Shown in pieces: positions 1-64,000 of a DNA stretch of 64,000 bases; position 1 is the stretch's first letter, and each line of letters starts with the position of its first letter. The translations under genes were made by a program, and so were the position numbers. The stretch spans positions 1 through 64,000 of the forward strand of contig CAJXBG010000004.1 in NCBI GenBank assembly GCA_913050215.1, given 5' to 3'. Under the pieces are notes generated by a model. The model was given only the letters and a program-made list of their open reading frames with translations, was not told the DNA's origin and made no database searches. This stretch comes from an uncultured Gammaproteobacteria bacterium. Its GTDB lineage: Bacteria; Pseudomonadota; Gammaproteobacteria; Pseudomonadales; Azotimanducaceae.

Positions 1-204
1 GACGCCCAAGTATATGATTTTGGACAGGCCTTTGTTGGCGTCAAAACAGTCGAACTTAATGTATTGAGTTCAAGGGTACAAATTGAGATCCGGGAGCTAG
101 CGTTCAACGGTAGTGCTACGTTCGCAGTTCCGGAGCCGGGTACGCTGCTCATGTTTTGTGCGGGAATGCTGGGTTTGGTTAGATTTACCCGCAGGCGATT
201 ATAA
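1..204 (+). CDS. PEP-CTERM sorting domain protein, C-terminal end (5' truncated by window)
   Basis: The frame is open from base 1 to the TAA at 202-204. The last 25 residues form a classic PEP-CTERM signal: VPEPGTLLMFCAGMLGL, a hydrophobic span, then the basic tail RFTRRRL. In this family the signal directs an exported protein to an exosortase, which cleaves near PEP and releases it to the surface or an exopolysaccharide matrix. The visible upstream part has short beta-rich stretches and no recognisable domain. No exosortase is in the window. The family call is firm; the protein's own role is unknown. Confidence 0.85.
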   Translation, partial: DAQVYDFGQAFVGVKTVELNVLSSRVQIEIRELAFNGSATFAVPEPGTLLMFCAGMLGLVRFTRRRL

Positions 205-265
205 AGCACTTGGCAGAGAGGCAATTCAGCGGTTGCCTCTTTGCCACGCACTTGTTTATCGGCTT

Positions 266-1063
266 TTAAGCTTCATGAAACATCGATGTCCTGCCGCCAT
301 CGATGACCAGATCGTGACTGTTCACAAACCGTCCCTCGTCGCTGGCAAGGTAGAGCGCACCCTCGGCGATGTCTCTCGGCAAACCTGATTTTTGCATCGG
401 CGTGGCTCTGGCAAGGTTTCCCTCGAGCTTTTGCATTTTTGCTGCATTTTGCTCATCACTTAGCGTGTTGGCCCGAGCCGAGCCGCCATAGAAAATGGGT
501 GTCGCGATAGCACCGGGAGAGATACAGTTCACGCGTATCCCGTCGCCACCGAGACGAACGCCTGCGAGTCTGGAGTAGTGCGTCAGGGCCGATTTAGCTG
601 CAGAGTAAAGTAGCGCGCCCTGATTGTCGCGAATGGCGGCGATACTTGAATTATTAATAATGCTGCCACCGCCTCGTGCCTGCAGATGGGGCACAACATG
701 TTTAATGCCGAGTACTGCACTACTAAATAACAATTGCATCGCGTAATGAATGGTGTCTTCATCGACGTTGGTGATATCCCCGGCGGTGGGTCCACCAGCA
801 TTGTTAAAAAGCACGTCTATGCCACCAAACTCAGACACGGCAAAGTCGATTGTCTGTTTAATGTCTGATTCATTCATGATGTTCGCTACGACAAATTGAC
901 AGGCACTGCCAAGGCGCTCGGCGATCGCGCTGCCTTTTTCTTCTGATCTGCCGCATATCACCACCTGTGCACCCTCCGCTACAAATAGCTCAGCAGTGAC
1001 CTCCCCGATACCACTTGTTCCGCCTGTAATGACAGCTACTTTGTTTTCCAATCTTCCAGCCAT
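266..1063 (-). CDS. SDR family NAD(P)-dependent oxidoreductase
   Basis: A 265-residue classical short-chain dehydrogenase, probably a cytosolic alcohol/ketone oxidoreductase. The cofactor motif TGGTSGIG is at residues 13-20, NNAG at 87-90, the catalytic Ser at about 139-140, and YSAAK at 153-157 gives the Tyr and Lys. The length is normal. The ATG at 1063 has GAGG seven bases upstream. It is the last gene of a minus-strand run, 181 bases after arsJ, so co-transcription is possible but not shown. The substrate cannot be read from the sequence. Confidence 0.9.
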   Translation of the reverse strand: MAGRLENKVAVITGGTSGIGEVTAELFVAEGAQVVICGRSEEKGSAIAERLGSACQFVVANIMNESDIKQTIDFAVSEFGGIDVLFNNAGGPTAGDITNVDEDTIHYAMQLLFSSAVLGIKHVVPHLQARGGGSIINNSSIAAIRDNQGALLYSAAKSALTHYSRLAGVRLGGDGIRVNCISPGAIATPIFYGGSARANTLSDEQNAAKMQKLEGNLARATPMQKSGLPRDIAEGALYLASDEGRFVNSHDLVIDGGRTSMFHEA

Positions 1064-1244
1064 ATTGTTGCCTCATTAATTAGTTTTATATTCAGGTTTG
1101 TAAATGAAAACGGGTTGTGCGGTTTTGCACGGGTCGTTTTGTCTCATTGTCGATTAAAAATAACGCACTATCATATCGACAGCCGATCACTATTTCATTG
1201 CTGATGCCGATGGATGTTGGTCTATCGACTTTTTGCCGTCTCTG

Positions 1245-2462
1245 TCACTCACTCGGGACCTGTTGCACTTGATAGCGAGGTAAAAAGAATGAAATCGCCA
1301 TCGCTATGACCAATAACCCGGAGGACATCCAGAGGCAGCCTGTGATGCCTTGCGACTGATACATCAAGCCGGAGAGTATAGTACCAAGCAATCGCCCGGC
1401 AGCATTGGACATGTAGTAAAAGCCAACGTCCATTGAAACCCGGTCATGATCTGAATAGGCCAGAATCAGGTAAGAGTGAATCGCTGAATTAATGGCAAAA
1501 ATCACGCCGAAGAGAAACAGCCCGCCGAGAAGTACGGTCTCTTTTTGCCAATCGAGACCAAGACCAATCGCTATGAGTGCCGGCATGCCTGTCAGGCACG
1601 TGACCCAAAAGAAGGCAGCCAATCCCGTTGGGCTTGATTGGGCGCTGCTATAGCCGAGAAGTTGTGGAGAAAGGGACTGAATCACACCATAGCCAATGAC
1701 CCAGATGGCGATTACGCTGCCGACAGCCGTGAATGAGAAGCCCAGCTCAGCGTATAGAAAAACGGGTAATGCAACGACGAACCAGACATCCCGTGATGCA
1801 AACAGGAAGAATCGTGCTGCAGCGAGCCAATTAATCGCTGGCGTGTTTGAAAATACCTGACTGAACTTTGGTTTGTTACTCAGCTTGCCAACCCCGGCGG
1901 GTAAGCTAATCATTGTGGCAGTGAGTACCACAGATAATAAACCGGCAAGGCAAAGCAGCGCGCCACGAAACCCCAACCACTCGAGTAATCCCGCGCCAAC
2001 AAAAAATCCCGCGCCCTTGAGCGCGTTTTTTGACCCGGTGAGCGCGGAAACCATTTTGAATAACCGGGAACCATCACCGCTACTTGCTAACAGTTTGACG
2101 CTGGCTTTTGCCGACATCTTGTTTAAGTCTTTTGCGATACCGGACAGTGCCTGCGCCGCCATAACATAGGGTACGGAAAGCCAAACCTCGGAAATAGTCA
2201 GCATAAGAAGTGCAACTATTTGCAAGCCCATGCCTATATGCATTGTTTTGTTGAGACCAATACGGGCACCCAGCCAGCCTCCAACAAGGTTCGTGACAAT
2301 CCCAAAGAACTCATAAAACAGGAACAACATGGCCACTTCGAGTGGCGAATAACCCAACAGATGAAAGTAGAGTACAACCAACATTCGAATGGCGCCGTCA
2401 GTCACGGTAAATGCCCAATAGCCGCTGGTAACAATGGCATAGTGACGCAGTTCAGTTGTCAT
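1245..2462 (-). CDS. arsJ: ArsJ organoarsenical efflux MFS permease
   Basis: A 405-residue, 12-helix MFS protein. Its start (TSGYWAFTVTDGAIRMLVVL, then GYSPLEVAMLFLFYE and LVGGWLGARIGLN) is the signature N-terminus of ArsJ. In the known system a dedicated GAPDH joins arsenate to glyceraldehyde-3-phosphate, giving unstable 1-arseno-3-phosphoglycerate, which ArsJ exports from the cell. The GAPDH gene ends five bases upstream on the same strand, the canonical arsJ arrangement. No arsR or arsC is in the window, so regulation is unclear. The family assignment rests on both sequence and neighbour. Confidence 0.92.
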   Translation of the reverse strand: MTTELRHYAIVTSGYWAFTVTDGAIRMLVVLYFHLLGYSPLEVAMLFLFYEFFGIVTNLVGGWLGARIGLNKTMHIGMGLQIVALLMLTISEVWLSVPYVMAAQALSGIAKDLNKMSAKASVKLLASSGDGSRLFKMVSALTGSKNALKGAGFFVGAGLLEWLGFRGALLCLAGLLSVVLTATMISLPAGVGKLSNKPKFSQVFSNTPAINWLAAARFFLFASRDVWFVVALPVFLYAELGFSFTAVGSVIAIWVIGYGVIQSLSPQLLGYSSAQSSPTGLAAFFWVTCLTGMPALIAIGLGLDWQKETVLLGGLFLFGVIFAINSAIHSYLILAYSDHDRVSMDVGFYYMSNAAGRLLGTILSGLMYQSQGITGCLWMSSGLLVIAMAISFFLPRYQVQQVPSE

Positions 2463-2467
2463 GGCAG

Positions 2468-3469
2468 CTACAGATCTTTAGCCAGCATCTCGAGGATGTC
2501 CGCCATGCGGCATACATAACCCCACTCATTGTCATACCAGGCGAAGATTTTCACCTGAGTCTCATTCACAACCATCGTCGAAAGCGCATCGATAATGGTT
2601 GATCTCGAGTCATTGACATAGTCAACCGAAACCAGAGGTCTTTCTTCGTAACCCAGAATACCAGCGAGTTCATTTGAGGCTGCAGCGTGAAAGTAACGAT
2701 TAACTTCTTCAACGGTGACAGGGCGCTCTGCCTCGAAGACAAAGTCTGTTAGCGAGGCATTGAGCAACGGCACGCGGACGGCATGTCCGTTCAACTTGCC
2801 CTCAAGCTCGGGAAATATTTTTGTGATGGCTTTGGCGGAGCCAGTCGTTGTGGGTATGAGGGAATGACCTGCGGCACGCGCCCTGCGCAAGTCCGGGTGA
2901 GCCGTGTCGACGATGCGCTGGGTATTGGTGAGATCGTGGATAGTGGTCATCGAGCCGTGTTTGATACCAATTTGTTCGTGCATGACTTTAATAATTGGTG
3001 CGAGGCAATTGGTGGTGCATGAAGCGGCGGTCACAAGATTGTTTTTTATTGAATCGTAGTCTTGGTGGTTGATGCCGTAGACGATATTTAATGCGCCTTC
3101 GGTGGGTGCCGCTACGAGCACCTTTTTAACGCCCTGATCAAAATATTGTTGAAGTTGGTCGGGATGTTTGTGATGTTTACCCGTCGCCTCAATCACGATG
3201 TCGCAGTTTTGCCAATTGGTCTGTGCGATGACACTGTCGCTGCTGTGGCTAATCGCCGTATCCGCAATTTGCATTTTGCTAGCGCTGCCTTCACAGGCAA
3301 TGGGCCAGGTACCGTGAATGGAATCAAACTTCAGAAGATGTGCTGATGTTGTTCCATCGCAGGCATGATCGTTGACATGACAAAAATTTACCTGTTTGCT
3401 CTCCCAGGCTGCGCGCGTGACTAACCTGCCCATCCGGCCGAAACCATTGATACCAACTGAAACACTCAT
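2468..3469 (-). CDS. ArsJ-associated glyceraldehyde-3-phosphate dehydrogenase
   Basis: A full-length 333-residue GAPDH. The Rossmann motif GINGFGRMG is at residues 6-14 and the active site ASCTTNC has its catalytic Cys at about 151. The C-terminal part carries the usual WYDNEWGY. The arsJ gene follows after five bases, which marks this as the arsenic-resistance paralogue rather than the glycolytic enzyme: it uses arsenate in place of phosphate to make 1-arseno-3-phosphoglycerate. Start ATG at 3469 follows an 89-base gap. A glycolytic role in addition cannot be excluded. Confidence 0.92.
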   Translation of the reverse strand: MSVSVGINGFGRMGRLVTRAAWESKQVNFCHVNDHACDGTTSAHLLKFDSIHGTWPIACEGSASKMQIADTAISHSSDSVIAQTNWQNCDIVIEATGKHHKHPDQLQQYFDQGVKKVLVAAPTEGALNIVYGINHQDYDSIKNNLVTAASCTTNCLAPIIKVMHEQIGIKHGSMTTIHDLTNTQRIVDTAHPDLRRARAAGHSLIPTTTGSAKAITKIFPELEGKLNGHAVRVPLLNASLTDFVFEAERPVTVEEVNRYFHAAASNELAGILGYEERPLVSVDYVNDSRSTIIDALSTMVVNETQVKIFAWYDNEWGYVCRMADILEMLAKDL

Positions 3470-3558
3470 AGAGGCGTCCCGTAGTCAAATTGATTGAAAA
3501 ATCCGGCGGCTAGTGTGACAGGCAGACCCTGCGATATCCATCGCTGCAGGTGTGATAA

Positions 3559-4044
3559 TTATTCTGAATACAGATACTCAATTTTGTCGTTCACAAAGGT
3601 GTATCTGGGATGTTTATACCAGCCATAGAGAATTGATTTTCGCGGTTCTTTGTGAATTTTGGTCCGAAAAACTTTCAGTTCCCCATCCGTTTCCCGGAGC
3701 CAAAAATCAACATCATAGATTTTTTTTGAATCGCCGACGGCGTGGAAGTCAGTACAAGCGAAGTAAATTTCACCATCAATCTCGCGGACCGGATCATGTA
3801 CCTGAATGAATTTCAGGGTGAGATCTTCGTTGGTGACATCGTCCCGGATATGAAAGATGTCTGAATCGTCGACAACGGCAGCCACGTGTTCATTCATGGC
3901 GGCCTTGATGTCTTCCACGTAATACTGGGTAGGTGAACTATTCAGTTCGATTGAATCTGCATCAACATTTGAGATCAATGCGCTGATCATGAATAGGGTA
4001 AACCCCAGTTGCCAGCAACTGAGGTTACAAGGTCGAGAGATCAC
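3559..4044 (-). CDS. Hypothetical exported protein
   Basis: A 161-residue protein that I do not recognise. Residues about 9-29 form a hydrophobic segment (QLGFTLFMISALIS) ending near VDADS, consistent with a Sec signal peptide. The rest is an acidic, soluble-looking domain with many D, E and Y residues and one free-looking Cys (YFACTDFH). It lies 21 bases after the repeat protein and 89 bases before the arsenic GAPDH on the same strand, so the genes may share a transcript. No function is proposed. Confidence 0.6.
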   Translation of the reverse strand: MISRPCNLSCWQLGFTLFMISALISNVDADSIELNSSPTQYYVEDIKAAMNEHVAAVVDDSDIFHIRDDVTNEDLTLKFIQVHDPVREIDGEIYFACTDFHAVGDSKKIYDVDFWLRETDGELKVFRTKIHKEPRKSILYGWYKHPRYTFVNDKIEYLYSE

Positions 4045-4065
4045 AGGGATAGTTCCTGAGTGCGA

Positions 4066-4335
4066 CTACTTTTTATTCTTTGCAGCTTTACCTGCGTGTT
4101 CTTTCGACTTGGCCTTGTCACCTGCGTGTTCTTTTGACTTTGCCTTGTCGCCAGCGTGCTCTTTTGACTTTGCCTTGTCACCAGCATGTTCTTTCGACAT
4201 TGCCTTGTCACCCGCATGTTCTTTTGACATTGCTTTGTCACCAGCGTGTTCTTTGGGCTTGGCAGCATCTCCAGCGTGCTCCGCTGCGATTGCCATCCAT
4301 GGTATAAAGATTAGGATTAGGGCTAATTTCTTCAT
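4066..4335 (-). CDS. Small exported decapeptide-repeat protein (EHAGDKAKSK repeats)
   Basis: An 89-residue protein. Residues 1-18 (MKKLALILIFIPWMAIAA) are a clear signal peptide. The rest is six tandem copies of a ten-residue unit of consensus EHAGDKAKSK, then a shorter copy ending in KNKK. The mature part is very hydrophilic, lysine-rich, free of Cys and aromatic residues, and has one His per unit. GGAGG lies just upstream of the ATG, and the start overlaps the stop of the upstream hydroxylase gene as ATGA, so translation is probably coupled. Probably periplasmic and disordered. Function unknown. Confidence 0.75.
   Translation of the reverse strand: MKKLALILIFIPWMAIAAEHAGDAAKPKEHAGDKAMSKEHAGDKAMSKEHAGDKAKSKEHAGDKAKSKEHAGDKAKSKEHAGKAAKNKK
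4078..4281 (-). repeat. 30-bp coding tandem repeat, about seven units
   Basis: The DNA repeats with a 30-bp period, each unit encoding EHAGDKAKSK or a close variant. Units differ at third positions (for example GCG/GCA and TTC/TTT on the plus strand) and in residues 6 and 8. The repeat is therefore kept at protein level and is not a very recent expansion. There are no spacers. Confidence 0.85.
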
Positions 4336-5153
4336 GATTCCTCCGGTTTGGGTAGGAGTAAGTTACGCCTTTTAATGGGTTCTAGCAACAATTCCGAAGC
4401 AGACAGCACGACATCACGCCCCTCCGGCAGTCCTATTTCTCTACCCTGTAACTCGGTTGCGCTGAGGTGTATCGCTTTGGTGCCAAAAAATCGATCCCAG
4501 ACGCTGAATATGGTGGAGTAATTCCGGTCGCCATACTCCCTTTCGACGAGATGATGCAGTGCGTGGAAGCGTGGAGTGACAATGATTTTTGAAAGCTGTT
4601 GCTCAATGCTTTCTGGCATGTCGATATTACTATGGTGAAATTGGGCGCAAATACTCACGCTGATTTCAAACAAAAACCATGCGAAGGCAGAAGGTCCCCA
4701 GATTACGATCCAGATTGCTTTTGCCAGCGAGGAAATGAGTAGTTCACCGGGGTGAAAGCGAAGCGCAGTAAACACATCAAGATCATTATCGGAGTGGTGG
4801 GCTTTATGAAATCGCCAGAGAAACGGTATCCGGTGGTTTGCGCGATGCCAAAAGTAATCGAACGCGTCAAGGACAATGACCGAGAGAATGAACTCCTGCC
4901 AGCCAACTAGCCCAAGCCATCGTGCTACGCCCCAGCCCATTTGTTCGACATAGACGATCCACATAAGCAGAGGTACATAGACAAGCAGTCTGACGCAAAC
5001 CGTATTTACGATGGCGATGCCTGCATGAAGTGTGGCTCTGCGGTACAGCGGCAGTGTGCCTGCTCTGACCGAGAACAACTGTTCAACTGTCAAAAAAATG
5101 AAAAAACCTGAAAGGAAAACGATCAGGCGTCCGGTGTCCAGATCGATATTCAT
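4332..5153 (-). CDS. Sterol desaturase / fatty acid hydroxylase family protein
   Basis: A 273-residue integral membrane di-iron enzyme of the fatty acid hydroxylase superfamily. Several hydrophobic spans (about 9-25, 45-70, 85-100, 145-165) surround the histidine boxes HRANH (103-107), HKAHH (116-120), FHHSN and HALHH. The family uses O2 and electrons from a redox partner to hydroxylate or desaturate lipids such as sterols, carotenoids or acyl chains. Its stop overlaps the start of the downstream repeat protein by four bases. The specific lipid substrate is not readable. Confidence 0.88.
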   Translation of the reverse strand: MNIDLDTGRLIVFLSGFFIFLTVEQLFSVRAGTLPLYRRATLHAGIAIVNTVCVRLLVYVPLLMWIVYVEQMGWGVARWLGLVGWQEFILSVIVLDAFDYFWHRANHRIPFLWRFHKAHHSDNDLDVFTALRFHPGELLISSLAKAIWIVIWGPSAFAWFLFEISVSICAQFHHSNIDMPESIEQQLSKIIVTPRFHALHHLVEREYGDRNYSTIFSVWDRFFGTKAIHLSATELQGREIGLPEGRDVVLSASELLLEPIKRRNLLLPKPEES

Positions 5154-5259
5154 CGTGGCTCGGGCTTTGGTTGATTGAGATGAATCATAACTGGGTAGAT
5201 CGTTTTCGTGAAACTAACTTTTTTCAAGCATCCACCATCTGAACTGACTTGGGCATCTT

Positions 5260-6264
5260 TCATGCCAGCTCAGCCTTGAGTCGCGGTACAACTTGAGTAA
5301 AAAGCCGTTCGAGACTGTCTCCCATCTGGTCTGCCCTGAGTCCAGGCGGTACGGCCATGGTAACAATATCGGTGATGCCAAATTCCTGGATAAATGCCTT
5401 GAGCTCGTCGACACAATGGTCCACGTCACCGACAATCCAGGTCTGGGGCACAGGTTCTCCGCTTTCTCCAAATCCTTCACCACTTTCCTTGAAAAAGCGG
5501 TTATACAATTCCATTCGGTATTTTTCCGCTGCGCGGACAACTGGCCAATCTGCAGACTTGTCATCCGTAACAAGAATGCTTCGAATAATACCCACGCGCT
5601 TGTCTGTGGTCCTACGCCCACTTTTCTTCAGTGAGTCAACCCATGGGTCGAATGATTTTTTGCGTAACCCCTGCGGTAAGAAGTTTGTATCGTAGTGTGC
5701 TGCTCGGTGCGCTCCTGCTTCAGACATTGCCGCAATCCAAAGCGGTGGACCGCCGGGTTGAACGTAACCCGGTGTTATTTTGATATCTTCAAACTGGTAT
5801 CGTTTGCCTGTATAACTAAATTTTTCTCCAGTAAAGCAATGTTGTAAAACTTCAATCCCCTCATTCATCAATGACACACGTCTTGAGGCGGGAAAACCAA
5901 AACCCCGAAATTCGTGGGGCGCATACCCCATCCCTAATCCCAACTCGACCCGGCCATTGCTAATGTTGTCAAGCACCGCAAGGTCCTCGGCTAGTCGAAC
6001 CGGGTGGTTGAAAGGCATCAGACAAATGTCAGTGCCGAAGCACACATGGTTGGTTACCGATGCCATAGCACCGGCAACCGGGACCCAGCTTGGCAGATAC
6101 CCGTCTTCGACGAAATGATGCTCGGTGAACCATACCAAGTCAGCGCCGATTTGATCCAGCCATTGCACCTGCTCCAAGATCTCGGCGTAAAGAGATGCGT
6201 CGCTGACGCCTGAGTCTGGCGGATTGCGAAAGTCGTAACTTACGCCGATTCGAAGATTTGGCAT
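5260..6264 (-). CDS. LLM class flavin-dependent oxidoreductase
   Basis: A luciferase-like monooxygenase of 334 residues. It opens as MPNLRIGVSYDFRNP, then has VWFTEHHF, GVGxx-type LGLGMGYAPHEF and GPPLWIAAMSEAG, all usual for the TIM-barrel family that uses FMN or F420. I chose the ATG at 6264, which has GAGGAG four bases upstream. A longer reading starts at a GTG at 6276, but that GTG overlaps the ribosome-binding site. It lies between the hydroxylase and the CoA-transferase gene, suggesting a catabolic role. The substrate is unknown. Confidence 0.88.
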   Translation of the reverse strand: MPNLRIGVSYDFRNPPDSGVSDASLYAEILEQVQWLDQIGADLVWFTEHHFVEDGYLPSWVPVAGAMASVTNHVCFGTDICLMPFNHPVRLAEDLAVLDNISNGRVELGLGMGYAPHEFRGFGFPASRRVSLMNEGIEVLQHCFTGEKFSYTGKRYQFEDIKITPGYVQPGGPPLWIAAMSEAGAHRAAHYDTNFLPQGLRKKSFDPWVDSLKKSGRRTTDKRVGIIRSILVTDDKSADWPVVRAAEKYRMELYNRFFKESGEGFGESGEPVPQTWIVGDVDHCVDELKAFIQEFGITDIVTMAVPPGLRADQMGDSLERLFTQVVPRLKAELA

Positions 6265-6453
6265 ATAGCTCCTCACTTTTCCTGACTGATCTTACATCGC
6301 ATTTGAGATGTATTTCTATCTTGCTGAACAATTGAAAACACATAGTTGGTATGCGTGTTGCCGGTTTTTCACTCTGTTGGGATTGGGTTTGATCTTGCTT
6401 GCAGTTTCTCGACGTAGAGGCGAGGCGTAATAAAACGGCTGGATAGCTTGCAG

Positions 6454-8838
6454 CTATTCAGCCTCTCTCCAGATAACGCGTTGTTGCTCAAACTGCATAA
6501 TATCTACCTCCGAATACCCCAGTGAGAGAAGTATGTCCTTGTTGTGCTGTCCTGCATAGGGTGGTGGTGTCAGCGCTGGTTGAGCGCTGCCAAATGTGAC
6601 ACCCGCACCGTGTCGTAGGTACGCTCCCCATTGTGGATGAGTGACGCGCTGGGTAATTTCGGTCTCTTTGACCTGTTCGTTGCTTAGCCAGAAATCCGCA
6701 GGTGATGCGTTATCTGACCTGACGCAAGCGATCCCTTGATCTACAAATTTCTGCTGCCAGTGCTCTGCGGTATCGGTAAGGAAAAGCCTCTCTAAAAACG
6801 AGGTAACTTCAAGTTCGTCGGTTTGCGCTGTGTGCTCGATGAGCGCAGGTACGGCAATACCCCTCTGTTCAAGCAGTTTGCTAAAGCGTAACTTTTCATG
6901 ATCATGGACGAGGGCAAGGAATACCCATTGGTCATCTGCACAAGCGTACAGTCTGTAAGTTGGAGACAATCCAAAGCCGAGTTCATCTAGCATGGGTCGT
7001 GCGGGCTTGCCTGGATAGTCGACAAAATCGTCGAAATTTGCCCAGGCATTAGCGCCAAACATATCCATCAGAATTCTTTGGCCCAGCCCAGTGCGTTGCC
7101 GCGCAACCAGTCCGAGCATGACAGAAGTCTGCACCGCCATTGCGGTGTTAGGATCCGGGTTAACCTCATTTGCGCGCATGATGCGGCGAGTCCAGAGCTT
7201 CAGGTTATCGATATCTTGGCGTGTTTCCGGCACGCGGTCGCCCATTTGATACATGACGCCTCCCATCGCGGCACCAGGAATCGGGTGAGTGCTCGGACGT
7301 TGTGAGCCTGGTCCATCGGGGCCATAACCGTTGCTCTGCAAATAGATGATTTGAGGATTAAGCGCAGCTACCTGCTCATAACCAAACCCTAGTCTTTCCG
7401 GCACGCCGGGCCTGTAGTTGTGGATAAGCACATCGGCATCTTTAACAAGTTTCAGTACAATTTCACGTCCGGCTTCAGATTTCAGATCAAGACTGATGCT
7501 TTGCTTGCCGGCATTCACACGAGCAGAGCCAATACCTTTTGCGAGTCCTCGATAAGGATCGCCGCCGATTTGCTCCACTTTAATCACTTCTGCACCCATG
7601 TCACTCAGAAAGCAGGCGCCCAGAGGTGCGGCAATAATCGTAGCGATTTCAATGATTTTGATCCCCGCAAGGGGACGCTTATCGCTGCATGTCGTTGGGG
7701 CCTCGCGCGGGTGATCGCGCCAACTTGCAGCGAGTGTTTCGTCATCAGGGGTTTGTCTGTGTAACGATGCAGGCGTTTTTGTGAGTCTCGCGATAGGGCC
7801 TAATTGCGTGCTGTTGTCAGGTCCACGGATCGCGTGTCCGTTGGCTATGATATCGGGATCTTTCAGCGCTTCCTGTGTCGTCTGATACGCCGTCGCGACA
7901 ACACCGCCGTTTTCGATACAATCGCTAATCCACTCTGCGGCGGGTTTCTCCTGAATTCGAAGGAGCATGCGCTCTCGAAACGCTTCATGTTTCTCCCTCG
8001 GTAACATCATTTGAGCAGGGTTCCAGTCAGGGTCGGCCACAACATCAATGAGATCTGTCACCATGAGAAAGTTATCAAAAAGATGAGGTAATAAATTGCC
8101 GAACTGTACCCATTTCCCATCTCCGGCTTGCGCTGGATGATAATAAAGGCTTGGCATGGGTGGTTCATTACCCGGGCCTGAGCCGTACACATTACCGAGC
8201 TGTGATTCAAATTGACGGCCGATCATCGGGCCCTGTTCGTAAGGCAGCAGTCCCTGCAATAGGCTGGTCTCAACCAGCGTGCCCGATCCTGTCTGACCCT
8301 TTTGCAATAATGCGGCGAGAATACCTGAGGTCGCGAACTGGGAGCAGGCGTAAGTCGCTACCTGCAGAGCGGAAAATACTGGACCATTGCGATCGACAAT
8401 ACCCGCAAATGTGTTCATTCGACCTGCTAGTGCTGCGGCGACATGCTCATAGCCGGGAAGATTAGCAAGCGGTCCGTTGCGGCCGAATCCTGTGATGTGG
8501 CAGAAAATGAGATGGGGATGCCGTTGGGAAATCGAGCTGTAGTCCAGTCCTCTTTTTTCGAGCGCAGCTGCTCGCCAGTTGCAAATTAGCACGTCAGCGC
8601 CTGCGCAAAGAGACTCAAATTGTTCGCTATCTGTTTTATTATCGAAGTCTAGGCTAATGCCGTTTTTGCCGCGGTTCCACATTGGGTAGGAGGGCGATTG
8701 TGATAGGGGGTCGGTCATGCCCGGCCGTGAGACCAATAACACTTCTGCCCCAAAATCTGCAAGGATCATTGTGGCGAGTCCAGCCGCTGGTCCGCGGCTA
8801 AGGTCGAGTATACGGAGTCCGGTCAATGGCGTGGTCAT
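6454..8838 (-). CDS. Double-domain CaiB/BaiF CoA-transferase family III protein
   Basis: A 794-residue protein made of two complete family III CoA-transferase units (about residues 6-370 and 388-780), twice the family's usual length of about 400. Each half begins with the typical GLRILDLSRG or GIKIIEIAT and contains ADFGAEV or SDMGAEV. Aligned without gaps to the single-domain protein at 27194-28402, the second half keeps the catalytic Asp (Asp562, codon 7153-7155). The first half has Thr there (Thr162, codon 8353-8355). The first half may therefore be a catalytically dead or structural partner. Acyl substrate unknown. Confidence 0.9.
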   Translation of the reverse strand: MTTPLTGLRILDLSRGPAAGLATMILADFGAEVLLVSRPGMTDPLSQSPSYPMWNRGKNGISLDFDNKTDSEQFESLCAGADVLICNWRAAALEKRGLDYSSISQRHPHLIFCHITGFGRNGPLANLPGYEHVAAALAGRMNTFAGIVDRNGPVFSALQVATYACSQFATSGILAALLQKGQTGSGTLVETSLLQGLLPYEQGPMIGRQFESQLGNVYGSGPGNEPPMPSLYYHPAQAGDGKWVQFGNLLPHLFDNFLMVTDLIDVVADPDWNPAQMMLPREKHEAFRERMLLRIQEKPAAEWISDCIENGGVVATAYQTTQEALKDPDIIANGHAIRGPDNSTQLGPIARLTKTPASLHRQTPDDETLAASWRDHPREAPTTCSDKRPLAGIKIIEIATIIAAPLGACFLSDMGAEVIKVEQIGGDPYRGLAKGIGSARVNAGKQSISLDLKSEAGREIVLKLVKDADVLIHNYRPGVPERLGFGYEQVAALNPQIIYLQSNGYGPDGPGSQRPSTHPIPGAAMGGVMYQMGDRVPETRQDIDNLKLWTRRIMRANEVNPDPNTAMAVQTSVMLGLVARQRTGLGQRILMDMFGANAWANFDDFVDYPGKPARPMLDELGFGLSPTYRLYACADDQWVFLALVHDHEKLRFSKLLEQRGIAVPALIEHTAQTDELEVTSFLERLFLTDTAEHWQQKFVDQGIACVRSDNASPADFWLSNEQVKETEITQRVTHPQWGAYLRHGAGVTFGSAQPALTPPPYAGQHNKDILLSLGYSEVDIMQFEQQRVIWREAE

Positions 8839-8957
8839 AAGAGTTCGCAGCTTAGCCTGTTCAAATCACGAGTATGTCATAACATGCTCTGCACGCAATG
8901 GGTTATAGTTCTCAAGAAACCAATAGGCCATTGGTGCATGCACCGGGGAACAAATGT

Positions 8958-10187
8958 ATGAACGAAGCGTGGATTATTGATGCCGCGAGAACTCCGAGGG
9001 GAATTGGCAAGAAGGGAAGGGGAGCGCTTGCGGAAATTCACCCGCAAAAAATATTATCAACAGTGTTTCGATCGCTGGTTGAGAGGACGAATATCAGCAC
9101 CAGTGACATAGATGATGTCATTGTCAGTTGCAGCCATCAATTCATGAAACAGGGCAACTGTATTGGTAGGATGGCAGCACTGGATGCGGGATTTTCAATC
9201 AATGCATCTGGGGTAACGCTGGACCGATTTTGTGGCGGCGGGATTACCTCGGTGAATTTGGGTGCCGCGACTATTATGAGCGGCATGGAGGATTTGATCG
9301 TCGCTGGTGGGGTTGAAGTCATGTCCTACTATCGCGAGGTGGAGCCACCAAATACGCTAGATGCAGGAAATATCGATCTCCGTGAAGCCCATCCGCAGTT
9401 ATCCGTGGGCATCGCTGCGGACGTGATTGCCAGCGAAGAAGGTTTTAGCAGGGATTCACTGGATGCCTTTTCCGCTGAGAGTCAAAGACGCGCAGGGGCA
9501 GCGTTGGAGAGTGGGGCTTTCACAAGAAGTTTAGTGCCAGTCTACAATCCGGACGGCTCTTTGGCACTGGACACAGAGCAATATCCTAGACCCGCGACGA
9601 CTGCTGAACAACTCGGCCAACTTAAACCCGCTTTCGAAGCTCAAATGGATATGGCGTTCGCGGATTCAGGCATGACTTTCAGAGAGTGGGTGAACAGAAC
9701 CTGGCCAGATCTGGAGGTTGATCATCGGCATCACGCGGGTAGTTCTTCAGGCATTGTTGATGGAGCGGCTGCGCTGGTTCTGGCGTCGCCAGAATATGCC
9801 CGTAGCAATGAACTGAAACCTCGAGCCCGGGTGCGGGCGATGGCAAATATGGGACACTCACCGGAATACATTTTGAATGGTCCCGTTGATGCTGCCAACA
9901 AGGTTTTGAAGAAGGCCGGAATGAACCTCGATGACATTGATCTTTTCGAGGTGAATGAAGCTTTTGCTGTTGTGCCGATGAAATTCATGCGCGATCTAAA
10001 TGTTGACCATGACAAGCTCAACGTGAATGGTGGTGCTATTGCTTTGGGCCATCCGATTGGTGCGACAGGTTCGATGCTAATCGGCACAGTACTTGACGAG
10101 CTTGAGCGTCGGGATAAGACGACGGGCCTTGTCACTATGTGTGCTGCGGGTGGTATGGCGCCCGCAATTATCATCGAACGAGTCTAG
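8958..10187 (+). CDS. Thiolase family protein (acetyl-CoA C-acetyltransferase type)
   Basis: A 409-residue thiolase. The nucleophile Cys92 sits in DRFCGGG, followed by NEAFAVVP, NGGAIALGHPIGATGS with the catalytic His, and CAAGGMAPA with the second Cys. The set is complete for degradative thiolases that cleave 3-ketoacyl-CoA with free CoA. I chose the ATG at 8958, where GGGGA lies upstream and the family N-terminus begins. An upstream ATG at 8898 would add 20 unrelated residues. Three acyl-CoA dehydrogenase genes follow on the same strand, the first after 15 bases, so this is probably one beta-oxidation-type operon. Confidence 0.93.
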   Translation: MNEAWIIDAARTPRGIGKKGRGALAEIHPQKILSTVFRSLVERTNISTSDIDDVIVSCSHQFMKQGNCIGRMAALDAGFSINASGVTLDRFCGGGITSVNLGAATIMSGMEDLIVAGGVEVMSYYREVEPPNTLDAGNIDLREAHPQLSVGIAADVIASEEGFSRDSLDAFSAESQRRAGAALESGAFTRSLVPVYNPDGSLALDTEQYPRPATTAEQLGQLKPAFEAQMDMAFADSGMTFREWVNRTWPDLEVDHRHHAGSSSGIVDGAAALVLASPEYARSNELKPRARVRAMANMGHSPEYILNGPVDAANKVLKKAGMNLDDIDLFEVNEAFAVVPMKFMRDLNVDHDKLNVNGGAIALGHPIGATGSMLIGTVLDELERRDKTTGLVTMCAAGGMAPAIIIERV

Positions 10188-10202
10188 CCAAGGGACCCTT
10201 TA

Positions 10203-11300
10203 ATGCAGACAGAATTTACAGAAGATCAGGAACAGTTTCGGGAGGTTGTCGCGCGTTTTCTGCAAGACAAATCAACACCCTTAAGTGTGCGGGAGATGAT
10301 GGCTTCGGAGGCCGGCTACGATAAGGATGTTTGGCGTCAGCTATGTGAAGAAGTCGGAGTTGCAGGCACACATATTCCCGAGGCATTTGGTGGATTTGGG
10401 TTTGGCTCGATTGAGCTAGGAGTTGTCGCGGAGGAGATGGGTAAGCATCTTTACTGTGGCCCTTTCTTTTCATCGTCTGTGATGGCGGCTTATGCACTAC
10501 TTAACATTGCTAACGATTCAAGCAAGGTGAAGTTGCTGCCAGATATTGCAGTCGGCAAGACTTTGGCGACGCTTGTGCTGGACAGTTTAAATTCGCCGGA
10601 AGCTGTAGGTCGGCAACTTGTCGTTGCGAATAATTCGCTGAGTGGTACTGCGGCTATGGTGCTAGATGCACATGTTGCTGACTTGTTTGTCATCGTTGCT
10701 CGCGCCGAAACCGGATTAGGTTTGTATACAATCCACGCTGGTGCAGAGGGAGTTTCAGTTGATCTCCTTGAAACGATTGATCAGACACGAAAGGTCTCTC
10801 GGGTCAGTTTTAAGAATGCGACGGTTGAACGGATCGGTCATGTGAACAGTGAATCTCTTGATCGGACTTGGGATCATATTTGTGTGGTGCTGGCCCATGA
10901 AATGATTGGCGGTGCCCAGCATTTGCTGGAAACAACAATCGATTACACTAAGTTGCGCTATCAGTTTGGTCGACCCATTGGTTCCTTTCAGGGGTTAAAA
11001 CATCGTTGTGCCGATTTGTTGATGGAAGTTGAGATAGCCAAGGCAGCCACGCACCATGCGGCACGTTGTCTGGATGCCGGTGAAGGTGAAGCCTATGCAG
11101 CCAGTATGGCAAAAGCGCTTGCTGCCGATACCTACATGAAGGCCGCCAGAGAAGCGATTCAATTAAGAGGTGGTATTGGATTTACCTGGGAAGAAGATAC
11201 CCAGCTCTGGTTTAAACGCGCAAAAAGTTCGGAAGTCCTGATGGGCACACCCGCGATTCACCGAGAACGAATGATATCAATGATGGAGCAACAATCATGA
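10203..11300 (+). CDS. Acyl-CoA dehydrogenase family protein (short subunit type)
   Basis: A 365-residue flavoprotein of the acyl-CoA dehydrogenase fold: N-terminal helical domain, central beta domain, then the C-terminal FAD helices RYQFGRPIGSFQGLKH and QLRGGIGFTWEEDTQLWFKR. The SEPG substrate loop of the standard form is absent, as in the non-catalytic-looking partner of paired alpha2-beta2 enzymes. The next gene starts four bases inside this one (ATGA), which supports a complex of the two products. It lies 15 bases after the thiolase. Confidence 0.88.
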   Translation: MQTEFTEDQEQFREVVARFLQDKSTPLSVREMMASEAGYDKDVWRQLCEEVGVAGTHIPEAFGGFGFGSIELGVVAEEMGKHLYCGPFFSSSVMAAYALLNIANDSSKVKLLPDIAVGKTLATLVLDSLNSPEAVGRQLVVANNSLSGTAAMVLDAHVADLFVIVARAETGLGLYTIHAGAEGVSVDLLETIDQTRKVSRVSFKNATVERIGHVNSESLDRTWDHICVVLAHEMIGGAQHLLETTIDYTKLRYQFGRPIGSFQGLKHRCADLLMEVEIAKAATHHAARCLDAGEGEAYAASMAKALAADTYMKAAREAIQLRGGIGFTWEEDTQLWFKRAKSSEVLMGTPAIHRERMISMMEQQS

Positions 11301-12568
11301 GCACAGACACAAAATCATTGACTTCCAATGAGGCCATTCGGGCAGAGCTCGAATCATGGCTTGATGAAAACTGGTCTCCAGATCGCTCCTTGCTGGCGTG
11401 GCGGGACATACTTGTAGATGGAGGCTGGGCCGCGACGGGTTGGCCCTTAGAGTATTATGGTCGGGGTTTTGATCGGGGTCAGGTTGCCCTGGTGCATGAA
11501 ATCTTCAGAGAGAAAGGTGCAGTGGGTGCCGCTTCAGTTGGGCCCCGAAGGCTGGCATCTGAAACGATATTGGCGATGGGAAATGATGATCAGAAACGCA
11601 GGTATCTCCGTCCTATCCTGACAGGTGAGCATGCCTGGTGCCAATTGTTTAGTGAACCAGGCAGTGGTTCTGATCTGGCAGGTCTTTCAACAAAAGCAGA
11701 GTTGATTGATGGCAAGTGGGTTATCAATGGTCAAAAAGTATGGAACACCAGTGCGCACCATGCAGATTTCGGCATTCTTGTTGCTCGTACTAATTGGGAT
11801 ATACCCAAACATCAGGGTATCAGTTACTTTCTGATTGATATGCGTCAGCCCGGCGTTGAAGTCCGGCCTTTGAAGCAGATGAACGGGCACGCGTCATTTA
11901 ATGAAGTGTTTATGACTGATGCAATAGTGCCCGCGGAAGACCTTGTTGGCGGCGAGGGTAATGGTTGGGCGGTTGCTACGACCACACTTTCTTACGAGCG
12001 GCGAGGAGCAGCGCCTACTTTGTCCGGTGCTTCGACCTCGGAGAATCCGCAGGAAGGGCTCGTCTATGATGAATATCGGGAAGAATTGAAGATCGCAAAT
12101 GAGCCTTACACCTGGTACCCGCAGCGGCAGGGTCGAGTAGACCTCGTCATGTCGCGGGCAAAAGAGACCGGCGCCATTTCGGACCCAGTGATACGTCAGG
12201 AAATGGCTAAATTGTTTTGTATGTCAAAGGGGGCTGTACTTGCATCGCAGGCGGCTGAAGCGAAACGGAAATCCGGATCTAACGAAATTGTCCCAGCCGG
12301 GTCTATCGGTAAATTGGCTGCAAGTGTGATTGCTCGTCAGTCAGCCCATGTCCACACAATGATATCGGGCGCTGATGCAATGCTGAGTGGCCCCACTTCC
12401 GCTGAGGAAGGCATGGTCGCAGAAGTACTGATTTCTGTTCCGGCTATTTCTATTGCTGGCGGTACCGACGAAATCCAGCGAAACATCATTTCAGAGCGAG
12501 TACTCGGCATGCCCAAAGAGCAGCGATCAGATACCGGACCGTTCAGAGATATAAAGCGGAACACGTAA
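11297..12568 (+). CDS. Acyl-CoA dehydrogenase family protein (SEPG-type subunit)
   Basis: A 423-residue acyl-CoA dehydrogenase carrying QLFSEPGSGSDLAGL, the KVWNTSAHHAD beta-domain motif and a C-terminal AGGTDEIQRNIISERVLG. The Glu of the usual EGT motif is Gly here. A Glu in LSYER, the G-helix position used by isovaleryl-CoA dehydrogenase, is the likely catalytic base. Its ATG overlaps the stop of the shorter dehydrogenase gene, so the pair may form a heteromeric enzyme. The stretch after LSYER has an insertion relative to the next paralogue. Substrate unknown. Confidence 0.9.
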   Translation: MSTDTKSLTSNEAIRAELESWLDENWSPDRSLLAWRDILVDGGWAATGWPLEYYGRGFDRGQVALVHEIFREKGAVGAASVGPRRLASETILAMGNDDQKRRYLRPILTGEHAWCQLFSEPGSGSDLAGLSTKAELIDGKWVINGQKVWNTSAHHADFGILVARTNWDIPKHQGISYFLIDMRQPGVEVRPLKQMNGHASFNEVFMTDAIVPAEDLVGGEGNGWAVATTTLSYERRGAAPTLSGASTSENPQEGLVYDEYREELKIANEPYTWYPQRQGRVDLVMSRAKETGAISDPVIRQEMAKLFCMSKGAVLASQAAEAKRKSGSNEIVPAGSIGKLAASVIARQSAHVHTMISGADAMLSGPTSAEEGMVAEVLISVPAISIAGGTDEIQRNIISERVLGMPKEQRSDTGPFRDIKRNT

Positions 12569-12595
12569 AAAGACAAAAAATTTAGGAGAATATCG

Positions 12596-13792
12596 ATGGC
12601 AGACCTTCAGGCTTTCAGAGAAGAAACAAAAAGCTGGTTAGCAGAAAATTGCCCAAAGGGGGCGCGTGGGCCTGGAGAAGTTCACACCGGCAGTACCAAA
12701 GTGACCGTCAGTGCAGATACTCAGGCGTGGATGGAAATGATGGCCGAGAAAGGCTGGACCGTCCCTATGTGGGAGAAAGAATATGGTGGTGCTGGGCTGA
12801 GCATCGCACAAACCCAAGTGCTTTTTGAGGAGATGTCAGCGATCGACGCGAGACCACCGTTAGTGAATATGGGTACTAGAATGTTGGGCCCAACCTTGCT
12901 GGAATTTGGCACTGAAGATCAGAAGAAACGGCATCTTAACCTCATCGCCCGTGGTGGTGCGGCTTGGTGTCAGGGTTATAGTGAACCCGGTGCTGGATCG
13001 GATTTGGCTGGGCTGAATACTCGAGCAGTTGCCAGTGGAGATGAGTTCATCATCAACGGTCAGAAGATCTGGACCTCGGGCGCACAGAATGCAGATTGGA
13101 TGTTTTGTCTGGTTCGAACAGATCCTGATGTGCCGAAACACCAGGGTATCAGTTTTGTCCTTTTGCCAATGGATCAACCCGGTGTCACGGTTCGTCCGAT
13201 TTCGCTTATCTCTGGTAGCTCGCCTTTTTGCGAGACTTTTTTAGATAACGCAGTGGCAGAGCGGCGAGACCTGGTTGGACAGTTAAACGAAGGCTGGTCT
13301 ATCGGTAAACGTTTATTGCAGCACGAACGCTCCGGGCAAGGGGGGCTAGGACCCTCCGCTGCGAGATCAAGACCTGTGGGTGTGTCTGTAGATCTTGGTG
13401 TTGCCGAAGTTGGTTTGTCTTATGTTGGCGTAACCGATGGCAAGATCAGTGACCCAGCGTTGCGCGATGAAGTTGTGCAATGGAAAATGCAGGATGCCGC
13501 GTTTAAAGCGACGCAGCGTCGTGCTGGGGCTGAGTCGCAAAATGCGAAAGCGCCGGGAGAGGCAACCTCTATATTTAAACTTGTTGGCTCGACTCTCGCG
13601 CAAGACAAACAGGAGCTGATCGTTAAGCTCATGGGTAATAGCGGCACAGGTTGGGAAGGTGCTGCCTTCAGCAAGGATGAAATTGGCGCTACTAGGTCAT
13701 GGCTGGCAAGCAAGGCAGTGACAATATATGGCGGTACAAATGAAGTGCAGGCGAATATCATTGCCAAGCGCGTTTTGGGTCTCCCGGATTAG
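12596..13792 (+). CDS. Acyl-CoA dehydrogenase family protein
   Basis: A 398-residue acyl-CoA dehydrogenase and the third in a row. It shows [26 protein letters not shown] and IYGGTNEVQANIIAKRVLGLP. As in its neighbour, Gly replaces Glu in the terminal motif and LLQHERSG supplies a G-helix Glu. AGGAG is present six bases before the ATG at 12596. It probably closes the operon that starts with the thiolase, since the next gene is on the other strand. It could oxidise a different intermediate or a different chain length from the first pair. Confidence 0.9.
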   Translation: MADLQAFREETKSWLAENCPKGARGPGEVHTGSTKVTVSADTQAWMEMMAEKGWTVPMWEKEYGGAGLSIAQTQVLFEEMSAIDARPPLVNMGTRMLGPTLLEFGTEDQKKRHLNLIARGGAAWCQGYSEPGAGSDLAGLNTRAVASGDEFIINGQKIWTSGAQNADWMFCLVRTDPDVPKHQGISFVLLPMDQPGVTVRPISLISGSSPFCETFLDNAVAERRDLVGQLNEGWSIGKRLLQHERSGQGGLGPSAARSRPVGVSVDLGVAEVGLSYVGVTDGKISDPALRDEVVQWKMQDAAFKATQRRAGAESQNAKAPGEATSIFKLVGSTLAQDKQELIVKLMGNSGTGWEGAAFSKDEIGATRSWLASKAVTIYGGTNEVQANIIAKRVLGLPD

Positions 13793-13883
13793 TTACCGGG
13801 AGATTGTCATAGTTTGGCTGCGAGACGTTCGGGTTTGCCCTGCATATCGGACCCTACTCCGTTTGATGACACGAACATTGTTA

Positions 13884-14900
13884 TTATGCAAAGCTCCGGT
13901 GTGAGTGTGGTCTGAAATCGATGGCATTGGCTTCGTCGTAGTAACGAACGATATAACCCTTGGGCGGAACCAGTTCATCAATTCGGGAGAAATCTTCCTC
14001 CGTCATTTCTACTTCCACCGAGCGCAGGTTGTCTGCTATTTGTTCGAAAGTTCGTGGTCCAATGATGGGTGCAGTTACGCCAGGCTGAGCCATGTTCCAC
14101 GCCAGCGCCAGTTGTGACATTGAGCAACTTTTGTCGTTTGCCATTTCCTTCAAAAGTTCGAGCACGTTCCAAGTCTGTTCTGTTGCTTGTCGATTGGCAT
14201 TGTCCTTGCCATTTTGCCAGCGCGCGCCTTCAACCTGCTGGTCTCTAGTGTATTTGCCTGACAGCAATCCACCGCAGAGGGGCCCCCAGGGTATGACTGC
14301 GAGCCCAAATGATTGTGCCGCAGGAATGACTTCCCGTTCCGCAGTTCTATCTAGCAAGTGGTAGGCTGGCTGTTCGCAAATCAAACGATTTAGCCCCAGC
14401 TCTTTTGCGACCCAAAGAGATTCAACGATTCGCCAGGCTGGAAACATGCTGCCGCCGATGTATCTTATCTTGCCAGCTTTAACCAGATCATCGAGTGCTC
14501 GTAGTGTTTCATCGATGGGAACAGCCGAGCTGCATCGATGCATTTGGTAGAGGTCGATCCACTCTGTTTTCAGTCTTTTCAGCGAAGCGTCACAGGCATT
14601 GATGACGTGTCTGCGACTGAGGCCCTTTGCGTTTCTGTCTGCAGGGTTAGCGAAGTTAAACTTCGTTGCGAGGATGACGTTTTCTCGCCTGTTTTCGTTT
14701 GCCAGCGCCTTGCCGACGATACGTTCACTTTCGTTGCCTGCATAGACATCCGCTGTGTCAATGAAGTTTACGCCGCGATCAATCGCGTGATCGATCATTC
14801 GAAAAGAGTCTGTTTCGTTACTTTTCCCTCCAAACATCATCGTACCAAGGCAGAGTTGACTGACCTGAATCCCTGTACGGCCAAGTGGTCTGTATTGCAT
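13884..14900 (-). CDS. Aldo/keto reductase
   Basis: A 338-residue (alpha/beta)8-barrel NADPH-dependent reductase. It has the N-terminal RPLGRTGIQVSQLCLGTMMFG, FIDTADVYA with the catalytic Asp and Tyr, LATKFN with the Lys, and YQMHR with the His. The C-terminal cofactor-binding part contains APIIGPRTFEQ. It resembles the Tas/YajO type that reduces ketones and aldehydes. It faces the PhyH gene divergently across a 187-base gap, and a second reductase lies just beyond. The substrate is not readable. Confidence 0.9.
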   Translation of the reverse strand: MQYRPLGRTGIQVSQLCLGTMMFGGKSNETDSFRMIDHAIDRGVNFIDTADVYAGNESERIVGKALANENRRENVILATKFNFANPADRNAKGLSRRHVINACDASLKRLKTEWIDLYQMHRCSSAVPIDETLRALDDLVKAGKIRYIGGSMFPAWRIVESLWVAKELGLNRLICEQPAYHLLDRTAEREVIPAAQSFGLAVIPWGPLCGGLLSGKYTRDQQVEGARWQNGKDNANRQATEQTWNVLELLKEMANDKSCSMSQLALAWNMAQPGVTAPIIGPRTFEQIADNLRSVEVEMTEEDFSRIDELVPPKGYIVRYYDEANAIDFRPHSHRSFA

Positions 14901-15087
14901 GTTGGGTTTTCTCCTGTTGTGGTAATATGTCGCCCGGCATCAAGGATGACATGCTATTCGTACCTGTTATCCGATCGATACACAGATGGCTTGCAGCAGT
15001 TAATCAGTGAACGCTTGCGCAAAGAGCCTAACAAAATTTTGTATCGAGATGGAATATTGAAAACACTGATGAAGGCGCGAGCGCGAA

Positions 15088-16050
15088 ATGACAAAAATCG
15101 AAACTGAAATTGGTTGGGCTGATGCAGCCTATGATGACCCCGAGATTGTTGCGCTTCGACGTTATCTTGATGAAAACAACGGTATTAAGGGGCTAGAACT
15201 TGTCGCGCCCGATAATATCGAGCGAGCAGTACGCCTCTTTCGACGCGACGGTTTTGTTGCGGTGGAAGGCATCTTAAACGAAGAGCAGGTTGATTGTTTG
15301 GCTGCTGGTTGCGAAGAAGTGGTTAGCGAAATTGTTGCGCTGGATAAGGGCAACCAGGGTAATCGGGGTTCCCACAGATACTCCTTTGGCGGCTCGAGCC
15401 TGACCCGTAGTCAACTCCATCGTCCTGAATGGCAAATGTTGCTGGATATTCCCGAAGTGCTTAACCTCCTTAACGCAATATTCGGTTCAGAAGATTACGT
15501 TCTGCGAGCCGCAAGTGGTGACTTTTGTTTGCCCGGCGCGGTGGACTACCAGCGACTTCATTCGGATGTGCACGATTGGGTTGCAAAAGACAAAACGCCG
15601 TTCAGTGCTTTTCATGATCCCACCGGTGATGTATCGATCAGGGATCTTCCCAGCCCTTATGTTTGCGTAAATTTTTTGCCTCAGGAAGTGACCCGTCTCA
15701 ATGGGGCCACTCGGCAAATTCCTGGCACGCAGAAATCCAGAATTGAAATTCCTGGCCTTCGGGATGAACCTGAGTGGATGAAGTTGAGTACGGTTTGCCC
15801 TGTGCCCGCGGGTGCGATCATGATTAGAGATGTTCGTGCCTGGCACGGCGGTACGCCGAACGTTTCGGACAAAACTAGATCGATACCTAATCTTGAATTT
15901 TATGCTCCCTGGTTTCGCGAGCCCGTGGTGCCCGGTATTACCTATCGGGACTACAAGAAGCTCTCTGCCAACGCCCAACGACTGACCCGACTTTCTGTTG
16001 TAGATTCAAGTGAAACACTCATCACCGGCGCAACGCTTAAAGCCCCCTGA
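15088..16050 (+). CDS. Phytanoyl-CoA dioxygenase (PhyH) family protein
   Basis: A 320-residue Fe(II)/2-oxoglutarate dioxygenase. RLHSDVHDW supplies the HxD iron ligands at about residues 156-158, and AWHGGTPNVS the distal His. The following KTRSIPN holds a likely Arg for 2-oxoglutarate. The N-terminal FRRDGFVAVEGIL is typical of the PhyH family, which hydroxylates branched or unusual substrates including some without CoA. It lies 11 bases before an aldo/keto reductase, so the two probably act in sequence. No convincing ribosome-binding site is seen before the ATG. Confidence 0.85.
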   Translation: MTKIETEIGWADAAYDDPEIVALRRYLDENNGIKGLELVAPDNIERAVRLFRRDGFVAVEGILNEEQVDCLAAGCEEVVSEIVALDKGNQGNRGSHRYSFGGSSLTRSQLHRPEWQMLLDIPEVLNLLNAIFGSEDYVLRAASGDFCLPGAVDYQRLHSDVHDWVAKDKTPFSAFHDPTGDVSIRDLPSPYVCVNFLPQEVTRLNGATRQIPGTQKSRIEIPGLRDEPEWMKLSTVCPVPAGAIMIRDVRAWHGGTPNVSDKTRSIPNLEFYAPWFREPVVPGITYRDYKKLSANAQRLTRLSVVDSSETLITGATLKAP

Positions 16051-16061
16051 AACGGAAAAAA

Positions 16062-17042
16062 ATGATGGAATACCGACAATTAGGTAGATCTGCCCTGCAG
16101 GTGAGTGAACTATGTCTGGGCACGATGAATTTTGGTCCCCGCACACCAGCCAGTGAATCGTTTGAAATACTCAACGAGGCAGTTGGCGCAGGTATTAACT
16201 TTATTGATACAGCGAACCAGTATGGTGGTGAGCTTGGCGTAGGCGCGACTGAAAAAATATTAGGTCGCTGGTTTGCAGAAGATAAATCTCGCCGAGACCA
16301 GGTGGTACTTGCAACGAAAGTTCATGAGCCGATGTCCGGCAGGGTGAATGACCGCGGGTTGTCAGCACGTCATATTCAGATGGCCTGTGATGCCAGTTTG
16401 AAGCGCCTGGGCGTTGATCATATCGATCTTTATCAGATGCATCACATAGACCGTAGCGCGCCAATTGAAGAAATCTGGCAGGCAATGGAGCGCCTAGTGA
16501 CCCAGGGTAAGATTACCTATGTTGGCTCTAGCAATTTTCCCGGATGGGCCATTGCACGAGCGAATGAAAAGGCGAATGCTCGACATCAGCTCGGTTTGGT
16601 ATCTGAACAAAGCCTGTTTAATTTGATTGAACGTAGAGTTGAACTTGAGGTGATGCCCGCATGTCGGGAATATGGCCTCGGGCTGATTCCCTGGAGCCCG
16701 CTAGCCGGTGGGTTGTTAGCCAATAGCGATGAAAAGCAAGAGGCAAAGGGTGTGGGCCGGCGCAATTCGGTTGATATGATTAAAGCAATGACCCAACGAT
16801 CAGAGCAACTGAGACAATACCGAGTGTTATGTCAGAAGTTAGGCGAGTCCCCGAGTGCAATCGCACTGTCGTGGTTGTTACATCAACCCTGCGTTTCGGC
16901 CACGATTGTCGGGCCCGCGAATGTTGATCAATTAAAATCAGTCTTGCATGTGCCGCAGATCAGACTTGATGTATCGACCTTAAAACAGCTCGATGAAATA
17001 TTTCCACCCTGCGGTGAAGCGCCTGAAGCCTATGCTTGGTAA
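16062..17042 (+). CDS. Aldo/keto reductase
   Basis: A 326-residue barrel reductase with YRQLGRSALQVSELCLGTMNFG, FIDTANQYGG, LATKVH and YQMHHIDRSAP, giving the Asp-Tyr-Lys-His set. It is a distant paralogue of the reductase on the other side of the PhyH gene. Two ATG codons in tandem (16062 and 16065) could both start it. The 11-base gap after the PhyH gene suggests co-transcription and sequential action on one substrate. Confidence 0.9.
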   Translation: MMEYRQLGRSALQVSELCLGTMNFGPRTPASESFEILNEAVGAGINFIDTANQYGGELGVGATEKILGRWFAEDKSRRDQVVLATKVHEPMSGRVNDRGLSARHIQMACDASLKRLGVDHIDLYQMHHIDRSAPIEEIWQAMERLVTQGKITYVGSSNFPGWAIARANEKANARHQLGLVSEQSLFNLIERRVELEVMPACREYGLGLIPWSPLAGGLLANSDEKQEAKGVGRRNSVDMIKAMTQRSEQLRQYRVLCQKLGESPSAIALSWLLHQPCVSATIVGPANVDQLKSVLHVPQIRLDVSTLKQLDEIFPPCGEAPEAYAW

Positions 17043-17234
17043 TAGCCTTTGACCGATAGTGCTGAGTTAATTTGAGTGCTCGCTATTTTTCTAGGCAAAT
17101 GGGAATGGTTTCGGTTGGGTGCAGCGCCTGCGTGTTAACCACTTTCCTTAGCGCAGTGTAAATTGAACACCCCCGGTATGATGTGATGAGTCTGAATAAA
17201 ACCAAGCCCAAAAAAGTTGAGTGACGGCATGTTG

Positions 17235-17250
17235 CGACGCAGCTGCGTCG
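17235..17250. promoter_or_regulatory. 16-bp perfect palindrome upstream of the selenoprotein gene
   Basis: CGACGCAGCTGCGTCG is a perfect inverted repeat 50 bases before the ATG at 17301, in the 258-base gap after the aldo/keto reductase. It could be an operator or a leader hairpin. I see no regulator gene beside it and no other copy that I noticed. I see nothing else clear in this gap. Confidence 0.45.
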
Positions 17251-17300
17251 AGAGTAGTCTTTAGAAAGCACTCACACTAAGATCAAAAGAGGCTTTTGTC

Positions 17301-18185
17301 ATGGCTGAACCAGTAAAGTATATTGACCGGACCCGCGATTATTACCTGTCTCAGGGTTATGCTAAACCTTATCAATGGGCGCATTTTGACCAGATCCCCT
17401 TTTCCAGATTAGCCAAACCGCTTTCCGAATGCCGAGCGACCTTGATTTCTACCAGTGACGTAGCGATACGCAACCCTGACGGAGAAGGTCGTGATAAGCG
17501 TCATGAAGATCTGGTAGGCAGTGCCTATGTCATTCCCACGGAGACACCTGAAGAACTATTGTTTAGTCGTCAGGAGCACTATGACCAGCATGCAACACAT
17601 CTAGATGATGTCAATTCCTACTTTCCAATATCCAGATTAAAGGAGCTGGTTGCGCTTGGTAGGCTGCAAAGCCTTGCGCCTCGGTGCCACGGTGTTTATA
17701 CCGCCTATAGTCAGAAACGTACGCTGGAAGTTGATGCGCCTGAGGTGCTGCGCAGGTGCCGAGAGGACGAAGTGGACATAGCGGTGCTTACCCCTGTGTG
17801 ACCCGTTTGCCACCAGACCGTGAGTCTGGTTGCCCGCCATCTTGAAGCTAACGGAATTCCAACCGTCATGATCGCGACTGCGAAAGATATTGTGCAGAAT
17901 TGTGGAGTACCCAGACTGTTGTTTGTTGATTTTCCCCTTGGTAACCCTTGTGGTGTTCCATTTGATATCAACATGCAGTCGGACATACTGGAGTCTGCCC
18001 TTGGTCTGTTAGAAACAGCCGAGCAATCAGGCGACACCACTGTCGCACCTTATGTTTGGCCTGAAGGTGAAGCATGGAAAGAGACAATATTTACATCTGA
18101 ACAGCCATTTCTTGAGGGTGAGGCATATGATAATTGGATGGCCGCGAAACAGCGTTATCGAAACCAAAAGAAAGAAGAGCGATAA
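17301..18185 (+). CDS. Selenoprotein, GrdB/PrdB (glycine/betaine/proline reductase B) family, in-frame UGA read as Sec
   Basis: Conventional reading gives a 166-residue ORF ending in VDIAVLTPV and a second ORF in the same frame. Read through the TGA at 17799-17801 they make one 294-residue protein with LTPV-U-PVCHQTVSLVARHLEANG, so Sec167 and Cys170 form a UxxC redox motif. Family similarity runs on both sides of the TGA. A stem-loop 17 bases after the TGA fits the bacterial SECIS rule. AGAGG precedes the ATG by eight bases. It is shorter than classical GrdB, and probably a redox protein of an aerobe rather than a fermentative reductase. A glutaredoxin-like gene follows directly. A simple nonsense mutation is the alternative. 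Confidence 0.88.
17802..17834 (+). promoter_or_regulatory. Candidate bacterial SECIS element
   Basis: Directly after the UGA, ACCAGAC (17812-17818) pairs perfectly with GTCTGGT (17824-17830), closing the five-base loop CGTGA. Two further pairs (G-C and C-G) follow beyond a single C-U mismatch. The loop begins 17 nt after the UGA and has G at its second position. Bacterial SECIS elements are known to need a small apical loop with G in the first two bases at about 16-37 nt from the UGA, so this site satisfies the rule. It is also coding sequence. Confidence 0.8.
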
Positions 18186-18431
18186 ATGGGACAACCAGAG
18201 CTGATTATATACTCAACGCCCCTTTGTGCGCCCTGTGACGTGTTGAAACGGATCCTGACTACCGAAGGACTGAGCTTTGAGGTTAAAGACTTGATGGTCG
18301 ATGAAGCCGCAGCGGAATTAATGGACCAAAATAGTATCCGGACCGTGCCTGTGCTAGGTATCAACGGGGCGCTGCATCACGGGGATGCATTGAGACCTGA
18401 AAAACTGGTAGCACTTTTGGATTTCGAATAA
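18186..18431 (+). CDS. Glutaredoxin-like protein
   Basis: An 81-residue thioredoxin-fold protein. LIIYSTPLCAPCDVLKRIL carries the CxxC active site (CAPC), TVPV the cis-Pro, and HHGDAL the end of the fold. It begins immediately after the selenoprotein stop (TAA then ATG with no gap), so the two are almost certainly co-transcribed. By position it may reduce the selenenylsulfide of the Sec protein; this is inference. The length matches short glutaredoxins. Confidence 0.88.
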   Translation: MGQPELIIYSTPLCAPCDVLKRILTTEGLSFEVKDLMVDEAAAELMDQNSIRTVPVLGINGALHHGDALRPEKLVALLDFE

Positions 18432-18591
18432 GAGCAGATTCAAGTTCAGCAAAAATATTTCGTTCAAGTTTTTTTCAGGGTTTGGAGCGCGTACGATCAG
18501 GATTGCTGTACCAGACCATTGTCGGTAGCATCGTGGTTACCTTTTGACCGCCTCCATTCGGGCCGTTTTTTATGTTTTTACGGGAGTATAT

Positions 18592-19983
18592 GTGAGCAAT
18601 CTGGTTGAACAACTCGCGCTTATTGTTGGTGACAAAGCTGTCCTCAGTGGTGAAATGCTCAAAGAGCGTGCGACATCGTATTGGGATTCCGCACCCACGC
18701 AGGCGCAGGTTTTGGTCAAGCCTGCATCCACAGAAGAAGTGAGTCGTATTCTTGCTCACTGCTTCAGTCTGAATCAGAGTGTTGTGATACAAGGCGGCTT
18801 AACCGGCGTGGTCGCCGGTGCAAAATCAGCGAGTGATGATGTCATTTTGTCGCTGGAACGTCTGACTGAAATTGAGGCAATCGACAGCCAAGAAGGCGTA
18901 GCCACAGTGCAAGCCGGGGTTGTTTTGCAGCGGCTTCAAGAGGAGTTGGCAACTAAAAATTTGCTTTTTCCGCTGGATTTAGGTGCTCGGGGCAGTTGCA
19001 CTATCGGGGGGAATGTAGCGACGAATGCTGGAGGCATTAACGTACTCCGATATGGCATGGTGAGAAATCTAGTGGTGGGGCTTGAAGTCGTATTGATGGA
19101 CGGGACGATAATGTCGTCTATGTATCCCATGTTAAAAAATAATACTGGCTATGATTTAAAGCAACTCTTCGTTGGCAGCGAGGGGACGCTAGGCGTTATC
19201 ACGAAGGTCATGGTTCGATTGTTCCCCCTTCCTACCAGTCGGCAGACTGCGATGATCGCTGTTGACTCGTTTGAGCATGTGATCGATTTGTTAAATCAGT
19301 TCCGCAAGGGACTCGCAGGTACACTGAGCGCCTTTGAGGTTATGTGGCAGAAATACTATTGCGGCGTCACTGGAGACGGCGATCACAAGCCGCCGATGAG
19401 CAGAGACTATCCTTTTTACATTCTGGTCGAAGCAGAGGGTTTTGATAATTCCTCTGATCGATTTCGTTTTGAGAAGTTGTTGGAGATAGCTTTCGAGCAG
19501 GGGAAGATTTGTGATGCCATCATTCCAACATCTGATCGAGAAAGGGCTGAGTTATGGATCGTAAGAGAAGAATTTGATCCATTGCTTCCCTCGTATCTTT
19601 ATGATGTTAGCCTGCCGCTAAAACATATGCTCGAGTACACAGATGAGCTTGAGCAAAGACTGAAAGCCGAAATCGGCAATGTTGAAAGTGTGGTGTTCGG
19701 TCATATCGCTGACGGCAACCTCCATATATTCGTGCGTCCTTCAAGTGATCAAGCTTATGCCAAACCTAACGAGCATGAGGAGGTGAACAAGATTGTGTAT
19801 GGTTCGCTGAAAAATTACGGTGGTTCGGTATCGGCAGAGCATGGTATTGGTCTGGAAAAAATGGCATGGCTGAATATTAATCGCAGTCATACGGAATTGA
19901 ACCTGATGCGCTCGATAAAATGCGCACTTGATCCTAAAAACCTGCTCAACCCCGGCAAAGTGTTTTCATTAGCTAATCTATGA
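18592..19983 (+). CDS. FAD-binding oxidase, GlcD / D-2-hydroxyacid dehydrogenase type
   Basis: A 463-residue flavoprotein of the FAD-binding type 4 (VAO) family. It holds VIQGGLTGVVAGA, LGARGSCTIGGNVATNAGGIN and NNTGYDLKQLFVGSEGTLGVIT for FAD binding, and the C-terminal SAEHGIGLEKMAWL with the family His. Members oxidise D-lactate, glycolate or D-2-hydroxyglutarate. I chose the GTG at 18592 because GGGAG lies six bases upstream; a TTG at 18544 is open but has no such site. The stop overlaps the next gene as ATGA. Confidence 0.9.
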   Translation: MSNLVEQLALIVGDKAVLSGEMLKERATSYWDSAPTQAQVLVKPASTEEVSRILAHCFSLNQSVVIQGGLTGVVAGAKSASDDVILSLERLTEIEAIDSQEGVATVQAGVVLQRLQEELATKNLLFPLDLGARGSCTIGGNVATNAGGINVLRYGMVRNLVVGLEVVLMDGTIMSSMYPMLKNNTGYDLKQLFVGSEGTLGVITKVMVRLFPLPTSRQTAMIAVDSFEHVIDLLNQFRKGLAGTLSAFEVMWQKYYCGVTGDGDHKPPMSRDYPFYILVEAEGFDNSSDRFRFEKLLEIAFEQGKICDAIIPTSDRERAELWIVREEFDPLLPSYLYDVSLPLKHMLEYTDELEQRLKAEIGNVESVVFGHIADGNLHIFVRPSSDQAYAKPNEHEEVNKIVYGSLKNYGGSVSAEHGIGLEKMAWLNINRSHTELNLMRSIKCALDPKNLLNPGKVFSLANL

Positions 19984-21167
19984 CTATCAAGCATGTCGCA
20001 TCTTCGCTTGAATTTGACTCGGGATTTCAATCTCGACTTGTTGAGTGGCGTCATCTTCTGCACCGTTCTCCTGAATTCGGTTTTGATGAGGTCTTCACAT
20101 CAAATTTTATTGCGGACAAGCTTGAAAGTTTCGGTGTCAAAGTTGTTAGGGGTATTGGTAAGACGGGCGTGCTTGGCATTCTGCAAAAAGGAGGCGGCTT
20201 AAATAGCATTGGACTGCGCGCGGATATGGATGCGCTGAAGATTCAGGAGCAAAACGAGTTTGCCTACCGGTCGCAGTATGATGGAATGATGCACGCCTGT
20301 GGGCATGATGGCCACTCTGCCATGTTGTTAGGGGCGGCAGAATATCTGGCCGACAGAGTAGCGTTTTCCGGGACGGTGTACTTTATTTTTCAGCCGGCAG
20401 AGGAACACGGTAAAGGCGCCAGGGCGATGATCAAAGACGGCCTGTTCAACGACTATAATATTGATGCCGTATATGGTCTGCATAACTTGCCCGGGTTACC
20501 CGCGGGTACATTCGCTATTCGTCCAGGGTCTATTATGGCGAGTGAAAGCAGCTTCCATATCCAACTTATAGGCAAAGGCGGTCATGCTGCGATGCCCTAC
20601 ATGACGGTAGACATCATGCTTTTGGCATCACAAATTGTTGTCGCATTGCAATCTATCGTATCCAGAAACTTGAACGTGTTGTCAAAACCAGCCGTCGTTT
20701 CAGTGACAGAGTTTCTAACCGATGGCACCGTAAATGTATTACCCTCAAAAATTTCTCTGAAGGGTGATTGTCGCTGTTTCTCAGATGAAACGCTCCAGCA
20801 TTTGAAGGATTCAATGGCGCGAGTCGTTGCCGGATTGTGTGCATCCGCCGGTGCAGAATACACGTTTGATTTTGAAACAGTCTTCCCCGCAACAGTCAAT
20901 CATCCGGAACAAACTTCTGTTGCTATACAGGTTGCCGAGCAGGTGTTTGGTGCGGGCAAGGTAAATGGAAATTGTGATCGATTTACTATTTCTGAAGACT
21001 TCGCCAATATGTTGGAGGTTCGACCGGGCTGTTACGGCTTGATCGGTAACGGCGGAGAGGAGGGCAGTGGTTGCGCGCTTCACAATCCCCAATATGACTT
21101 TAATGACGAAATTTTGGTCGAGGGCGTCAAATACTGGGTCAAGTTAGCTGAGACGGTGTTGGCTTAG
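19980..21167 (+). CDS. M20 family amidohydrolase (hippurate / N-acyl amino acid hydrolase type)
   Basis: A 395-residue metal-dependent amidohydrolase of the M20D subfamily. RADMDALKI, MHACGHDGHSAML, PAEEHGKGA and the C-terminal ALHNPQYDFND provide the metal ligands and catalytic Glu. The family removes acyl groups from N-acyl amino acids or similar amides in the cytosol. Its start overlaps the flavoprotein stop by four bases, so the pair is translationally coupled. It may supply a 2-hydroxy or amino acid for the flavoprotein; this is inference. Confidence 0.92.
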   Translation: MTIKHVASSLEFDSGFQSRLVEWRHLLHRSPEFGFDEVFTSNFIADKLESFGVKVVRGIGKTGVLGILQKGGGLNSIGLRADMDALKIQEQNEFAYRSQYDGMMHACGHDGHSAMLLGAAEYLADRVAFSGTVYFIFQPAEEHGKGARAMIKDGLFNDYNIDAVYGLHNLPGLPAGTFAIRPGSIMASESSFHIQLIGKGGHAAMPYMTVDIMLLASQIVVALQSIVSRNLNVLSKPAVVSVTEFLTDGTVNVLPSKISLKGDCRCFSDETLQHLKDSMARVVAGLCASAGAEYTFDFETVFPATVNHPEQTSVAIQVAEQVFGAGKVNGNCDRFTISEDFANMLEVRPGCYGLIGNGGEEGSGCALHNPQYDFNDEILVEGVKYWVKLAETVLA

Positions 21168-21187
21168 TCCACGTTCCATTTATTGCG

Positions 21188-22072
21188 TTACAACCCTCGA
21201 AGGTTGCAACCTTTGCGTTCTAGGATAGGTCTTAGCTCACGATATGCGGCCGGGGTATCCATTAGCGGTATGCGTGGGTACAAATGATGTATCACGTGGT
21301 ACTGCATACCGGAAGAGCCGACATTTCCTAGATGGCTTCTAAAAGCCTCAGTATCTTTGTATCTCCCTGTAGCGCTGCCCGGATGATGTGGTTTCCAGCT
21401 CAAATAATACGGGATATAGACTTGCGCAATATGCATGGGTATCCACCATAGCAATGCAGCCTCAATTGCATAGCCGGTCAATGCCAGACCGTATAAGACC
21501 AACATATATAAGGTTCTCACTACGACGGCTTCGATCATCAGATTTGATCTGCCAGTGCGAACAAGTGCCTCACTGTACCGATCCTCCTCGCCTGTATGTC
21601 CGGGTTGCATTTTTGTCAGGTGTTTTCTAAAAAAATTCAACCGGTCGCTTGCGTGCACATCATAGTCAGGGTCAAGGTCTGGATCATTTGCGTGGTTATG
21701 ATGTTCCATATGTGTGTGGCGTAAATAACGGAAAGGTGTTGCAAACGGGATGAGCGAGACATGCCCTAGCAGTTCATTCAACCAACGTAACGGCTGCCCC
21801 CTCCGAGCGATGATACTGTGTTGCGCATCATGTGAGGGCAGATAGGCTAGCGTGACGTTCAGCACTGCAATAGGAAAAGCTATCCATAACGGCAGAATAT
21901 CCATCAGCACAAGCGGCCAGAGCGCAAGCCAAACTAAAGTATTCGTAAATCCCCAGGCAATAATACCAATTGGGAATTTTTGCATGTATTTTGCGGCAAT
22001 TTTCCGCTCCATTGCATCAAGTTCATCATCGCTCAGCACATCCCAGTCAATCGTATCGGCTACTTGATCCAT
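21188..22072 (-). CDS. Fatty acid desaturase family protein
   Basis: A 294-residue membrane di-iron desaturase. The three histidine boxes are HDAQHS, HTHMEHHNH and HVIHHLYP. Hydrophobic pairs lie at about residues 38-80 and 165-200. The long H-box spacing and the N-terminal charged segment are typical of the acyl-lipid or beta-carotene hydroxylase type. Its start overlaps the end of a small membrane protein gene by 13 bases, suggesting coupled expression. The exact lipid is unknown. Confidence 0.88.
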   Translation of the reverse strand: MDQVADTIDWDVLSDDELDAMERKIAAKYMQKFPIGIIAWGFTNTLVWLALWPLVLMDILPLWIAFPIAVLNVTLAYLPSHDAQHSIIARRGQPLRWLNELLGHVSLIPFATPFRYLRHTHMEHHNHANDPDLDPDYDVHASDRLNFFRKHLTKMQPGHTGEEDRYSEALVRTGRSNLMIEAVVVRTLYMLVLYGLALTGYAIEAALLWWIPMHIAQVYIPYYLSWKPHHPGSATGRYKDTEAFRSHLGNVGSSGMQYHVIHHLYPRIPLMDTPAAYRELRPILERKGCNLRGL

Positions 22073-22269
22073 ATCCAGCTCCCCCTAAAGTGCGCCATGA
22101 GTCCGAACGCACCACCGGCGATTAATCCTGCGATTATTGCGGGCGTGCCTGGCACCATGAGCTCAAGCGCTATCAGTGTTTGCGTTGTCAATGGCGCTAA
22201 GAACGCGATCGAAAATACAAGCGGTGAGAAAAGCCAGCGAAGCGCTGTCTGGATTGTATTTTTAAGCAC
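22060..22269 (-). CDS. Small two-helix membrane protein
   Basis: A 69-residue protein with two hydrophobic segments (about 14-35 and 40-58), ending in RGSWIWIK. Start is GTG at 22269, with GAGG about seven bases before it. It overlaps the desaturase start by 13 bases in another frame. I do not recognise the family. The good start site, composition and overlap support a real gene, perhaps an accessory subunit of the desaturase. Confidence 0.55.
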   Translation of the reverse strand: MLKNTIQTALRWLFSPLVFSIAFLAPLTTQTLIALELMVPGTPAIIAGLIAGGAFGLMAHFRGSWIWIK

Positions 22270-22351
22270 AGAGATACCTCAAATCACAATGACCTAGGCA
22301 TTCTAGAAGAACAATGTAGTCGTTGTCTACATTAGATTTAGGCCACGCTTG

Positions 22352-23440
22352 TTATGAATTATTGAGAGAATTTGCAAATCGACAGAGTGATCCCAGTGTC
22401 TCGTGATAGAGATCAGGCGTAATATCTGGAAAAGAAAGGTCACCGGCGTGCGAGGTACCGTGAACAGTGCGGGCGATGGCGGGGACCCCTGCAGCTATCA
22501 GCTTTCGATAGAATGCGAGTCCCTCGTCTCTGAGAGGATCGAGTTCATTGACAGAAATGACGTGCGGCGGCAGTCCCTGAAGTTCTTCGATCGGGCAGTG
22601 GTATGGCCACGCCAGCGGATTGGTAGGGTGTTCACCTTCAGGATCATACACACGAACCAGTAAAGCCATCTGGTTACAGTCAATGCCATATCCGTCATTC
22701 TCAATGAGCGAGGCCAGAGCAGGGGGTGGATTAAAGTAGGCGCCTGAAATATAGGGGCAGCAGGCATAAACCCCATTGATCTGCGCCAGCCAACCCTCTT
22801 TTTTTGCCTTGAGGGTCGTCGCTATCGCCAGATTCCCGCCGCCGGATTCACCGGAAATAACGATGGAAGATATACCCAAACGTTCTCTATTTTCATCGAC
22901 CCAGTTAACTGCTGTGGCACAGTCATTCAACCCTGCTGGAAATGGATGGTTACCCAGTTTTCCTCCGCCGTTTCTAAACTCCACACCGATAACGCGGAGT
23001 CCTGCGCTAGCGAGGTCGTTTCGCCAGCGAACAAACCCCGGATCTGCCGCTGTCATCAGTACCATACCACCACCATGTGTGTGAACAATGCAGGGACCCG
23101 GTTTAGTTGTATCGGTTGGTGTGTGCACATACAGGGTAATGTCGTTGCCATCCACGCCTTTGATCGTTTCGATTGTATTGATGACATTGTCATAGTTTGG
23201 CATGGCGTCTTCCATTATCGAATGCCTTATGGCGGCAGTATCCTCAAATGTTTTTGTATATTCGATCGCCGTTTTTATCGAAGCGCGCGTCGCATCTGGC
23301 GCCTCCGGTGAGGGTATCGCCGCAGCCATTTTAAAGGCAGCAGCTATTCGTGGGTCGGTTCTAGGATCAGTTTCGATAGAAAGATTAGGGTTGCCCAGTT
23401 TTCCGGGTAGTATCGTTTGCGGGTCGTTTTGATTGTTCAT
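22352..23440 (-). CDS. Alpha/beta hydrolase, HSL-type esterase
   Basis: A 362-residue esterase of the hormone-sensitive-lipase family. It has the oxyanion motif VHTHGGGMVLM, the nucleophile elbow SGESGGGNLA, an Asp in NELDPLRDEG, and the His in HGTSHAGDL. An N-terminal helical cap of about 80 residues precedes the HGGG. No signal peptide is seen, so it acts in the cytosol. It probably cleaves small carboxylic esters. It faces the symporter gene divergently across 201 bases. Confidence 0.9.
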   Translation of the reverse strand: MNNQNDPQTILPGKLGNPNLSIETDPRTDPRIAAAFKMAAAIPSPEAPDATRASIKTAIEYTKTFEDTAAIRHSIMEDAMPNYDNVINTIETIKGVDGNDITLYVHTPTDTTKPGPCIVHTHGGGMVLMTAADPGFVRWRNDLASAGLRVIGVEFRNGGGKLGNHPFPAGLNDCATAVNWVDENRERLGISSIVISGESGGGNLAIATTLKAKKEGWLAQINGVYACCPYISGAYFNPPPALASLIENDGYGIDCNQMALLVRVYDPEGEHPTNPLAWPYHCPIEELQGLPPHVISVNELDPLRDEGLAFYRKLIAAGVPAIARTVHGTSHAGDLSFPDITPDLYHETLGSLCRFANSLNNS

Positions 23441-23641
23441 TGTGTTTTGCTTCCTATTCTATGCGGTATAAGTTTACTGCGATTTGGTATCGAACGTTAG
23501 CGTGTGGTCCTCCTGTAACAAGCAAAACAAATCTAGATTATGTTTGACCCTGTTTCGGCCAAGAACACCGCAATGTTGAGGCGCGATTAGCCATCCGGGT
23601 GTGTTATCTTCTCCACACAACAATAATCTCAGGCAGTCTAC

Positions 23642-25015
23642 ATGGGCACGACATTCCCCGGTGTTATCTCTTTTGCGTTTATGGTGAGTCTGATCCTGCT
23701 TGGCGTAGGGCTTCGTGCACGAATACGACTGCTTCAGCTTGCGTTGGTCCCATCCAGTCTTATTGCCGGAATCACAGGTTTTGTGCTGATAAACACTGAT
23801 CTGTCGTTTGGCTTTGAGAGTAGCGACTTCACAGCTTTTGCGTTTCACTTTTTTACCTTGAGCTTTATGTCTCTTGTATTAACGGGGAAAGAACCGGCTG
23901 ATCGAGGAACGCCTGCCACATCGATAGTACGCGGTGGTAGTTGGCTTTCGTTCATCTGGGTGATGAGTCTGGTTTTGCAGGGCGTGACTGGTATTGGGAT
24001 CATCATTCTTTACGACTATCTAACCGGCAGTGAGTTATCTTACTTCTTGGGTGCTATTGCGACTCACGGGTTTACTCAGGGGCCAGGGCAAGCCCTTGCC
24101 CTGGGTTCTATTTGGGAAGGCGAGCTGGGTATAAAACACGCGGTAGATTTTGGACTTATTTATGCCTCTGCTGGTTTTGTGGCGGCTTTTCTGATTGGCG
24201 TGCCCATTGCCAGAATCGCCATCAGTCGAGGTATGAATCAAAACAAGTCTGCAGTTATTGACGAAGAATTTTTGTCTGGTCTTTCGCTTCAGGGACGCGA
24301 ACCTTCGGCAGGCAAGCAGGTCACTCACGCCGCTAACGTCGATTCCTTTGCATTTCATCTGGCGATTCTAGGCGTTGCTTATTTGCTCACTGATACATAT
24401 CTAAGATTCGCTCAAGGATACACGAACGATGTGCAAATTGGAGACGTGCATTTAGGTTTGTTCTTCAGTCACAACCTTTTCTTTTTCCATGGTTTGATGG
24501 TATGCATGGTTTTGCGAAGTGCTCTAGATAGATTCGGGCTAGGACATATCATAGACAATGACACGCAAAAACGTATCACGGGGTCGTCGGTTGACCTGAT
24601 GGTGGTAGGTACAATCATGAGTATTCAGTTTGCGCTACTGGCTACGTACATTGTGCCAATTCTATTGACTTGTCTGGCAGTATCATTGGTTACTGCGCTC
24701 TTGTGTTTTGGCTTTGGTCGCTTGTTAGGTTCATTTAGCGTTGAACGAGCAGTGACGATTTTTGGGTGTTGTACCGGCTCGACAGGTAGTGGTTTGTTAT
24801 TGTTGCGTATACTCGATCCTGATTTCTCAACACCCATCGCCAAAGAGCTGGCGTTCTTTAATATAGCGATTATTTTTCTGGGATTTCATGTCTTAACAAT
24901 CATGGCACCTATTTTACCAACCTTTGATTTGCTGACGATTTGTGCTGTATATCTGGGCACTTTTCTCGTCGGCGCAGGCTTACTCACGATCGCTAACCGA
25001 AGGCAGTGGATCTAA
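23642..25015 (+). CDS. Sodium/glutamate symporter (GltS) family protein
   Basis: A 457-residue inner-membrane carrier with about 12 hydrophobic segments and two inverted repeats. The two re-entrant-like motifs are ATHGFTQGPGQALALG and GCCTGSTGSGLLLLRILDPD, which match the paired Gly-rich signatures of GltS. The family imports glutamate with sodium, but divergent members take other anions, so the substrate is open. ATG at 23642 is preceded by AGGCAG. It is followed by a secreted esterase gene on the same strand. Confidence 0.85.
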   Translation: MGTTFPGVISFAFMVSLILLGVGLRARIRLLQLALVPSSLIAGITGFVLINTDLSFGFESSDFTAFAFHFFTLSFMSLVLTGKEPADRGTPATSIVRGGSWLSFIWVMSLVLQGVTGIGIIILYDYLTGSELSYFLGAIATHGFTQGPGQALALGSIWEGELGIKHAVDFGLIYASAGFVAAFLIGVPIARIAISRGMNQNKSAVIDEEFLSGLSLQGREPSAGKQVTHAANVDSFAFHLAILGVAYLLTDTYLRFAQGYTNDVQIGDVHLGLFFSHNLFFFHGLMVCMVLRSALDRFGLGHIIDNDTQKRITGSSVDLMVVGTIMSIQFALLATYIVPILLTCLAVSLVTALLCFGFGRLLGSFSVERAVTIFGCCTGSTGSGLLLLRILDPDFSTPIAKELAFFNIAIIFLGFHVLTIMAPILPTFDLLTICAVYLGTFLVGAGLLTIANRRQWI

Positions 25016-25046
25016 CGATATTAATTTTTAGCTGAGAACTCAATCA

Positions 25047-25946
25047 ATGCGACAACGGTATTTTTCCATCAAAGTGTTTCTACACGCCATGCTCGTAGTT
25101 TGTTGCCACGAAGTAACACTCGCTGCCAGTTATGAGATGGCTGATACCCAGATGCATGTTATGCAAACATCTGATACGAGGAATCAGGACTACATGCTGT
25201 ACGTGCAGCTCCCGACAGGTTACGAAGATCCTGGCAATCGACATAAGCATTACCCAGTGATCTATCTGCTTGACCCCTATTGGGATTTTCCGGTGGTTGC
25301 AGGCGCAAGAAGTGGGTTGGTTTTTGACGGCATTGTACCCGAGTATATTGTGGTGGGGATCGGTTACTCGACACAGGGTCAAGTAGAGGAGGGTGATATC
25401 GTCAATATTCTTAGGCAAATTGATTACAGCCCCGTGCGAGATAACGCAGACGCGAATACGGGAGATGCCGCAGCGTTTATGTCATTTATTAAATCTAGGG
25501 TGATACCTTTTGTCGAAGACAGTTACCGGATCGCAGACTATCGCGTTTTCGCCGGCACTTCATGGGGAGGTCTATTTAGTCTGTACCTTATGTTCGAGAA
25601 TCCAGGGATGTTTCAGGGACATATCGCCATAGCGCCAGCGGTTGGATATTTTCATCGTTGGGCGTTTGTAAAAGAGTCGCTGTTCTACGGCGCTGATCCC
25701 GTTCATGGGCTTGATCCTGCCGGTCAAGCGCTTCCTACCAGACTTTATATGTCGGTTGGAAGCAACGACCAATTGGGTAATTTTACCCGTGAATCTATTG
25801 CCTTCAGCGAGCTACTGAAAGGACGGGAATATGAAGGGCTAAATTTCAAATTCGAAGTTAAGCAAAACGAACACCATGCTAGCGTCAAGCTCGCTTCATT
25901 TGGCCAGGCGCTCAAACATGCGTTTGGTGGCTACGACGCGCGGTAG
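25047..25946 (+). CDS. Exported alpha/beta hydrolase, esterase D family
   Basis: A 299-residue hydrolase with a likely signal peptide in residues 1-27 (ending TLAAS). HYPVIYLLDPYWDFP begins the fold, FAGTSWGGLFSLYL gives the GxSxGG nucleophile, and NEHHASVKLASF the His. It resembles periplasmic IroE/Fes-like and feruloyl-type esterases. It lies 31 bases after the symporter gene, so it could release a compound that the symporter imports. This is inference. Confidence 0.87.
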   Translation: MRQRYFSIKVFLHAMLVVCCHEVTLAASYEMADTQMHVMQTSDTRNQDYMLYVQLPTGYEDPGNRHKHYPVIYLLDPYWDFPVVAGARSGLVFDGIVPEYIVVGIGYSTQGQVEEGDIVNILRQIDYSPVRDNADANTGDAAAFMSFIKSRVIPFVEDSYRIADYRVFAGTSWGGLFSLYLMFENPGMFQGHIAIAPAVGYFHRWAFVKESLFYGADPVHGLDPAGQALPTRLYMSVGSNDQLGNFTRESIAFSELLKGREYEGLNFKFEVKQNEHHASVKLASFGQALKHAFGGYDAR

Positions 25947-25954
25947 TATGCAAC

Positions 25955-26974
25955 TTAGAGTTTGTAGATGCGCGCCGCTGTGCCATAAAACATGGCATGT
26001 TTATCTGCCTCACTAAAGTCTGCCACGATCTTTTTCAAACCGTTGTAAAGGACATGGTAAGAGATAGAAAAGCGATCCACGGGAAAGTTGCTTTCAAACA
26101 TGCACCGCTCCGGACCAAAACAATCTATCGTGTGCAGGTAATAATCGCGTTGAGCCGCGACGAATTCGTCCGAGGTTGGAGGCGTTGCACGCTCATGCCA
26201 ACCAAAACCATTATCTGGCATAGCAAGCCCGCCAATTTTTGCGACCACATTCGGGTTGCGCGCGATCTCAGTGATGTCCTTCTTCCATTGGATAAAAATC
26301 TCATCTCTTTGGTTAGCGTAGGGGCCGACGCCAAGCGGGGAGCCAAAGTGATCAAGTATCAGCTGTGTGCCTTCAGTGTTTTGTGCAAGGGTATTAAATT
26401 CTTGATTTTGGTAGTGATAGTGCCAGGTATCAAAAGTTAATCCTAGCTCGCCCAATTTCCTGACGCCTTGTTGAAAATCTGGATTGAGGTACAGTGATTT
26501 TGGTGCTCTGCCTATGATCGTCAGAGCCTCAGGACGTTCAGCATGTGCACCCGCATGGCGGATACCTCTAAACCTGCCTTCTGCCAATTCAATATGCTGG
26601 TAAAGAATTTCCTGAACCTGATCACCAAGGGTGAGGTCTGCGTGCCCAACAATTCCGCTGATGGTCGCATTTGAGTCCGAACCCGGACCCGTTTCGCTGA
26701 GTTTTGCCTGTTCAGTGACAAACGCTGTCTCACCCAGCACCTTGAACGCTTCTGAACCTTCTGTTCGGTACTCAGCATGACATTCAACAAAAACAGTCTT
26801 TTGAATATTATGACCACTGCCCGTATCTTGCCACAGGTTTTCGAGCAAATAATCGTTGCCATTGGAGCGGCGCCACAGATGATGATGAGGGTCGATGATA
26901 GGGCGATCGGGGTCGATAGTGCGTTCGGTTACGCTTTTCAGCCATTCGTTGGATCCAGGAGTGTGGATTGTCAT
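25955..26974 (-). CDS. Amidohydrolase family protein (metal-dependent TIM barrel)
   Basis: A 339-residue member of the amidohydrolase-2 (PF04909-type) group. DPHHHLWRR near the N-terminus gives the HxH metal motif. TWHYHYQ and ILDHFGSP supply further His/Asp residues, and the end holds FESNFPVDRFSISY. Members act as lactonases or decarboxylases of aromatic-degradation intermediates, such as pyrone dicarboxylate lactonase. It converges on the esterase gene with nine bases between. Exact reaction unknown. Confidence 0.88.
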   Translation of the reverse strand: MTIHTPGSNEWLKSVTERTIDPDRPIIDPHHHLWRRSNGNDYLLENLWQDTGSGHNIQKTVFVECHAEYRTEGSEAFKVLGETAFVTEQAKLSETGPGSDSNATISGIVGHADLTLGDQVQEILYQHIELAEGRFRGIRHAGAHAERPEALTIIGRAPKSLYLNPDFQQGVRKLGELGLTFDTWHYHYQNQEFNTLAQNTEGTQLILDHFGSPLGVGPYANQRDEIFIQWKKDITEIARNPNVVAKIGGLAMPDNGFGWHERATPPTSDEFVAAQRDYYLHTIDCFGPERCMFESNFPVDRFSISYHVLYNGLKKIVADFSEADKHAMFYGTAARIYKL

Positions 26975-27193
26975 GTAGATACCTTCTTCTTATTTCAGTG
27001 ACGCACTCGCAGATACGCTGCTTGGCGGGTTTAAGTCTACAGAATTTGGCCATAGATTGAATATCCCCTTGGCACTTTCCGTGAATCAGTCGGGAAGTGA
27101 TTCTGTGGTTGATCTGGCACAGTACACTGCACTAGGATAGCGTTTGATATTAACGACGACGCTCTCTGGGTCGTCTTTCTGGAATATTTTCCC

Positions 27194-28402
27194 GTGGCTG
27201 AGTTTCCTTTGAAAGACATTAAAGTGCTTGATTTGAGCAGGGTGCTTGCGGGTCCCTGGGCGAGCCAGACGTTAGCGGATTTGGGTGCAGAAGTTATCAA
27301 GATCGAAAGACCTGGCGTCGGTGACGATACTCGAGCGTGGGGACCTCCCTGGTTTGACGTGCCAGAAGGAGACGCTCTTTCGGCGTATTTTATGTCGGCA
27401 AATCGAGGGAAAAAGTCTGTTTGCATTGATCTAGCAAGTTCAGAAGGGTTGGCTATCGTTAAGCAGTTGGCTGACGAATCAGACATTGTCATTGAAAATT
27501 TCAAAGTGGGTGACATGGAGAAAAAGGGATTGGATTACCAATCTTTGAGTAAAACCAACGCTCGTCTCATCTACTGTTCAATTACTGGGTTCGGCCAGAC
27601 CGGTCCCTATAAGCAGCGACCCGGTTACGATTTCATGATTCAGGGTATTGCGGGTTTGATGAGTATTACGGGTGAACCCGACGAAAAATCAACTGACGGG
27701 CCGCAAAAAGTAGGAGTCGCTGTCGCTGACTTGATGACCGGCCTATACAGTACCATTGCGATACTGGCTGCCATAGCAGAGCGGAACGAAAGTGGAGAAG
27801 GTCAGTACATAGATATGGCTCTCATGGACGTGTTGACAGCAAGTCTTGCAAATCAAGCCTCAAACTATCTAGTTTCTGGCAATGCGCCCGGCAGAATGGG
27901 TAATGCTCATCCTAATGTCGTTCCTTACCAAACTTTCGCAGCAAGCGATGGTTACATCATTGTCGCTGTTGGAAATGACAAGCAGTTCAATGCGCTCTGC
28001 GGGACAATTAATCGCTTGGATATCGCGGCTAACTTAAAATACCTGACAAACGCTGACCGAATTGAGAATAGGGCTGAGCTGGCAGCGGATATTCAACGGG
28101 AAGTGCAGACGCGCACTATGTCACACTGGCTTGAAATTTTTGAAGAAGCAGGCGTCCCATGCGGTCCAATCAATACGATTGATAAGGTGTTCGATGATCC
28201 GCAAACGAAAGCAAGAGAAATGCAAATCTCGATAGCAGACATGCCACTTGTTGCAAACCCCATGCGCTTCTCTAAATCAAACTTAAACTATGAATTGGAA
28301 CCACCATCCCTAGGTCAACACACTGATGAAGTGTTGGTAGATAAACTTGCGATGTCCGTGGATGAATTATTAGCCCTCAGAAGCAAAGGTGTTCTGGGGT
28401 AA
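27194..28402 (+). CDS. CaiB/BaiF CoA-transferase family III protein
   Basis: A 402-residue, normal-length family III CoA transferase. It has LDLSRVLAGPWASQTLADLGAEVIK, NRGKKSV, GFGQTGPY and AVADLMTGLYS, which contains the catalytic Asp that forms the glutamyl/aspartyl-CoA anhydride. Start is a GTG at 27194, the first residue before the usual family N-terminus. A methyltransferase gene follows after 17 bases. It moves CoA between carboxylates, and the partners are unknown. Confidence 0.93.
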   Translation: MAEFPLKDIKVLDLSRVLAGPWASQTLADLGAEVIKIERPGVGDDTRAWGPPWFDVPEGDALSAYFMSANRGKKSVCIDLASSEGLAIVKQLADESDIVIENFKVGDMEKKGLDYQSLSKTNARLIYCSITGFGQTGPYKQRPGYDFMIQGIAGLMSITGEPDEKSTDGPQKVGVAVADLMTGLYSTIAILAAIAERNESGEGQYIDMALMDVLTASLANQASNYLVSGNAPGRMGNAHPNVVPYQTFAASDGYIIVAVGNDKQFNALCGTINRLDIAANLKYLTNADRIENRAELAADIQREVQTRTMSHWLEIFEEAGVPCGPINTIDKVFDDPQTKAREMQISIADMPLVANPMRFSKSNLNYELEPPSLGQHTDEVLVDKLAMSVDELLALRSKGVLG

Positions 28403-28419
28403 TCAATTAGGAGAAGTTT

Positions 28420-29097
28420 ATGGCAAGCCATCAGGAAATTGCGGGGGTCAGTGACCAGGATTTTGTGTTGCGAATGGTACGAAGTCACGATAATCGGTTT
28501 GATGAGGCTTTCTGGCTATACGTTGAAGAGCAGGTTCGACCGCAACTGACTGAAAATCCTCGCATCGTTGACCTAGGGTGTGGGCCAGGTTTGTTCGTTC
28601 GTGATCTTGGTAATCGTTTTAGCGGTGCTGAATTGTACGGCTACGATCTGACGCCCGCTATGGTGGAATATGCCAAGTCCGAGGTCGAGTATGCCGGAAG
28701 TCAGCCCGAGTTTGACGTGTTGGATATCACTACCACCCCGGTGCCACTTGAGGACAATAGCGTCGATTTGCTAACGATGACAGCTGTGTTGCATGTGCTT
28801 GATGAGCCGCTGGCAATGTGTGCCGAAATTCGTCGCTTACTCGCGCCTGGTGGAGTCTTTCTGTTGCAGGACTGGATTAGACTACCGTTGTCCAAATATC
28901 TGGATATGATGATGGAAAATGTGCCGCCAGAAAAAGCACAGGTGATGGAAAAAGCCATGATGAGACTTTCTGTCGCGCACAATAAATACACTATCGAAGA
29001 CTGGATTTGGTTGTTGGACAAGGGTGGCCTTAAAGTATTACACCAGACACAGATACGTACTGAACATTTCTGTGTGTTCGTGTGTCAGGAAAAATAG
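28420..29097 (+). CDS. Class I SAM-dependent methyltransferase
   Basis: A 225-residue Rossmann methyltransferase. Motif I is IVDLGCGPGLFV at about residues 48-59, followed by LYGYDLTPAMVEYAK (acidic loop), FDVLDIT, and LLTMTAVLHVLDEPL (motif IV/post). AGGAG lies before the ATG. It lies 17 bases after a CoA-transferase gene. The substrate could be a small molecule or lipid and is not readable. Confidence 0.88.
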   Translation: MASHQEIAGVSDQDFVLRMVRSHDNRFDEAFWLYVEEQVRPQLTENPRIVDLGCGPGLFVRDLGNRFSGAELYGYDLTPAMVEYAKSEVEYAGSQPEFDVLDITTTPVPLEDNSVDLLTMTAVLHVLDEPLAMCAEIRRLLAPGGVFLLQDWIRLPLSKYLDMMMENVPPEKAQVMEKAMMRLSVAHNKYTIEDWIWLLDKGGLKVLHQTQIRTEHFCVFVCQEK

Positions 29098-29317
29098 TCA
29101 ACTTCCATTGTGCGTCATTAGTCAAGATGTTTGAGATGGTTTTGTGCAGTCAGCGCGCTTCGATTCACCATGTTCCTAGGTGTCCGGATCAACAGCTGTT
29201 TGACCGACTACACCCGTTTTCATCGTTCAGTCGTGACGAGAATGGATGATAAGTATTCCCCCACTTATACAGATATACTAATGCTTTCCTGATTAGACAC
29301 ACTTTGTAGTAAAGACA

Positions 29318-30235
29318 ATGAACTCACCAAAAACAGCCCTTGAAATTAAAAATCTAAGCAAAACCTATAGCAACGATGTTCGCGCGCTTAAGGGCATTGA
29401 TCTGAGTGTTGAGAGAGGCGACTTTTTTGCCTTGTTAGGCCCTAACGGCGCTGGAAAATCTACAACCATCGGTATTCTGTTCTCATTAATAAACAAGAGC
29501 GGAGGAACGATTGAGGTTTGTGGAATTGATATTGATGAGAATTTTTCCGAGGCAAAAAGGTTAATCGGCATCGTACCTCAAGAATTCAATTTTAATGTTT
29601 TTGAAAAGGTTAGAAACATCGTGGTTACTCAGGGTGGTTATTATGGTTTACCCCGAGCGATAGCAGAAGAGAGGGCAGATAAGTATCTCAAAAAATTAGG
29701 TTTGTGGGATAAACGAAATGATATCGGGAGGGAGCTATCCGGCGGAATGAAGCGCAGGTTGATGATCGCTAGGGCTCTGGTTCACGAACCTGAGCTGCTT
29801 GTATTGGACGAACCCACGGCAGGCGTTGATATCGAAATGAGACGGGAAATGTGGAGTTTTTTACGAGATCTTAATGAAAACGATACGACGATCATTCTAA
29901 CAACCCACTATTTGGAAGAAGCAGAAATGCTTTGTCGAAACATCGCCATTATCGACCAAGGGGCCATCGTACATCACAGCAGTATGAAAGATTTATTGAG
30001 GCAGCTTCATACCGAAACGTTTGTGCTTGATGCTCGAGCAAACCTGCCAGAAAAAATGTCGCTGGGTGCATATGGTTTTCAGAGAGTGGATGACCGCACA
30101 CTGGAGGTTGAGGTGGACAAGGAGAGGAATCTGAACGGGGTATTCGAAGCTTTATCAGAACAGGGAATAGAAATTAGTAGCATGCGAAATAAGACCAACA
30201 GATTGGAAGAGATGTTTGTGAGTTTATTGTCATGA
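29318..30235 (+). CDS. ABC transporter ATP-binding protein (YadG-like)
   Basis: A 305-residue ABC ATPase: Walker A GPNGAGKST, Q-loop in GIVPQEFN, signature LSGGMKRRL, Walker B LLVLDEPTAGVD and the H-loop TTHYLEEAE. A C-terminal extension of about 80 residues is typical of the DrrA/CcmA class that pairs with ABC-2 permeases. The next gene starts four bases inside the stop, so the two form one exporter. A 220-base gap before it holds the likely promoter, but I see no convincing box. Confidence 0.93.
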   Translation: MNSPKTALEIKNLSKTYSNDVRALKGIDLSVERGDFFALLGPNGAGKSTTIGILFSLINKSGGTIEVCGIDIDENFSEAKRLIGIVPQEFNFNVFEKVRNIVVTQGGYYGLPRAIAEERADKYLKKLGLWDKRNDIGRELSGGMKRRLMIARALVHEPELLVLDEPTAGVDIEMRREMWSFLRDLNENDTTIILTTHYLEEAEMLCRNIAIIDQGAIVHHSSMKDLLRQLHTETFVLDARANLPEKMSLGAYGFQRVDDRTLEVEVDKERNLNGVFEALSEQGIEISSMRNKTNRLEEMFVSLLS

Positions 30236-31005
30236 GTCGTTACGAAATGTGGGTCGCCTTTCAGACGATTTTGCGCAAGGAAGTTCGTCGTTATATGAGA
30301 ATTTGGCCTCAGACATTGTTGCCGCCGGCAATAACGATGACGCTGTATTTTGTTATTTTTGGTGCCCTGATAGGGTCTAGAATTGGCCTGATGGGAGGGT
30401 TCTCATATATGCAATTTGTTGTGCCTGGACTCATCATGATGGCGGTTGTGACCAATTCTTATTCCAACATTGTCTCATCCTTCTTTGGGGCGAAATACAA
30501 TAACAGTGTCCAGGAGTTACTCGTTTCACCCGTACCTAACTGGATCATACTGGCCGGTTTTGTCACAGGAAGTGTCAGTAGAGGGCTGCTGATTGCTGTC
30601 ATTGTGACATGCCTGTCACTTTTTTTTGCTGACCTGAATGTCCAACACGTGGGAGCTACGATGCTTGTAGTGTTGATGACTGCTGTGCTGTTCTCTCTTT
30701 TTGGCTTTATCAACGCGGTTTTTGCGCGTAATTTCGACGATATTTCGATAGTCCCAACCTTTATTTTGACGCCACTTATTTATCTGGGTGGCGTGTTCTA
30801 TTCACTGGATCTGCTGCCAGAGTTTTGGGCGAATCTCTCTAGACTGAACCCTCTGGTATACGTAGTAAACGGTTTTCGCTACGGGGTGCTGGGGGTTTCC
30901 GATGTTAATGTTGAGTTTTCTCTTGGCATGATTACCATCTTTACCTTCATCACGTTCTTTTATTGTTTGCATCTTCTCGATTCCGGTACCCGATTGAGAG
31001 AATAA
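30232..31005 (+). CDS. ABC-2 type transporter permease (YadH-like)
   Basis: A 257-residue permease with six hydrophobic segments. It carries the ABC-2 signature LNPLVYVVNGFRYGVLG near the C-terminus and GGVFYSLDLLPE before it. It overlaps the ATPase gene as ATGA. Together they resemble YadGH, an exporter of unknown cargo. The lipoprotein gene downstream starts 29 bases later and may belong to the same transcript. Confidence 0.92.
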   Translation: MSRYEMWVAFQTILRKEVRRYMRIWPQTLLPPAITMTLYFVIFGALIGSRIGLMGGFSYMQFVVPGLIMMAVVTNSYSNIVSSFFGAKYNNSVQELLVSPVPNWIILAGFVTGSVSRGLLIAVIVTCLSLFFADLNVQHVGATMLVVLMTAVLFSLFGFINAVFARNFDDISIVPTFILTPLIYLGGVFYSLDLLPEFWANLSRLNPLVYVVNGFRYGVLGVSDVNVEFSLGMITIFTFITFFYCLHLLDSGTRLRE

Positions 31006-31034
31006 TGATGCGTCACGCTAAGGGAGAGTTTTAT

Positions 31035-32897
31035 ATGCGCTTTCTTATTATTGTTTTTACTTCATTGTTATTGGCAGGATGTACGTCGGAAGAAGATCCC
31101 AGCACGAGGATTGAAAGTTCGTCAGGAGTTGAGTCGGCTGCGGATGTTAAACTCGGATCTGAGACACAGCAGTTAAATGCTTGGCTAGATAAAGAGTTTG
31201 ATGACTATCTGGACTTTAGTCCAATGGCAAAAACCAGACAGGGTAGCAAGAGTGACTATGGCATGCTCGATGATGTATCTGATGCGCAACGCGAAAAGGT
31301 ATTGAGTTGGCGTCGTCGTTCGGTCGATCACATGCGTGCAACTTTTAATCGTGATCAATTGGATGATCAGGGAAAGTTATCTTGGGACCTCTGGGCTTTT
31401 TTATTAACGCGCGCTGAAGCCTCGCTCCCATATCAGCGGCATCGATATGTGTTCGGCAGAAGGGGACCTCATACGAGTTTGCCGAATAGTCTGATTAATT
31501 ATCACAAGGTGGATTCGCCAGAGGACATGCTCGCCTATATAGCCCGGATTAATGATTCTTATCGTTATCTCTCGCAGTACCTTGATCAAGCAAAAAAATC
31601 TGCGGCCGCGGGTATCCGAGCGCCCTATTTTGACTACGAAATATCAATGAGTCAGTCACAGCGGGTGATCACCGGAGAACCCTTCACGAGTGAAGAGGGT
31701 GACTCCGCAATTTGGGCAGATATTACGGCGAAAATAGCCACGCTCGAGAAAGGCGGAAAAATTAATGCGCAAGAGAGTCAGGTGCTTTATGACGCTGCGC
31801 AGCGCGCGCTACTTGAGGCTTTCAAACCCGCTTACAATGCCATCCTCAGTTGGCAAGCCTCTGATATAGATAACGTTTCCAGTAAGGCGAAGGGTGTCTG
31901 GGCTTTGCCGAATGGAGAATTATTTTATGACTATCGTTTGACCCAAATGACAACTCTGCCATTGAGCGCAAAAGATATTCATGAAACGGGACTGGCAGAA
32001 GTTGCGAGAATTCAGTCAGAGATGGAAACCATTAAAAAGAACGTCGGTTTCGATGGGTCGTTGTATGAGTTTTTTACTTTTATGCGGGAAGATGACCAGT
32101 TCTATTTTCAGAACAACGACGAAGGGCGACAAAAATATCTTTCGATGGCAGAGGGTTTTCTCGAAGATGTCGAGCAGAAACTACCTGAATATTTCGGGCT
32201 CCTGCCGAAGGGTAAGTTGGAGGTTCGACGTGTGGAACCGTTTCGCGAACAACCCGGCGCTGCCGCGCACTATATGCGTGGCACCCTCGACGGCAAAAGA
32301 CCAGGCGTATTCTATATCCATCTTTCTGATATGAGAGCAACCGCTAAGTACAGACTGGAAAATCTGGCATATCACGAGGGTTTACCGGGGCATCACATGC
32401 AGATTGCTATCCAGCAAGAACTTGAGAATATCCCGCATTTCCGTAGATATCATGGTTACACTGCTTATAGTGAAGGTTGGGGTCTTTATGCCGAATATTT
32501 GGGGAAAGATATGGGTTTTTATAAAGACGACTACTCTGATTTCGGCAGACTTTCTGGTGAAATATGGCGTGCAATCCGACTTGTCGTCGATACTGGCATC
32601 CATGCAAAACAGTGGACGGAAGCGCAGGCAATCGATTATGCACTGCGAAATTCTCCGCGACCTATCGCGTCCGTCAAATCGGAAGTTCGTCGCTATTTTA
32701 ATGCTCCAGGTCAAGCCACCGCCTATAAAATTGGCATGTTAAAAATATTAGAATTGCGGTCACGAGCAATGACGGCGCTTGGAGATAAGTTCGACTACCG
32801 TGATTTCCATGATGTCATCCTAGGCAATGGTCCGCTGCCCCTACCTCTCTTGGAATCTCAGGTTGATACCTGGATAGCGAAGCAAAAAGGACTCTGA
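31035..32897 (+). CDS. DUF885 domain lipoprotein (putative metallopeptidase)
   Basis: A 620-residue protein. MRFLIIVFTSLLLAGC is a lipoprotein signal with lipobox LAGC, so the mature protein begins at Cys16 and is anchored to a membrane. YHEGLPGHHMQIAIQQEL in the C-terminal half is the DUF885 zinc-peptidase-like motif, with further ligands likely in YSEGWGLYAE. I chose the ATG at 31035, which has AGGGAGAG upstream and starts the signal peptide. An upstream TTG at 30963 overlaps the permease. Substrate unknown. Confidence 0.88.
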   Translation: MRFLIIVFTSLLLAGCTSEEDPSTRIESSSGVESAADVKLGSETQQLNAWLDKEFDDYLDFSPMAKTRQGSKSDYGMLDDVSDAQREKVLSWRRRSVDHMRATFNRDQLDDQGKLSWDLWAFLLTRAEASLPYQRHRYVFGRRGPHTSLPNSLINYHKVDSPEDMLAYIARINDSYRYLSQYLDQAKKSAAAGIRAPYFDYEISMSQSQRVITGEPFTSEEGDSAIWADITAKIATLEKGGKINAQESQVLYDAAQRALLEAFKPAYNAILSWQASDIDNVSSKAKGVWALPNGELFYDYRLTQMTTLPLSAKDIHETGLAEVARIQSEMETIKKNVGFDGSLYEFFTFMREDDQFYFQNNDEGRQKYLSMAEGFLEDVEQKLPEYFGLLPKGKLEVRRVEPFREQPGAAAHYMRGTLDGKRPGVFYIHLSDMRATAKYRLENLAYHEGLPGHHMQIAIQQELENIPHFRRYHGYTAYSEGWGLYAEYLGKDMGFYKDDYSDFGRLSGEIWRAIRLVVDTGIHAKQWTEAQAIDYALRNSPRPIASVKSEVRRYFNAPGQATAYKIGMLKILELRSRAMTALGDKFDYRDFHDVILGNGPLPLPLLESQVDTWIAKQKGL

Positions 32898-32913
32898 CGG
32901 GTGCTAAAGGTTT

Positions 32914-32927
32914 GCACTGTTCAGTGC
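32914..32927. other. Small palindrome between convergent genes
   Basis: GCACTGTTCAGTGC is a perfect inverted repeat, and a wider TTTGCA/TGCAAA pair surrounds it. It sits between the converging DUF885 and DUF1631 genes. There is no T-run after it on either strand, so it is a weak terminator candidate at best. Confidence 0.3.
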
Positions 32928-32985
32928 CTCTGCAAAGGATTACGCAATGACTGCAGCAGATAAACGAGGAAAAGCAGGCATAGGC

Positions 32986-34926
32986 TTAAATGGAGGTCCC
33001 TTCTGTGTTTCCACTTAACTCATCGTAACTTTTTGATTTGCCCTCTCGTAGATGGGTAATAACAGAAGCGAGTACGCTTTCAAATTCCGCACCGGTATCC
33101 AGTATTTCGCTATTTTCGGCGATGATCATTTGAGTGATTTGCCTATGACTAAACTCTCCTACCTTAAGGCCTGCACGGTTGGTAAAGATATAGGTGTTGC
33201 TGCTCGGAATAATGGCTACAAGTTTACAAGGGGTCAGGGTGCCTTCCATTACGGGTAAATTGACCCAAGCTTCAACTTTGAGTGAGTCTACTGCGCGGGT
33301 TGCTGCTTCAAACTTCTGTTCGGCTTTTTTTCTTAGTACCTGAGCGCGTTTGTGTTTTTTCTTTGCAAGTACCTGTTGTTGTTTTAATCGTTGTGCGATG
33401 GCTTTCTGGCGTTTTGACAAATATTCTCGAATCAGGTTTTTCTTTTCGTCGCGAGCAACGGTTTGGATTTCCTTTTCTTTCTGGCTATGAATGCTCTGAA
33501 TAACGGTGTTTAAAAAACGCTCTATCACGCTGCGGCAGTTTGATTTAAGGGTGAGCGGTTGCATGGTGCCTGTCTCAAGGTAGTTCGTCATTTTGGTGTA
33601 AGTCACATGCATCACTTTACGTCGATTGTGGTTGGTGAAAAGTATACGCTGCGCATCACTGCGGTTTAGGATGATCTTGATCCGGGCAATTTTTTCCTCA
33701 GGTTCCGATTTGTCGTCAAATAAATACCACTGTCCGCTGCGCATTTTGCTGATGCTTTGTCTGGTTTTTTCATTAAGGGCACGTTGGTTATCTGTATGAT
33801 TTACATCGGTTGGCAAGAGTTCGAAGTCGCAGGGGTCAGAAGGATCACCTGCGAGTATCGCTTCGTATTCTGCTTTGATATCTGCTAAACAGGCTTCAAG
33901 TGGTTCAGTATCAAAAGGCATCTTTTTGCAGAATGCCTTGATGCGCCCGGGCAGCTTTGAAATGACCTCCCTCTGTCGCGCTGCGTCGCCCGTTGTACCT
34001 TGAAGTGACCAGATCAGCAGATCAGTCAACTTTTTGACGGCCCTCCACGATCTAGAATCAGGCCCCCTGTGGTTGTAGACTTGTTGAAGAAATTCATACC
34101 AGGAGCCCTGGAGCAGAAAGATGATAAATAAGGGCAGTTCTCGGTAGGCCATCTTTTCGTTCAGTAGTGCAGCAGAAAAGTAGCGCGCATTTTGACCAGC
34201 GATTTTTTCCAGAGTAGATTCGCAAAGTTTTCGCTCCATTTTTTCGAAAACTTGATTTTCCCTCTCGTAAAATCCAGTCAGTTCCTCGAAACACTGATCC
34301 AGTGTTATTCGACCGGTGACCAGAGCGCGTACACTGGTTTCGATCTTCTCCATAAACTGAAAACCAAGGATACCGAGATCCTCACTCCAGCCCATGCTTT
34401 GCTCGATAAGCAAATCCATTAGGGCCAAAATTGGCTGTTCATCTATGATCGACTTGGCGCCGTTGTTCATAGCCTCGATGACAACTAGCGGCGCTATATC
34501 ACGAATAAGCGCTTCAATTCTGAAATCTAGATCGGTTTGTCGAAAAATTTCAGTAATGCAATCATCTACATAGCTGATGAGTGTCGCATCGTCTGGGTCT
34601 AAGCGGACGCCCGGATGAAATTTCCGAATTTGCGTTGAAATTGGCTCAATGTGTTGATCAGTTGAGAGTGCGTGCAATTTCAGCAGTAATTCCTGCAGAG
34701 CTTCTGCTTGAATGTTTCCACGATCGTTTTTCTTATGCGTGTAATGACTTTTGAGTGCGGCGGCAATTTGTTGCTCGCTGAGTCTCTGGACCGAGATGTT
34801 CTTTTCCGCCGTCGCTATCTGCGATGCCAATTTTAAGATTTGGGTCGATGGCTTGTGAGAAGCATTGGCTGCCATGTTGGGGTGTCCGGGTGTTGAATCA
34901 GAGTTCGGTGAGACTAGACGTTGCAT
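32986..34926 (-). CDS. DUF1631 family protein
   Basis: A 646-residue cytosolic protein matching the DUF1631 family of Pseudomonas-like gammaproteobacteria. The middle is helical, residues about 495-560 are a Lys/Arg/Gln-rich coiled coil (KRQKAIAQRLKQQQVLAKKK), and the C-terminal 80 residues look like a beta-barrel with a PilZ-like feel (VAIIPSSNTYIFTNRAGLKV). PilZ domains bind cyclic di-GMP, but I do not see a clear RxxxR plus DxSxxG pair. The function is not known. Confidence 0.8.
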   Translation of the reverse strand: MQRLVSPNSDSTPGHPNMAANASHKPSTQILKLASQIATAEKNISVQRLSEQQIAAALKSHYTHKKNDRGNIQAEALQELLLKLHALSTDQHIEPISTQIRKFHPGVRLDPDDATLISYVDDCITEIFRQTDLDFRIEALIRDIAPLVVIEAMNNGAKSIIDEQPILALMDLLIEQSMGWSEDLGILGFQFMEKIETSVRALVTGRITLDQCFEELTGFYERENQVFEKMERKLCESTLEKIAGQNARYFSAALLNEKMAYRELPLFIIFLLQGSWYEFLQQVYNHRGPDSRSWRAVKKLTDLLIWSLQGTTGDAARQREVISKLPGRIKAFCKKMPFDTEPLEACLADIKAEYEAILAGDPSDPCDFELLPTDVNHTDNQRALNEKTRQSISKMRSGQWYLFDDKSEPEEKIARIKIILNRSDAQRILFTNHNRRKVMHVTYTKMTNYLETGTMQPLTLKSNCRSVIERFLNTVIQSIHSQKEKEIQTVARDEKKNLIREYLSKRQKAIAQRLKQQQVLAKKKHKRAQVLRKKAEQKFEAATRAVDSLKVEAWVNLPVMEGTLTPCKLVAIIPSSNTYIFTNRAGLKVGEFSHRQITQMIIAENSEILDTGAEFESVLASVITHLREGKSKSYDELSGNTEGTSI

Positions 34927-35142
34927 GTTAGCAAGTTTACCCGCGGCATAAACATGATGTAGAACACATTTTTGTTCAGTCAGACATCGCTCAAGTTGAT
35001 CTTGCCTGCCAGATCAGCTTTCGCCTGAAGAGTTGTGATAATTGCTTTAGGTTGGTGAATTTGACCATTGTTAGTCTAAATGCGGTTAAGTCGTCTTTCG
35101 CAAAAAATGTAATTAAATCAATGATATAACAGGAGTTTGGCA

Positions 35143-35268
35143 GTGGCGCTGTGTTTGGCATGGATCATGCAAATCAGTTTATGGAAGAGTCTATGGAACA
35201 GTTTACGGAATCGTTTACGGAATCGTTTACGGAATCGTTTACGGAATCGTTTACAGGATAGTTTATAG
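35143..35268 (+). CDS. Possible 41-residue cationic repeat peptide
   Basis: The GTG at 35143 has AGGAG (35131-35135) seven bases upstream. The frame reads a hydrophobic start (MALCLAWIMQISLWKSLW) and then NSLRNRL with four LRNR repeats, ending QDSL. A 12-bp DNA repeat creates the tetrapeptide period. The repeat is also open in the other plus frames and on the minus strand, so reading frame alone is weak evidence. The good ribosome-binding site favours this one. The product would be a helical, basic, membrane-active-looking peptide. Function is unknown and existence uncertain. Confidence 0.35.
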   Translation: MALCLAWIMQISLWKSLWNSLRNRLRNRLRNRLRNRLQDSL

Positions 35269-35272
35269 ACAA
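35177..35272. repeat. 12-bp tandem repeat, four identical core units and degenerate flanks
   Basis: GTTTACGGAATC occurs four times without change at 35201-35248. Two diverged units precede it (from 35177) and two follow (to 35272), giving eight units in 96 bases. The edges have drifted while the core is identical, the usual picture of a repeat still growing by slippage in its centre. It lies just before the DUF454 gene. Confidence 0.9.
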
Positions 35273-35302
35273 GCCAAACTGAAATAATGACAGGCAAGAA
35301 GT

Positions 35303-35731
35303 ATGCGAAAGACATTTGGTAGTGACAAACAATGGCGTAGGCAGACAGGCGAATTTGATAGACTGAATAACCGGCAATCTGCGGGTGCTAGCCATAGCCA
35401 AGGGAAAAAGCTGGTCTATCTGGCGATCTCCGTGCTGATGCTGATGATTGGTCTGGCCGGTATCATCATCCCCATCATTCCGGGTTTGCTGTTTCTTGCG
35501 GTGGCACTTTTTTATCTCGGTAAAGTCTTTCCGAGTATAAAATCTTTGAGTGATAGTCATCCTGTTCTTGGAAAAGTTAATGATCGAATCGACCAAATGG
35601 CAGAGATTACAATGTGGGATAGAATTAAGGTGGCAGCCTTAATGAGCGCGGAAGCAGCTACATCTGCTATTTCTGCGATGCTCACTTACGGCGCTGAGAA
35701 GCTCAGAAAGCATAACCCCCCTACCTACTGA
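35303..35731 (+). CDS. DUF454 (YbaN-like) inner membrane protein
   Basis: A 142-residue protein. After a basic 35-residue N-terminus come two close hydrophobic segments (LVYLAISVLMLMIGLAGIII and IPGLLFLAVALFYLG) with the conserved GLAGIIIPIIPG turn typical of the DUF454/YbaN family. The C-terminal third is polar and helical. It lies 34 bases after the possible repeat peptide and could share its message. The function of the family is not established. Confidence 0.8.
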   Translation: MRKTFGSDKQWRRQTGEFDRLNNRQSAGASHSQGKKLVYLAISVLMLMIGLAGIIIPIIPGLLFLAVALFYLGKVFPSIKSLSDSHPVLGKVNDRIDQMAEITMWDRIKVAALMSAEAATSAISAMLTYGAEKLRKHNPPTY

Positions 35732-35816
35732 GGCCGTTAGGGCGTCGCCATAGCGAAAGGCAGGAAAGGGAGCGTCTCTTCGATCGGAATTCAACCGGCT
35801 CTGAATGATGCCACTA

Positions 35817-37277
35817 TTATTTTTGCTCGGTGAGTTCGCGTAGATTCTGCTCATGGTCGTCTCTATTGATCTGGTAGACATTCAATACCATGAGTGCCAT
35901 GAGATAGAAAAATAGTAAAACAGGCACATACAGTAGCGCTAAATCGAACAGCGTCTCATCTGGAATCTCGCCGGGCTTTGCCTGGGTCGGGAATTGTACG
36001 TAGGCCAGTATTTGTCCCGCAACGACAACACCAAGGCCATTGACTGCTTTTTGTGAAAAGCTGTTGGCCGCAAAAAATATCCCCTCAGATCTTCTGCCGG
36101 TTTTTACCTCACTATCCTCTACCACGTCCGCAATCATCGCTGCGATCAAAGCAGCAGAGGTAATAACAAGCGTTACCTCAATCGTATTGAACACAATTAG
36201 GGTGTTAAACAATACGTTAATGGCCAGAGAGAAGTCTCCAATCATCAGTATGTAGGGGGCGGCGTTGTTTTCAGGAAACCAACCCAGCATGCGCAAAATA
36301 TAGGGCAGTGGTGCGAGTGCAAATGCCAAGCCGGTAATCGTCATTGCCCCTTTTTTCTTTCCAAGCCATTTCGATATGCGCGGTGCAATGAACAGTGCAA
36401 TGAGTGCCGAGAGATAATAGGGTAGGTTCATAATACCAATTTGGAAAGTTGTGAATTCCCAGAAGTGCCTGGAAAAGTAAATGCTCAGAGATGTTGAGAC
36501 GCCTGCCGCTACCGCATACAACAATGCAAAGATGAACAGTGCAAAAAATGAGCGATTGTTTAGCGTCTCTTTAATCTCTAATGTTGTTCTCTTTAAATTG
36601 AATGGCGCCATGGGCGGAGGTTGTTTCAAGTTCGGTATATGGCGATGAGTACCTATGGCGCTGGCGTAAATAGAAATAAAGATAATGATTGATGCCGTGA
36701 GACCATAATTACTCCATCCTGCTATGTATTCCGTGCCACCTTTTGATTCTGGCAGAAACACAAGGTAGTTCAGCACAGCCATAGTCAAACCGCCCCACCA
36801 GCCGAAGAAGTATCGATAGCTCATCATCTCCGTGCGCTCATCGTAGTCGTCCGTGAGTTCGGCTACCAATGCTGTAGATGGAATTTCATAGAAAGTAATC
36901 AGGGTGCGTATGATGACGGCCGTACAGACAAAATAGAGGAATAATCCTGTTTCATCCCAGTCAGGTGGCGACCAAAGGAAGTAATACGCCACCGCGACGG
37001 GCAATCCCGCCATATACATAAAGGGGTGTCGTCGGCCCCACTTTGAATGAGTGTTGTCTGATATGTATCCAACTAACGGATCAGATACGGCATCGAATAT
37101 CAATGCGATCAAAATGCCAATGGAAACTAGGTCTGCTCGCAGACCGACTATCTGACTGTAGAAAAAAAGCAGCAAGTAGTTAAAGCCGTTGCTTTTCGCG
37201 CCATTTGCGACGGCGCCAAATCCGTAATAGAACTTAGTGAAAAAGTCGAGTTTCTGACTTGAAGAGGATGCGCTCAT
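35817..37277 (-). CDS. MFS transporter, GPH (MelB-like) cation symporter family
   Basis: A 486-residue, 12-helix carrier. FTKFYYGFGAVANGAKSNGF at the N-terminus, the loop FDAVSDPLVGYISDNTHSKWGRRHPFM and YEIPSTALVAELTDDYDERT are hallmarks of the glycoside-pentoside-hexuronide:cation symporter family. DPLVG with RRHP is the MelB-type sodium/sugar signature. It faces a putative esterase gene divergently across 155 bases. Cargo is probably a sugar or sugar-like compound but is not readable. Confidence 0.9.
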   Translation of the reverse strand: MSASSSSQKLDFFTKFYYGFGAVANGAKSNGFNYLLLFFYSQIVGLRADLVSIGILIALIFDAVSDPLVGYISDNTHSKWGRRHPFMYMAGLPVAVAYYFLWSPPDWDETGLFLYFVCTAVIIRTLITFYEIPSTALVAELTDDYDERTEMMSYRYFFGWWGGLTMAVLNYLVFLPESKGGTEYIAGWSNYGLTASIIIFISIYASAIGTHRHIPNLKQPPPMAPFNLKRTTLEIKETLNNRSFFALFIFALLYAVAAGVSTSLSIYFSRHFWEFTTFQIGIMNLPYYLSALIALFIAPRISKWLGKKKGAMTITGLAFALAPLPYILRMLGWFPENNAAPYILMIGDFSLAINVLFNTLIVFNTIEVTLVITSAALIAAMIADVVEDSEVKTGRRSEGIFFAANSFSQKAVNGLGVVVAGQILAYVQFPTQAKPGEIPDETLFDLALLYVPVLLFFYLMALMVLNVYQINRDDHEQNLRELTEQK

Positions 37278-37432
37278 TATTTTTATAGCTACTCGCTAGC
37301 GGTTTATGGATTTCGAGCTCGGCAATCTATCACGGAATAACGCAAAGAAGCATGCCATTTAGCGCTTTTCTTATTAGACGTATCCCCGCATGATGTTGTC
37401 ACCCACCGATAGCTCGACTGAAGGAATTTCTC

Positions 37433-38458
37433 ATGCCTACTCATAATTTCAATGCCCTTAATGGTCGGGTCGAAACCATTATTATTCATTCCGCCACACT
37501 GGAGGGGAATCTATTAGGAGATCCCATTGATCGGGAAGTTGCGGTATATCTACCACCTAATTACGACACCTCAACGAAGGAATATCCGTTACTGGTTGAT
37601 CTTGTAGGCTATACGGGCAGCGGGCTTTCCCATGCGGGTTGGAAAAGCTTTGGTGAAAGCGTTCCTCAACGCGTAGAAAGGCTTGTAAATGCAGGGGATA
37701 TGGGTGAGGTGATCATCGCATTGCCGGACTGTTTTACATCGTTGGGCGGTAATCAGTACATCGATTCCCTGGCGATGGGCAACTGGGCGGCCTATCTGAC
37801 AAATGAAATGCTCCCGACGATAGAAAAGCAATTTCGCGTTAAGCCTGGCGCCGAACATCGGGGTGTTTTTGGTAAATCCAGTGGTGGATACGGCGCAATC
37901 GTGCATGGCATGTGCCACGCAAGCCATTGGGGTGCAGTTGCCTGCCATTCCGGCGATATGGCGTTTGATCTGGTTTATCGCAATGATTTTGCGAAGACCA
38001 TTATGGCGCTCGATGCTGCCGGTGGCAGCATTGAATCGTTTATGTCCGGATTGGCCTCGAACCAGAAAATTTCAGGCGCTGACTTTGAAGCCCTAATGGT
38101 GCTGGCGATGGCGGCAACCTATGATCCAGACCCAGCAAGTCCGTATGGAATTCAGCTACCCTTCACAATGGACACCTGTGAAATTGTTCCGGAGCGTTGG
38201 CAGGCTTGGCTAAAATGGGATCCGATCCAAATCATCGAGTCTGAGACAGCACAACGGAATCTGCGTTCTCTTAAGGCGGTTTATATTGATTGTGGAACCA
38301 AGGATCAGTATGCACTCGCTTTCGGAGCGCGTCAGTTTGTCAGAAAGCTGGAGCAGTTTGGCATTCAGCACTGCTATGCTGAATTCCCGGATAACCACTC
38401 AAGCATTGACTATCGAATGGATGAATCTTTGCCATTCCTATATAGGGCCCTCTCTTAA
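37433..38458 (+). CDS. Esterase D family alpha/beta hydrolase
   Basis: A 341-residue cytosolic hydrolase. YPLLVDLVGYTGSG follows the start of the fold, FGKSSGGYGAIVHG gives the GxSxGG nucleophile, and DNHSSIDYRMD the His. AAGGA is seven bases before the ATG. It is transcribed away from the GPH carrier gene, so the carrier may bring in an ester-bearing substrate; this is inference. No signal peptide is present. Confidence 0.88.
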   Translation: MPTHNFNALNGRVETIIIHSATLEGNLLGDPIDREVAVYLPPNYDTSTKEYPLLVDLVGYTGSGLSHAGWKSFGESVPQRVERLVNAGDMGEVIIALPDCFTSLGGNQYIDSLAMGNWAAYLTNEMLPTIEKQFRVKPGAEHRGVFGKSSGGYGAIVHGMCHASHWGAVACHSGDMAFDLVYRNDFAKTIMALDAAGGSIESFMSGLASNQKISGADFEALMVLAMAATYDPDPASPYGIQLPFTMDTCEIVPERWQAWLKWDPIQIIESETAQRNLRSLKAVYIDCGTKDQYALAFGARQFVRKLEQFGIQHCYAEFPDNHSSIDYRMDESLPFLYRALS

Positions 38459-38512
38459 TATACGCCTAGCGATGGTGCAAAGCGGTTTTCGGGAGAGCCC
38501 TGAGAGCGATTG

Positions 38513-38806
38513 TTAACCCACGCCATCGACATATTCGATTTCGGGTGCGCCGGCCATAAACGGACCGAGTTTGCCACCGATTGATCTGAAGTGATCGGAT
38601 TTGCCATGTGCATCAAGGGCGTCCTGATCTGTGTATTGTTCCAGTACGATATAAACGTTTTTGTCTTCTCTTGACTGGTGTAACGAATAGAAATTGTTTC
38701 CTGGTTCGCTGCTTGCAACTACAGCTTGAAGCTCCAGAAAAGTTGATTCAAATTCAGCGTTCTTTCCTTCTTGAATTTTTAGTTTGGCGATGACTCCAAT
38801 TGTCAT
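38513..38806 (-). CDS. Antibiotic biosynthesis monooxygenase (ABM) family protein
   Basis: A 97-residue ferredoxin-like dimeric barrel protein: VIAKLKIQEGKNAEFEST, EPGNNFYSLHQSRED, VLEQYTDQDALDAHGKSDHF. This is the standard layout of quinol/ABM monooxygenases such as YgiN, which act on quinones without metal or cofactor. It converges on the esterase gene. The start is supported by GGGAGAAAT upstream. The substrate is unknown. Confidence 0.9.
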   Translation of the reverse strand: MTIGVIAKLKIQEGKNAEFESTFLELQAVVASSEPGNNFYSLHQSREDKNVYIVLEQYTDQDALDAHGKSDHFRSIGGKLGPFMAGAPEIEYVDGVG

Positions 38807-39006
38807 TTATTTCTCCCTTGACGATTGTTTTGCACTAATGCTTTGCTAGTAAATGTAAATAACCGGACACAATTTAGGCCGGAAATTATTGGACTCACGA
38901 ACTGTTTAAATGGCTAAATTCGCGGTCGCAATACTATACACCATAGCAAGTCGATATCGTGCTATCGAACGAATTGTAACTGCCCAGAATTTAAAAGGAC
39001 GTGGAA

Positions 39007-39393
39007 TTGGCGCTTGAATTTGATTTTGAGCAATTCGAAAATCTGGTTGTGATGAGGTTGACCGGTACGCCTACGGCTGATGAGCTCGGCGCGGGCTACG
39101 CGAAGATATTTGAGGACGAACGTTTTGTCGAGGGCATGCATTGTATTTGGGACTGCAGCGAAATCGACTTGAAGCGTATACCTATCAGCGAAGTGCGTCG
39201 ACTGCCTGCCGTATTACGGCAGTTTATGGTTCGCAGAGGCTCTGATTACAAAGCTGCCATCGTGACTTCCCGCGGGTCCGACTATCAGTTGTTGCGTATA
39301 TACCTGACTATTCTGAAACTGATTGGTGATATTCAATTCAGGCTATTTCGGAGCGTCGACAAAGCTAATCGTTGGATAAATAATGTCGTATAG
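39007..39393 (+). CDS. Hypothetical protein, SpoIIAA-like fold possible
   Basis: A protein of about 128 residues that I do not recognise with certainty. Alternating strands and helices (VVMRLTGTPTADEL, GMHCIWDCSEIDL, YKAAIVTS, RLFRSVDKANRWI) resemble the SpoIIAA/STAS-like proteins that report a small domain without enzyme residues. Start: the TTG at 39007 has AGGA seven bases upstream, while the in-frame GTG at 39001 would be only one base from it, so I prefer TTG. It lies 60 bases before efpL on the same strand. Confidence 0.6.
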   Translation: MALEFDFEQFENLVVMRLTGTPTADELGAGYAKIFEDERFVEGMHCIWDCSEIDLKRIPISEVRRLPAVLRQFMVRRGSDYKAAIVTSRGSDYQLLRIYLTILKLIGDIQFRLFRSVDKANRWINNVV

Positions 39394-39452
39394 CTCACAG
39401 CGGGGCGCCTCGCGGTGTACAATGCATTTTTTGTCAGAATAGCGATCTCGCA

Positions 39453-40019
39453 ATGCCGAAAGCCAGTGATCTTAAAAAGGGTGAAGTTGTCGAAATAGAC
39501 GGTTCCCCGCATATTGTTAAACACCTTGAAGCCAAAAGTCCCTCTTCTCGAGGTGCCTCGACGCTGTATAAAGTGCGGTTCAACAATCTGATTTCCGGTC
39601 AGAAAAGAGATGAGTCATACAAGGGCGATGATATGATTCGGCCCGCTGATTGCCAGCGAGTCCAGGTTTCATTCTCTTACATCGATGTAGACCAGTACAT
39701 TTTCATGAACAATGAGGATTACAGTCAGTACGGGTTGAACAGGGAAACACTCGATGGTCAGTTGGAGTATCTCATCGACGGTCTCGAAGGCATTACTGCA
39801 TTGCTGGTTGACGGTGACATAGCGGCCATCGATCTGCCCCAGTCCGTTGTGATGGTAATCACCGAGACAGCGCCTGGCATTAAGGGTGCATCAGCCAGCG
39901 CGAGGACCAAGCCCGCGACAATGTCTACAGGGCTTGTCATTCAGGTGCCCGAATATATCGAGCAGGGCGAATCAGTTAAGGTAAATACCACTAACGCTAA
40001 ATTTATGTCGAGAGCCTGA
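39453..40019 (+). CDS. efpL: Elongation factor P-like protein EfpL (YeiP)
   Basis: A 188-residue three-domain EF-P paralogue. The domain I loop has SPSSRGAS with Arg33 at the tip, where canonical EF-P has the modified Lys. The C-terminal signature ETAPGIKGASASARTKPATMSTGLVIQVP is near that of E. coli YeiP. It binds the ribosome E site and relieves stalls at prolines and other difficult sequences. ArfB is encoded six bases downstream, so two translation-rescue proteins are probably made together. Start ATG at 39453 lacks a clear ribosome-binding site. Confidence 0.93.
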   Translation: MPKASDLKKGEVVEIDGSPHIVKHLEAKSPSSRGASTLYKVRFNNLISGQKRDESYKGDDMIRPADCQRVQVSFSYIDVDQYIFMNNEDYSQYGLNRETLDGQLEYLIDGLEGITALLVDGDIAAIDLPQSVVMVITETAPGIKGASASARTKPATMSTGLVIQVPEYIEQGESVKVNTTNAKFMSRA

Positions 40020-40025
40020 GTTGTC

Positions 40026-40433
40026 ATGCCGCTAGGTGTAGCAGATATTCCAGAGGCCGAAATCGAATTTTCTGCAGTTCGCGCCAGTGGGCCGGGCGGT
40101 CAAAACGTCAATAAAGTCTCAACAGCAATACACCTTCGGTTTGATATCAACAGGTCCAGTTTGCCCTCCGATTTGAAGGAGCGATTGCTAAAGTTGCGTG
40201 ATCGCCGTGTATCGGATGCGGGTGTCATCATTATCAAGGCACAAAACAGTAGGAGTCAGGAGAAAAACAAACAAGAGGCCTTGTCTCGATTAAATGATTT
40301 GCTTATAAAAGCGCAGGTACAACACAAGACTCGGCGGGTTACCAGACCAACCTTCAGTTCTGTGAACAAACGTCTGGACCGTAAAACACGACAGGGCCAG
40401 AAAAAGAAACTTCGACGCTCTGTCGATGACTAG
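40026..40433 (+). CDS. arfB: Alternative ribosome-rescue factor ArfB (YaeJ)
   Basis: A 135-residue peptidyl-tRNA hydrolase of the RF1-domain family. GPGGQNVNKVSTAIHL contains the catalytic GGQ, and the basic tail after about residue 110 (RPTFSSVNKRLDRKTRQGQKK) matches the part that fills the empty mRNA channel of stalled ribosomes. It frees ribosomes from nonstop messages without needing a stop codon. It follows efpL after six bases. Confidence 0.95.
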   Translation: MPLGVADIPEAEIEFSAVRASGPGGQNVNKVSTAIHLRFDINRSSLPSDLKERLLKLRDRRVSDAGVIIIKAQNSRSQEKNKQEALSRLNDLLIKAQVQHKTRRVTRPTFSSVNKRLDRKTRQGQKKKLRRSVDD

Positions 40434-40436
40434 TCG

Positions 40437-41723
40437 TTAGCTATAGCGCGACTCCGTCACTGCATCAGTATCTCCAGACATCACCTGCTCCAACGAGTTT
40501 TTTAGATCCATCAAGTAGATATCTGTGACTTCAGCGTGAAAAGGCGAAAGCATTAAATGCAGTGATCGTGGCTCTGTTGTCAAACTCGTAAACCAACCTC
40601 GCTTGTACATTTGCTTGTAAACAGCAAAAACATTTTCGGTAGGGTGACTGAACGCTACAATGCCGACCTGTGGCGTACCCAGAATCTCAAACCCTAGCGC
40701 TTTTACACCTTCTTCAATCGTTTCGCGTGCATCCGTGACCATCTTCTGTTTGGATTTATACCCTTCAATGCCGAGATAGTTCATGACCGCCCAAGCAGCT
40801 GATATGGCGCCGCCGGGACGTGTGCCTGACAATGTTGGTGTGATCATTCGACCGCCTGGCCAGCCATCGCAATCAAAGATCATATGGGCCATCAGGTCCT
40901 CCGCGCGAAACAACACAGAAGATGCACCTTTGGCACAATATCCGTACTTGTGAAGGTCTGCAGACATCGAGGAAACACCATTTACCTCAAAATCAAAGGG
41001 CTTGATATCAGCACCGTTCATGCGAACAAACGGGGCAATGTAGCCGCCTACACAGGCGTCAACATGAAGCCATTTGTTTTCCCGTTCCGCAATTTGACCA
41101 AGCGCTTCTATTGGGTCGATCAAACCGTAGGGAAAGCAGGGAGCCGAGCCCACAATCATCATGGTGTTTGCATCGATTGCTGCAGACATCGCTGCGGGGT
41201 CCGCTAGCAAATTGGGTCCGCAGGCTATTCGCCGAAGTTCCAAGTCCATCATTTGTGCCGCCTTGTCGAAAGCCGGGTGTGCCGAGAAGGGCGCCACAAT
41301 GTTCAGCTTTTGAATAGCGGGCGAAGGATGTTTTGAGCGGTGATAGTCCCGCGCTGCCTTTATCGCCATCGTGATCGAATCCGTACCACCTGATGTTATA
41401 GAGCCGACACCAGTCTCTGGCGCATGGAGCAATGACAGACCCATACCGATGACCTCATCCTCCATTTGTTTGAGAGAAGGAAATGCTGCAGGTCCAAGGC
41501 CATTTTCGGACATATAAAGGGTGTAGGCTTCTTTTTGCACCCGTGCGACATCTTCACCTGCATTAAACACATAGACGGCGGTTTTACCTTCACGCCATTT
41601 TGCGTCTCCGCTCCCTCTATTGATCATTTCGGTTTTCAATTCTGGCCATGCCTGGCCATGCTTCGGCATGTTTTTCAACATAGTAGTCTCCAAGGGCGGT
41701 AACCTAATGAGTTCTGGCGACAC
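40437..41723 (-). CDS. PLP-dependent decarboxylase / S1P lyase-like aminotransferase
   Basis: A 428-residue fold-type I PLP enzyme. ADLHKYGYCAKGASSVLF holds the Schiff-base Lys, HVDACVGGYIAPF the cofactor Asp, and SGGTDSITMAIKAARDY the phosphate-binding turn. The pattern is that of the aspartate/glutamate decarboxylase and sphingosine-1-phosphate lyase group. It converges on arfB with a three-base gap and faces the long 447-base non-coding stretch upstream. The exact amino acid or sphingoid substrate is not readable. Confidence 0.9.
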   Translation of the reverse strand: MSPELIRLPPLETTMLKNMPKHGQAWPELKTEMINRGSGDAKWREGKTAVYVFNAGEDVARVQKEAYTLYMSENGLGPAAFPSLKQMEDEVIGMGLSLLHAPETGVGSITSGGTDSITMAIKAARDYHRSKHPSPAIQKLNIVAPFSAHPAFDKAAQMMDLELRRIACGPNLLADPAAMSAAIDANTMMIVGSAPCFPYGLIDPIEALGQIAERENKWLHVDACVGGYIAPFVRMNGADIKPFDFEVNGVSSMSADLHKYGYCAKGASSVLFRAEDLMAHMIFDCDGWPGGRMITPTLSGTRPGGAISAAWAVMNYLGIEGYKSKQKMVTDARETIEEGVKALGFEILGTPQVGIVAFSHPTENVFAVYKQMYKRGWFTSLTTEPRSLHLMLSPFHAEVTDIYLMDLKNSLEQVMSGDTDAVTESRYS

Positions 41724-42170
41724 AGAGAGCGCAGCCAGATCACGTTCTTTGATAATACCAGTAAGCGCGGCCGGAAAGTGTGACTTATGTTAGGATTTTG
41801 CGATGAGAGTAATGCTGCGATTTGGTATGCCTAAAACACCATAATTTGATCGGACCGATAGTGCGAACGCCGGGACAAAAAGCGCAGGTGTCAATAAAGG
41901 CAGTATTGGTCAATTCCTGATAAGTTTTGTTAATTGCGAATAGTGGTTGCAAAGGTTATTGCGTCAGACCATTGTCAGTTTATCTTTTGGGCTTGGCTCG
42001 GATTACTGTGGCTTCAATGCTTTTGGCGGGCGTTACAATCTGGCAGCGGGAATGCTAATGCGTGTACATGCCATCGATGGGCTACGATTGTGTTTGCGTT
42101 CGCTCAAAATATTGAAAAGTGTAAGGCGTAAAAATATGAATTTATACAAGGATGTGCGGGAGATATCCAC
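41724..42170. other. Intergenic stretch, 447 bases
   Basis: This gap lies between the divergent decarboxylase and beta-lactamase-like genes. Short open frames on the plus strand (from about 41934) have no ribosome-binding site, no clear start and no recognisable product. I see no tRNA, repeat or clear hairpin. It probably holds promoters for both genes, but no convincing -35/-10 pair stands out. Confidence 0.5.
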
Positions 42171-43205
42171 TTGCTGAAATCTCACTCTATTGATACCAAC
42201 CTCCCAAAATTACCCGAGCAACCTGAAGGAGTTGCATGGCCTACAAGGTCATGGCAAAAAAACAAAATTCGGACTAACGACTCGGTAAGGTTTCTAAAGC
42301 TGTGTGATGAAATATTTGATCTGAACGAGGCGCAGGGCGTGACGTATGCGCTGGCGATAGTGCAGGGAGGGGAGTTGGTTTATGAACGCTATGATGCGGG
42401 CTCAAGGTCAGGCGTGCTGCAGTATTCATGGTCAATGGGCAAGAGCATCACCCAGGCGCTGGTTGGTATTTTGGTACGGCAGGGAAAGCTTGATATTTAT
42501 GAACCCGCGCAGGTGCCAGAATGGCAAAATGATGCGCGAAGAGAAATCACTTTAGACCAACTATTGCGCATGTCTTCAGGACTTGAGTTCAATGAAGATT
42601 ACGTTGATGGCCAAGCATCAGACGTTATCCCTATGCTGCAATATGAAGGTCGTCATGACACGGGGGCATTCGCCGCGAATAAACCGCTTCTGCATAAACC
42701 TGGAACTCAGTGGTCCTATTCCAGTGGTACGACAAATATTATCTGCCGGATACTGAAGGAGGTTGTCGGTGACGGCGCGTCAGGTATGCTCCGTTTTATG
42801 AACAATGAATTGTTTGAACCTATCGGGATAAAAACGGCTACGCCAAAGTTTGATACTTCAGGCACATTCATCGGCTCATCCTTTTTGTTTGCGACACCGC
42901 GTGATTTTGCACGATTTGGTCTGCTCTATTTAAGAGGTGGTACTTGGGATGGAACGGAGATAGTGACACCGGATTGGGTCGACTATGCACGCACCGTGAC
43001 CTATCTCGATGAGACGCAAGCCTATGGCGCTCAATGGTGGATGAAGCCGGATCAAACCGAGTGGTTTTACAGCAGCGGTTACGATGGGCAGCGTATTTTG
43101 TGTGTCCCTGAAAAAGACCTTGTGCTCGTTCGATGCGGGCGCACTCCGGCGGAGGAGATAGACTACGTCTGGGAGAGGTTTAACGGGTTGGTAGATGTCC
43201 TTTAA
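42171..43205 (+). CDS. Serine hydrolase, beta-lactamase class C / esterase family
   Basis: A 344-residue protein. WSMGKSITQ supplies the SxxK nucleophile and base, YSSGTTN the YxN-like element, and a Gly-rich SSGYDGQRIL the third motif. No signal peptide is seen, so it is probably a cytosolic esterase or peptidase rather than a beta-lactamase. The TTG at 42171 has GGGAG nine bases upstream and looks like the real start. It ends in a strong terminator. Confidence 0.87.
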   Translation: MLKSHSIDTNLPKLPEQPEGVAWPTRSWQKNKIRTNDSVRFLKLCDEIFDLNEAQGVTYALAIVQGGELVYERYDAGSRSGVLQYSWSMGKSITQALVGILVRQGKLDIYEPAQVPEWQNDARREITLDQLLRMSSGLEFNEDYVDGQASDVIPMLQYEGRHDTGAFAANKPLLHKPGTQWSYSSGTTNIICRILKEVVGDGASGMLRFMNNELFEPIGIKTATPKFDTSGTFIGSSFLFATPRDFARFGLLYLRGGTWDGTEIVTPDWVDYARTVTYLDETQAYGAQWWMKPDQTEWFYSSGYDGQRILCVPEKDLVLVRCGRTPAEEIDYVWERFNGLVDVL

Positions 43206-43207
43206 TT

Positions 43208-43242
43208 GCAGGGTACCTCCTTGTCAGAGGTATCCTGCTTTT
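43208..43242 (+). terminator. Rho-independent terminator after the serine hydrolase gene
   Basis: GCAGGGTACCTC (43208-43219) pairs along all 12 positions with GAGGTATCCTGC (43227-43238), with one G-T pair, closing the seven-base loop CTTGTCA, and TTTT follows. It is the clearest terminator I found in the window and ends the plus-strand gene. The facing enoyl-CoA hydratase gene ends about 30 bases beyond. Confidence 0.88.
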
Positions 43243-43270
43243 AGCATTTCTGAGCGCTAGTCGTTTTTCA

Positions 43271-44071
43271 CTACTTACCCTGAAAATTACCGGTGCGGCG
43301 CTCGGCAACGGATGCAACGCCCTCTTTGTGATCCGATGTCCTCTGAAGCCAGTATTGTTCGCTGCCTTCGATATCTGTCGCCGCCTGCACTGCATCTGCT
43401 AGACCGGGACGCATTTGCTCCCTGACGGAGATCAGCGCGAGAGGTGCATTCTCTGCAATTTCTCGAGCGAGGCTTGTCGCTGAATCTCTAATGGTTTCAA
43501 CATCAGAATAAATATCTCCGATGCCCCATTCCATCGCAGTTTCTCCGTTGATCCGTCGCCCAGTGTAAAAAAGCAGGTTGGCTTTTTGGGGACCGACGAC
43601 TCTTTGGAGTGTGTGGGTTAGACCAAATCCTGGTGTGAAACCGAGTTTCACAAAATTGGCCGTCATCCTGGTATTTTCACAAACAACCCTGAAATCAGCC
43701 ATCATAGCCAGTCCAAAACCGCCACCAACTGCTGCACCCTGAACGGCTGCGATGACTGGTTTTTTGCAATGAAACAGTCTTACCGCTTCTGTATAAAGTG
43801 GGTTGCGGGTATCAGCTGATTTGGCGCTCAGGACATCGCCCTCCGGTTTTCGGTCAGGGGATGAAAAATTAGCACCTGCACAGAAATGTTTGCCGTTTGA
43901 ACACAAGACGATCGCCCGACATGCACTGTTTGCGTCGAGATCTTCAAAACATTCGGCAAGGTCTCGGATGAGCGAAAGGTCGAAAAAGTTGTTTGGAGGT
44001 CGATTGATTTCGCACTGAGCGACAAACCCATCCAGCATTGTGACCGAAACATCTCCGTATTGTTCTTTCAT
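43271..44071 (-). CDS. Enoyl-CoA hydratase/isomerase family protein
   Basis: A 266-residue crotonase-fold protein. GKHFCAGANFSS and AAVQGAAVGGGFGLAMMADFRV form the CoA-binding and oxyanion-hole loops, and the position where hydratases carry Glu is occupied within GFTPGFGLTHTLQRVVG. The two usual catalytic Glu are not both plain, so hydration or isomerisation cannot be separated. AGGA lies seven bases before the ATG. It is divergent from an acyl-CoA dehydrogenase pair across a 406-base gap. Confidence 0.87.
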   Translation of the reverse strand: MKEQYGDVSVTMLDGFVAQCEINRPPNNFFDLSLIRDLAECFEDLDANSACRAIVLCSNGKHFCAGANFSSPDRKPEGDVLSAKSADTRNPLYTEAVRLFHCKKPVIAAVQGAAVGGGFGLAMMADFRVVCENTRMTANFVKLGFTPGFGLTHTLQRVVGPQKANLLFYTGRRINGETAMEWGIGDIYSDVETIRDSATSLAREIAENAPLALISVREQMRPGLADAVQAATDIEGSEQYWLQRTSDHKEGVASVAERRTGNFQGK

Positions 44072-44477
44072 GGTTGTATCCTGATTTTTGAAAACTGGGT
44101 TCGACTATAACAAACATTTTCGCCCGTTGTAGAGGGTGCTTGGATTATCGGCCGCTCAGTCTAATGGAAACGGGTTTGACACACTGTTTAACGTTGGCGG
44201 TTTTAGCGCAACGACCGTCCATGTGTTTACCTGGCCGATTTTAGTACGATATCCTGCGCCTGCTGAGATGGTGATGCTGAATTTGTCCCCGCACTGCAGG
44301 TAAATGAATGTTTTGTCACTCAGTCAAATGATTTAGCCATCAGAAAAACGCCAAATTTCACTCAAGTGTTTGCTCGCGCTTAACGGCCAATGCGTGCGGC
44401 TGAGTTGATTGATCGACGTGCAAAAAGTGGCAAAAGTCGGTACTGTTGTTTGTTTTTTATTTGATTGAGGGCAAGCA
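44072..44477. other. Intergenic stretch, 406 bases
   Basis: The gap between the divergent hydratase and dehydrogenase genes. TTGACA occurs at 44176-44181, but no good -10 box stands at the right distance. I see no gene, repeat or strong hairpin. A regulatory region for both gene groups is the likely role. Confidence 0.45.
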
Positions 44478-45608
44478 ATGTTTCAGGGGTTAAATTTCGA
44501 ACCCGTCGTACTACCGGAAACGGCTGACGCGTTACGCAAGGAAGTGCGGGCTTTTCTTGACGAAGAGACCGGTTGGTTTCCTAACTCTGATTTTAATACG
44601 GGGGCATCTGCTGAGTTTAGTCAGCGACTCGCAAAAAGAGGGTGGGTCGGCATGACTTGGCCCAAGAAATACGGTGGGAGTGAGCGCTCATTTCTCGAGC
44701 GCTATGTGGTGACAGAAGAGCTGCTCGCTGCTGGTGCACCGGTTGCTGCGCATTGGATTGCTGATCGACAGAGCGGCCCGCTGCTATTGAAATTTGGTAC
44801 CGAAGAACAACGACAACGATTTTTACCACCGATTACCCGTGGCGAGAGTTTTTTCTCTATCGGTATGAGTGAACCAGACACGGGTTCGGATTTAGCCTCT
44901 ATTCGGACCAGTGCCGTTAAAGTTGACGGCGGTTGGCTTGTTAACGGCAGCAAGATCTGGACAAGTGGGGCCCACCTGAATCATTACATGGTCGCGCTCG
45001 TTCGGACAGAACCTGCCTCAGAAAACAGGCATGCGGGTATGAGCCAGTTGCTTATCGGTTTTGATGATCCCAATGTAACAGTCCGAGGCATCAAAAATTT
45101 GGCGGGAGAAAGTGATTTCAATCAGGTTTTCTTTGACGACGTTTTAGTGCCGGATGATCAAGTGATCGGTGAGCCGGGCAATGGTTGGGTTCAGGTCATA
45201 AGCGAATTGGGTTACGAGCGTAGTGGTCCCGAACGATTTCTCTCCTCTTTCCTCGTGATTCAAGAACTACTGAGAGAAGTGGGAAGCAACCCTACGGATG
45301 AGCAGGCTGCGCTCATTGGAAAATTAGTTGCCGAACTGGTGACGCTGAGAAGAATGTCAATCTCGGTCGCTGGCATGTTGGAAGAAGGCAAAGCGCCAAA
45401 CACTGAAGCTGCGTTGATCAAGGAGCTGGGTAATACCTTCGAGCGTATTGTCCCTGAAATTGTCCGTCCGGTCTTGCCCCAAGACGCATCGGCACATTTT
45501 TTGGCGACGCTTAACGATGCTATTTTACATGCGCCTTCCTTCACGCTTCGGGGTGGCACGCGGGAGATTCTTAGAGGTGTCATTGCGCGCGGTCTGGGCT
45601 TGAGATAA
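44478..45608 (+). CDS. Acyl-CoA dehydrogenase family protein (SEPG-type subunit)
   Basis: A 376-residue acyl-CoA dehydrogenase. GMSEPDTGSDLASI, KIWTSGAHLNHYM and TLRGGTREILRGVIARGLGL are present. Gly replaces Glu in the terminal motif and the G-helix LGYERSG gives a likely base. GAGG is upstream of the ATG. A second, smaller dehydrogenase gene follows after 59 bases. The two probably make a heteromeric enzyme like those used for bulky or steroid acyl-CoA side chains, but the substrate here is unproven. Confidence 0.9.
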   Translation: MFQGLNFEPVVLPETADALRKEVRAFLDEETGWFPNSDFNTGASAEFSQRLAKRGWVGMTWPKKYGGSERSFLERYVVTEELLAAGAPVAAHWIADRQSGPLLLKFGTEEQRQRFLPPITRGESFFSIGMSEPDTGSDLASIRTSAVKVDGGWLVNGSKIWTSGAHLNHYMVALVRTEPASENRHAGMSQLLIGFDDPNVTVRGIKNLAGESDFNQVFFDDVLVPDDQVIGEPGNGWVQVISELGYERSGPERFLSSFLVIQELLREVGSNPTDEQAALIGKLVAELVTLRRMSISVAGMLEEGKAPNTEAALIKELGNTFERIVPEIVRPVLPQDASAHFLATLNDAILHAPSFTLRGGTREILRGVIARGLGLR

Positions 45609-45667
45609 AACCAATTAAATACTGTTGAATGCGTTTCCTACAGGGAGCGCTGGCAGGGAGATATGAA

Positions 45668-46702
45668 ATGAGAGAGGAAACGCGTCTTATCATTGAGACG
45701 ACTAACAGGATTCTGTCAGACCTTTGTACACCGGGGGTTGTTGACGCAACAGAGTCCGGTCAATTTGCTACTCAACTTTGGCAAACGCTGAACGAAAACG
45801 GGTTGATTCTCGCGGGATTACCCGAGCATTTGGGTGGTGCCGGCGGGGAGATGGGAGACTCACTGACAGTCATTCGCTGCGCGGCGCGATTTGCAGCACC
45901 AATACCGATCGCGGAAACGTTTATTGCCGCATCGTTGGCGAATTTTGTGGGCGCAACCTCATTTTCTGGCGGTGTCGTGACAGTGGCAAACGGCGAATTT
46001 GAGTTGTCAGAAAACAATACGTTGACTGGAAAAGCCAACAATGTCGCTTTTGCTCGGTGGGCTGATCGAATTTACATTCCAGCAAAACAACAAGGTGCAA
46101 GCGTACTCTGTGTTGTCGACAGAGATGCAGTCGAGCTAACAGAACAGGTAAGTATTGCCGGTGAACCAAGAGATACGATAGAAGTTAATCTCGTGATTGA
46201 CGCTGCTGATATTTACCAGGCGCCGAGTGAGCTTCAGGATTACGCACGTCGCCTAGGCGCAATGACCCGCTCAGTGATGATGTCAGGGGCATTGGAAAGC
46301 GCTTTGGAATTAGTTGTGGACTACTCATTGACGAGACAGCAATTTGGACGGTCAATTTCGAAATTTCAGGCCATTCAGCATCAGCTCGCGACAATGGCCG
46401 GGGAGGTTGCTGCCAGCATCCGTGCTGCGGATTCTCTTGCCCAGCTCCAGCAACCGGTTGAACTGGAAGTTGCATTTGCCAAGTCTCGGGTGGGGCAGGC
46501 ATGTGGTCCGTGCGCAGAAGTTGCACATCAGGTAATGGGGGCGATCGGGTACACGCTGGAGCATCACCTTAATCATCGAACCAGAAGGTTGTGGTGCTGG
46601 CGCGAGGAATACGGCAATGAGCGTCAATGGCAGGAACTGATTGGTCATGAAATGTGTCGCACCGGCGCTGATGAATTGTGGCCTCGGGTCGCAAGCCTCT
46701 AG
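45668..46702 (+). CDS. Acyl-CoA dehydrogenase family protein (short partner subunit)
   Basis: A 344-residue protein with an acyl-CoA dehydrogenase fold. The FAD helix TRQQFGRSISKFQAIQHQLA is kept and the terminal HHLNHRTRRLWCWREEYG resembles the partner-subunit type. There is no SEPG loop and no YER Glu, so it probably helps form the active site of the preceding enzyme. I chose the ATG at 45668, with AGGGAGA upstream. An ATG at 45629 would add 13 residues with a weaker site. Confidence 0.85.
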   Translation: MREETRLIIETTNRILSDLCTPGVVDATESGQFATQLWQTLNENGLILAGLPEHLGGAGGEMGDSLTVIRCAARFAAPIPIAETFIAASLANFVGATSFSGGVVTVANGEFELSENNTLTGKANNVAFARWADRIYIPAKQQGASVLCVVDRDAVELTEQVSIAGEPRDTIEVNLVIDAADIYQAPSELQDYARRLGAMTRSVMMSGALESALELVVDYSLTRQQFGRSISKFQAIQHQLATMAGEVAASIRAADSLAQLQQPVELEVAFAKSRVGQACGPCAEVAHQVMGAIGYTLEHHLNHRTRRLWCWREEYGNERQWQELIGHEMCRTGADELWPRVASL

Positions 46703-46731
46703 TATCAGTTATTGATGACGGGGATAGCGTG

Positions 46732-47109
46732 ATGACAGATGAAGAAATGTTATTTGTAATGGCTGAGTTCAGAAAAGGCTACGGCACGGGTGATAAAGAG
46801 CGATTGCTTGCAGTAACAACGCAGGATTTTGAATGGCATCAACACAATGGTGGAGAAGGACCAACTGGTCGAGTCATTAAAGGAATAGAGGGCTTGCTTG
46901 AGGAGCTTACGTGGAGACAAGCACATTGGCGCGACGTGACCTACGAGAATTTGACCGAGCGGGCGGCAGGCGACGTTATTCTGCAGATGTTTACTACTCG
47001 GGGAGTTGATGAAAACGATAACAGCTATCACGTTAATGTTGTCGACGTCTATCCCGTGCGGGAGGGTCTTATCTGCCGCAAAGATACCTATTGGAAAAAT
47101 ATTACTTAA
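46732..47109 (+). CDS. NTF2-like (SnoaL-type) protein
   Basis: A 125-residue cone-shaped NTF2-like fold: FVMAEFRKGYGTGDKERLL, VTTQDFEWHQHNGG and IKGIEGLLEEL, then strands ending VVDVYPVREGLICRKDTYW. The family includes ketosteroid isomerase-like and SnoaL-like proteins, and its members are often small-molecule isomerases or binding proteins. GGGGA precedes the ATG at 46732. A GTG at 46678 lies inside the previous gene. The neighbours suggest a CoA-ester catabolic role; the reaction is unknown. Confidence 0.82.
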   Translation: MTDEEMLFVMAEFRKGYGTGDKERLLAVTTQDFEWHQHNGGEGPTGRVIKGIEGLLEELTWRQAHWRDVTYENLTERAAGDVILQMFTTRGVDENDNSYHVNVVDVYPVREGLICRKDTYWKNIT

Positions 47110-47921
47110 TGTCACTGTTACAGCGCCTGATCAAACGTTTAGATCTACAACAGCGTGAAACCGATGTTTATGTAGGCGGTTCCGGCGAAGGGGGTGTGAC
47201 GGAAAACGCGCGTTTGTTCGGCGGCATGGTAGCGGCTCAGGCGACGATGGCAGCGCAACTGAGTGTGGATGACTTTCCATTACATTCGCTGCATGCCTAC
47301 TTTTTGAGACCTGGACGCCCAAACGCTGAGATCGTGTTTGAAGTCACCCGCGCGAAAGAAGGGAAAAATTTTCGCGCGCGTAATGTGTCGGCGATTCAGA
47401 ATGATGAAATCATTTTTCAATTACAGGCAAGCTTTCAGCGCGAGGAGCCGGGGGTTGTTCATCAGGATGCTGCACCCGCTCTGGTGGACCCGAAAAGTTT
47501 GCCCAATCGAGATCAACTTAGGGGTAGAGAGCGCTGGCGAGAGATGCCTATCGATGTGAGGATGGCCACTGAGATTACTGGCAGTGAAAAGCTGCCCCCG
47601 GACCAACAGATATATGTGAGGGCAAACGGAGATTTACCAGCCGATCCAAAAATTCATCTGGCCATGGTCGTTTACGCCAGTGATCGGTCTCTGCTGGATA
47701 CTGCCTGGAGACCCCACGCGGATAAAGGCAAGCAGAGTGGCGCGAGTCTTGATCACAGCATGTGGTTTCATCAGCCACCGGTTTTTAACGAATGGCTGCT
47801 CTATGATTTACATAGTCCGGCCGCGAGGGCAGGTCGAGGACTTGCCTTTGGTGCGATGTATAACCTCTCTGGTGAACGGGTTGTTTCGATCGCGCAAGAA
47901 GGCGTCATGAGGCTTCGTTAG
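47109..47921 (+). CDS. tesB: Acyl-CoA thioesterase II (TesB family)
   Basis: A 270-residue double-hotdog thioesterase. RLFGGMVAAQATMAAQ at the N-terminal half, HSLHAYFLRPGRP and the C-terminal LDHSMWFHQPPVFNEWLLYD are the family marks, with the catalytic Asp likely in the last hotdog. It hydrolyses medium and long acyl-CoAs. The ATG at 47109 overlaps the stop of the NTF2-like gene (TAATG). Its TAG stop overlaps the stop of the converging liuD gene. Confidence 0.92.
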   Translation: MSLLQRLIKRLDLQQRETDVYVGGSGEGGVTENARLFGGMVAAQATMAAQLSVDDFPLHSLHAYFLRPGRPNAEIVFEVTRAKEGKNFRARNVSAIQNDEIIFQLQASFQREEPGVVHQDAAPALVDPKSLPNRDQLRGRERWREMPIDVRMATEITGSEKLPPDQQIYVRANGDLPADPKIHLAMVVYASDRSLLDTAWRPHADKGKQSGASLDHSMWFHQPPVFNEWLLYDLHSPAARAGRGLAFGAMYNLSGERVVSIAQEGVMRLR

Positions 47922-49933
47922 TGATAGTCCGACGCCTCAAAATCCAGTAGTGTGGCGCCACCCTCGACAAGATCCCCAATTTTGTAAAAGATTTCTCCAA
48001 CAACGCCATCGACGGGTGCCTGCATGGCATGCTCCATCTTCATAGCTTCCATAATGAGCAATGTGGTGCCTGATGCTACGGTTTGTCCCGGTGAGGCGAG
48101 GATGTCGATAATTGTGCCGTTCATGGGAGCGACAAACCCTGCATCCAGATCATCCGTAGCGTCTTCCGAAGCGAACATGGGTTTCGTTTCGATATCAAAC
48201 GCTGTCTCGCTGGAAAAAATAGAGATATTACCCTCACTCTGAAAAACACAAGCTGTTTGCTGACGACCTTCGATGGTAACTTTTAGTTGATCGCCGGTAA
48301 GTTCAGCATCCACATCGACCGTTGTCGCTGGTGTCTTGACTTTGAAACGTCGGTGTTCGCGAGTGCCGATCTCTTCAGCGGTTAAGTCCAGTTCTTCACC
48401 CTGATAGATCACGGTTCTTGCGTGTATACACGCTGCATTCAAGCGCCAGTTATCATCGGTACGCCACGGATTCGCAGCATCGGAGCGCGTCGATTCGCGA
48501 GGGTTTATGGTTGTCGCTTCGCTAAGGACAAGATAGCACATGGTCATCGCCAAAAAGTGGTCCACCCGTGCGTTCTTTTGTTCGAACAAAGTCTCTCTGT
48601 GTTGCTCAATGAAACCGGTATGGACCAGTCCTTCGCTGAAGGCTTTACTTGTGCTTAGAGATTTCAGAAACTCAATGTTGGTTGTGACACCGCGCACGCG
48701 ATAGGCGGCCAGTGCTTTTGTCAGGCGACGCAATGCAAGCTCACGATCCCGATCCCAGACAATAAGTTTCGCAATCATCGGGTCATAAAACACACCAACG
48801 TCATCACCTTCACTCACGCCGCTGTCGACTCTGACATGGTCAGATTCAGTTGGGGTTTGTAACAGTTTCAGACTGCCGGCAGCTGGCAGGAAATCATTTT
48901 CTGGATCTTCAGCGTAGATTCTCGCCTCAAACGCATGTCCCTGTATTTGAAGTTCAGCCTGAGTGAGAGGTAGCGTTTGTCCGTCAGCGACACGCAATTG
49001 CCATTCGACGAGATCTTGACCGGTAATCATCTCAGTCACGGGATGTTCAACCTGAAGGCGTGTGTTCATTTCCATAAAGTAAAAAGTGCCATCCGCGGAT
49101 AACAAAAATTCTACGGTGCCTGCCCCAACATAGTCGATTGCTAATGCTGCCTTGACTGCAGCTTCTCCCATAGCTGCTCGCAGCGCTGGCGTCATACTTG
49201 GTGCGGGTGCTTCTTCAATAATTTTTTGATGTCGACGTTGTACACTGCAATCACGCTCAAACAGATAGACACCATTCCCCTGTTCGTCGCAAAACACCTG
49301 TACCTCGACGTGTCTGGGATCAAGTAAGTATTTTTCAACCAGCATCACGTCATCGCCGAAGCTTGATAGGGCTTCTCGTTTAGCTGCCGCTAGTCCCTCG
49401 TCAAATTCAGCCGCTGAGTGAACTTGGCGCATGCCTTTGCCGCCACCGCCGGCTGCTGCTTTTAGGAGTACCGGATAGCCAACGGTATCCGCTGCATCCT
49501 TCAGCACCTTAATCGCCTGATCAGCGCCATGGTAACCGGACAAGACGGGTACACCGGCGGATTGCATAATGTTTTTTGCTGCTGATTTTGATCCCATTGC
49601 TTCGATTGCGGCAACCGGAGGTCCAATAAATGTAATACCTGCCGTCATACATACGTTGGCAAATTCCGGATTTTCAGAGAGGAATCCGTATCCCGGGTGA
49701 ATTGCTTGGGCACCGGTGAGTTTTGCTGCTTCCAGAATACGTGCCTGTTGAAGATAAGAATCCGCCGGTGCAGAACCACCGACATGTACAGCTTCGTCAG
49801 CCATTGAAACATGTAGGGCATCGGCATCCGCATCGGAATAGATAGCGACAGTTGCGACACCGAGTTTTTTTGCCGTTCTTATCACTCGGCAGGCAATCTC
49901 ACCGCGATTGGCAATTAGAATCTTGGTAAACAT
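47918..49933 (-). CDS. liuD: Methylcrotonyl-CoA carboxylase biotin-containing subunit (LiuD)
   Basis: A 671-residue alpha subunit. The biotin carboxylase part opens FTKILIANRGEIACRVIRTAKKLG and has the ATP loop AAAGGGGKGMRQVHS, then EMNTRLQVEHPVTE. The C-terminal domain holds the biotinylated Lys in IMEAMKMEHAMQAP. It carboxylates biotin with ATP and bicarbonate for leucine breakdown. liuB lies nine bases upstream on the same strand. A propionyl-CoA role is possible from sequence alone, but the neighbours favour methylcrotonyl-CoA. Confidence 0.92.
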   Translation of the reverse strand: MFTKILIANRGEIACRVIRTAKKLGVATVAIYSDADADALHVSMADEAVHVGGSAPADSYLQQARILEAAKLTGAQAIHPGYGFLSENPEFANVCMTAGITFIGPPVAAIEAMGSKSAAKNIMQSAGVPVLSGYHGADQAIKVLKDAADTVGYPVLLKAAAGGGGKGMRQVHSAAEFDEGLAAAKREALSSFGDDVMLVEKYLLDPRHVEVQVFCDEQGNGVYLFERDCSVQRRHQKIIEEAPAPSMTPALRAAMGEAAVKAALAIDYVGAGTVEFLLSADGTFYFMEMNTRLQVEHPVTEMITGQDLVEWQLRVADGQTLPLTQAELQIQGHAFEARIYAEDPENDFLPAAGSLKLLQTPTESDHVRVDSGVSEGDDVGVFYDPMIAKLIVWDRDRELALRRLTKALAAYRVRGVTTNIEFLKSLSTSKAFSEGLVHTGFIEQHRETLFEQKNARVDHFLAMTMCYLVLSEATTINPRESTRSDAANPWRTDDNWRLNAACIHARTVIYQGEELDLTAEEIGTREHRRFKVKTPATTVDVDAELTGDQLKVTIEGRQQTACVFQSEGNISIFSSETAFDIETKPMFASEDATDDLDAGFVAPMNGTIIDILASPGQTVASGTTLLIMEAMKMEHAMQAPVDGVVGEIFYKIGDLVEGGATLLDFEASDYH

Positions 49934-49942
49934 GGTAGCTCC

Positions 49943-51550
49943 CTACATTCGGAACACGCCAAAGCGTGTTTCTGCAATGGGTTTGTTTAGTGCTGCGGAT
50001 AACGACAGAGCGATGACGCGGCGGGTGTCTTGCGGCGTGATAATGCCGTCATCCCATAGTCGCGCGGAGGCGTAATACGCGTGCCCCTCTTCTTCAAAGT
50101 TATCAATTACTGGTTGCTTAAACGCGGCTTCCTCTTCCTCCGACCAGGTGTCACCTTTCGTCTCAATCTGGGTGCGCCTTACCTGGGCTAACACGCCAGC
50201 AGCTTGTTCGCCGCCCATGACCGAGATTCTGGCGTTGGGCCACATAAATAGAAAGTTTGGATCGTAGGCACGACCACACATGCCATAATTTCCAGCACCA
50301 TATGAGTTGCCGATGATAATCGTAATTTTGGGCACCTTCACACAGGCGACGGCAGTGACCATTTTGGCCCCGTGTTTGGCGATGCCCGTGCTTTCGTATT
50401 GTTTACCCACCATGAATCCGGTGATATTTTGAAGGAATAGAAGTGGTATTTTGCGCTGGCCGCACAACTCAATAAAGTGCGCGCCCTTTTGCGCTGACTC
50501 GCTAAACAGCACGCCGTTATTTGCCACGATACCGACAGGGTAGCCGTGAATTCGCGCGAAACCACAGACGAGCGTTGTGCCATAGCGTGCTTTAAACTCA
50601 TCGAAATCTGAGGCGTCAACGAGTCGAGCGATAATCTCGCGAACATCAAAAGGTTTCTTGGAATCCCGCGGGATAATGCCATCTAGCTCGGCGGCATCGT
50701 ACAGCGGTGCCTCGGGTGTCTTGACATCAAGCGTCACTTGTTTGATTCGATTAAACCGGCTAACTCTGTCGCGGGCAATGTTGAGTGCGTGATGATCACT
50801 GACAGCATAGTGGTCCGCAACACCCGAATCTCTTGTGTGTACATCGGCCCCACCTAATTCCTCCGCTGTGACTTCTTCTCCGGTAGCCGCTTTAACAAGT
50901 GGTGGCCCTGCTAAGAAAATAGTGCCTTGGTCTTTGACGATAATTGACTCGTCTGACATTGCCGGCACGTATGCGCCGCCAGCAGTGCATGAACCCATCA
51001 CCACCGCAATTTGGGGTATGTTCTCAGCAGACATGTTTGCCTGATTAAAAAAGATTCTTCCGAAGTGGTCTTTGTCAGGAAAAACCTCATCCTGATTCGG
51101 CAGATTCGCACCACCGGAATCAACCAGATAGATGCAAGGCAGGTGGTTTTCCCAGGCAATAGTTTGGGCGCGCAGGTGCTTCTTTACTGTTAGAGGGTAG
51201 TAAGTTCCACCCTTAACTGTGGCATCGTTAGCAACGATAATGCATTCCTGGCCATTAACGACACCGATGCCCGTGACAATACCAGCAGACGGAATAACAT
51301 CGTCGTAGGTTTTGTGCGCGGCCAACTGAGACAATTCGAGAAAGGGCGTGCCGGGATCAATCAGCGCGTCAATTCTGTCCCTGACGAGAAGTTTTCCTCG
51401 ACTGATATGACGGGCCTGGTTTTTCTCTCCACCGCCTTCTTTAATCAGTGCCACAACTTGCGTGAGATCGCCGATAAGGTCTGACATATAGGCCTGATTA
51501 TCGGAAAAGTCCTCAGATCTTGGGTTAACCTTTGAAACAATGATGCTCAT
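49943..51550 (-). CDS. liuB: Methylcrotonyl-CoA carboxylase carboxyltransferase subunit (LiuB)
   Basis: A 535-residue beta subunit. [22 protein letters not shown] and [20 protein letters not shown] belong to the N-lobe acyl-CoA site. [25 protein letters not shown] and [17 protein letters not shown] belong to the carboxybiotin site. It moves CO2 from biotin to 3-methylcrotonyl-CoA. It is 46 bases from liuA and nine from liuD. The long conserved blocks match MCC beta rather than propionyl-CoA carboxylase. Confidence 0.93.
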
Positions 51551-51596
51551 TTTCTCTACCTTCTAAAAAGACCGTCTGGTGAGTCTCCGGGTTTTG

Positions 51597-52766
51597 TCAT
51601 GCAGACTCTGCAAATAACTCCCGACCAATTAACATTCGGCGAACCTCGGATGTTCCCGCACCGATTTCATAAAGCTTTGCATCTCTTAGCAGACGCCCGG
51701 TCGAAAAATCGTTGATGTATCCATTACCACCGAGCGCCTGAATGGCCTGTAGCGCCATTTGGGTTGCCTGTTCGGCCGTATAGAGTATGACTCCCGCGGC
51801 ATCTTTCCGGCTTTCGAGACCACGGTCACATGCTCTGGCCACGGCGTATAGATAAGCGCGGCTAGCACTAAGTGAGGTGTACATGTCAGCCAATTTGCCC
51901 TGCATAAGCTGGAATTCACCGATCGCTTGACCGAATTGCTTACGGTCATGGACGTAGGGCAATACAACATCGATACATGCTTGCATAATGCCTAACGGCC
52001 CACCGGAGAGTACCGTACGCTCGTAGTCGAGCCCTGACATCAACACACCGACACCTGCATTTTCTTTGCCCAGAATATTGGTCGCGGGTACTTCACAATT
52101 CTCGAACACGAGTTCACAGGTGTTAGAGCCTCGCATGCCCAGTTTGTCGAGCTTGGATGCTCGTGAGAATCCCGGGGAATCTCGTTCGACAATAAAAGCG
52201 GTGATACCCCTGGAACTCTGTTCCGGATCTGTTTTAGCGTAAATGATATAGGTGTTAGCGTCCGGTCCGTTTGTAATCCACATCTTGGTGCCGTTCAGGA
52301 CAAAGACATCGCCATGTTTCTCAGCCTTGAGCGTCATGCTCACGACATCAGATCCTGCACCTGGCTCGGACATGGCGAGCGCTCCGATGTGCTCTCCTGA
52401 ACATAATTTCGGTAGGTAGTTACTGCGTTGTTCATCTGTACCGTTCTTCGATATTTGGTTGACGCAGAGATTCGAATGCGCCCCATAGGATAGTCCGACG
52501 GAGGCGGAAGCGCGGCTAATTTCCTCCATGGCGATGACATGTGCCAGATAGCCCATATTGCTGCCGCCAAACTCTTCGCTGACGGTAATACCCAGTACGC
52601 CAAGTTCTCCCATCTTTTGCCAAAGGTCCATTGGAAATTCGTTGTTTTTATCAATTGCATTCGCCCTGGGGGCGATCTCTGCTTCGCTAAAACGACGCAC
52701 AGTTTCCCTTAGCATGTCGATATCTTCGCCAAGGTTGTGGTCGAGCATGGCGTAGGATGTGCTCAT
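51597..52766 (-). CDS. liuA: Isovaleryl-CoA dehydrogenase (LiuA)
   Basis: A 389-residue acyl-CoA dehydrogenase. [19 protein letters not shown] and [14 protein letters not shown] are typical of isovaleryl-CoA dehydrogenase. The catalytic Glu is in [18 protein letters not shown] (the human Glu254 position). The end is [17 protein letters not shown]. It oxidises isovaleryl-CoA to 3-methylcrotonyl-CoA, the substrate of LiuBD downstream. GGAGG sits upstream of the ATG. It follows liuR by 42 bases, giving the order liuR-liuA-liuB-liuD; liuC and liuE are absent. Confidence 0.95.
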
Positions 52767-52808
52767 TATTTCCTCCTATTTATTCTTTGTGACAAGTTAT
52801 TAAGTGCT

Positions 52809-53210
52809 TCATGCATTCGATAACGCTTCAGTGCAGTTCTTTTCCCAAAGCTTGAGATCCTCAAACATAGCATCCAGGTCTTCCTGCTGGCGGACGAGCT
52901 GAATTTTCTTTTCCCCAATTTTCGCGAGCAGTGCTTTTAGCTGTTTTTGATTGTTTGTGCCTGGGTTGTACATGGCGATGATTTCACTACTCTCTTGGAG
53001 ATCTAGCCCTAGACGTTTACCCCGTAATATGAGTTTGAGCCTGGTACGGTCACCCGCATTGTAGATTCTGAGCTGGCCCTGCCTGTGAGGAGACAGCATC
53101 CCTTTCTCCTCATAGAAACGAAGTGTGCGTGTAGTGATGTCGAATTCTTCGGCCAGGTCGCGGATGGTATAAGTTGGCATCGGGGTACGCATGAGTGTTG
53201 TATTACTCAC
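52809..53210 (-). CDS. liuR: MerR family transcriptional regulator LiuR
   Basis: A protein of about 123-133 residues with a MerR DNA-binding head, TYTIRDLAEEFDITTRTLRFYEEKG, followed by RLKLILRGKRLGLDLQESSEIIAMY and a dimer helix. No metal-binding Cys cluster is seen, as in the organic-acid-type members. It heads the liu operon and should control it. The open frame starts at a GTG at 53210. ATGs at 53192 and 53180 are equally possible, and a promoter whose -10 box is at 53211-53216 would favour one of these. Confidence 0.88.
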   Translation of the reverse strand: MSNTTLMRTPMPTYTIRDLAEEFDITTRTLRFYEEKGMLSPHRQGQLRIYNAGDRTRLKLILRGKRLGLDLQESSEIIAMYNPGTNNQKQLKALLAKIGEKKIQLVRQQEDLDAMFEDLKLWEKNCTEALSNA

Positions 53211-53219
53211 AGAGTAACG

Positions 53220-53235
53220 TTTACGTTAACGTAAA
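53220..53235. promoter_or_regulatory. 16-bp palindromic LiuR-type operator upstream of liuR
   Basis: TTTACGTTAACGTAAA is a perfect palindrome directly before liuR. It lies within the spacer between a possible -35 (TTGCTT, complement of 53234-53239) and a -10-like TACTCT (complement of 53211-53216), the typical place for a MerR-family operator. The promoter boxes are modest, so their assignment is inferred. The site should control liuRABD in response to a leucine/isovalerate intermediate. Confidence 0.75.
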
Positions 53236-53311
53236 GCAACGATCGATTTTTTTAAGGCGTATCGGTTTTTCAAGGCGTATCAAGTTTCACAGATACTGAC
53301 TGCCGTTTCGA

Positions 53312-55072
53312 TTAAATAGTTTTAGCTGATATTGGTCCGGGAGTGACTAGCTTTGCTTGACGCCAACCGCGCAGTGCGTTAACCAAAAAAAGAGCATCAA
53401 CACTCGAGAGCTCTTCCACAGAGAGAGAGCGCACCCCTATGTCTCCGTTGGCTATGAGCGATTCTCTCAACGTACCCGGCAACAACCCATCACTGACAGG
53501 CGGGGTAAATAATTCTCCCTGCCACTCGAACACAATATTTGCGATTGCTGATTCCGTCACAAATCCTCTGTGGTTATGTAGCAGTGCTTCAGTGCCTACA
53601 GGTACCGATGCGGTAGCGGTATTGTATATCTCGCGCTTGGTTGTTTTGTGGTATAGCAGGACATTGTCGGCAGAGACTGGTTCTTTCGACAGAGCGACTT
53701 TTTGAGGCTGCTCGTATTCAAACAGCGGTTCGCAATCCAACTGCAGCTTTCCCTTTCTAGTCAGTTGAAGGCGGATCCGGTGGGGTAGGCTAGGTAGGCC
53801 CGTCGTCGCCTCGATGAGTTTTTCTTCGAGGACCGGGATATCGATTTTAAAAGCAAAATACGCCGCGCTGTTTGAGAGTCGTTTGAGGTGACGACTTTTC
53901 AGATATATGCCCTCGCCGGGTGTCCAGCGCATGGTCTCCAGCAATAGGAATTCCGGGTCAACCTTGCGAAGAATCTGTGTTTTTGCTTGTAATTCTAAAT
54001 ATTCATCTTCGGCATCAGAATCCCAGACGATACCACCACCGGCGCCGTAATGACTGGTGCAAGTGCGTTTGTCTGTCCACGCCGTTCTGATGGCGATATT
54101 GAAGAGCGCCTGTCTTTCGGGTGCAATTAACCCTATGACTCCGGTATAGATTTCGCGGGGCGTGGACTCAAGGGCGTTAATAAATCTCATGCTGGCGTGT
54201 TTTGGCGCACCGGTAATTGACGCGCCAGGAAATAAAGCAGCAAATATTTCCGAGGTAGTTGAATTTGTTTGAGCCGACACCGTTGAGGTCATCTGCCAAA
54301 CTGTTGGATGACGCTCTACATTGAAAAGCTGTGATGTGGTCACTGAATTAGCATCAGCCACTCGACTGAGATCGTTTCGGACCATGTCGGTAATCATGAG
54401 GTTTTCAGCCTGGTTCTTTTCAGAAGAACGCAGCCAGTCTGCCTGTTCCATATCATCCAGATAAGAGAGTCCGCGGGTCGCGGTACCCTTCATTGGTTTG
54501 CAGATGATTTCCCGATCGTTTCGCTGAAAAAACAATTCCGGCGAAGCAGAGAGGATACTAAAATTTCTACCATCCAGAAACGCACCGTAAGTTGCTTGTT
54601 CAGCAATTCGCCCAAACGTGTCAATGTTAAGCGCGCTATCTAGTGCGAGTCTTGACGTATAATTCACCTGATAAATATCACCTGCTTCGATATGAGTTTT
54701 CAGGGTCGATATATGTGCTTTGTACGCTTTGATATCGCTATCTAATTGCCAGTCACCAGGGAGTATTTCTGGCTGTTTCGGCAACTCATCCAATCGGGTT
54801 CGTTTGTCGAAAAGCCCAAAGCACAAGAGAGGTAGCTGTGCAGGTGCATGAGTGACGAGTTGCGTATCGAAAGCAGAAGCTGCCTCATAGCTCAAAAATC
54901 CTGCTGCAAAATACCCATCCTGTGCCACCAGTCGCTCTATTTTTGTGAGTAGCGGTACAACATCGTCAACTTTTGTGGTGTGAATAACATGAACAGGGTC
55001 GGTGTATTCGAACCAACAGCTTTGCTCAGGATCTCTGAGAATGACACGCGAGAGTATTTGTTGTTCATTCAT
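53312..55072 (-). CDS. pabB: Aminodeoxychorismate synthase component I fused to aminodeoxychorismate lyase (PabB-PabC)
   Basis: A 586-residue fusion. Residues about 1-340 form the chorismate-binding enzyme, with CKPMKGTATRG, GAGGGIVWDSDAEDEYLE and FPGASITGAPK. Residues about 345-580 form a BCAT-fold lyase with RHLKRL, KTTKREIY and a C-terminal LPGTLRESL. Together they make 4-aminobenzoate for folate from chorismate with a glutamine amidotransferase (PabA, not in the window). I chose the ATG at 55072, beside AAGG. A GTG at 55123 reads into the overlapping epmB. Confidence 0.9.
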   Translation of the reverse strand: MNEQQILSRVILRDPEQSCWFEYTDPVHVIHTTKVDDVVPLLTKIERLVAQDGYFAAGFLSYEAASAFDTQLVTHAPAQLPLLCFGLFDKRTRLDELPKQPEILPGDWQLDSDIKAYKAHISTLKTHIEAGDIYQVNYTSRLALDSALNIDTFGRIAEQATYGAFLDGRNFSILSASPELFFQRNDREIICKPMKGTATRGLSYLDDMEQADWLRSSEKNQAENLMITDMVRNDLSRVADANSVTTSQLFNVERHPTVWQMTSTVSAQTNSTTSEIFAALFPGASITGAPKHASMRFINALESTPREIYTGVIGLIAPERQALFNIAIRTAWTDKRTCTSHYGAGGGIVWDSDAEDEYLELQAKTQILRKVDPEFLLLETMRWTPGEGIYLKSRHLKRLSNSAAYFAFKIDIPVLEEKLIEATTGLPSLPHRIRLQLTRKGKLQLDCEPLFEYEQPQKVALSKEPVSADNVLLYHKTTKREIYNTATASVPVGTEALLHNHRGFVTESAIANIVFEWQGELFTPPVSDGLLPGTLRESLIANGDIGVRSLSVEELSSVDALFLVNALRGWRQAKLVTPGPISAKTI

Positions 55073-56096
55073 CCTTAAGTTGAATATCCAAGAGATGTTT
55101 TGAGTTTTCACCGGGTATTTCACGAACCAGTCGTGGCAGAAGATACCCAGGCAGGTGTGCTTGCATCTTGCCGTAAATTATTTTGGCCTCTTCGTCATTG
55201 ACGTGAAAGTGTGAGGTGCCTGCGACACGGTCAGGCATATGTAAATAGTAAGGTTGGACGCTTTGATCGTAGAGCTTCTCGGCCAGCGATATCAGCACAG
55301 AAGCTGAGTCATTGATACCTCGAAGTAAGACGGACTGGTTTAACAACAAAGCACTCGCTTGTTTCAAGTCGTTGAGAACCCTTGCCGTCTGATTATCAAG
55401 TTCGTTTGGATGGTTAGCGTGTATCACAAGTGCTGTCTTTAGCGTTGTTTTTTTCAGTAATGATAATAGTTGAGGTGTGATTCGCTCTGGAAGCACTACC
55501 GGAATCCGACTATGGATACGGAGTCTTTTGAGATGGGGTATCGCCTCAAATTTTTCGATGAGTGTTGCCAGCGCTTGATCATCAAGTAGTAACGGATCGC
55601 CGCCGGATAGAATGATTTCGGAAATGCTTGAATCTGCTGATATTGCGGCAAGGGCTTGCGTGTGTTTTTGGTCCCTGTGTTCTGCGTATGGGAAGTGTCG
55701 TCGAAAGCAGTAGCGGCAGTTGATCGCACAACCGCTGGTGGTGATCAACAGCGCTCTACCATGATACTTTTTTATCAGCGCGGGAGCAGGGTTAACGTCT
55801 GTTCCTGTTTGCGTCTCTGCGAGTGGATCTTTGATGAAACCTGGCGCGTCGACAAGTTCAGCCGGCATCGCAAGCACTTGACGCAACAGCGGGTCCCCAG
55901 GGTCGCCATACTTCATGCGTGACGCGAATCCTCGCGGCACCAGCACAGGAAAATCCGGCTGTTGAAGCACTTCGGGTCGCAGCAGGGGAGACTTGACACC
56001 CACAAATTCAAGCAGCGCCTTGCTGCTACGAATAGCGTGACGCAATGCAGCACGGTAGGGTTCGTTTTCACTGGAAGAACGGGGGAGCAAAGGCAT
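55065..56096 (-). CDS. epmB: EF-P beta-lysylation protein EpmB (lysine 2,3-aminomutase-like)
   Basis: A 343-residue radical SAM enzyme. CAINCRYCFRRHFPYAEH carries the CxxxCxxC [4Fe-4S] cluster and IILSGGDPLLLDD the SAM-contact loop. It isomerises alpha-lysine to beta-lysine for EF-P modification. It lacks the longer C-terminus of true catabolic lysine aminomutases, which supports EpmB. Its stop overlaps the pabB-pabC start region by eight bases. No efp or epmA gene is in the window, so the usual neighbours are elsewhere. Confidence 0.9.
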   Translation of the reverse strand: MPLLPRSSSENEPYRAALRHAIRSSKALLEFVGVKSPLLRPEVLQQPDFPVLVPRGFASRMKYGDPGDPLLRQVLAMPAELVDAPGFIKDPLAETQTGTDVNPAPALIKKYHGRALLITTSGCAINCRYCFRRHFPYAEHRDQKHTQALAAISADSSISEIILSGGDPLLLDDQALATLIEKFEAIPHLKRLRIHSRIPVVLPERITPQLLSLLKKTTLKTALVIHANHPNELDNQTARVLNDLKQASALLLNQSVLLRGINDSASVLISLAEKLYDQSVQPYYLHMPDRVAGTSHFHVNDEEAKIIYGKMQAHLPGYLLPRLVREIPGENSKHLLDIQLKDE

Positions 56097-56167
56097 TCAG
56101 GTCGTTTTTGCAGGTAAGGGTTACGAAAGGCGGTATTGTAGCAGTGAATTCAACTTCGTCTGAGTCT

Positions 56168-56611
56168 TCAGTTGCTTTCTCCCTCTTTTCGCGTGACCGG
56201 ACCCGAAGTTCTTAGTGCATAAAGAACACGTCCTTTTGCGCAAACCACTCCCTTGTCACTTTTGATCTCTACTTCAATGGTACAGAGCTGACGACCCCGT
56301 TTGATTACCCGCGCTTCAGCGTCTATCCATTCACCGTGCGCCTGCCGCAAATAGGTTACCTGTAAATCAGCGGTGCCGGCAGGCTCGCTGCCTTCCCTCA
56401 AGTTGCTAAACACCGCTGGCACAGCAGCCATATCGACCATGGTTGAAATCACCCCGCCATTGACACTGCCACCAATACCGGTCGGGGTCGTTTCTTTGAT
56501 AACAAGTCGAAGCCGTGCAAAATCTTCACGTGTGTCGATGAGTGTGAGTCCTAGGTATTGATGAAAGGGATTATCATCAAAGTTTGCGAAAAAGTTTTTG
56601 TCTGCAGGCAT
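56168..56611 (-). CDS. PaaI-type hotdog thioesterase
   Basis: A 147-residue single-hotdog protein: FFANFDDNPFHQYLGLTL, then GGSVNGGVISTMVDMAAVPAVF with the conserved hotdog Asn-Gly-Gly and catalytic Asp, TADLQVTYLRQA and RVIKRGRQLCTIEVEI. The family hydrolyses acyl- or aryl-CoA. I chose the ATG at 56611 with AAGAGAG upstream. The longer open frame from 56734 adds 41 residues without a family match or ribosome-binding site. Confidence 0.85.
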   Translation of the reverse strand: MPADKNFFANFDDNPFHQYLGLTLIDTREDFARLRLVIKETTPTGIGGSVNGGVISTMVDMAAVPAVFSNLREGSEPAGTADLQVTYLRQAHGEWIDAEARVIKRGRQLCTIEVEIKSDKGVVCAKGRVLYALRTSGPVTRKEGESN

Positions 56612-56843
56612 ATCTCTCTTCTTGTGACCTATCTTGAGGCTCAGGGTGGACCAGCGGCTAAAAATACAATATCGAGAATTGTGATCTACTGAACGGTCCC
56701 CAATCCGAGAGTATATCGTGATCCGCTCTGCCATTCATCGTTCCTTGCGCTATCCGGAAGCTGGCGCAAGACAGTAATCTTGTCTTCGGCTGGCATAGAT
56801 AGTGGTTCGATGAGACACTGCAGTGATAATCAGGAGAAATCCA

Positions 56844-57707
56844 ATGATAGACAAATCCCAATTATCGACCGGCGAACGGTATGGTTATTCGCTCTATCAC
56901 CTCTCTCCAATGATTGGTACGGAGATTCGTGGTATCAATCTAGGTGATAAATTAGCAGACGAAGTCATCGTCTGGTTGTCAGACCTGCTTGTAGATCGGA
57001 AAGTAATATTTTTTCGTGATCAGACAATTTCGGTCAAACAGCATGTTGAGTTTGCTCGGAGATTTGGCGATATCGAAATACACCCATTCACAAACAATGA
57101 TGATACGTATCCGGAAGTCATTCGCCTTGATAATGACAAGGCTCGTCCGCCAAGAATTAATCAATGGCACTCCGACGTCACCTGGCGTCAGAACCCTTCG
57201 CTTGGTTCTATCTTGCGTGGTGTTGAAATCCCCGAAGTCGGGGGAGACACCCTGTTTGCCAACATGGAATCCGCCTATGAAGGTCTAGATGATGAAACAA
57301 AAGAATTGCTTGATGGGTTATATGCCATTCATGATAACGAAGTGTTCCTTCAAGGCATGAAACAGCGGGGTGCAGGGGAAGATGAAATCGACGCGATGCG
57401 AAAGAAGTTTCCACCCGTTAAACACCCTGTGGTGCGAACTCACCCGGTGAGTCAGCGAAAGTCTGTTTACGTCAATTCGACCTTCACCCGCTGTATCGAT
57501 GGTATGGATACAGAAGTTTCTGACAAGCTATTACAAAAACTGTATCTGACGGCATGGAATCCAGATCACCAATGCAGGTTTAGATGGCAGAAGGACTCCT
57601 TCACTTTCTGGGATAATCGGTCCGTGCAGCATTTCGCCGCCGCGGACTATTGGCCCAATGTTAGGAAAATGGAACGCGTCACGGTAGTGGGTGATCGTCC
57701 GGTCTAA
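56844..57707 (+). CDS. TauD/TfdA family alpha-ketoglutarate dioxygenase
   Basis: A 287-residue Fe(II) dioxygenase. NQWHSDVTW gives the HxD iron pair, TFWDNRSVQHFAAADYWP the distal His, and the following KMERVTV the 2-oxoglutarate Arg. The N-terminal LSPMIGTEIRGINLGDKL and KVIFFRDQTI are typical of TauD. It hydroxylates and thereby cleaves sulfonates or other small acids such as phenoxyacetates. The ATG at 56844 has AGGAG seven bases upstream. It is a single transcription unit with a divergent thioesterase neighbour. Confidence 0.92.
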   Translation: MIDKSQLSTGERYGYSLYHLSPMIGTEIRGINLGDKLADEVIVWLSDLLVDRKVIFFRDQTISVKQHVEFARRFGDIEIHPFTNNDDTYPEVIRLDNDKARPPRINQWHSDVTWRQNPSLGSILRGVEIPEVGGDTLFANMESAYEGLDDETKELLDGLYAIHDNEVFLQGMKQRGAGEDEIDAMRKKFPPVKHPVVRTHPVSQRKSVYVNSTFTRCIDGMDTEVSDKLLQKLYLTAWNPDHQCRFRWQKDSFTFWDNRSVQHFAAADYWPNVRKMERVTVVGDRPV

Positions 57708-57904
57708 TGCTGTTGACTCTGCTTCAGGACTTCTATGTTTTACAGTTGTGGTCTTGCGAGCGGTGTGGCTAAAAAAATTTGTGATATGGGCTTGTGAGAG
57801 CGTTATCCGCAAGCTGCTACCTTGATGTCTTGCGCGGGATAGCTTGCAAAAAAACACCCCATTGTTGCAAGGGTTGAGGCTGAAAAATCCATACAGCCGC
57901 CGCG

Positions 57905-59092
57905 CTATTGTCGCCGGTCACGATGTTTGAGCCTGTTTGAATAAGCTTGCAACTTTAATTCATACAAAGCGCGTGCTTGCTCGTTTTGAGTATTATTCAT
58001 TGCAAGTTCAAGCTGGATCTTACTTTCTGCATCTTGACCCAGATGGGAATATGCGCGGGCGAGTTGATAGTGTAATTCGTGCATGTAAGGTGCGCGTTTA
58101 ATTGCCCGCCGATAATAGTTAACTGCATCCCTGTATTGGCCTGTTTTAAGCGCTAAGAACGCCAGTCTTTGCCAACGGTATGGACTTGGGTCATCAATCT
58201 GTTGAAGTTTGGTTTCGATAAGCTTGGCTTCGTCAAGTCGATGTTGCTCTACGAGCAAAAGTTGATAATTTTTCAGTAGCGTCAAGGGCGTTGGAAGCGA
58301 AGCGATGCCATACTGATAAACGTCTTCTGCTTTACTTATTTCACCAATCTTCTTATAGATAACAGCCAGCATATTAAATGCTGATGCGCTGGAATTATTA
58401 AGTGCGAGTGCTTCTATTACTAACCAATACGCCAGATTGAAATTTGCCGACTCGATAGCATCGGCTGCTTTATTGAGATAGTACATAGAGACATATTTTG
58501 GTTCGCTCAGATTACCAACAAAACGGCTCGTTTCATTAGGGAAGTAGTCCACGATGATGCCTGGCTTTAGGAAATATACGACGTTTTTTGCAGGTGGTGC
58601 GGTTTTTCTAAGCAACTTTGTCCTGACATGGACGCCTTTGATAATGACATTTTCCCCTTGCTCAAAAACAGGGGCATCATCCATCAGTTGATATTCAATT
58701 TTGATGTTAGCGCGATTGGCCAGTGCGGTTGTGAGCATCGCCAGGGACATACAATTACCCTGTTGCTGTTCCAAAGCTTCCGCGGCGGTGAGGGTTTCAC
58801 CGAGATAAGAGAACTCAGGTGTACTTTGTTCCAAGTAATTGTATAGCCTTCGATTAGGTAAATGCTTTCTGTTTCTGGGGGCGTTAAAGTATTCGTCGAA
58901 CGCGCGATATTGCGCTGGCGTTAAATCGTGAAGTGAATGCGGCGAGATGATTTCCGGCCGTGTACCAAATAATTCGTCGGCGGTGTAGTCGAATGCTGGT
59001 TGTGCCGGTGAATCTGACTCGATGGGTGTGTTCACGGCGCAGCTTGCTAGCAAGCCTAAAAGCAAGATAAAAAACATGATTCTGCAGGGCAT
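57905..59092 (-). CDS. TPR-repeat lipoprotein with transglutaminase-like Cys motif
   Basis: A 395-residue lipoprotein. MPCRIMFFILLLGLLASC is a signal with lipobox LASC. Next comes a domain with QQQGNCMSLAMLTTALANRANI, which resembles the Cys loop of transglutaminase-like folds. From about residue 210 there are four or five TPR units (for example AEDVYQYGIASLPTP, YRDAVNYYRRAIKRAPYMHELHYQLAR). The ATG at 59092 has GGAGG eight bases upstream. A longer frame from 59296 is open but has no such site and would bury the signal. Role unknown. Confidence 0.82.
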   Translation of the reverse strand: MPCRIMFFILLLGLLASCAVNTPIESDSPAQPAFDYTADELFGTRPEIISPHSLHDLTPAQYRAFDEYFNAPRNRKHLPNRRLYNYLEQSTPEFSYLGETLTAAEALEQQQGNCMSLAMLTTALANRANIKIEYQLMDDAPVFEQGENVIIKGVHVRTKLLRKTAPPAKNVVYFLKPGIIVDYFPNETSRFVGNLSEPKYVSMYYLNKAADAIESANFNLAYWLVIEALALNNSSASAFNMLAVIYKKIGEISKAEDVYQYGIASLPTPLTLLKNYQLLLVEQHRLDEAKLIETKLQQIDDPSPYRWQRLAFLALKTGQYRDAVNYYRRAIKRAPYMHELHYQLARAYSHLGQDAESKIQLELAMNNTQNEQARALYELKLQAYSNRLKHRDRRQ

Positions 59093-59283
59093 CGATACTG
59101 CCTCCGGTGTGCGCGCAGGGTGCCTAAAATTTTGATTATCCATATATTTTTTTCGAGTAAAACTCTTCAGTTGATCGAGATATGTTTTGCCATCAAAAAA
59201 GTGTGTTCTGTCAATGCAATTTACATTGATTTGCTTGACCGACTCAGTCATATTCAGACCATATTCTCTAAGTTGGATATATC

Positions 59284-60999
59284 GTGAACAGAACATTTTG
59301 GTTGTTCTTTATCATTTTTACGTCTGGGCCAGCGATCGGTTCTGAAACTGAAAACTGTCCCTACTACGAAGAAGAGACAAAAAACGTCTATTGGGGTGAT
59401 TTGCATGTTCACTCTGCCTATTCGCTGGATGCATGGGGTTATGGCACCATGCGAACGCCCGCAGAGGCCTATGCATTTGCACGAGGAACGCCAATAAAAC
59501 TTGCCGGGTCGATACCGGTGCAACTTGACCGCCCCTTGGATTTTATGTCAGTAACTGATCACGCTGAGTGGTTTGATCTTTTATATATCTGCACTGACCC
59601 TGAGTGGAGCGATGAGCCGTATTGCAACATCATGACAGAAAATAATAATGCCTTGGAAGGCCGCAAGGTGTTTGTAGAGTACGTACTCCCGACGATAACA
59701 GAGGCCGTTCCTGCGCCAACGCCGCTGTGTGCAAAAAATCCTGAGCATTGCAAAACCGCGCAGCAACTTCAGTGGCAGAGAATTCAACATCAAACGAACC
59801 AAGCCAACGATCCATGTAGATTCACCTCTTTCATTGGCTTTGAATGGTCAGCAACACCCGACTACAGTCACAATCATCGCAACGTGATATTTGCGAATGA
59901 CAAGGTCAGTCACGAAGCGATCGACTATATGCGATTCGAGACGCCTGAAAAACTGTGGCGCGAACTGGACAAGCAATGTAAGGCTGAGGATGGGTGTGAG
60001 GCGATTGCGATACCGCACAATTCGAATATGGGTGATGGTAAAAGCTTTGATGTTGAAATTGAATCTGATGTTGCTCTTTCGCTGAGGGCCAAATATGAAA
60101 CCCTGATTGAGATTCATCAGGAAAAAGGTAACAGTGAATGTCTGCCCGCGTTTGGTACCACGGATGAGGACTGTAATTTTGAGCGCTCTCTTACTAAGAG
60201 TTCCGTGCCTGCCACACGTGAAAGTTATAGCCCGCAAGAATGGGAAAAGATGCGCCGTGGATACGTCAGAGGATTGCTATTGAGGGGACTGTTGGCTTAC
60301 GACAAGTCCGGGACCCAGAAACAGAACCCGCTCCAGATGGGGGTTATCGGTTCTACTGATGGGCATGCCGGGACGCCTGGATTTGTTGAGGAGAGCCAGT
60401 GGATGGGCTCTGTGTTTGGTCTTGGCAATCTCGACAGGACTATGACCCGTGTCAATTGGAATCCAGGCGGACTCGCCGCGGTCCGTGCGGAACAAAACAC
60501 CAGAGCGAGTCTTTTTGCTGCAATGAAAAGACGTGAGGTTTATGCCACGAGCGGGCCGAGAATCACGATGAACTTTACCGCATCAGCGGCCCCTCTGGCC
60601 TGCGATTCGAAAACGCCAGCAGGGAAAATAATTTCAATGGGCGGAGAGTTTTCCAGAACATCCAATGCGCCGCATTTTCGAATCGATGCGTTATATGACC
60701 GCACACCCATTCAGTCAATTGAAATCGTAAAAGGTGAGCTGGTGAACGGTCGTCTCGAAGAGTCTTTGATTGAAGTCTGGCGTTCCAATTCTGGATCATT
60801 GAATGTTTGTGCAACCTGGGAGGATTTATCGTTTAATCAGACCTCACCGGCGTTTTGGTATGCGCGAGTGATAGAGGCGCCATCTCCACGCTGGTCAGCC
60901 CATCACTGCAAGGAAGCTGGTCGCTGTGATGAATTCCCGGAAGCGCAACGTACTGTCCAGGAGCGGGCCTGGGCATCACCCATCTGGTACTTACCCTGA
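59284..60999 (+). CDS. DUF3604 domain-containing exported protein
   Basis: A 571-residue protein with a signal peptide (NRTFWLFFIIFTSGPAIGS). VYWGDLHVHSAYSLDAWGYG and FMSVTDHAEWFDLLYI are the His/Asp metal-site motifs of the PHP-like DUF3604 family. Later blocks IPHNSNMGDG, GVIGSTDGHAGTPG and REVYATSGPR are also family features. It probably acts in the periplasm as a phosphoesterase or related hydrolase. The start is a GTG at 59284, consistent with the signal peptide. It is divergent from the TPR lipoprotein gene. Confidence 0.87.
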   Translation: MNRTFWLFFIIFTSGPAIGSETENCPYYEEETKNVYWGDLHVHSAYSLDAWGYGTMRTPAEAYAFARGTPIKLAGSIPVQLDRPLDFMSVTDHAEWFDLLYICTDPEWSDEPYCNIMTENNNALEGRKVFVEYVLPTITEAVPAPTPLCAKNPEHCKTAQQLQWQRIQHQTNQANDPCRFTSFIGFEWSATPDYSHNHRNVIFANDKVSHEAIDYMRFETPEKLWRELDKQCKAEDGCEAIAIPHNSNMGDGKSFDVEIESDVALSLRAKYETLIEIHQEKGNSECLPAFGTTDEDCNFERSLTKSSVPATRESYSPQEWEKMRRGYVRGLLLRGLLAYDKSGTQKQNPLQMGVIGSTDGHAGTPGFVEESQWMGSVFGLGNLDRTMTRVNWNPGGLAAVRAEQNTRASLFAAMKRREVYATSGPRITMNFTASAAPLACDSKTPAGKIISMGGEFSRTSNAPHFRIDALYDRTPIQSIEIVKGELVNGRLEESLIEVWRSNSGSLNVCATWEDLSFNQTSPAFWYARVIEAPSPRWSAHHCKEAGRCDEFPEAQRTVQERAWASPIWYLP

Positions 61000-61039
61000 A
61001 ACAGGTAGTAATAGGTTTCTATTGCAGAGGAGCAAAAAA

Positions 61040-62656
61040 TTGGTTGATTCAGCAACAAACGATCCGGTTGATGTATTAATTATTGGGGCAGGGGCGTCAG
61101 GTGCCGCGGTAGCATGGAGCCTAGCCGACACGAAGATGCGAATTGTCTGCCTCGAGCAGGGCGACTGGACCAACTCGGCCGAATACCCCACAACGGGAAA
61201 GAACTGGGAAGTACTACAACACGGTGCCTATAGCATTAATCCTAATGTCAGGGGCCGAGCGACTGACTATCCCATTAACAACAATGATTCTCCGATTGAT
61301 GTTGTAAATTTTAACGGCGTGGGCGGGGGCACTATCATGTATGCAGCTCACTTTCCTCGTTTGCACCCTTCTGATTTCAAGGTGAAAAGTCTTGATGGCG
61401 TTGCGGATGACTGGCCGATTAGTTATGACACCCTAGACAGTTATTTTACACAGAACGATAGAATGATGGGCGTGTCTGGGCTCGCAGGTGACCCGATGTA
61501 TCCGCCGAAGCAACCGCCGCTGCCGCCGATCCCGATGGGATTGGTGGGTGATAAAATTGCCAGCGGCTATGACAAGCTTGGTTGGCACTGGTGGCCATCT
61601 GACAGCGCAATTATCTCACAACAATACGAAGGACGAGACAAGTGTCTTAACCTCGGGCCTTGCATGTCGGGCTGTTCCCAGGGTGCTAAAAGTAGTGTGG
61701 ATATCACCTATTGGCCCGAAGCGCTGCGCCAGGGTGTAGAGCTTCGAACCAGGTGCAGAGTTCGCGAGGTGACCGTTTCAGAGGAGGGTATGGCTAACGG
61801 CGTCATTTACTACAATGAAGCCGGAGAAGAATGTTTTCAGGCAGCCGAGGTTGTGGTGATGGCTTGTAACGGTGTTGGTACACCAAGAATCTTACTGAAT
61901 TCGGTATCAGAACACTTCCCTGATGGGCTTGCTAATAGCAGTGGTTTAGTTGGCAAGAACCTGATGTTTCATCCCATTGGATATGTTCAGGGGGTGTTTG
62001 ATGAACAACTAGATAGTCATCGGGGGCCGACGGGTTGTTGTATTCTTAGTAAGGAGTTCTATGAGACTGACCTAGATCGGGGCTTTGTGCGTGGTTATAA
62101 CATGCAGATCAGTCGAGGTTCAGGCCCATTTAATACTGCTATTCAGGGTTACCACTCGGGCAGAATTCCTTGGGGCGCCGATCATCACAAAGCATTTCAA
62201 TCCATGTTTGATCATACGGCGGGGGTTGCTGTTCTGTGCGAGGATCTGCCTGAGTTACACAATACCGTGACGCTTGACCCAGACTTAAAAGACTCCGATG
62301 GTATTCCAGCAGCAAAAATAAATTATACGCTCAGTGAAAACTCACAGAAAATGTTAGCACACGGGCTTGCTCGCGCAGAAGAGGTGATGGAAGCGGCGGG
62401 CGCAAAGGAAATCGTGAATAATGGCATGATACGTTCCGCAGGTTGGCATTTGCTGGGTACAGCGAGAATGGGAGAGGATCCAAAAACCTCAGTGGTTAAT
62501 CACTGGGGACGTAGTCACGACGTAAAAAACCTGTTTATTGTTGATGGCAGTATTTTTGTGACGTCGGGCGGCGTGAACCCTACCAGTACAATTCAGGCGT
62601 TGGCACTTTATATTGCCGATACGATGAAAAAGAATCTGGCTAACTTGTTTGATTAA
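61040..62656 (+). CDS. GMC family oxidoreductase
   Basis: A 538-residue FAD-dependent glucose-methanol-choline oxidoreductase. DVLIIGAGASGAAVAW is the N-terminal FAD motif and GTARMGEDP the C-terminal signature, ending FVTSGGVNPTSTIQALAL. The His in AGWHLLGT is in the usual active-site stretch. I chose the TTG at 61040, which has AGGAG seven bases upstream. The longer frame from 60926 overlaps DUF3604 and lacks a family match. A small partner protein is encoded 11 bases later. Substrate: an alcohol, unknown. Confidence 0.9.
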   Translation: MVDSATNDPVDVLIIGAGASGAAVAWSLADTKMRIVCLEQGDWTNSAEYPTTGKNWEVLQHGAYSINPNVRGRATDYPINNNDSPIDVVNFNGVGGGTIMYAAHFPRLHPSDFKVKSLDGVADDWPISYDTLDSYFTQNDRMMGVSGLAGDPMYPPKQPPLPPIPMGLVGDKIASGYDKLGWHWWPSDSAIISQQYEGRDKCLNLGPCMSGCSQGAKSSVDITYWPEALRQGVELRTRCRVREVTVSEEGMANGVIYYNEAGEECFQAAEVVVMACNGVGTPRILLNSVSEHFPDGLANSSGLVGKNLMFHPIGYVQGVFDEQLDSHRGPTGCCILSKEFYETDLDRGFVRGYNMQISRGSGPFNTAIQGYHSGRIPWGADHHKAFQSMFDHTAGVAVLCEDLPELHNTVTLDPDLKDSDGIPAAKINYTLSENSQKMLAHGLARAEEVMEAAGAKEIVNNGMIRSAGWHLLGTARMGEDPKTSVVNHWGRSHDVKNLFIVDGSIFVTSGGVNPTSTIQALALYIADTMKKNLANLFD

Positions 62657-62667
62657 GGGGTGTGCGA

Positions 62668-63132
62668 ATGAATGATTCAACGAAAGACAGTAATGTGATT
62701 ACGTCTGATCAACCTTTAACATCTGAGCAAGCGGAACTGCTTTCAAGTTTGCTTAACGTCATCATACCCCCGAGTGACGATGGCGTGATGCCCGGCGCTG
62801 GCGAGCTTGACTTGGTCTCATACCTGCGTGAGCAAACGCCGGAAGTCGTCGCCACTATCAGACAGGCGAGCAGTTTTTTTGAGTTCGACTTTCCTTCGAA
62901 GTCTGCGACAGAACGTCATCAATTGGTCGTTGAATTCAGTGTGACAGAGCCGGAAATGTTCAATACGCTGCTATTTCAGAGCTACGCTTGTTACTACCAG
63001 AATGATCGTGTCCTGACTGGACTTGGGCTGGCAGCGGGGCCACCTTTTCCTCGTGGTAACAGTGTTGATTCGGGTGACCTGACCACTCTTGATAAGGTTG
63101 TCCAAAATGCCAAAGGTTATCGGCGGGTTTGA
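62668..63132 (+). CDS. Gluconate 2-dehydrogenase subunit 3 family protein
   Basis: A 154-residue helical protein: LTSEQAELLSSLLNVIIPPSDDGVMPGAGELDLVSYL is the typical start of the family, then LLFQSYACYYQNDRVLTGLGL and PPFPRGN. This family is the small subunit of membrane-bound FAD dehydrogenases of the GMC type. The usual Tat signal is absent and no cytochrome subunit is seen, so the complex may be cytosolic or use another electron acceptor. AAGGGG lies before the ATG at 62668. Confidence 0.85.
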   Translation: MNDSTKDSNVITSDQPLTSEQAELLSSLLNVIIPPSDDGVMPGAGELDLVSYLREQTPEVVATIRQASSFFEFDFPSKSATERHQLVVEFSVTEPEMFNTLLFQSYACYYQNDRVLTGLGLAAGPPFPRGNSVDSGDLTTLDKVVQNAKGYRRV

Positions 63133-63192
63133 GTGAGGCGCGGGTAACGCTTGTTCGCAACGGCAGCCGAAGGAAAATAGCTCAGTGAGTAC

Positions 63193-63216
63193 TGCGGTCT
63201 CACAATGTGGACCGCA
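63193..63216. terminator. Hairpin between converging genes (weak terminator candidate)
   Basis: TGCGGTC (63193-63199) pairs exactly with GACCGCA (63210-63216), a seven-pair GC-rich stem with a ten-base loop, between the small subunit gene and the converging exported protein gene. There is no T-run on either side, so its role as a terminator is uncertain. Confidence 0.4.
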
Positions 63217-63239
63217 CCTCAGATATGTCTATCCGCCGG

Positions 63240-64000
63240 TTATGCGCCTGGGCGATTCAAGACTTCCGCGAAATACACGTTTTGACCCGTGCAGGTAGCA
63301 TACGAAGTTTGGTAAGACTCGCGCTGCCGCCATCCATCATTATTCGCATAGTTATTCATATAAGCATTCAGACCTGCGTTGTCGCTAAAACTCAGCATGT
63401 GCATATATTCGCCGGGAGCATTCCGCATACCGAGCCCCGTATACATAATGCTCCAGGCTTTTACGGGGGAATCTGGCGAGCGGTTTGCGAGCATGCCGTC
63501 GTGTTTGTCTTGAAGATGATCATAGCTTACGCCCGGCAAGCGCGAACACCAATCCATGGTAATAATACGCGTGTCTTTCGCGGTAATAGTCTCGTCAGCG
63601 TAAAGTGTAAAAATGGGATTGAGACTTACGCTGCAGTCAGCAATAGATTGCCAATCCTCGTTGAGCGCTTGGCCTTCTTTGGTGGTTTGCCATTTGTCCC
63701 ATGCTTCGCCGCTGACTTCAAACGGGGCAGCAAGCAGCTCTATCCACTCGTAACCGCTTTGATTATTTGGTTGCGAGTGGTACATAGGCGTCAGACGCAA
63801 AGCAAATGTTTCAACACCTTGCTTTTTAGACCAATCAACATACGCATCAAAATTAGCTTTGTAGTCCTTCATTTTTTTGCCCGGTTTCAACGAGCACAAT
63901 TGCATTTGTAAGGAATTGCCTTGACTTAGATCCAAACCAGCCACGCGTTTGGTTACCTGATCGTCAGCGACGACCGAACCACAAAACAACAAAAATGCAC
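63240..64000 (-). CDS. Hypothetical exported protein (5' end beyond the window)
   Basis: The frame runs on to the end of the window, so the start lies outside. The visible N-terminus (AFLLFCGSVVADD) is the end of a signal peptide. The mature part has about 240 residues with six or more Cys (for example MQLCSLKPGKK, IADCSVSLNP, MDWCSRLPG, YATCTGQN), aromatic residues and no known family that I can name. It may be a periplasmic protein with disulphide bonds. Function unknown. Confidence 0.7.
   Translation of the reverse strand, partial: AFLLFCGSVVADDQVTKRVAGLDLSQGNSLQMQLCSLKPGKKMKDYKANFDAYVDWSKKQGVETFALRLTPMYHSQPNNQSGYEWIELLAAPFEVSGEAWDKWQTTKEGQALNEDWQSIADCSVSLNPIFTLYADETITAKDTRIITMDWCSRLPGVSYDHLQDKHDGMLANRSPDSPVKAWSIMYTGLGMRNAPGEYMHMLSFSDNAGLNAYMNNYANNDGWRQRESYQTSYATCTGQNVYFAEVLNRPGA

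Follow-up and report, generated by a model that had tools for sequence, protein, structure and literature searches.

A PrdB-like gene with an in-frame UGA, very probably a selenocysteine codon, and its linked glutaredoxin gene

The 64-kb window (the whole stretch of DNA analysed, 64,000 nucleotides) carries a PrdB-like gene with an in-frame TGA codon, followed directly by a glutaredoxin-like gene. The features of the locus are as follows:

17301-18185, plus strand: predicted PrdB-like selenoprotein gene (294 aa in the read-through frame, Sec at residue 167)
17799-17801, plus strand: UGA codon, very probably selenocysteine (U167); TGA in all close homologues among the matches listed, and a Cys codon in L061, Roseomonas and Haematobacter
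17808-17810, plus strand: codon of Cys170, the UxxC partner; unchanged throughout the 23-sequence alignment A1, and Asp in one paralogous clade
17812-17830, plus strand: putative bacterial SECIS hairpin (stem of 7 bp, loop of 5 nt with G as its second base), from RNA fold, pairing and frozen silent sites
18093-18182, plus strand: C-terminal extension, residues 265-294, which marks the glutaredoxin-linked clade and is different in sister clades
18186-18431, plus strand: glutaredoxin-like gene (81 aa, active site CAPC; PF00462 39.9 bits, cut-off 22.9)

Standard gene calling splits 17301-18185 into two ORFs (166 and 121 aa), as the original prediction had stated. The single frame that it had proposed was also present when the sequence was re-read: it opens at ATG 17301, passes through TGA 17799-17801, and ends at TAA 18183-18185, and with the TGA taken as selenocysteine (Sec), it yields 294 residues, in which the motif LTPV-U-PVCHQT holds both U167 and C170. 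We conclude that this is very probably one gene, broken in appearance only, with the UGA specifying selenocysteine.

The hairpin behind the UGA reads ACCAGAC-CGTGA-GTCTGGT (stem 17812-17818/17824-17830), and weaker lower pairs extend it to 17805-17837. Its position, stem, loop CGTGA, and loop G were as predicted; the distance of 17 nt from the UGA given for the hairpin was not, the stem starting 10 nt and the loop 17 nt after that codon. On both strands of the window, a comparable 7-bp hairpin follows 32 of 2633 TGA codons (1.2%), and TGA 17799 is the only one that has both a hairpin (threshold 6 bp) and 60 open codons on each side. The RNA fold of the region beats shuffles with a z of -2.5. 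An Rfam search of the window gave no match, and a promoter and terminator scan of 17000-18700 revealed nothing usable above shuffles.

These single-sequence tests (chance count and fold z) carry much less weight than the comparative evidence for the hairpin and the UGA. Across 56 aligned loci, 92% of stem cells were paired, versus 16-34% with slid partners. Compensatory changes were observed at 17813/17829 (C-G to T-A in 14 sequences) and at 17817/17825 (A-T to T-A in two), and the pair 17816/17826 changed from G-C to A-T in three sequences. Pairing in 55 distinct Sec sequences exceeded that in all 2000 column shuffles, a control that ignores relatedness. The hairpin codons CAG ACC GTG AGT CTG were identical in 19 out of 19 members of the window's clade, while codons of invariant residues adjoining the hairpin used two to four synonyms in the same members. 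In the Cys-containing homologue L061, stem pairs and the loop G are lost. The UGA is thus followed by a SECIS-type hairpin with covariation; together with the Sec or Cys in the homologous column and the sel genes described below, this supports the original prediction.

The genome from which the window comes (258 contigs, 98% complete) contains adjoining selA (582 bits) and selB genes, a gene for tRNA-Sec (selC) with anticodon TCA, and selD, that is, all four sel genes. At L034:4389-6620 (G000:C75), SelD makes up the second, C-terminal half of a protein of 743 aa that has a CGGC motif; the N-terminal part, judged by eye, is NADH-dehydrogenase-like, and the protein resembles Ndh-SelD fusions reported in an ocean-metagenome study (PMC2398784).

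Of 207 genomes searched within the same bacterial family, 119 gave a match at E values up to 1e-60, every match listed having exactly one in-frame TGA, and a scan of species genomes revealed TGA-containing relatives in Gamma- and Alphaproteobacteria, Actinomycetota (Acidimicrobiia), Chloroflexota, and Hydrogenedentota. Three more distant homologues, L061 (NCPVCHQT) and proteins of cultured Roseomonas and Haematobacter, have Cys at the Sec site. In a sample of the family, the gene was present in 35 of 37 genomes, and a SelA match likewise in 35 of 37; among other families of the order, the gene was found in one of 21 genomes, and that genome has SelA. SelA therefore accompanies the gene across the sampled genomes. 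One genome (G032, 85% complete) contains the TGA gene, with no selA seen in it, and counts against the Sec reading. Judging by the conserved UGA, the SECIS-type hairpin, and the complete Sec machinery, selenium would be inserted at U167, and we consider it close to certain that UGA 17799-17801 encodes Sec.

A protein search of the source genome revealed five PrdB-like selenoprotein genes, each with exactly one in-frame TGA, and these fall in different clades. Several paralogues were noted along the way. One paralogous clade (L030:9065-9859, G000:C28; L070:1467-2276) has UPLD for UPVC, with Asp in place of the resolving Cys, and at a Hydrogenedentota locus, a UPLD paralogue directly follows a selenoprotein gene of the window type and its glutaredoxin gene. 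At L031:4634-7557 (G000:C96), a PrdB-like Sec gene has on one side a kynureninase gene, which overlaps its ORF, and on the other an enoyl-CoA hydratase gene; these neighbours may hint at a substrate pathway. At L032:12077-13236 (G000:C110), behind a TonB-dependent receptor gene, there is a distant and longer Sec paralogue (UPICTGAV, no HQ), which is cut off by the contig end.

The best family match of the protein is TIGR04483 (PrdB), with an E value of 5e-32 over residues 34-252, and its score of 111.2 bits is set against a cut-off of 300; the GrdB-type model TIGR01918 scores 22.6 bits against a cut-off of 65.45. A Pfam search with the protein gave nothing significant, PF07355 not being listed at E up to 0.1; PF07355 was listed for 18 of 23 homologues, and the GrdB and PrdB models match all 23. 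Identity to the PrdB proteins of Enterococcus and Peptoclostridium (NCBI-annotated) is 28-29%; the Sec column, UxxCH, and H171 are shared, as are several motifs away from the redox site. The column of U167 holds Sec or Cys in GrdB/PrdB-type homologues, as in PrdB of D-proline reductase. The claim that the protein belongs to the GrdB/PrdB family thus stands in the wide sense, as homology across the Sec-containing core, and does not stand at the level of the curated GrdB and PrdB cut-offs of Pfam and NCBIfam, none of which the protein reaches.

PrdA, the pyruvoyl proprotein, gave no match at all in the source genome, and none above the cut-off in 58 genomes, 36 of which contain a PrdB-like gene. 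GrdA is absent from the source genome; an equivalent search found it in a relative (G020). That relative, which belongs to the same family, contains a glycine reductase-type cluster (L096, G020:C195) with TGA-containing GrdA and GrdB genes, so the search detects such genes where they exist. Membership in D-proline reductase and in glycine reductase was rejected, the scores being below the cut-offs and PrdA and GrdA missing. The protein appears to be a stand-alone PrdB relative without PrdA or GrdA, which may share the chemical principle of D-proline and glycine reductases.

The start codon of the glutaredoxin gene (18186) comes directly after the stop codon of the selenoprotein gene. Its product scores above the gathering score of PF00462 and has the CxPC motif in the form CAPC; it lies below all NCBIfam subfamily cut-offs. 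In the clade marked by the C-terminal extension, a glutaredoxin gene came next after the selenoprotein gene at 17 of the 18 distinct loci for which downstream DNA was available, in four phyla, and at several of these the two genes overlap by 4 nt; L075 is the sole clade member without a glutaredoxin nearby. No sister-clade locus had it directly downstream (0 of 36), and Fisher's test of the link between clade and glutaredoxin gives a p of about 1e-13, one duplicate row (L036=L068) being included. The long form of the gene was found in seven of the 207 family genomes, with a glutaredoxin beside it in all seven, a count not independent of the locus count, since several loci match identical sequences in both. 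In one genome (G090), the glutaredoxin gene (L101:1128-1352, G090:C68) and the long-form gene lie side by side on opposite strands and point away from each other; linkage of the pair thus survives inversion. In a further genome (G196), the glutaredoxin is present but no match to the long form was found. The original prediction was right that the principle is not new, and made no mention of this linked gene.

When flanking genes were clustered around the fetched loci, only common types recurred beyond the PrdB-like family and glutaredoxin. Neighbours other than glutaredoxin vary, and the gene neighbourhood therefore points to no substrate; a substrate assignment on this basis was dropped, no other neighbour being conserved across the fetched loci. 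At many loci the gene is overlain by long antisense ORFs, which we regarded as artefacts of codon bias.

In the tree, the extension clade is supported at 100/100 and includes members of four phyla. Since it occurs in four phyla and in only seven of 207 family members, horizontal transfer of the gene pair is suggested, to which misbinned contigs in metagenome-assembled genomes could contribute. A sister-clade gene on a record titled Klebsiella pneumoniae (L083, CAMATU010000002.1) groups with marine relatives in the tree, and this label is probably wrong.

The AlphaFold2 model of the 294-residue protein (pLDDT 88.7, pTM 0.89) is continuous across the UGA and places U167 directly before a helix, 168-183. 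A redox-active residue at the start of a helix is a feature of other redox-active sites of this type. A Foldseek search of the PDB with the model revealed no chain that stands out (best E 0.011), VIA-align gave Z values no higher than 8.4, spread over many unrelated alpha/beta folds, and a sequence search of the PDB gave no match. As far as the model goes, the structure search points to neither a new fold nor a relative.

We propose that SelB and Sec-tRNA would read the UGA as Sec owing to the hairpin just behind it, and that the product would be a single-chain PrdB-like reductase. In this scheme, the attack on an electrophilic substrate would come from Sec167, in the manner of GrdB and PrdB; Cys170 would then resolve the product by forming a selenenylsulfide, which the glutaredoxin from the downstream gene would reduce in turn. 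Acidimicrobiia (Actinomycetota) are, to our knowledge, not expected to use glutathione; the pair is also present there, so the reductant need not be glutathione. We give this explanation as a whole, a stand-alone selenium-dependent reductase with Sec167 attack, Cys170 resolution, and recycling by its own glutaredoxin, a probability of roughly 60%. A broader proposal, which we hold at slightly below even odds, is that the pair is a two-gene, pyruvoyl-independent selenium reductase system with a new substrate, horizontally spread across four phyla, and that most of the abundant marine selenoproteins called 'proline reductase' are misnamed and belong to this wider group lacking PrdA.

Three other readings were weighed. 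The two ORFs seen by a standard gene caller could reflect a pseudogene, a sequencing error, or a true stop with two proteins, but this TGA recurs in more than 100 other genomes, where coding similarity continues on either side of it, Cys replaces it in other homologues, and silent sites are frozen in the hairpin only. This reading is hardly credible, and pseudogene and sequencing error were rejected given the recurrence of the TGA across the family genomes (119 of 207 with a match). That the protein is the PrdB subunit of a true D-proline reductase is what marine selenoproteome surveys would imply by naming the family proline reductase PrdB (PMC1088965, PMC2398784); the best family match, the shared UxxCH motif, and the identity to annotated PrdB of about 28-29% agree with it. 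However, the score is 111 bits against a cut-off of 300, PrdA is missing both from the source genome and, above the cut-off, from all 58 genomes, including the 36 with a PrdB-like gene, prdA is near prdB in one cluster in Enterococcus, and authentic PrdB sequences are set apart in the tree. We therefore regard a D-proline reductase as very unlikely.

A more serious competitor, though still an unlikely one, is a peroxidase or general thiol-disulfide enzyme that takes electrons from the glutaredoxin and does not reduce C-X or C-N bonds. The UxxC at a helix start, a weak similarity to Thioredoxin_3 (E 0.013), and the glutaredoxin partner itself are consistent with it, while homology that extends over the full PrdB core (34-252) and takes in motifs away from the redox site argues against it. 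With no clear match to a solved structure, the fold does not decide between a peroxidase and a bond reductase. We favour the stand-alone reductase recycled by glutaredoxin. The 'PrdB' proteins of ocean metagenomes are interpreted there in terms of amino-acid (D-proline) metabolism; with PrdB-like genes in 36 of 58 related genomes and PrdA above the cut-off in none, this interpretation is probably wrong here, and the linked glutaredoxin provides a concrete partner for finding what PrdB-like enzymes do.

Papers of 2005 and 2008 reported PrdB-type UxxC selenoproteins from marine bacteria, in sets of 42 and 235 sequences (PMC1088965, PMC2398784), and 'PrdB' is among the commonest ocean-metagenome selenoproteins (PMC2398784). 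'Proline reductase' accounts for 6.4% of selenoprotein genes in another survey (PMC9402790), and a 2026 review lists D-proline reductase with UxxC, its operon section naming no glutaredoxin pair (PMC13188914). The selenoprotein therefore belongs to a known family. The glutaredoxin-linked, PrdA-less clade is a variant of which we found no description in the open-access literature, although an earlier description is possible.

Compared with PrdB of D-proline reductase (TIGR04483), the protein is alike in a core of about 220 residues, in UxxCH, and in Sec in the same column; it differs in scoring below the cut-off, in extra N- and C-terminal segments, and in the lack of PrdA in its genome, and its gene adjoins a glutaredoxin gene and not prd genes, whereas in Enterococcus prdB is clustered with prdA, prdC, and prdD. 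With GrdB, GrdF, and GrdH (PF07355; glycine, sarcosine, and betaine reductases), it shares a C-terminal core with Sec and UxxC, but GrdB models are about 435 aa long and these enzymes work with GrdA and GrdE, of which GrdA is absent from the source genome. The Sargasso Sea and GOS 'proline reductase PrdB' proteins are, like it, UxxC selenoproteins of marine bacteria, and these sets very probably include the glutaredoxin-linked clade; the accessible parts of both papers describe neither a glutaredoxin pair nor a lack of PrdA (PMC1088965, PMC2398784). The Roseomonas and Haematobacter proteins, titled 'Glycine/sarcosine/betaine reductase selenoprotein B family protein' at NCBI, are 41-47% identical over most of its length, and differ in Cys at the Sec position and in the absence of an adjacent glutaredoxin in their annotation. 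Finally, the small downstream protein resembles glutaredoxin and NrdH-type redoxins (PF00462) in size and in the CxPC motif, and here it is linked, as a gene, to a clade of selenoproteins.
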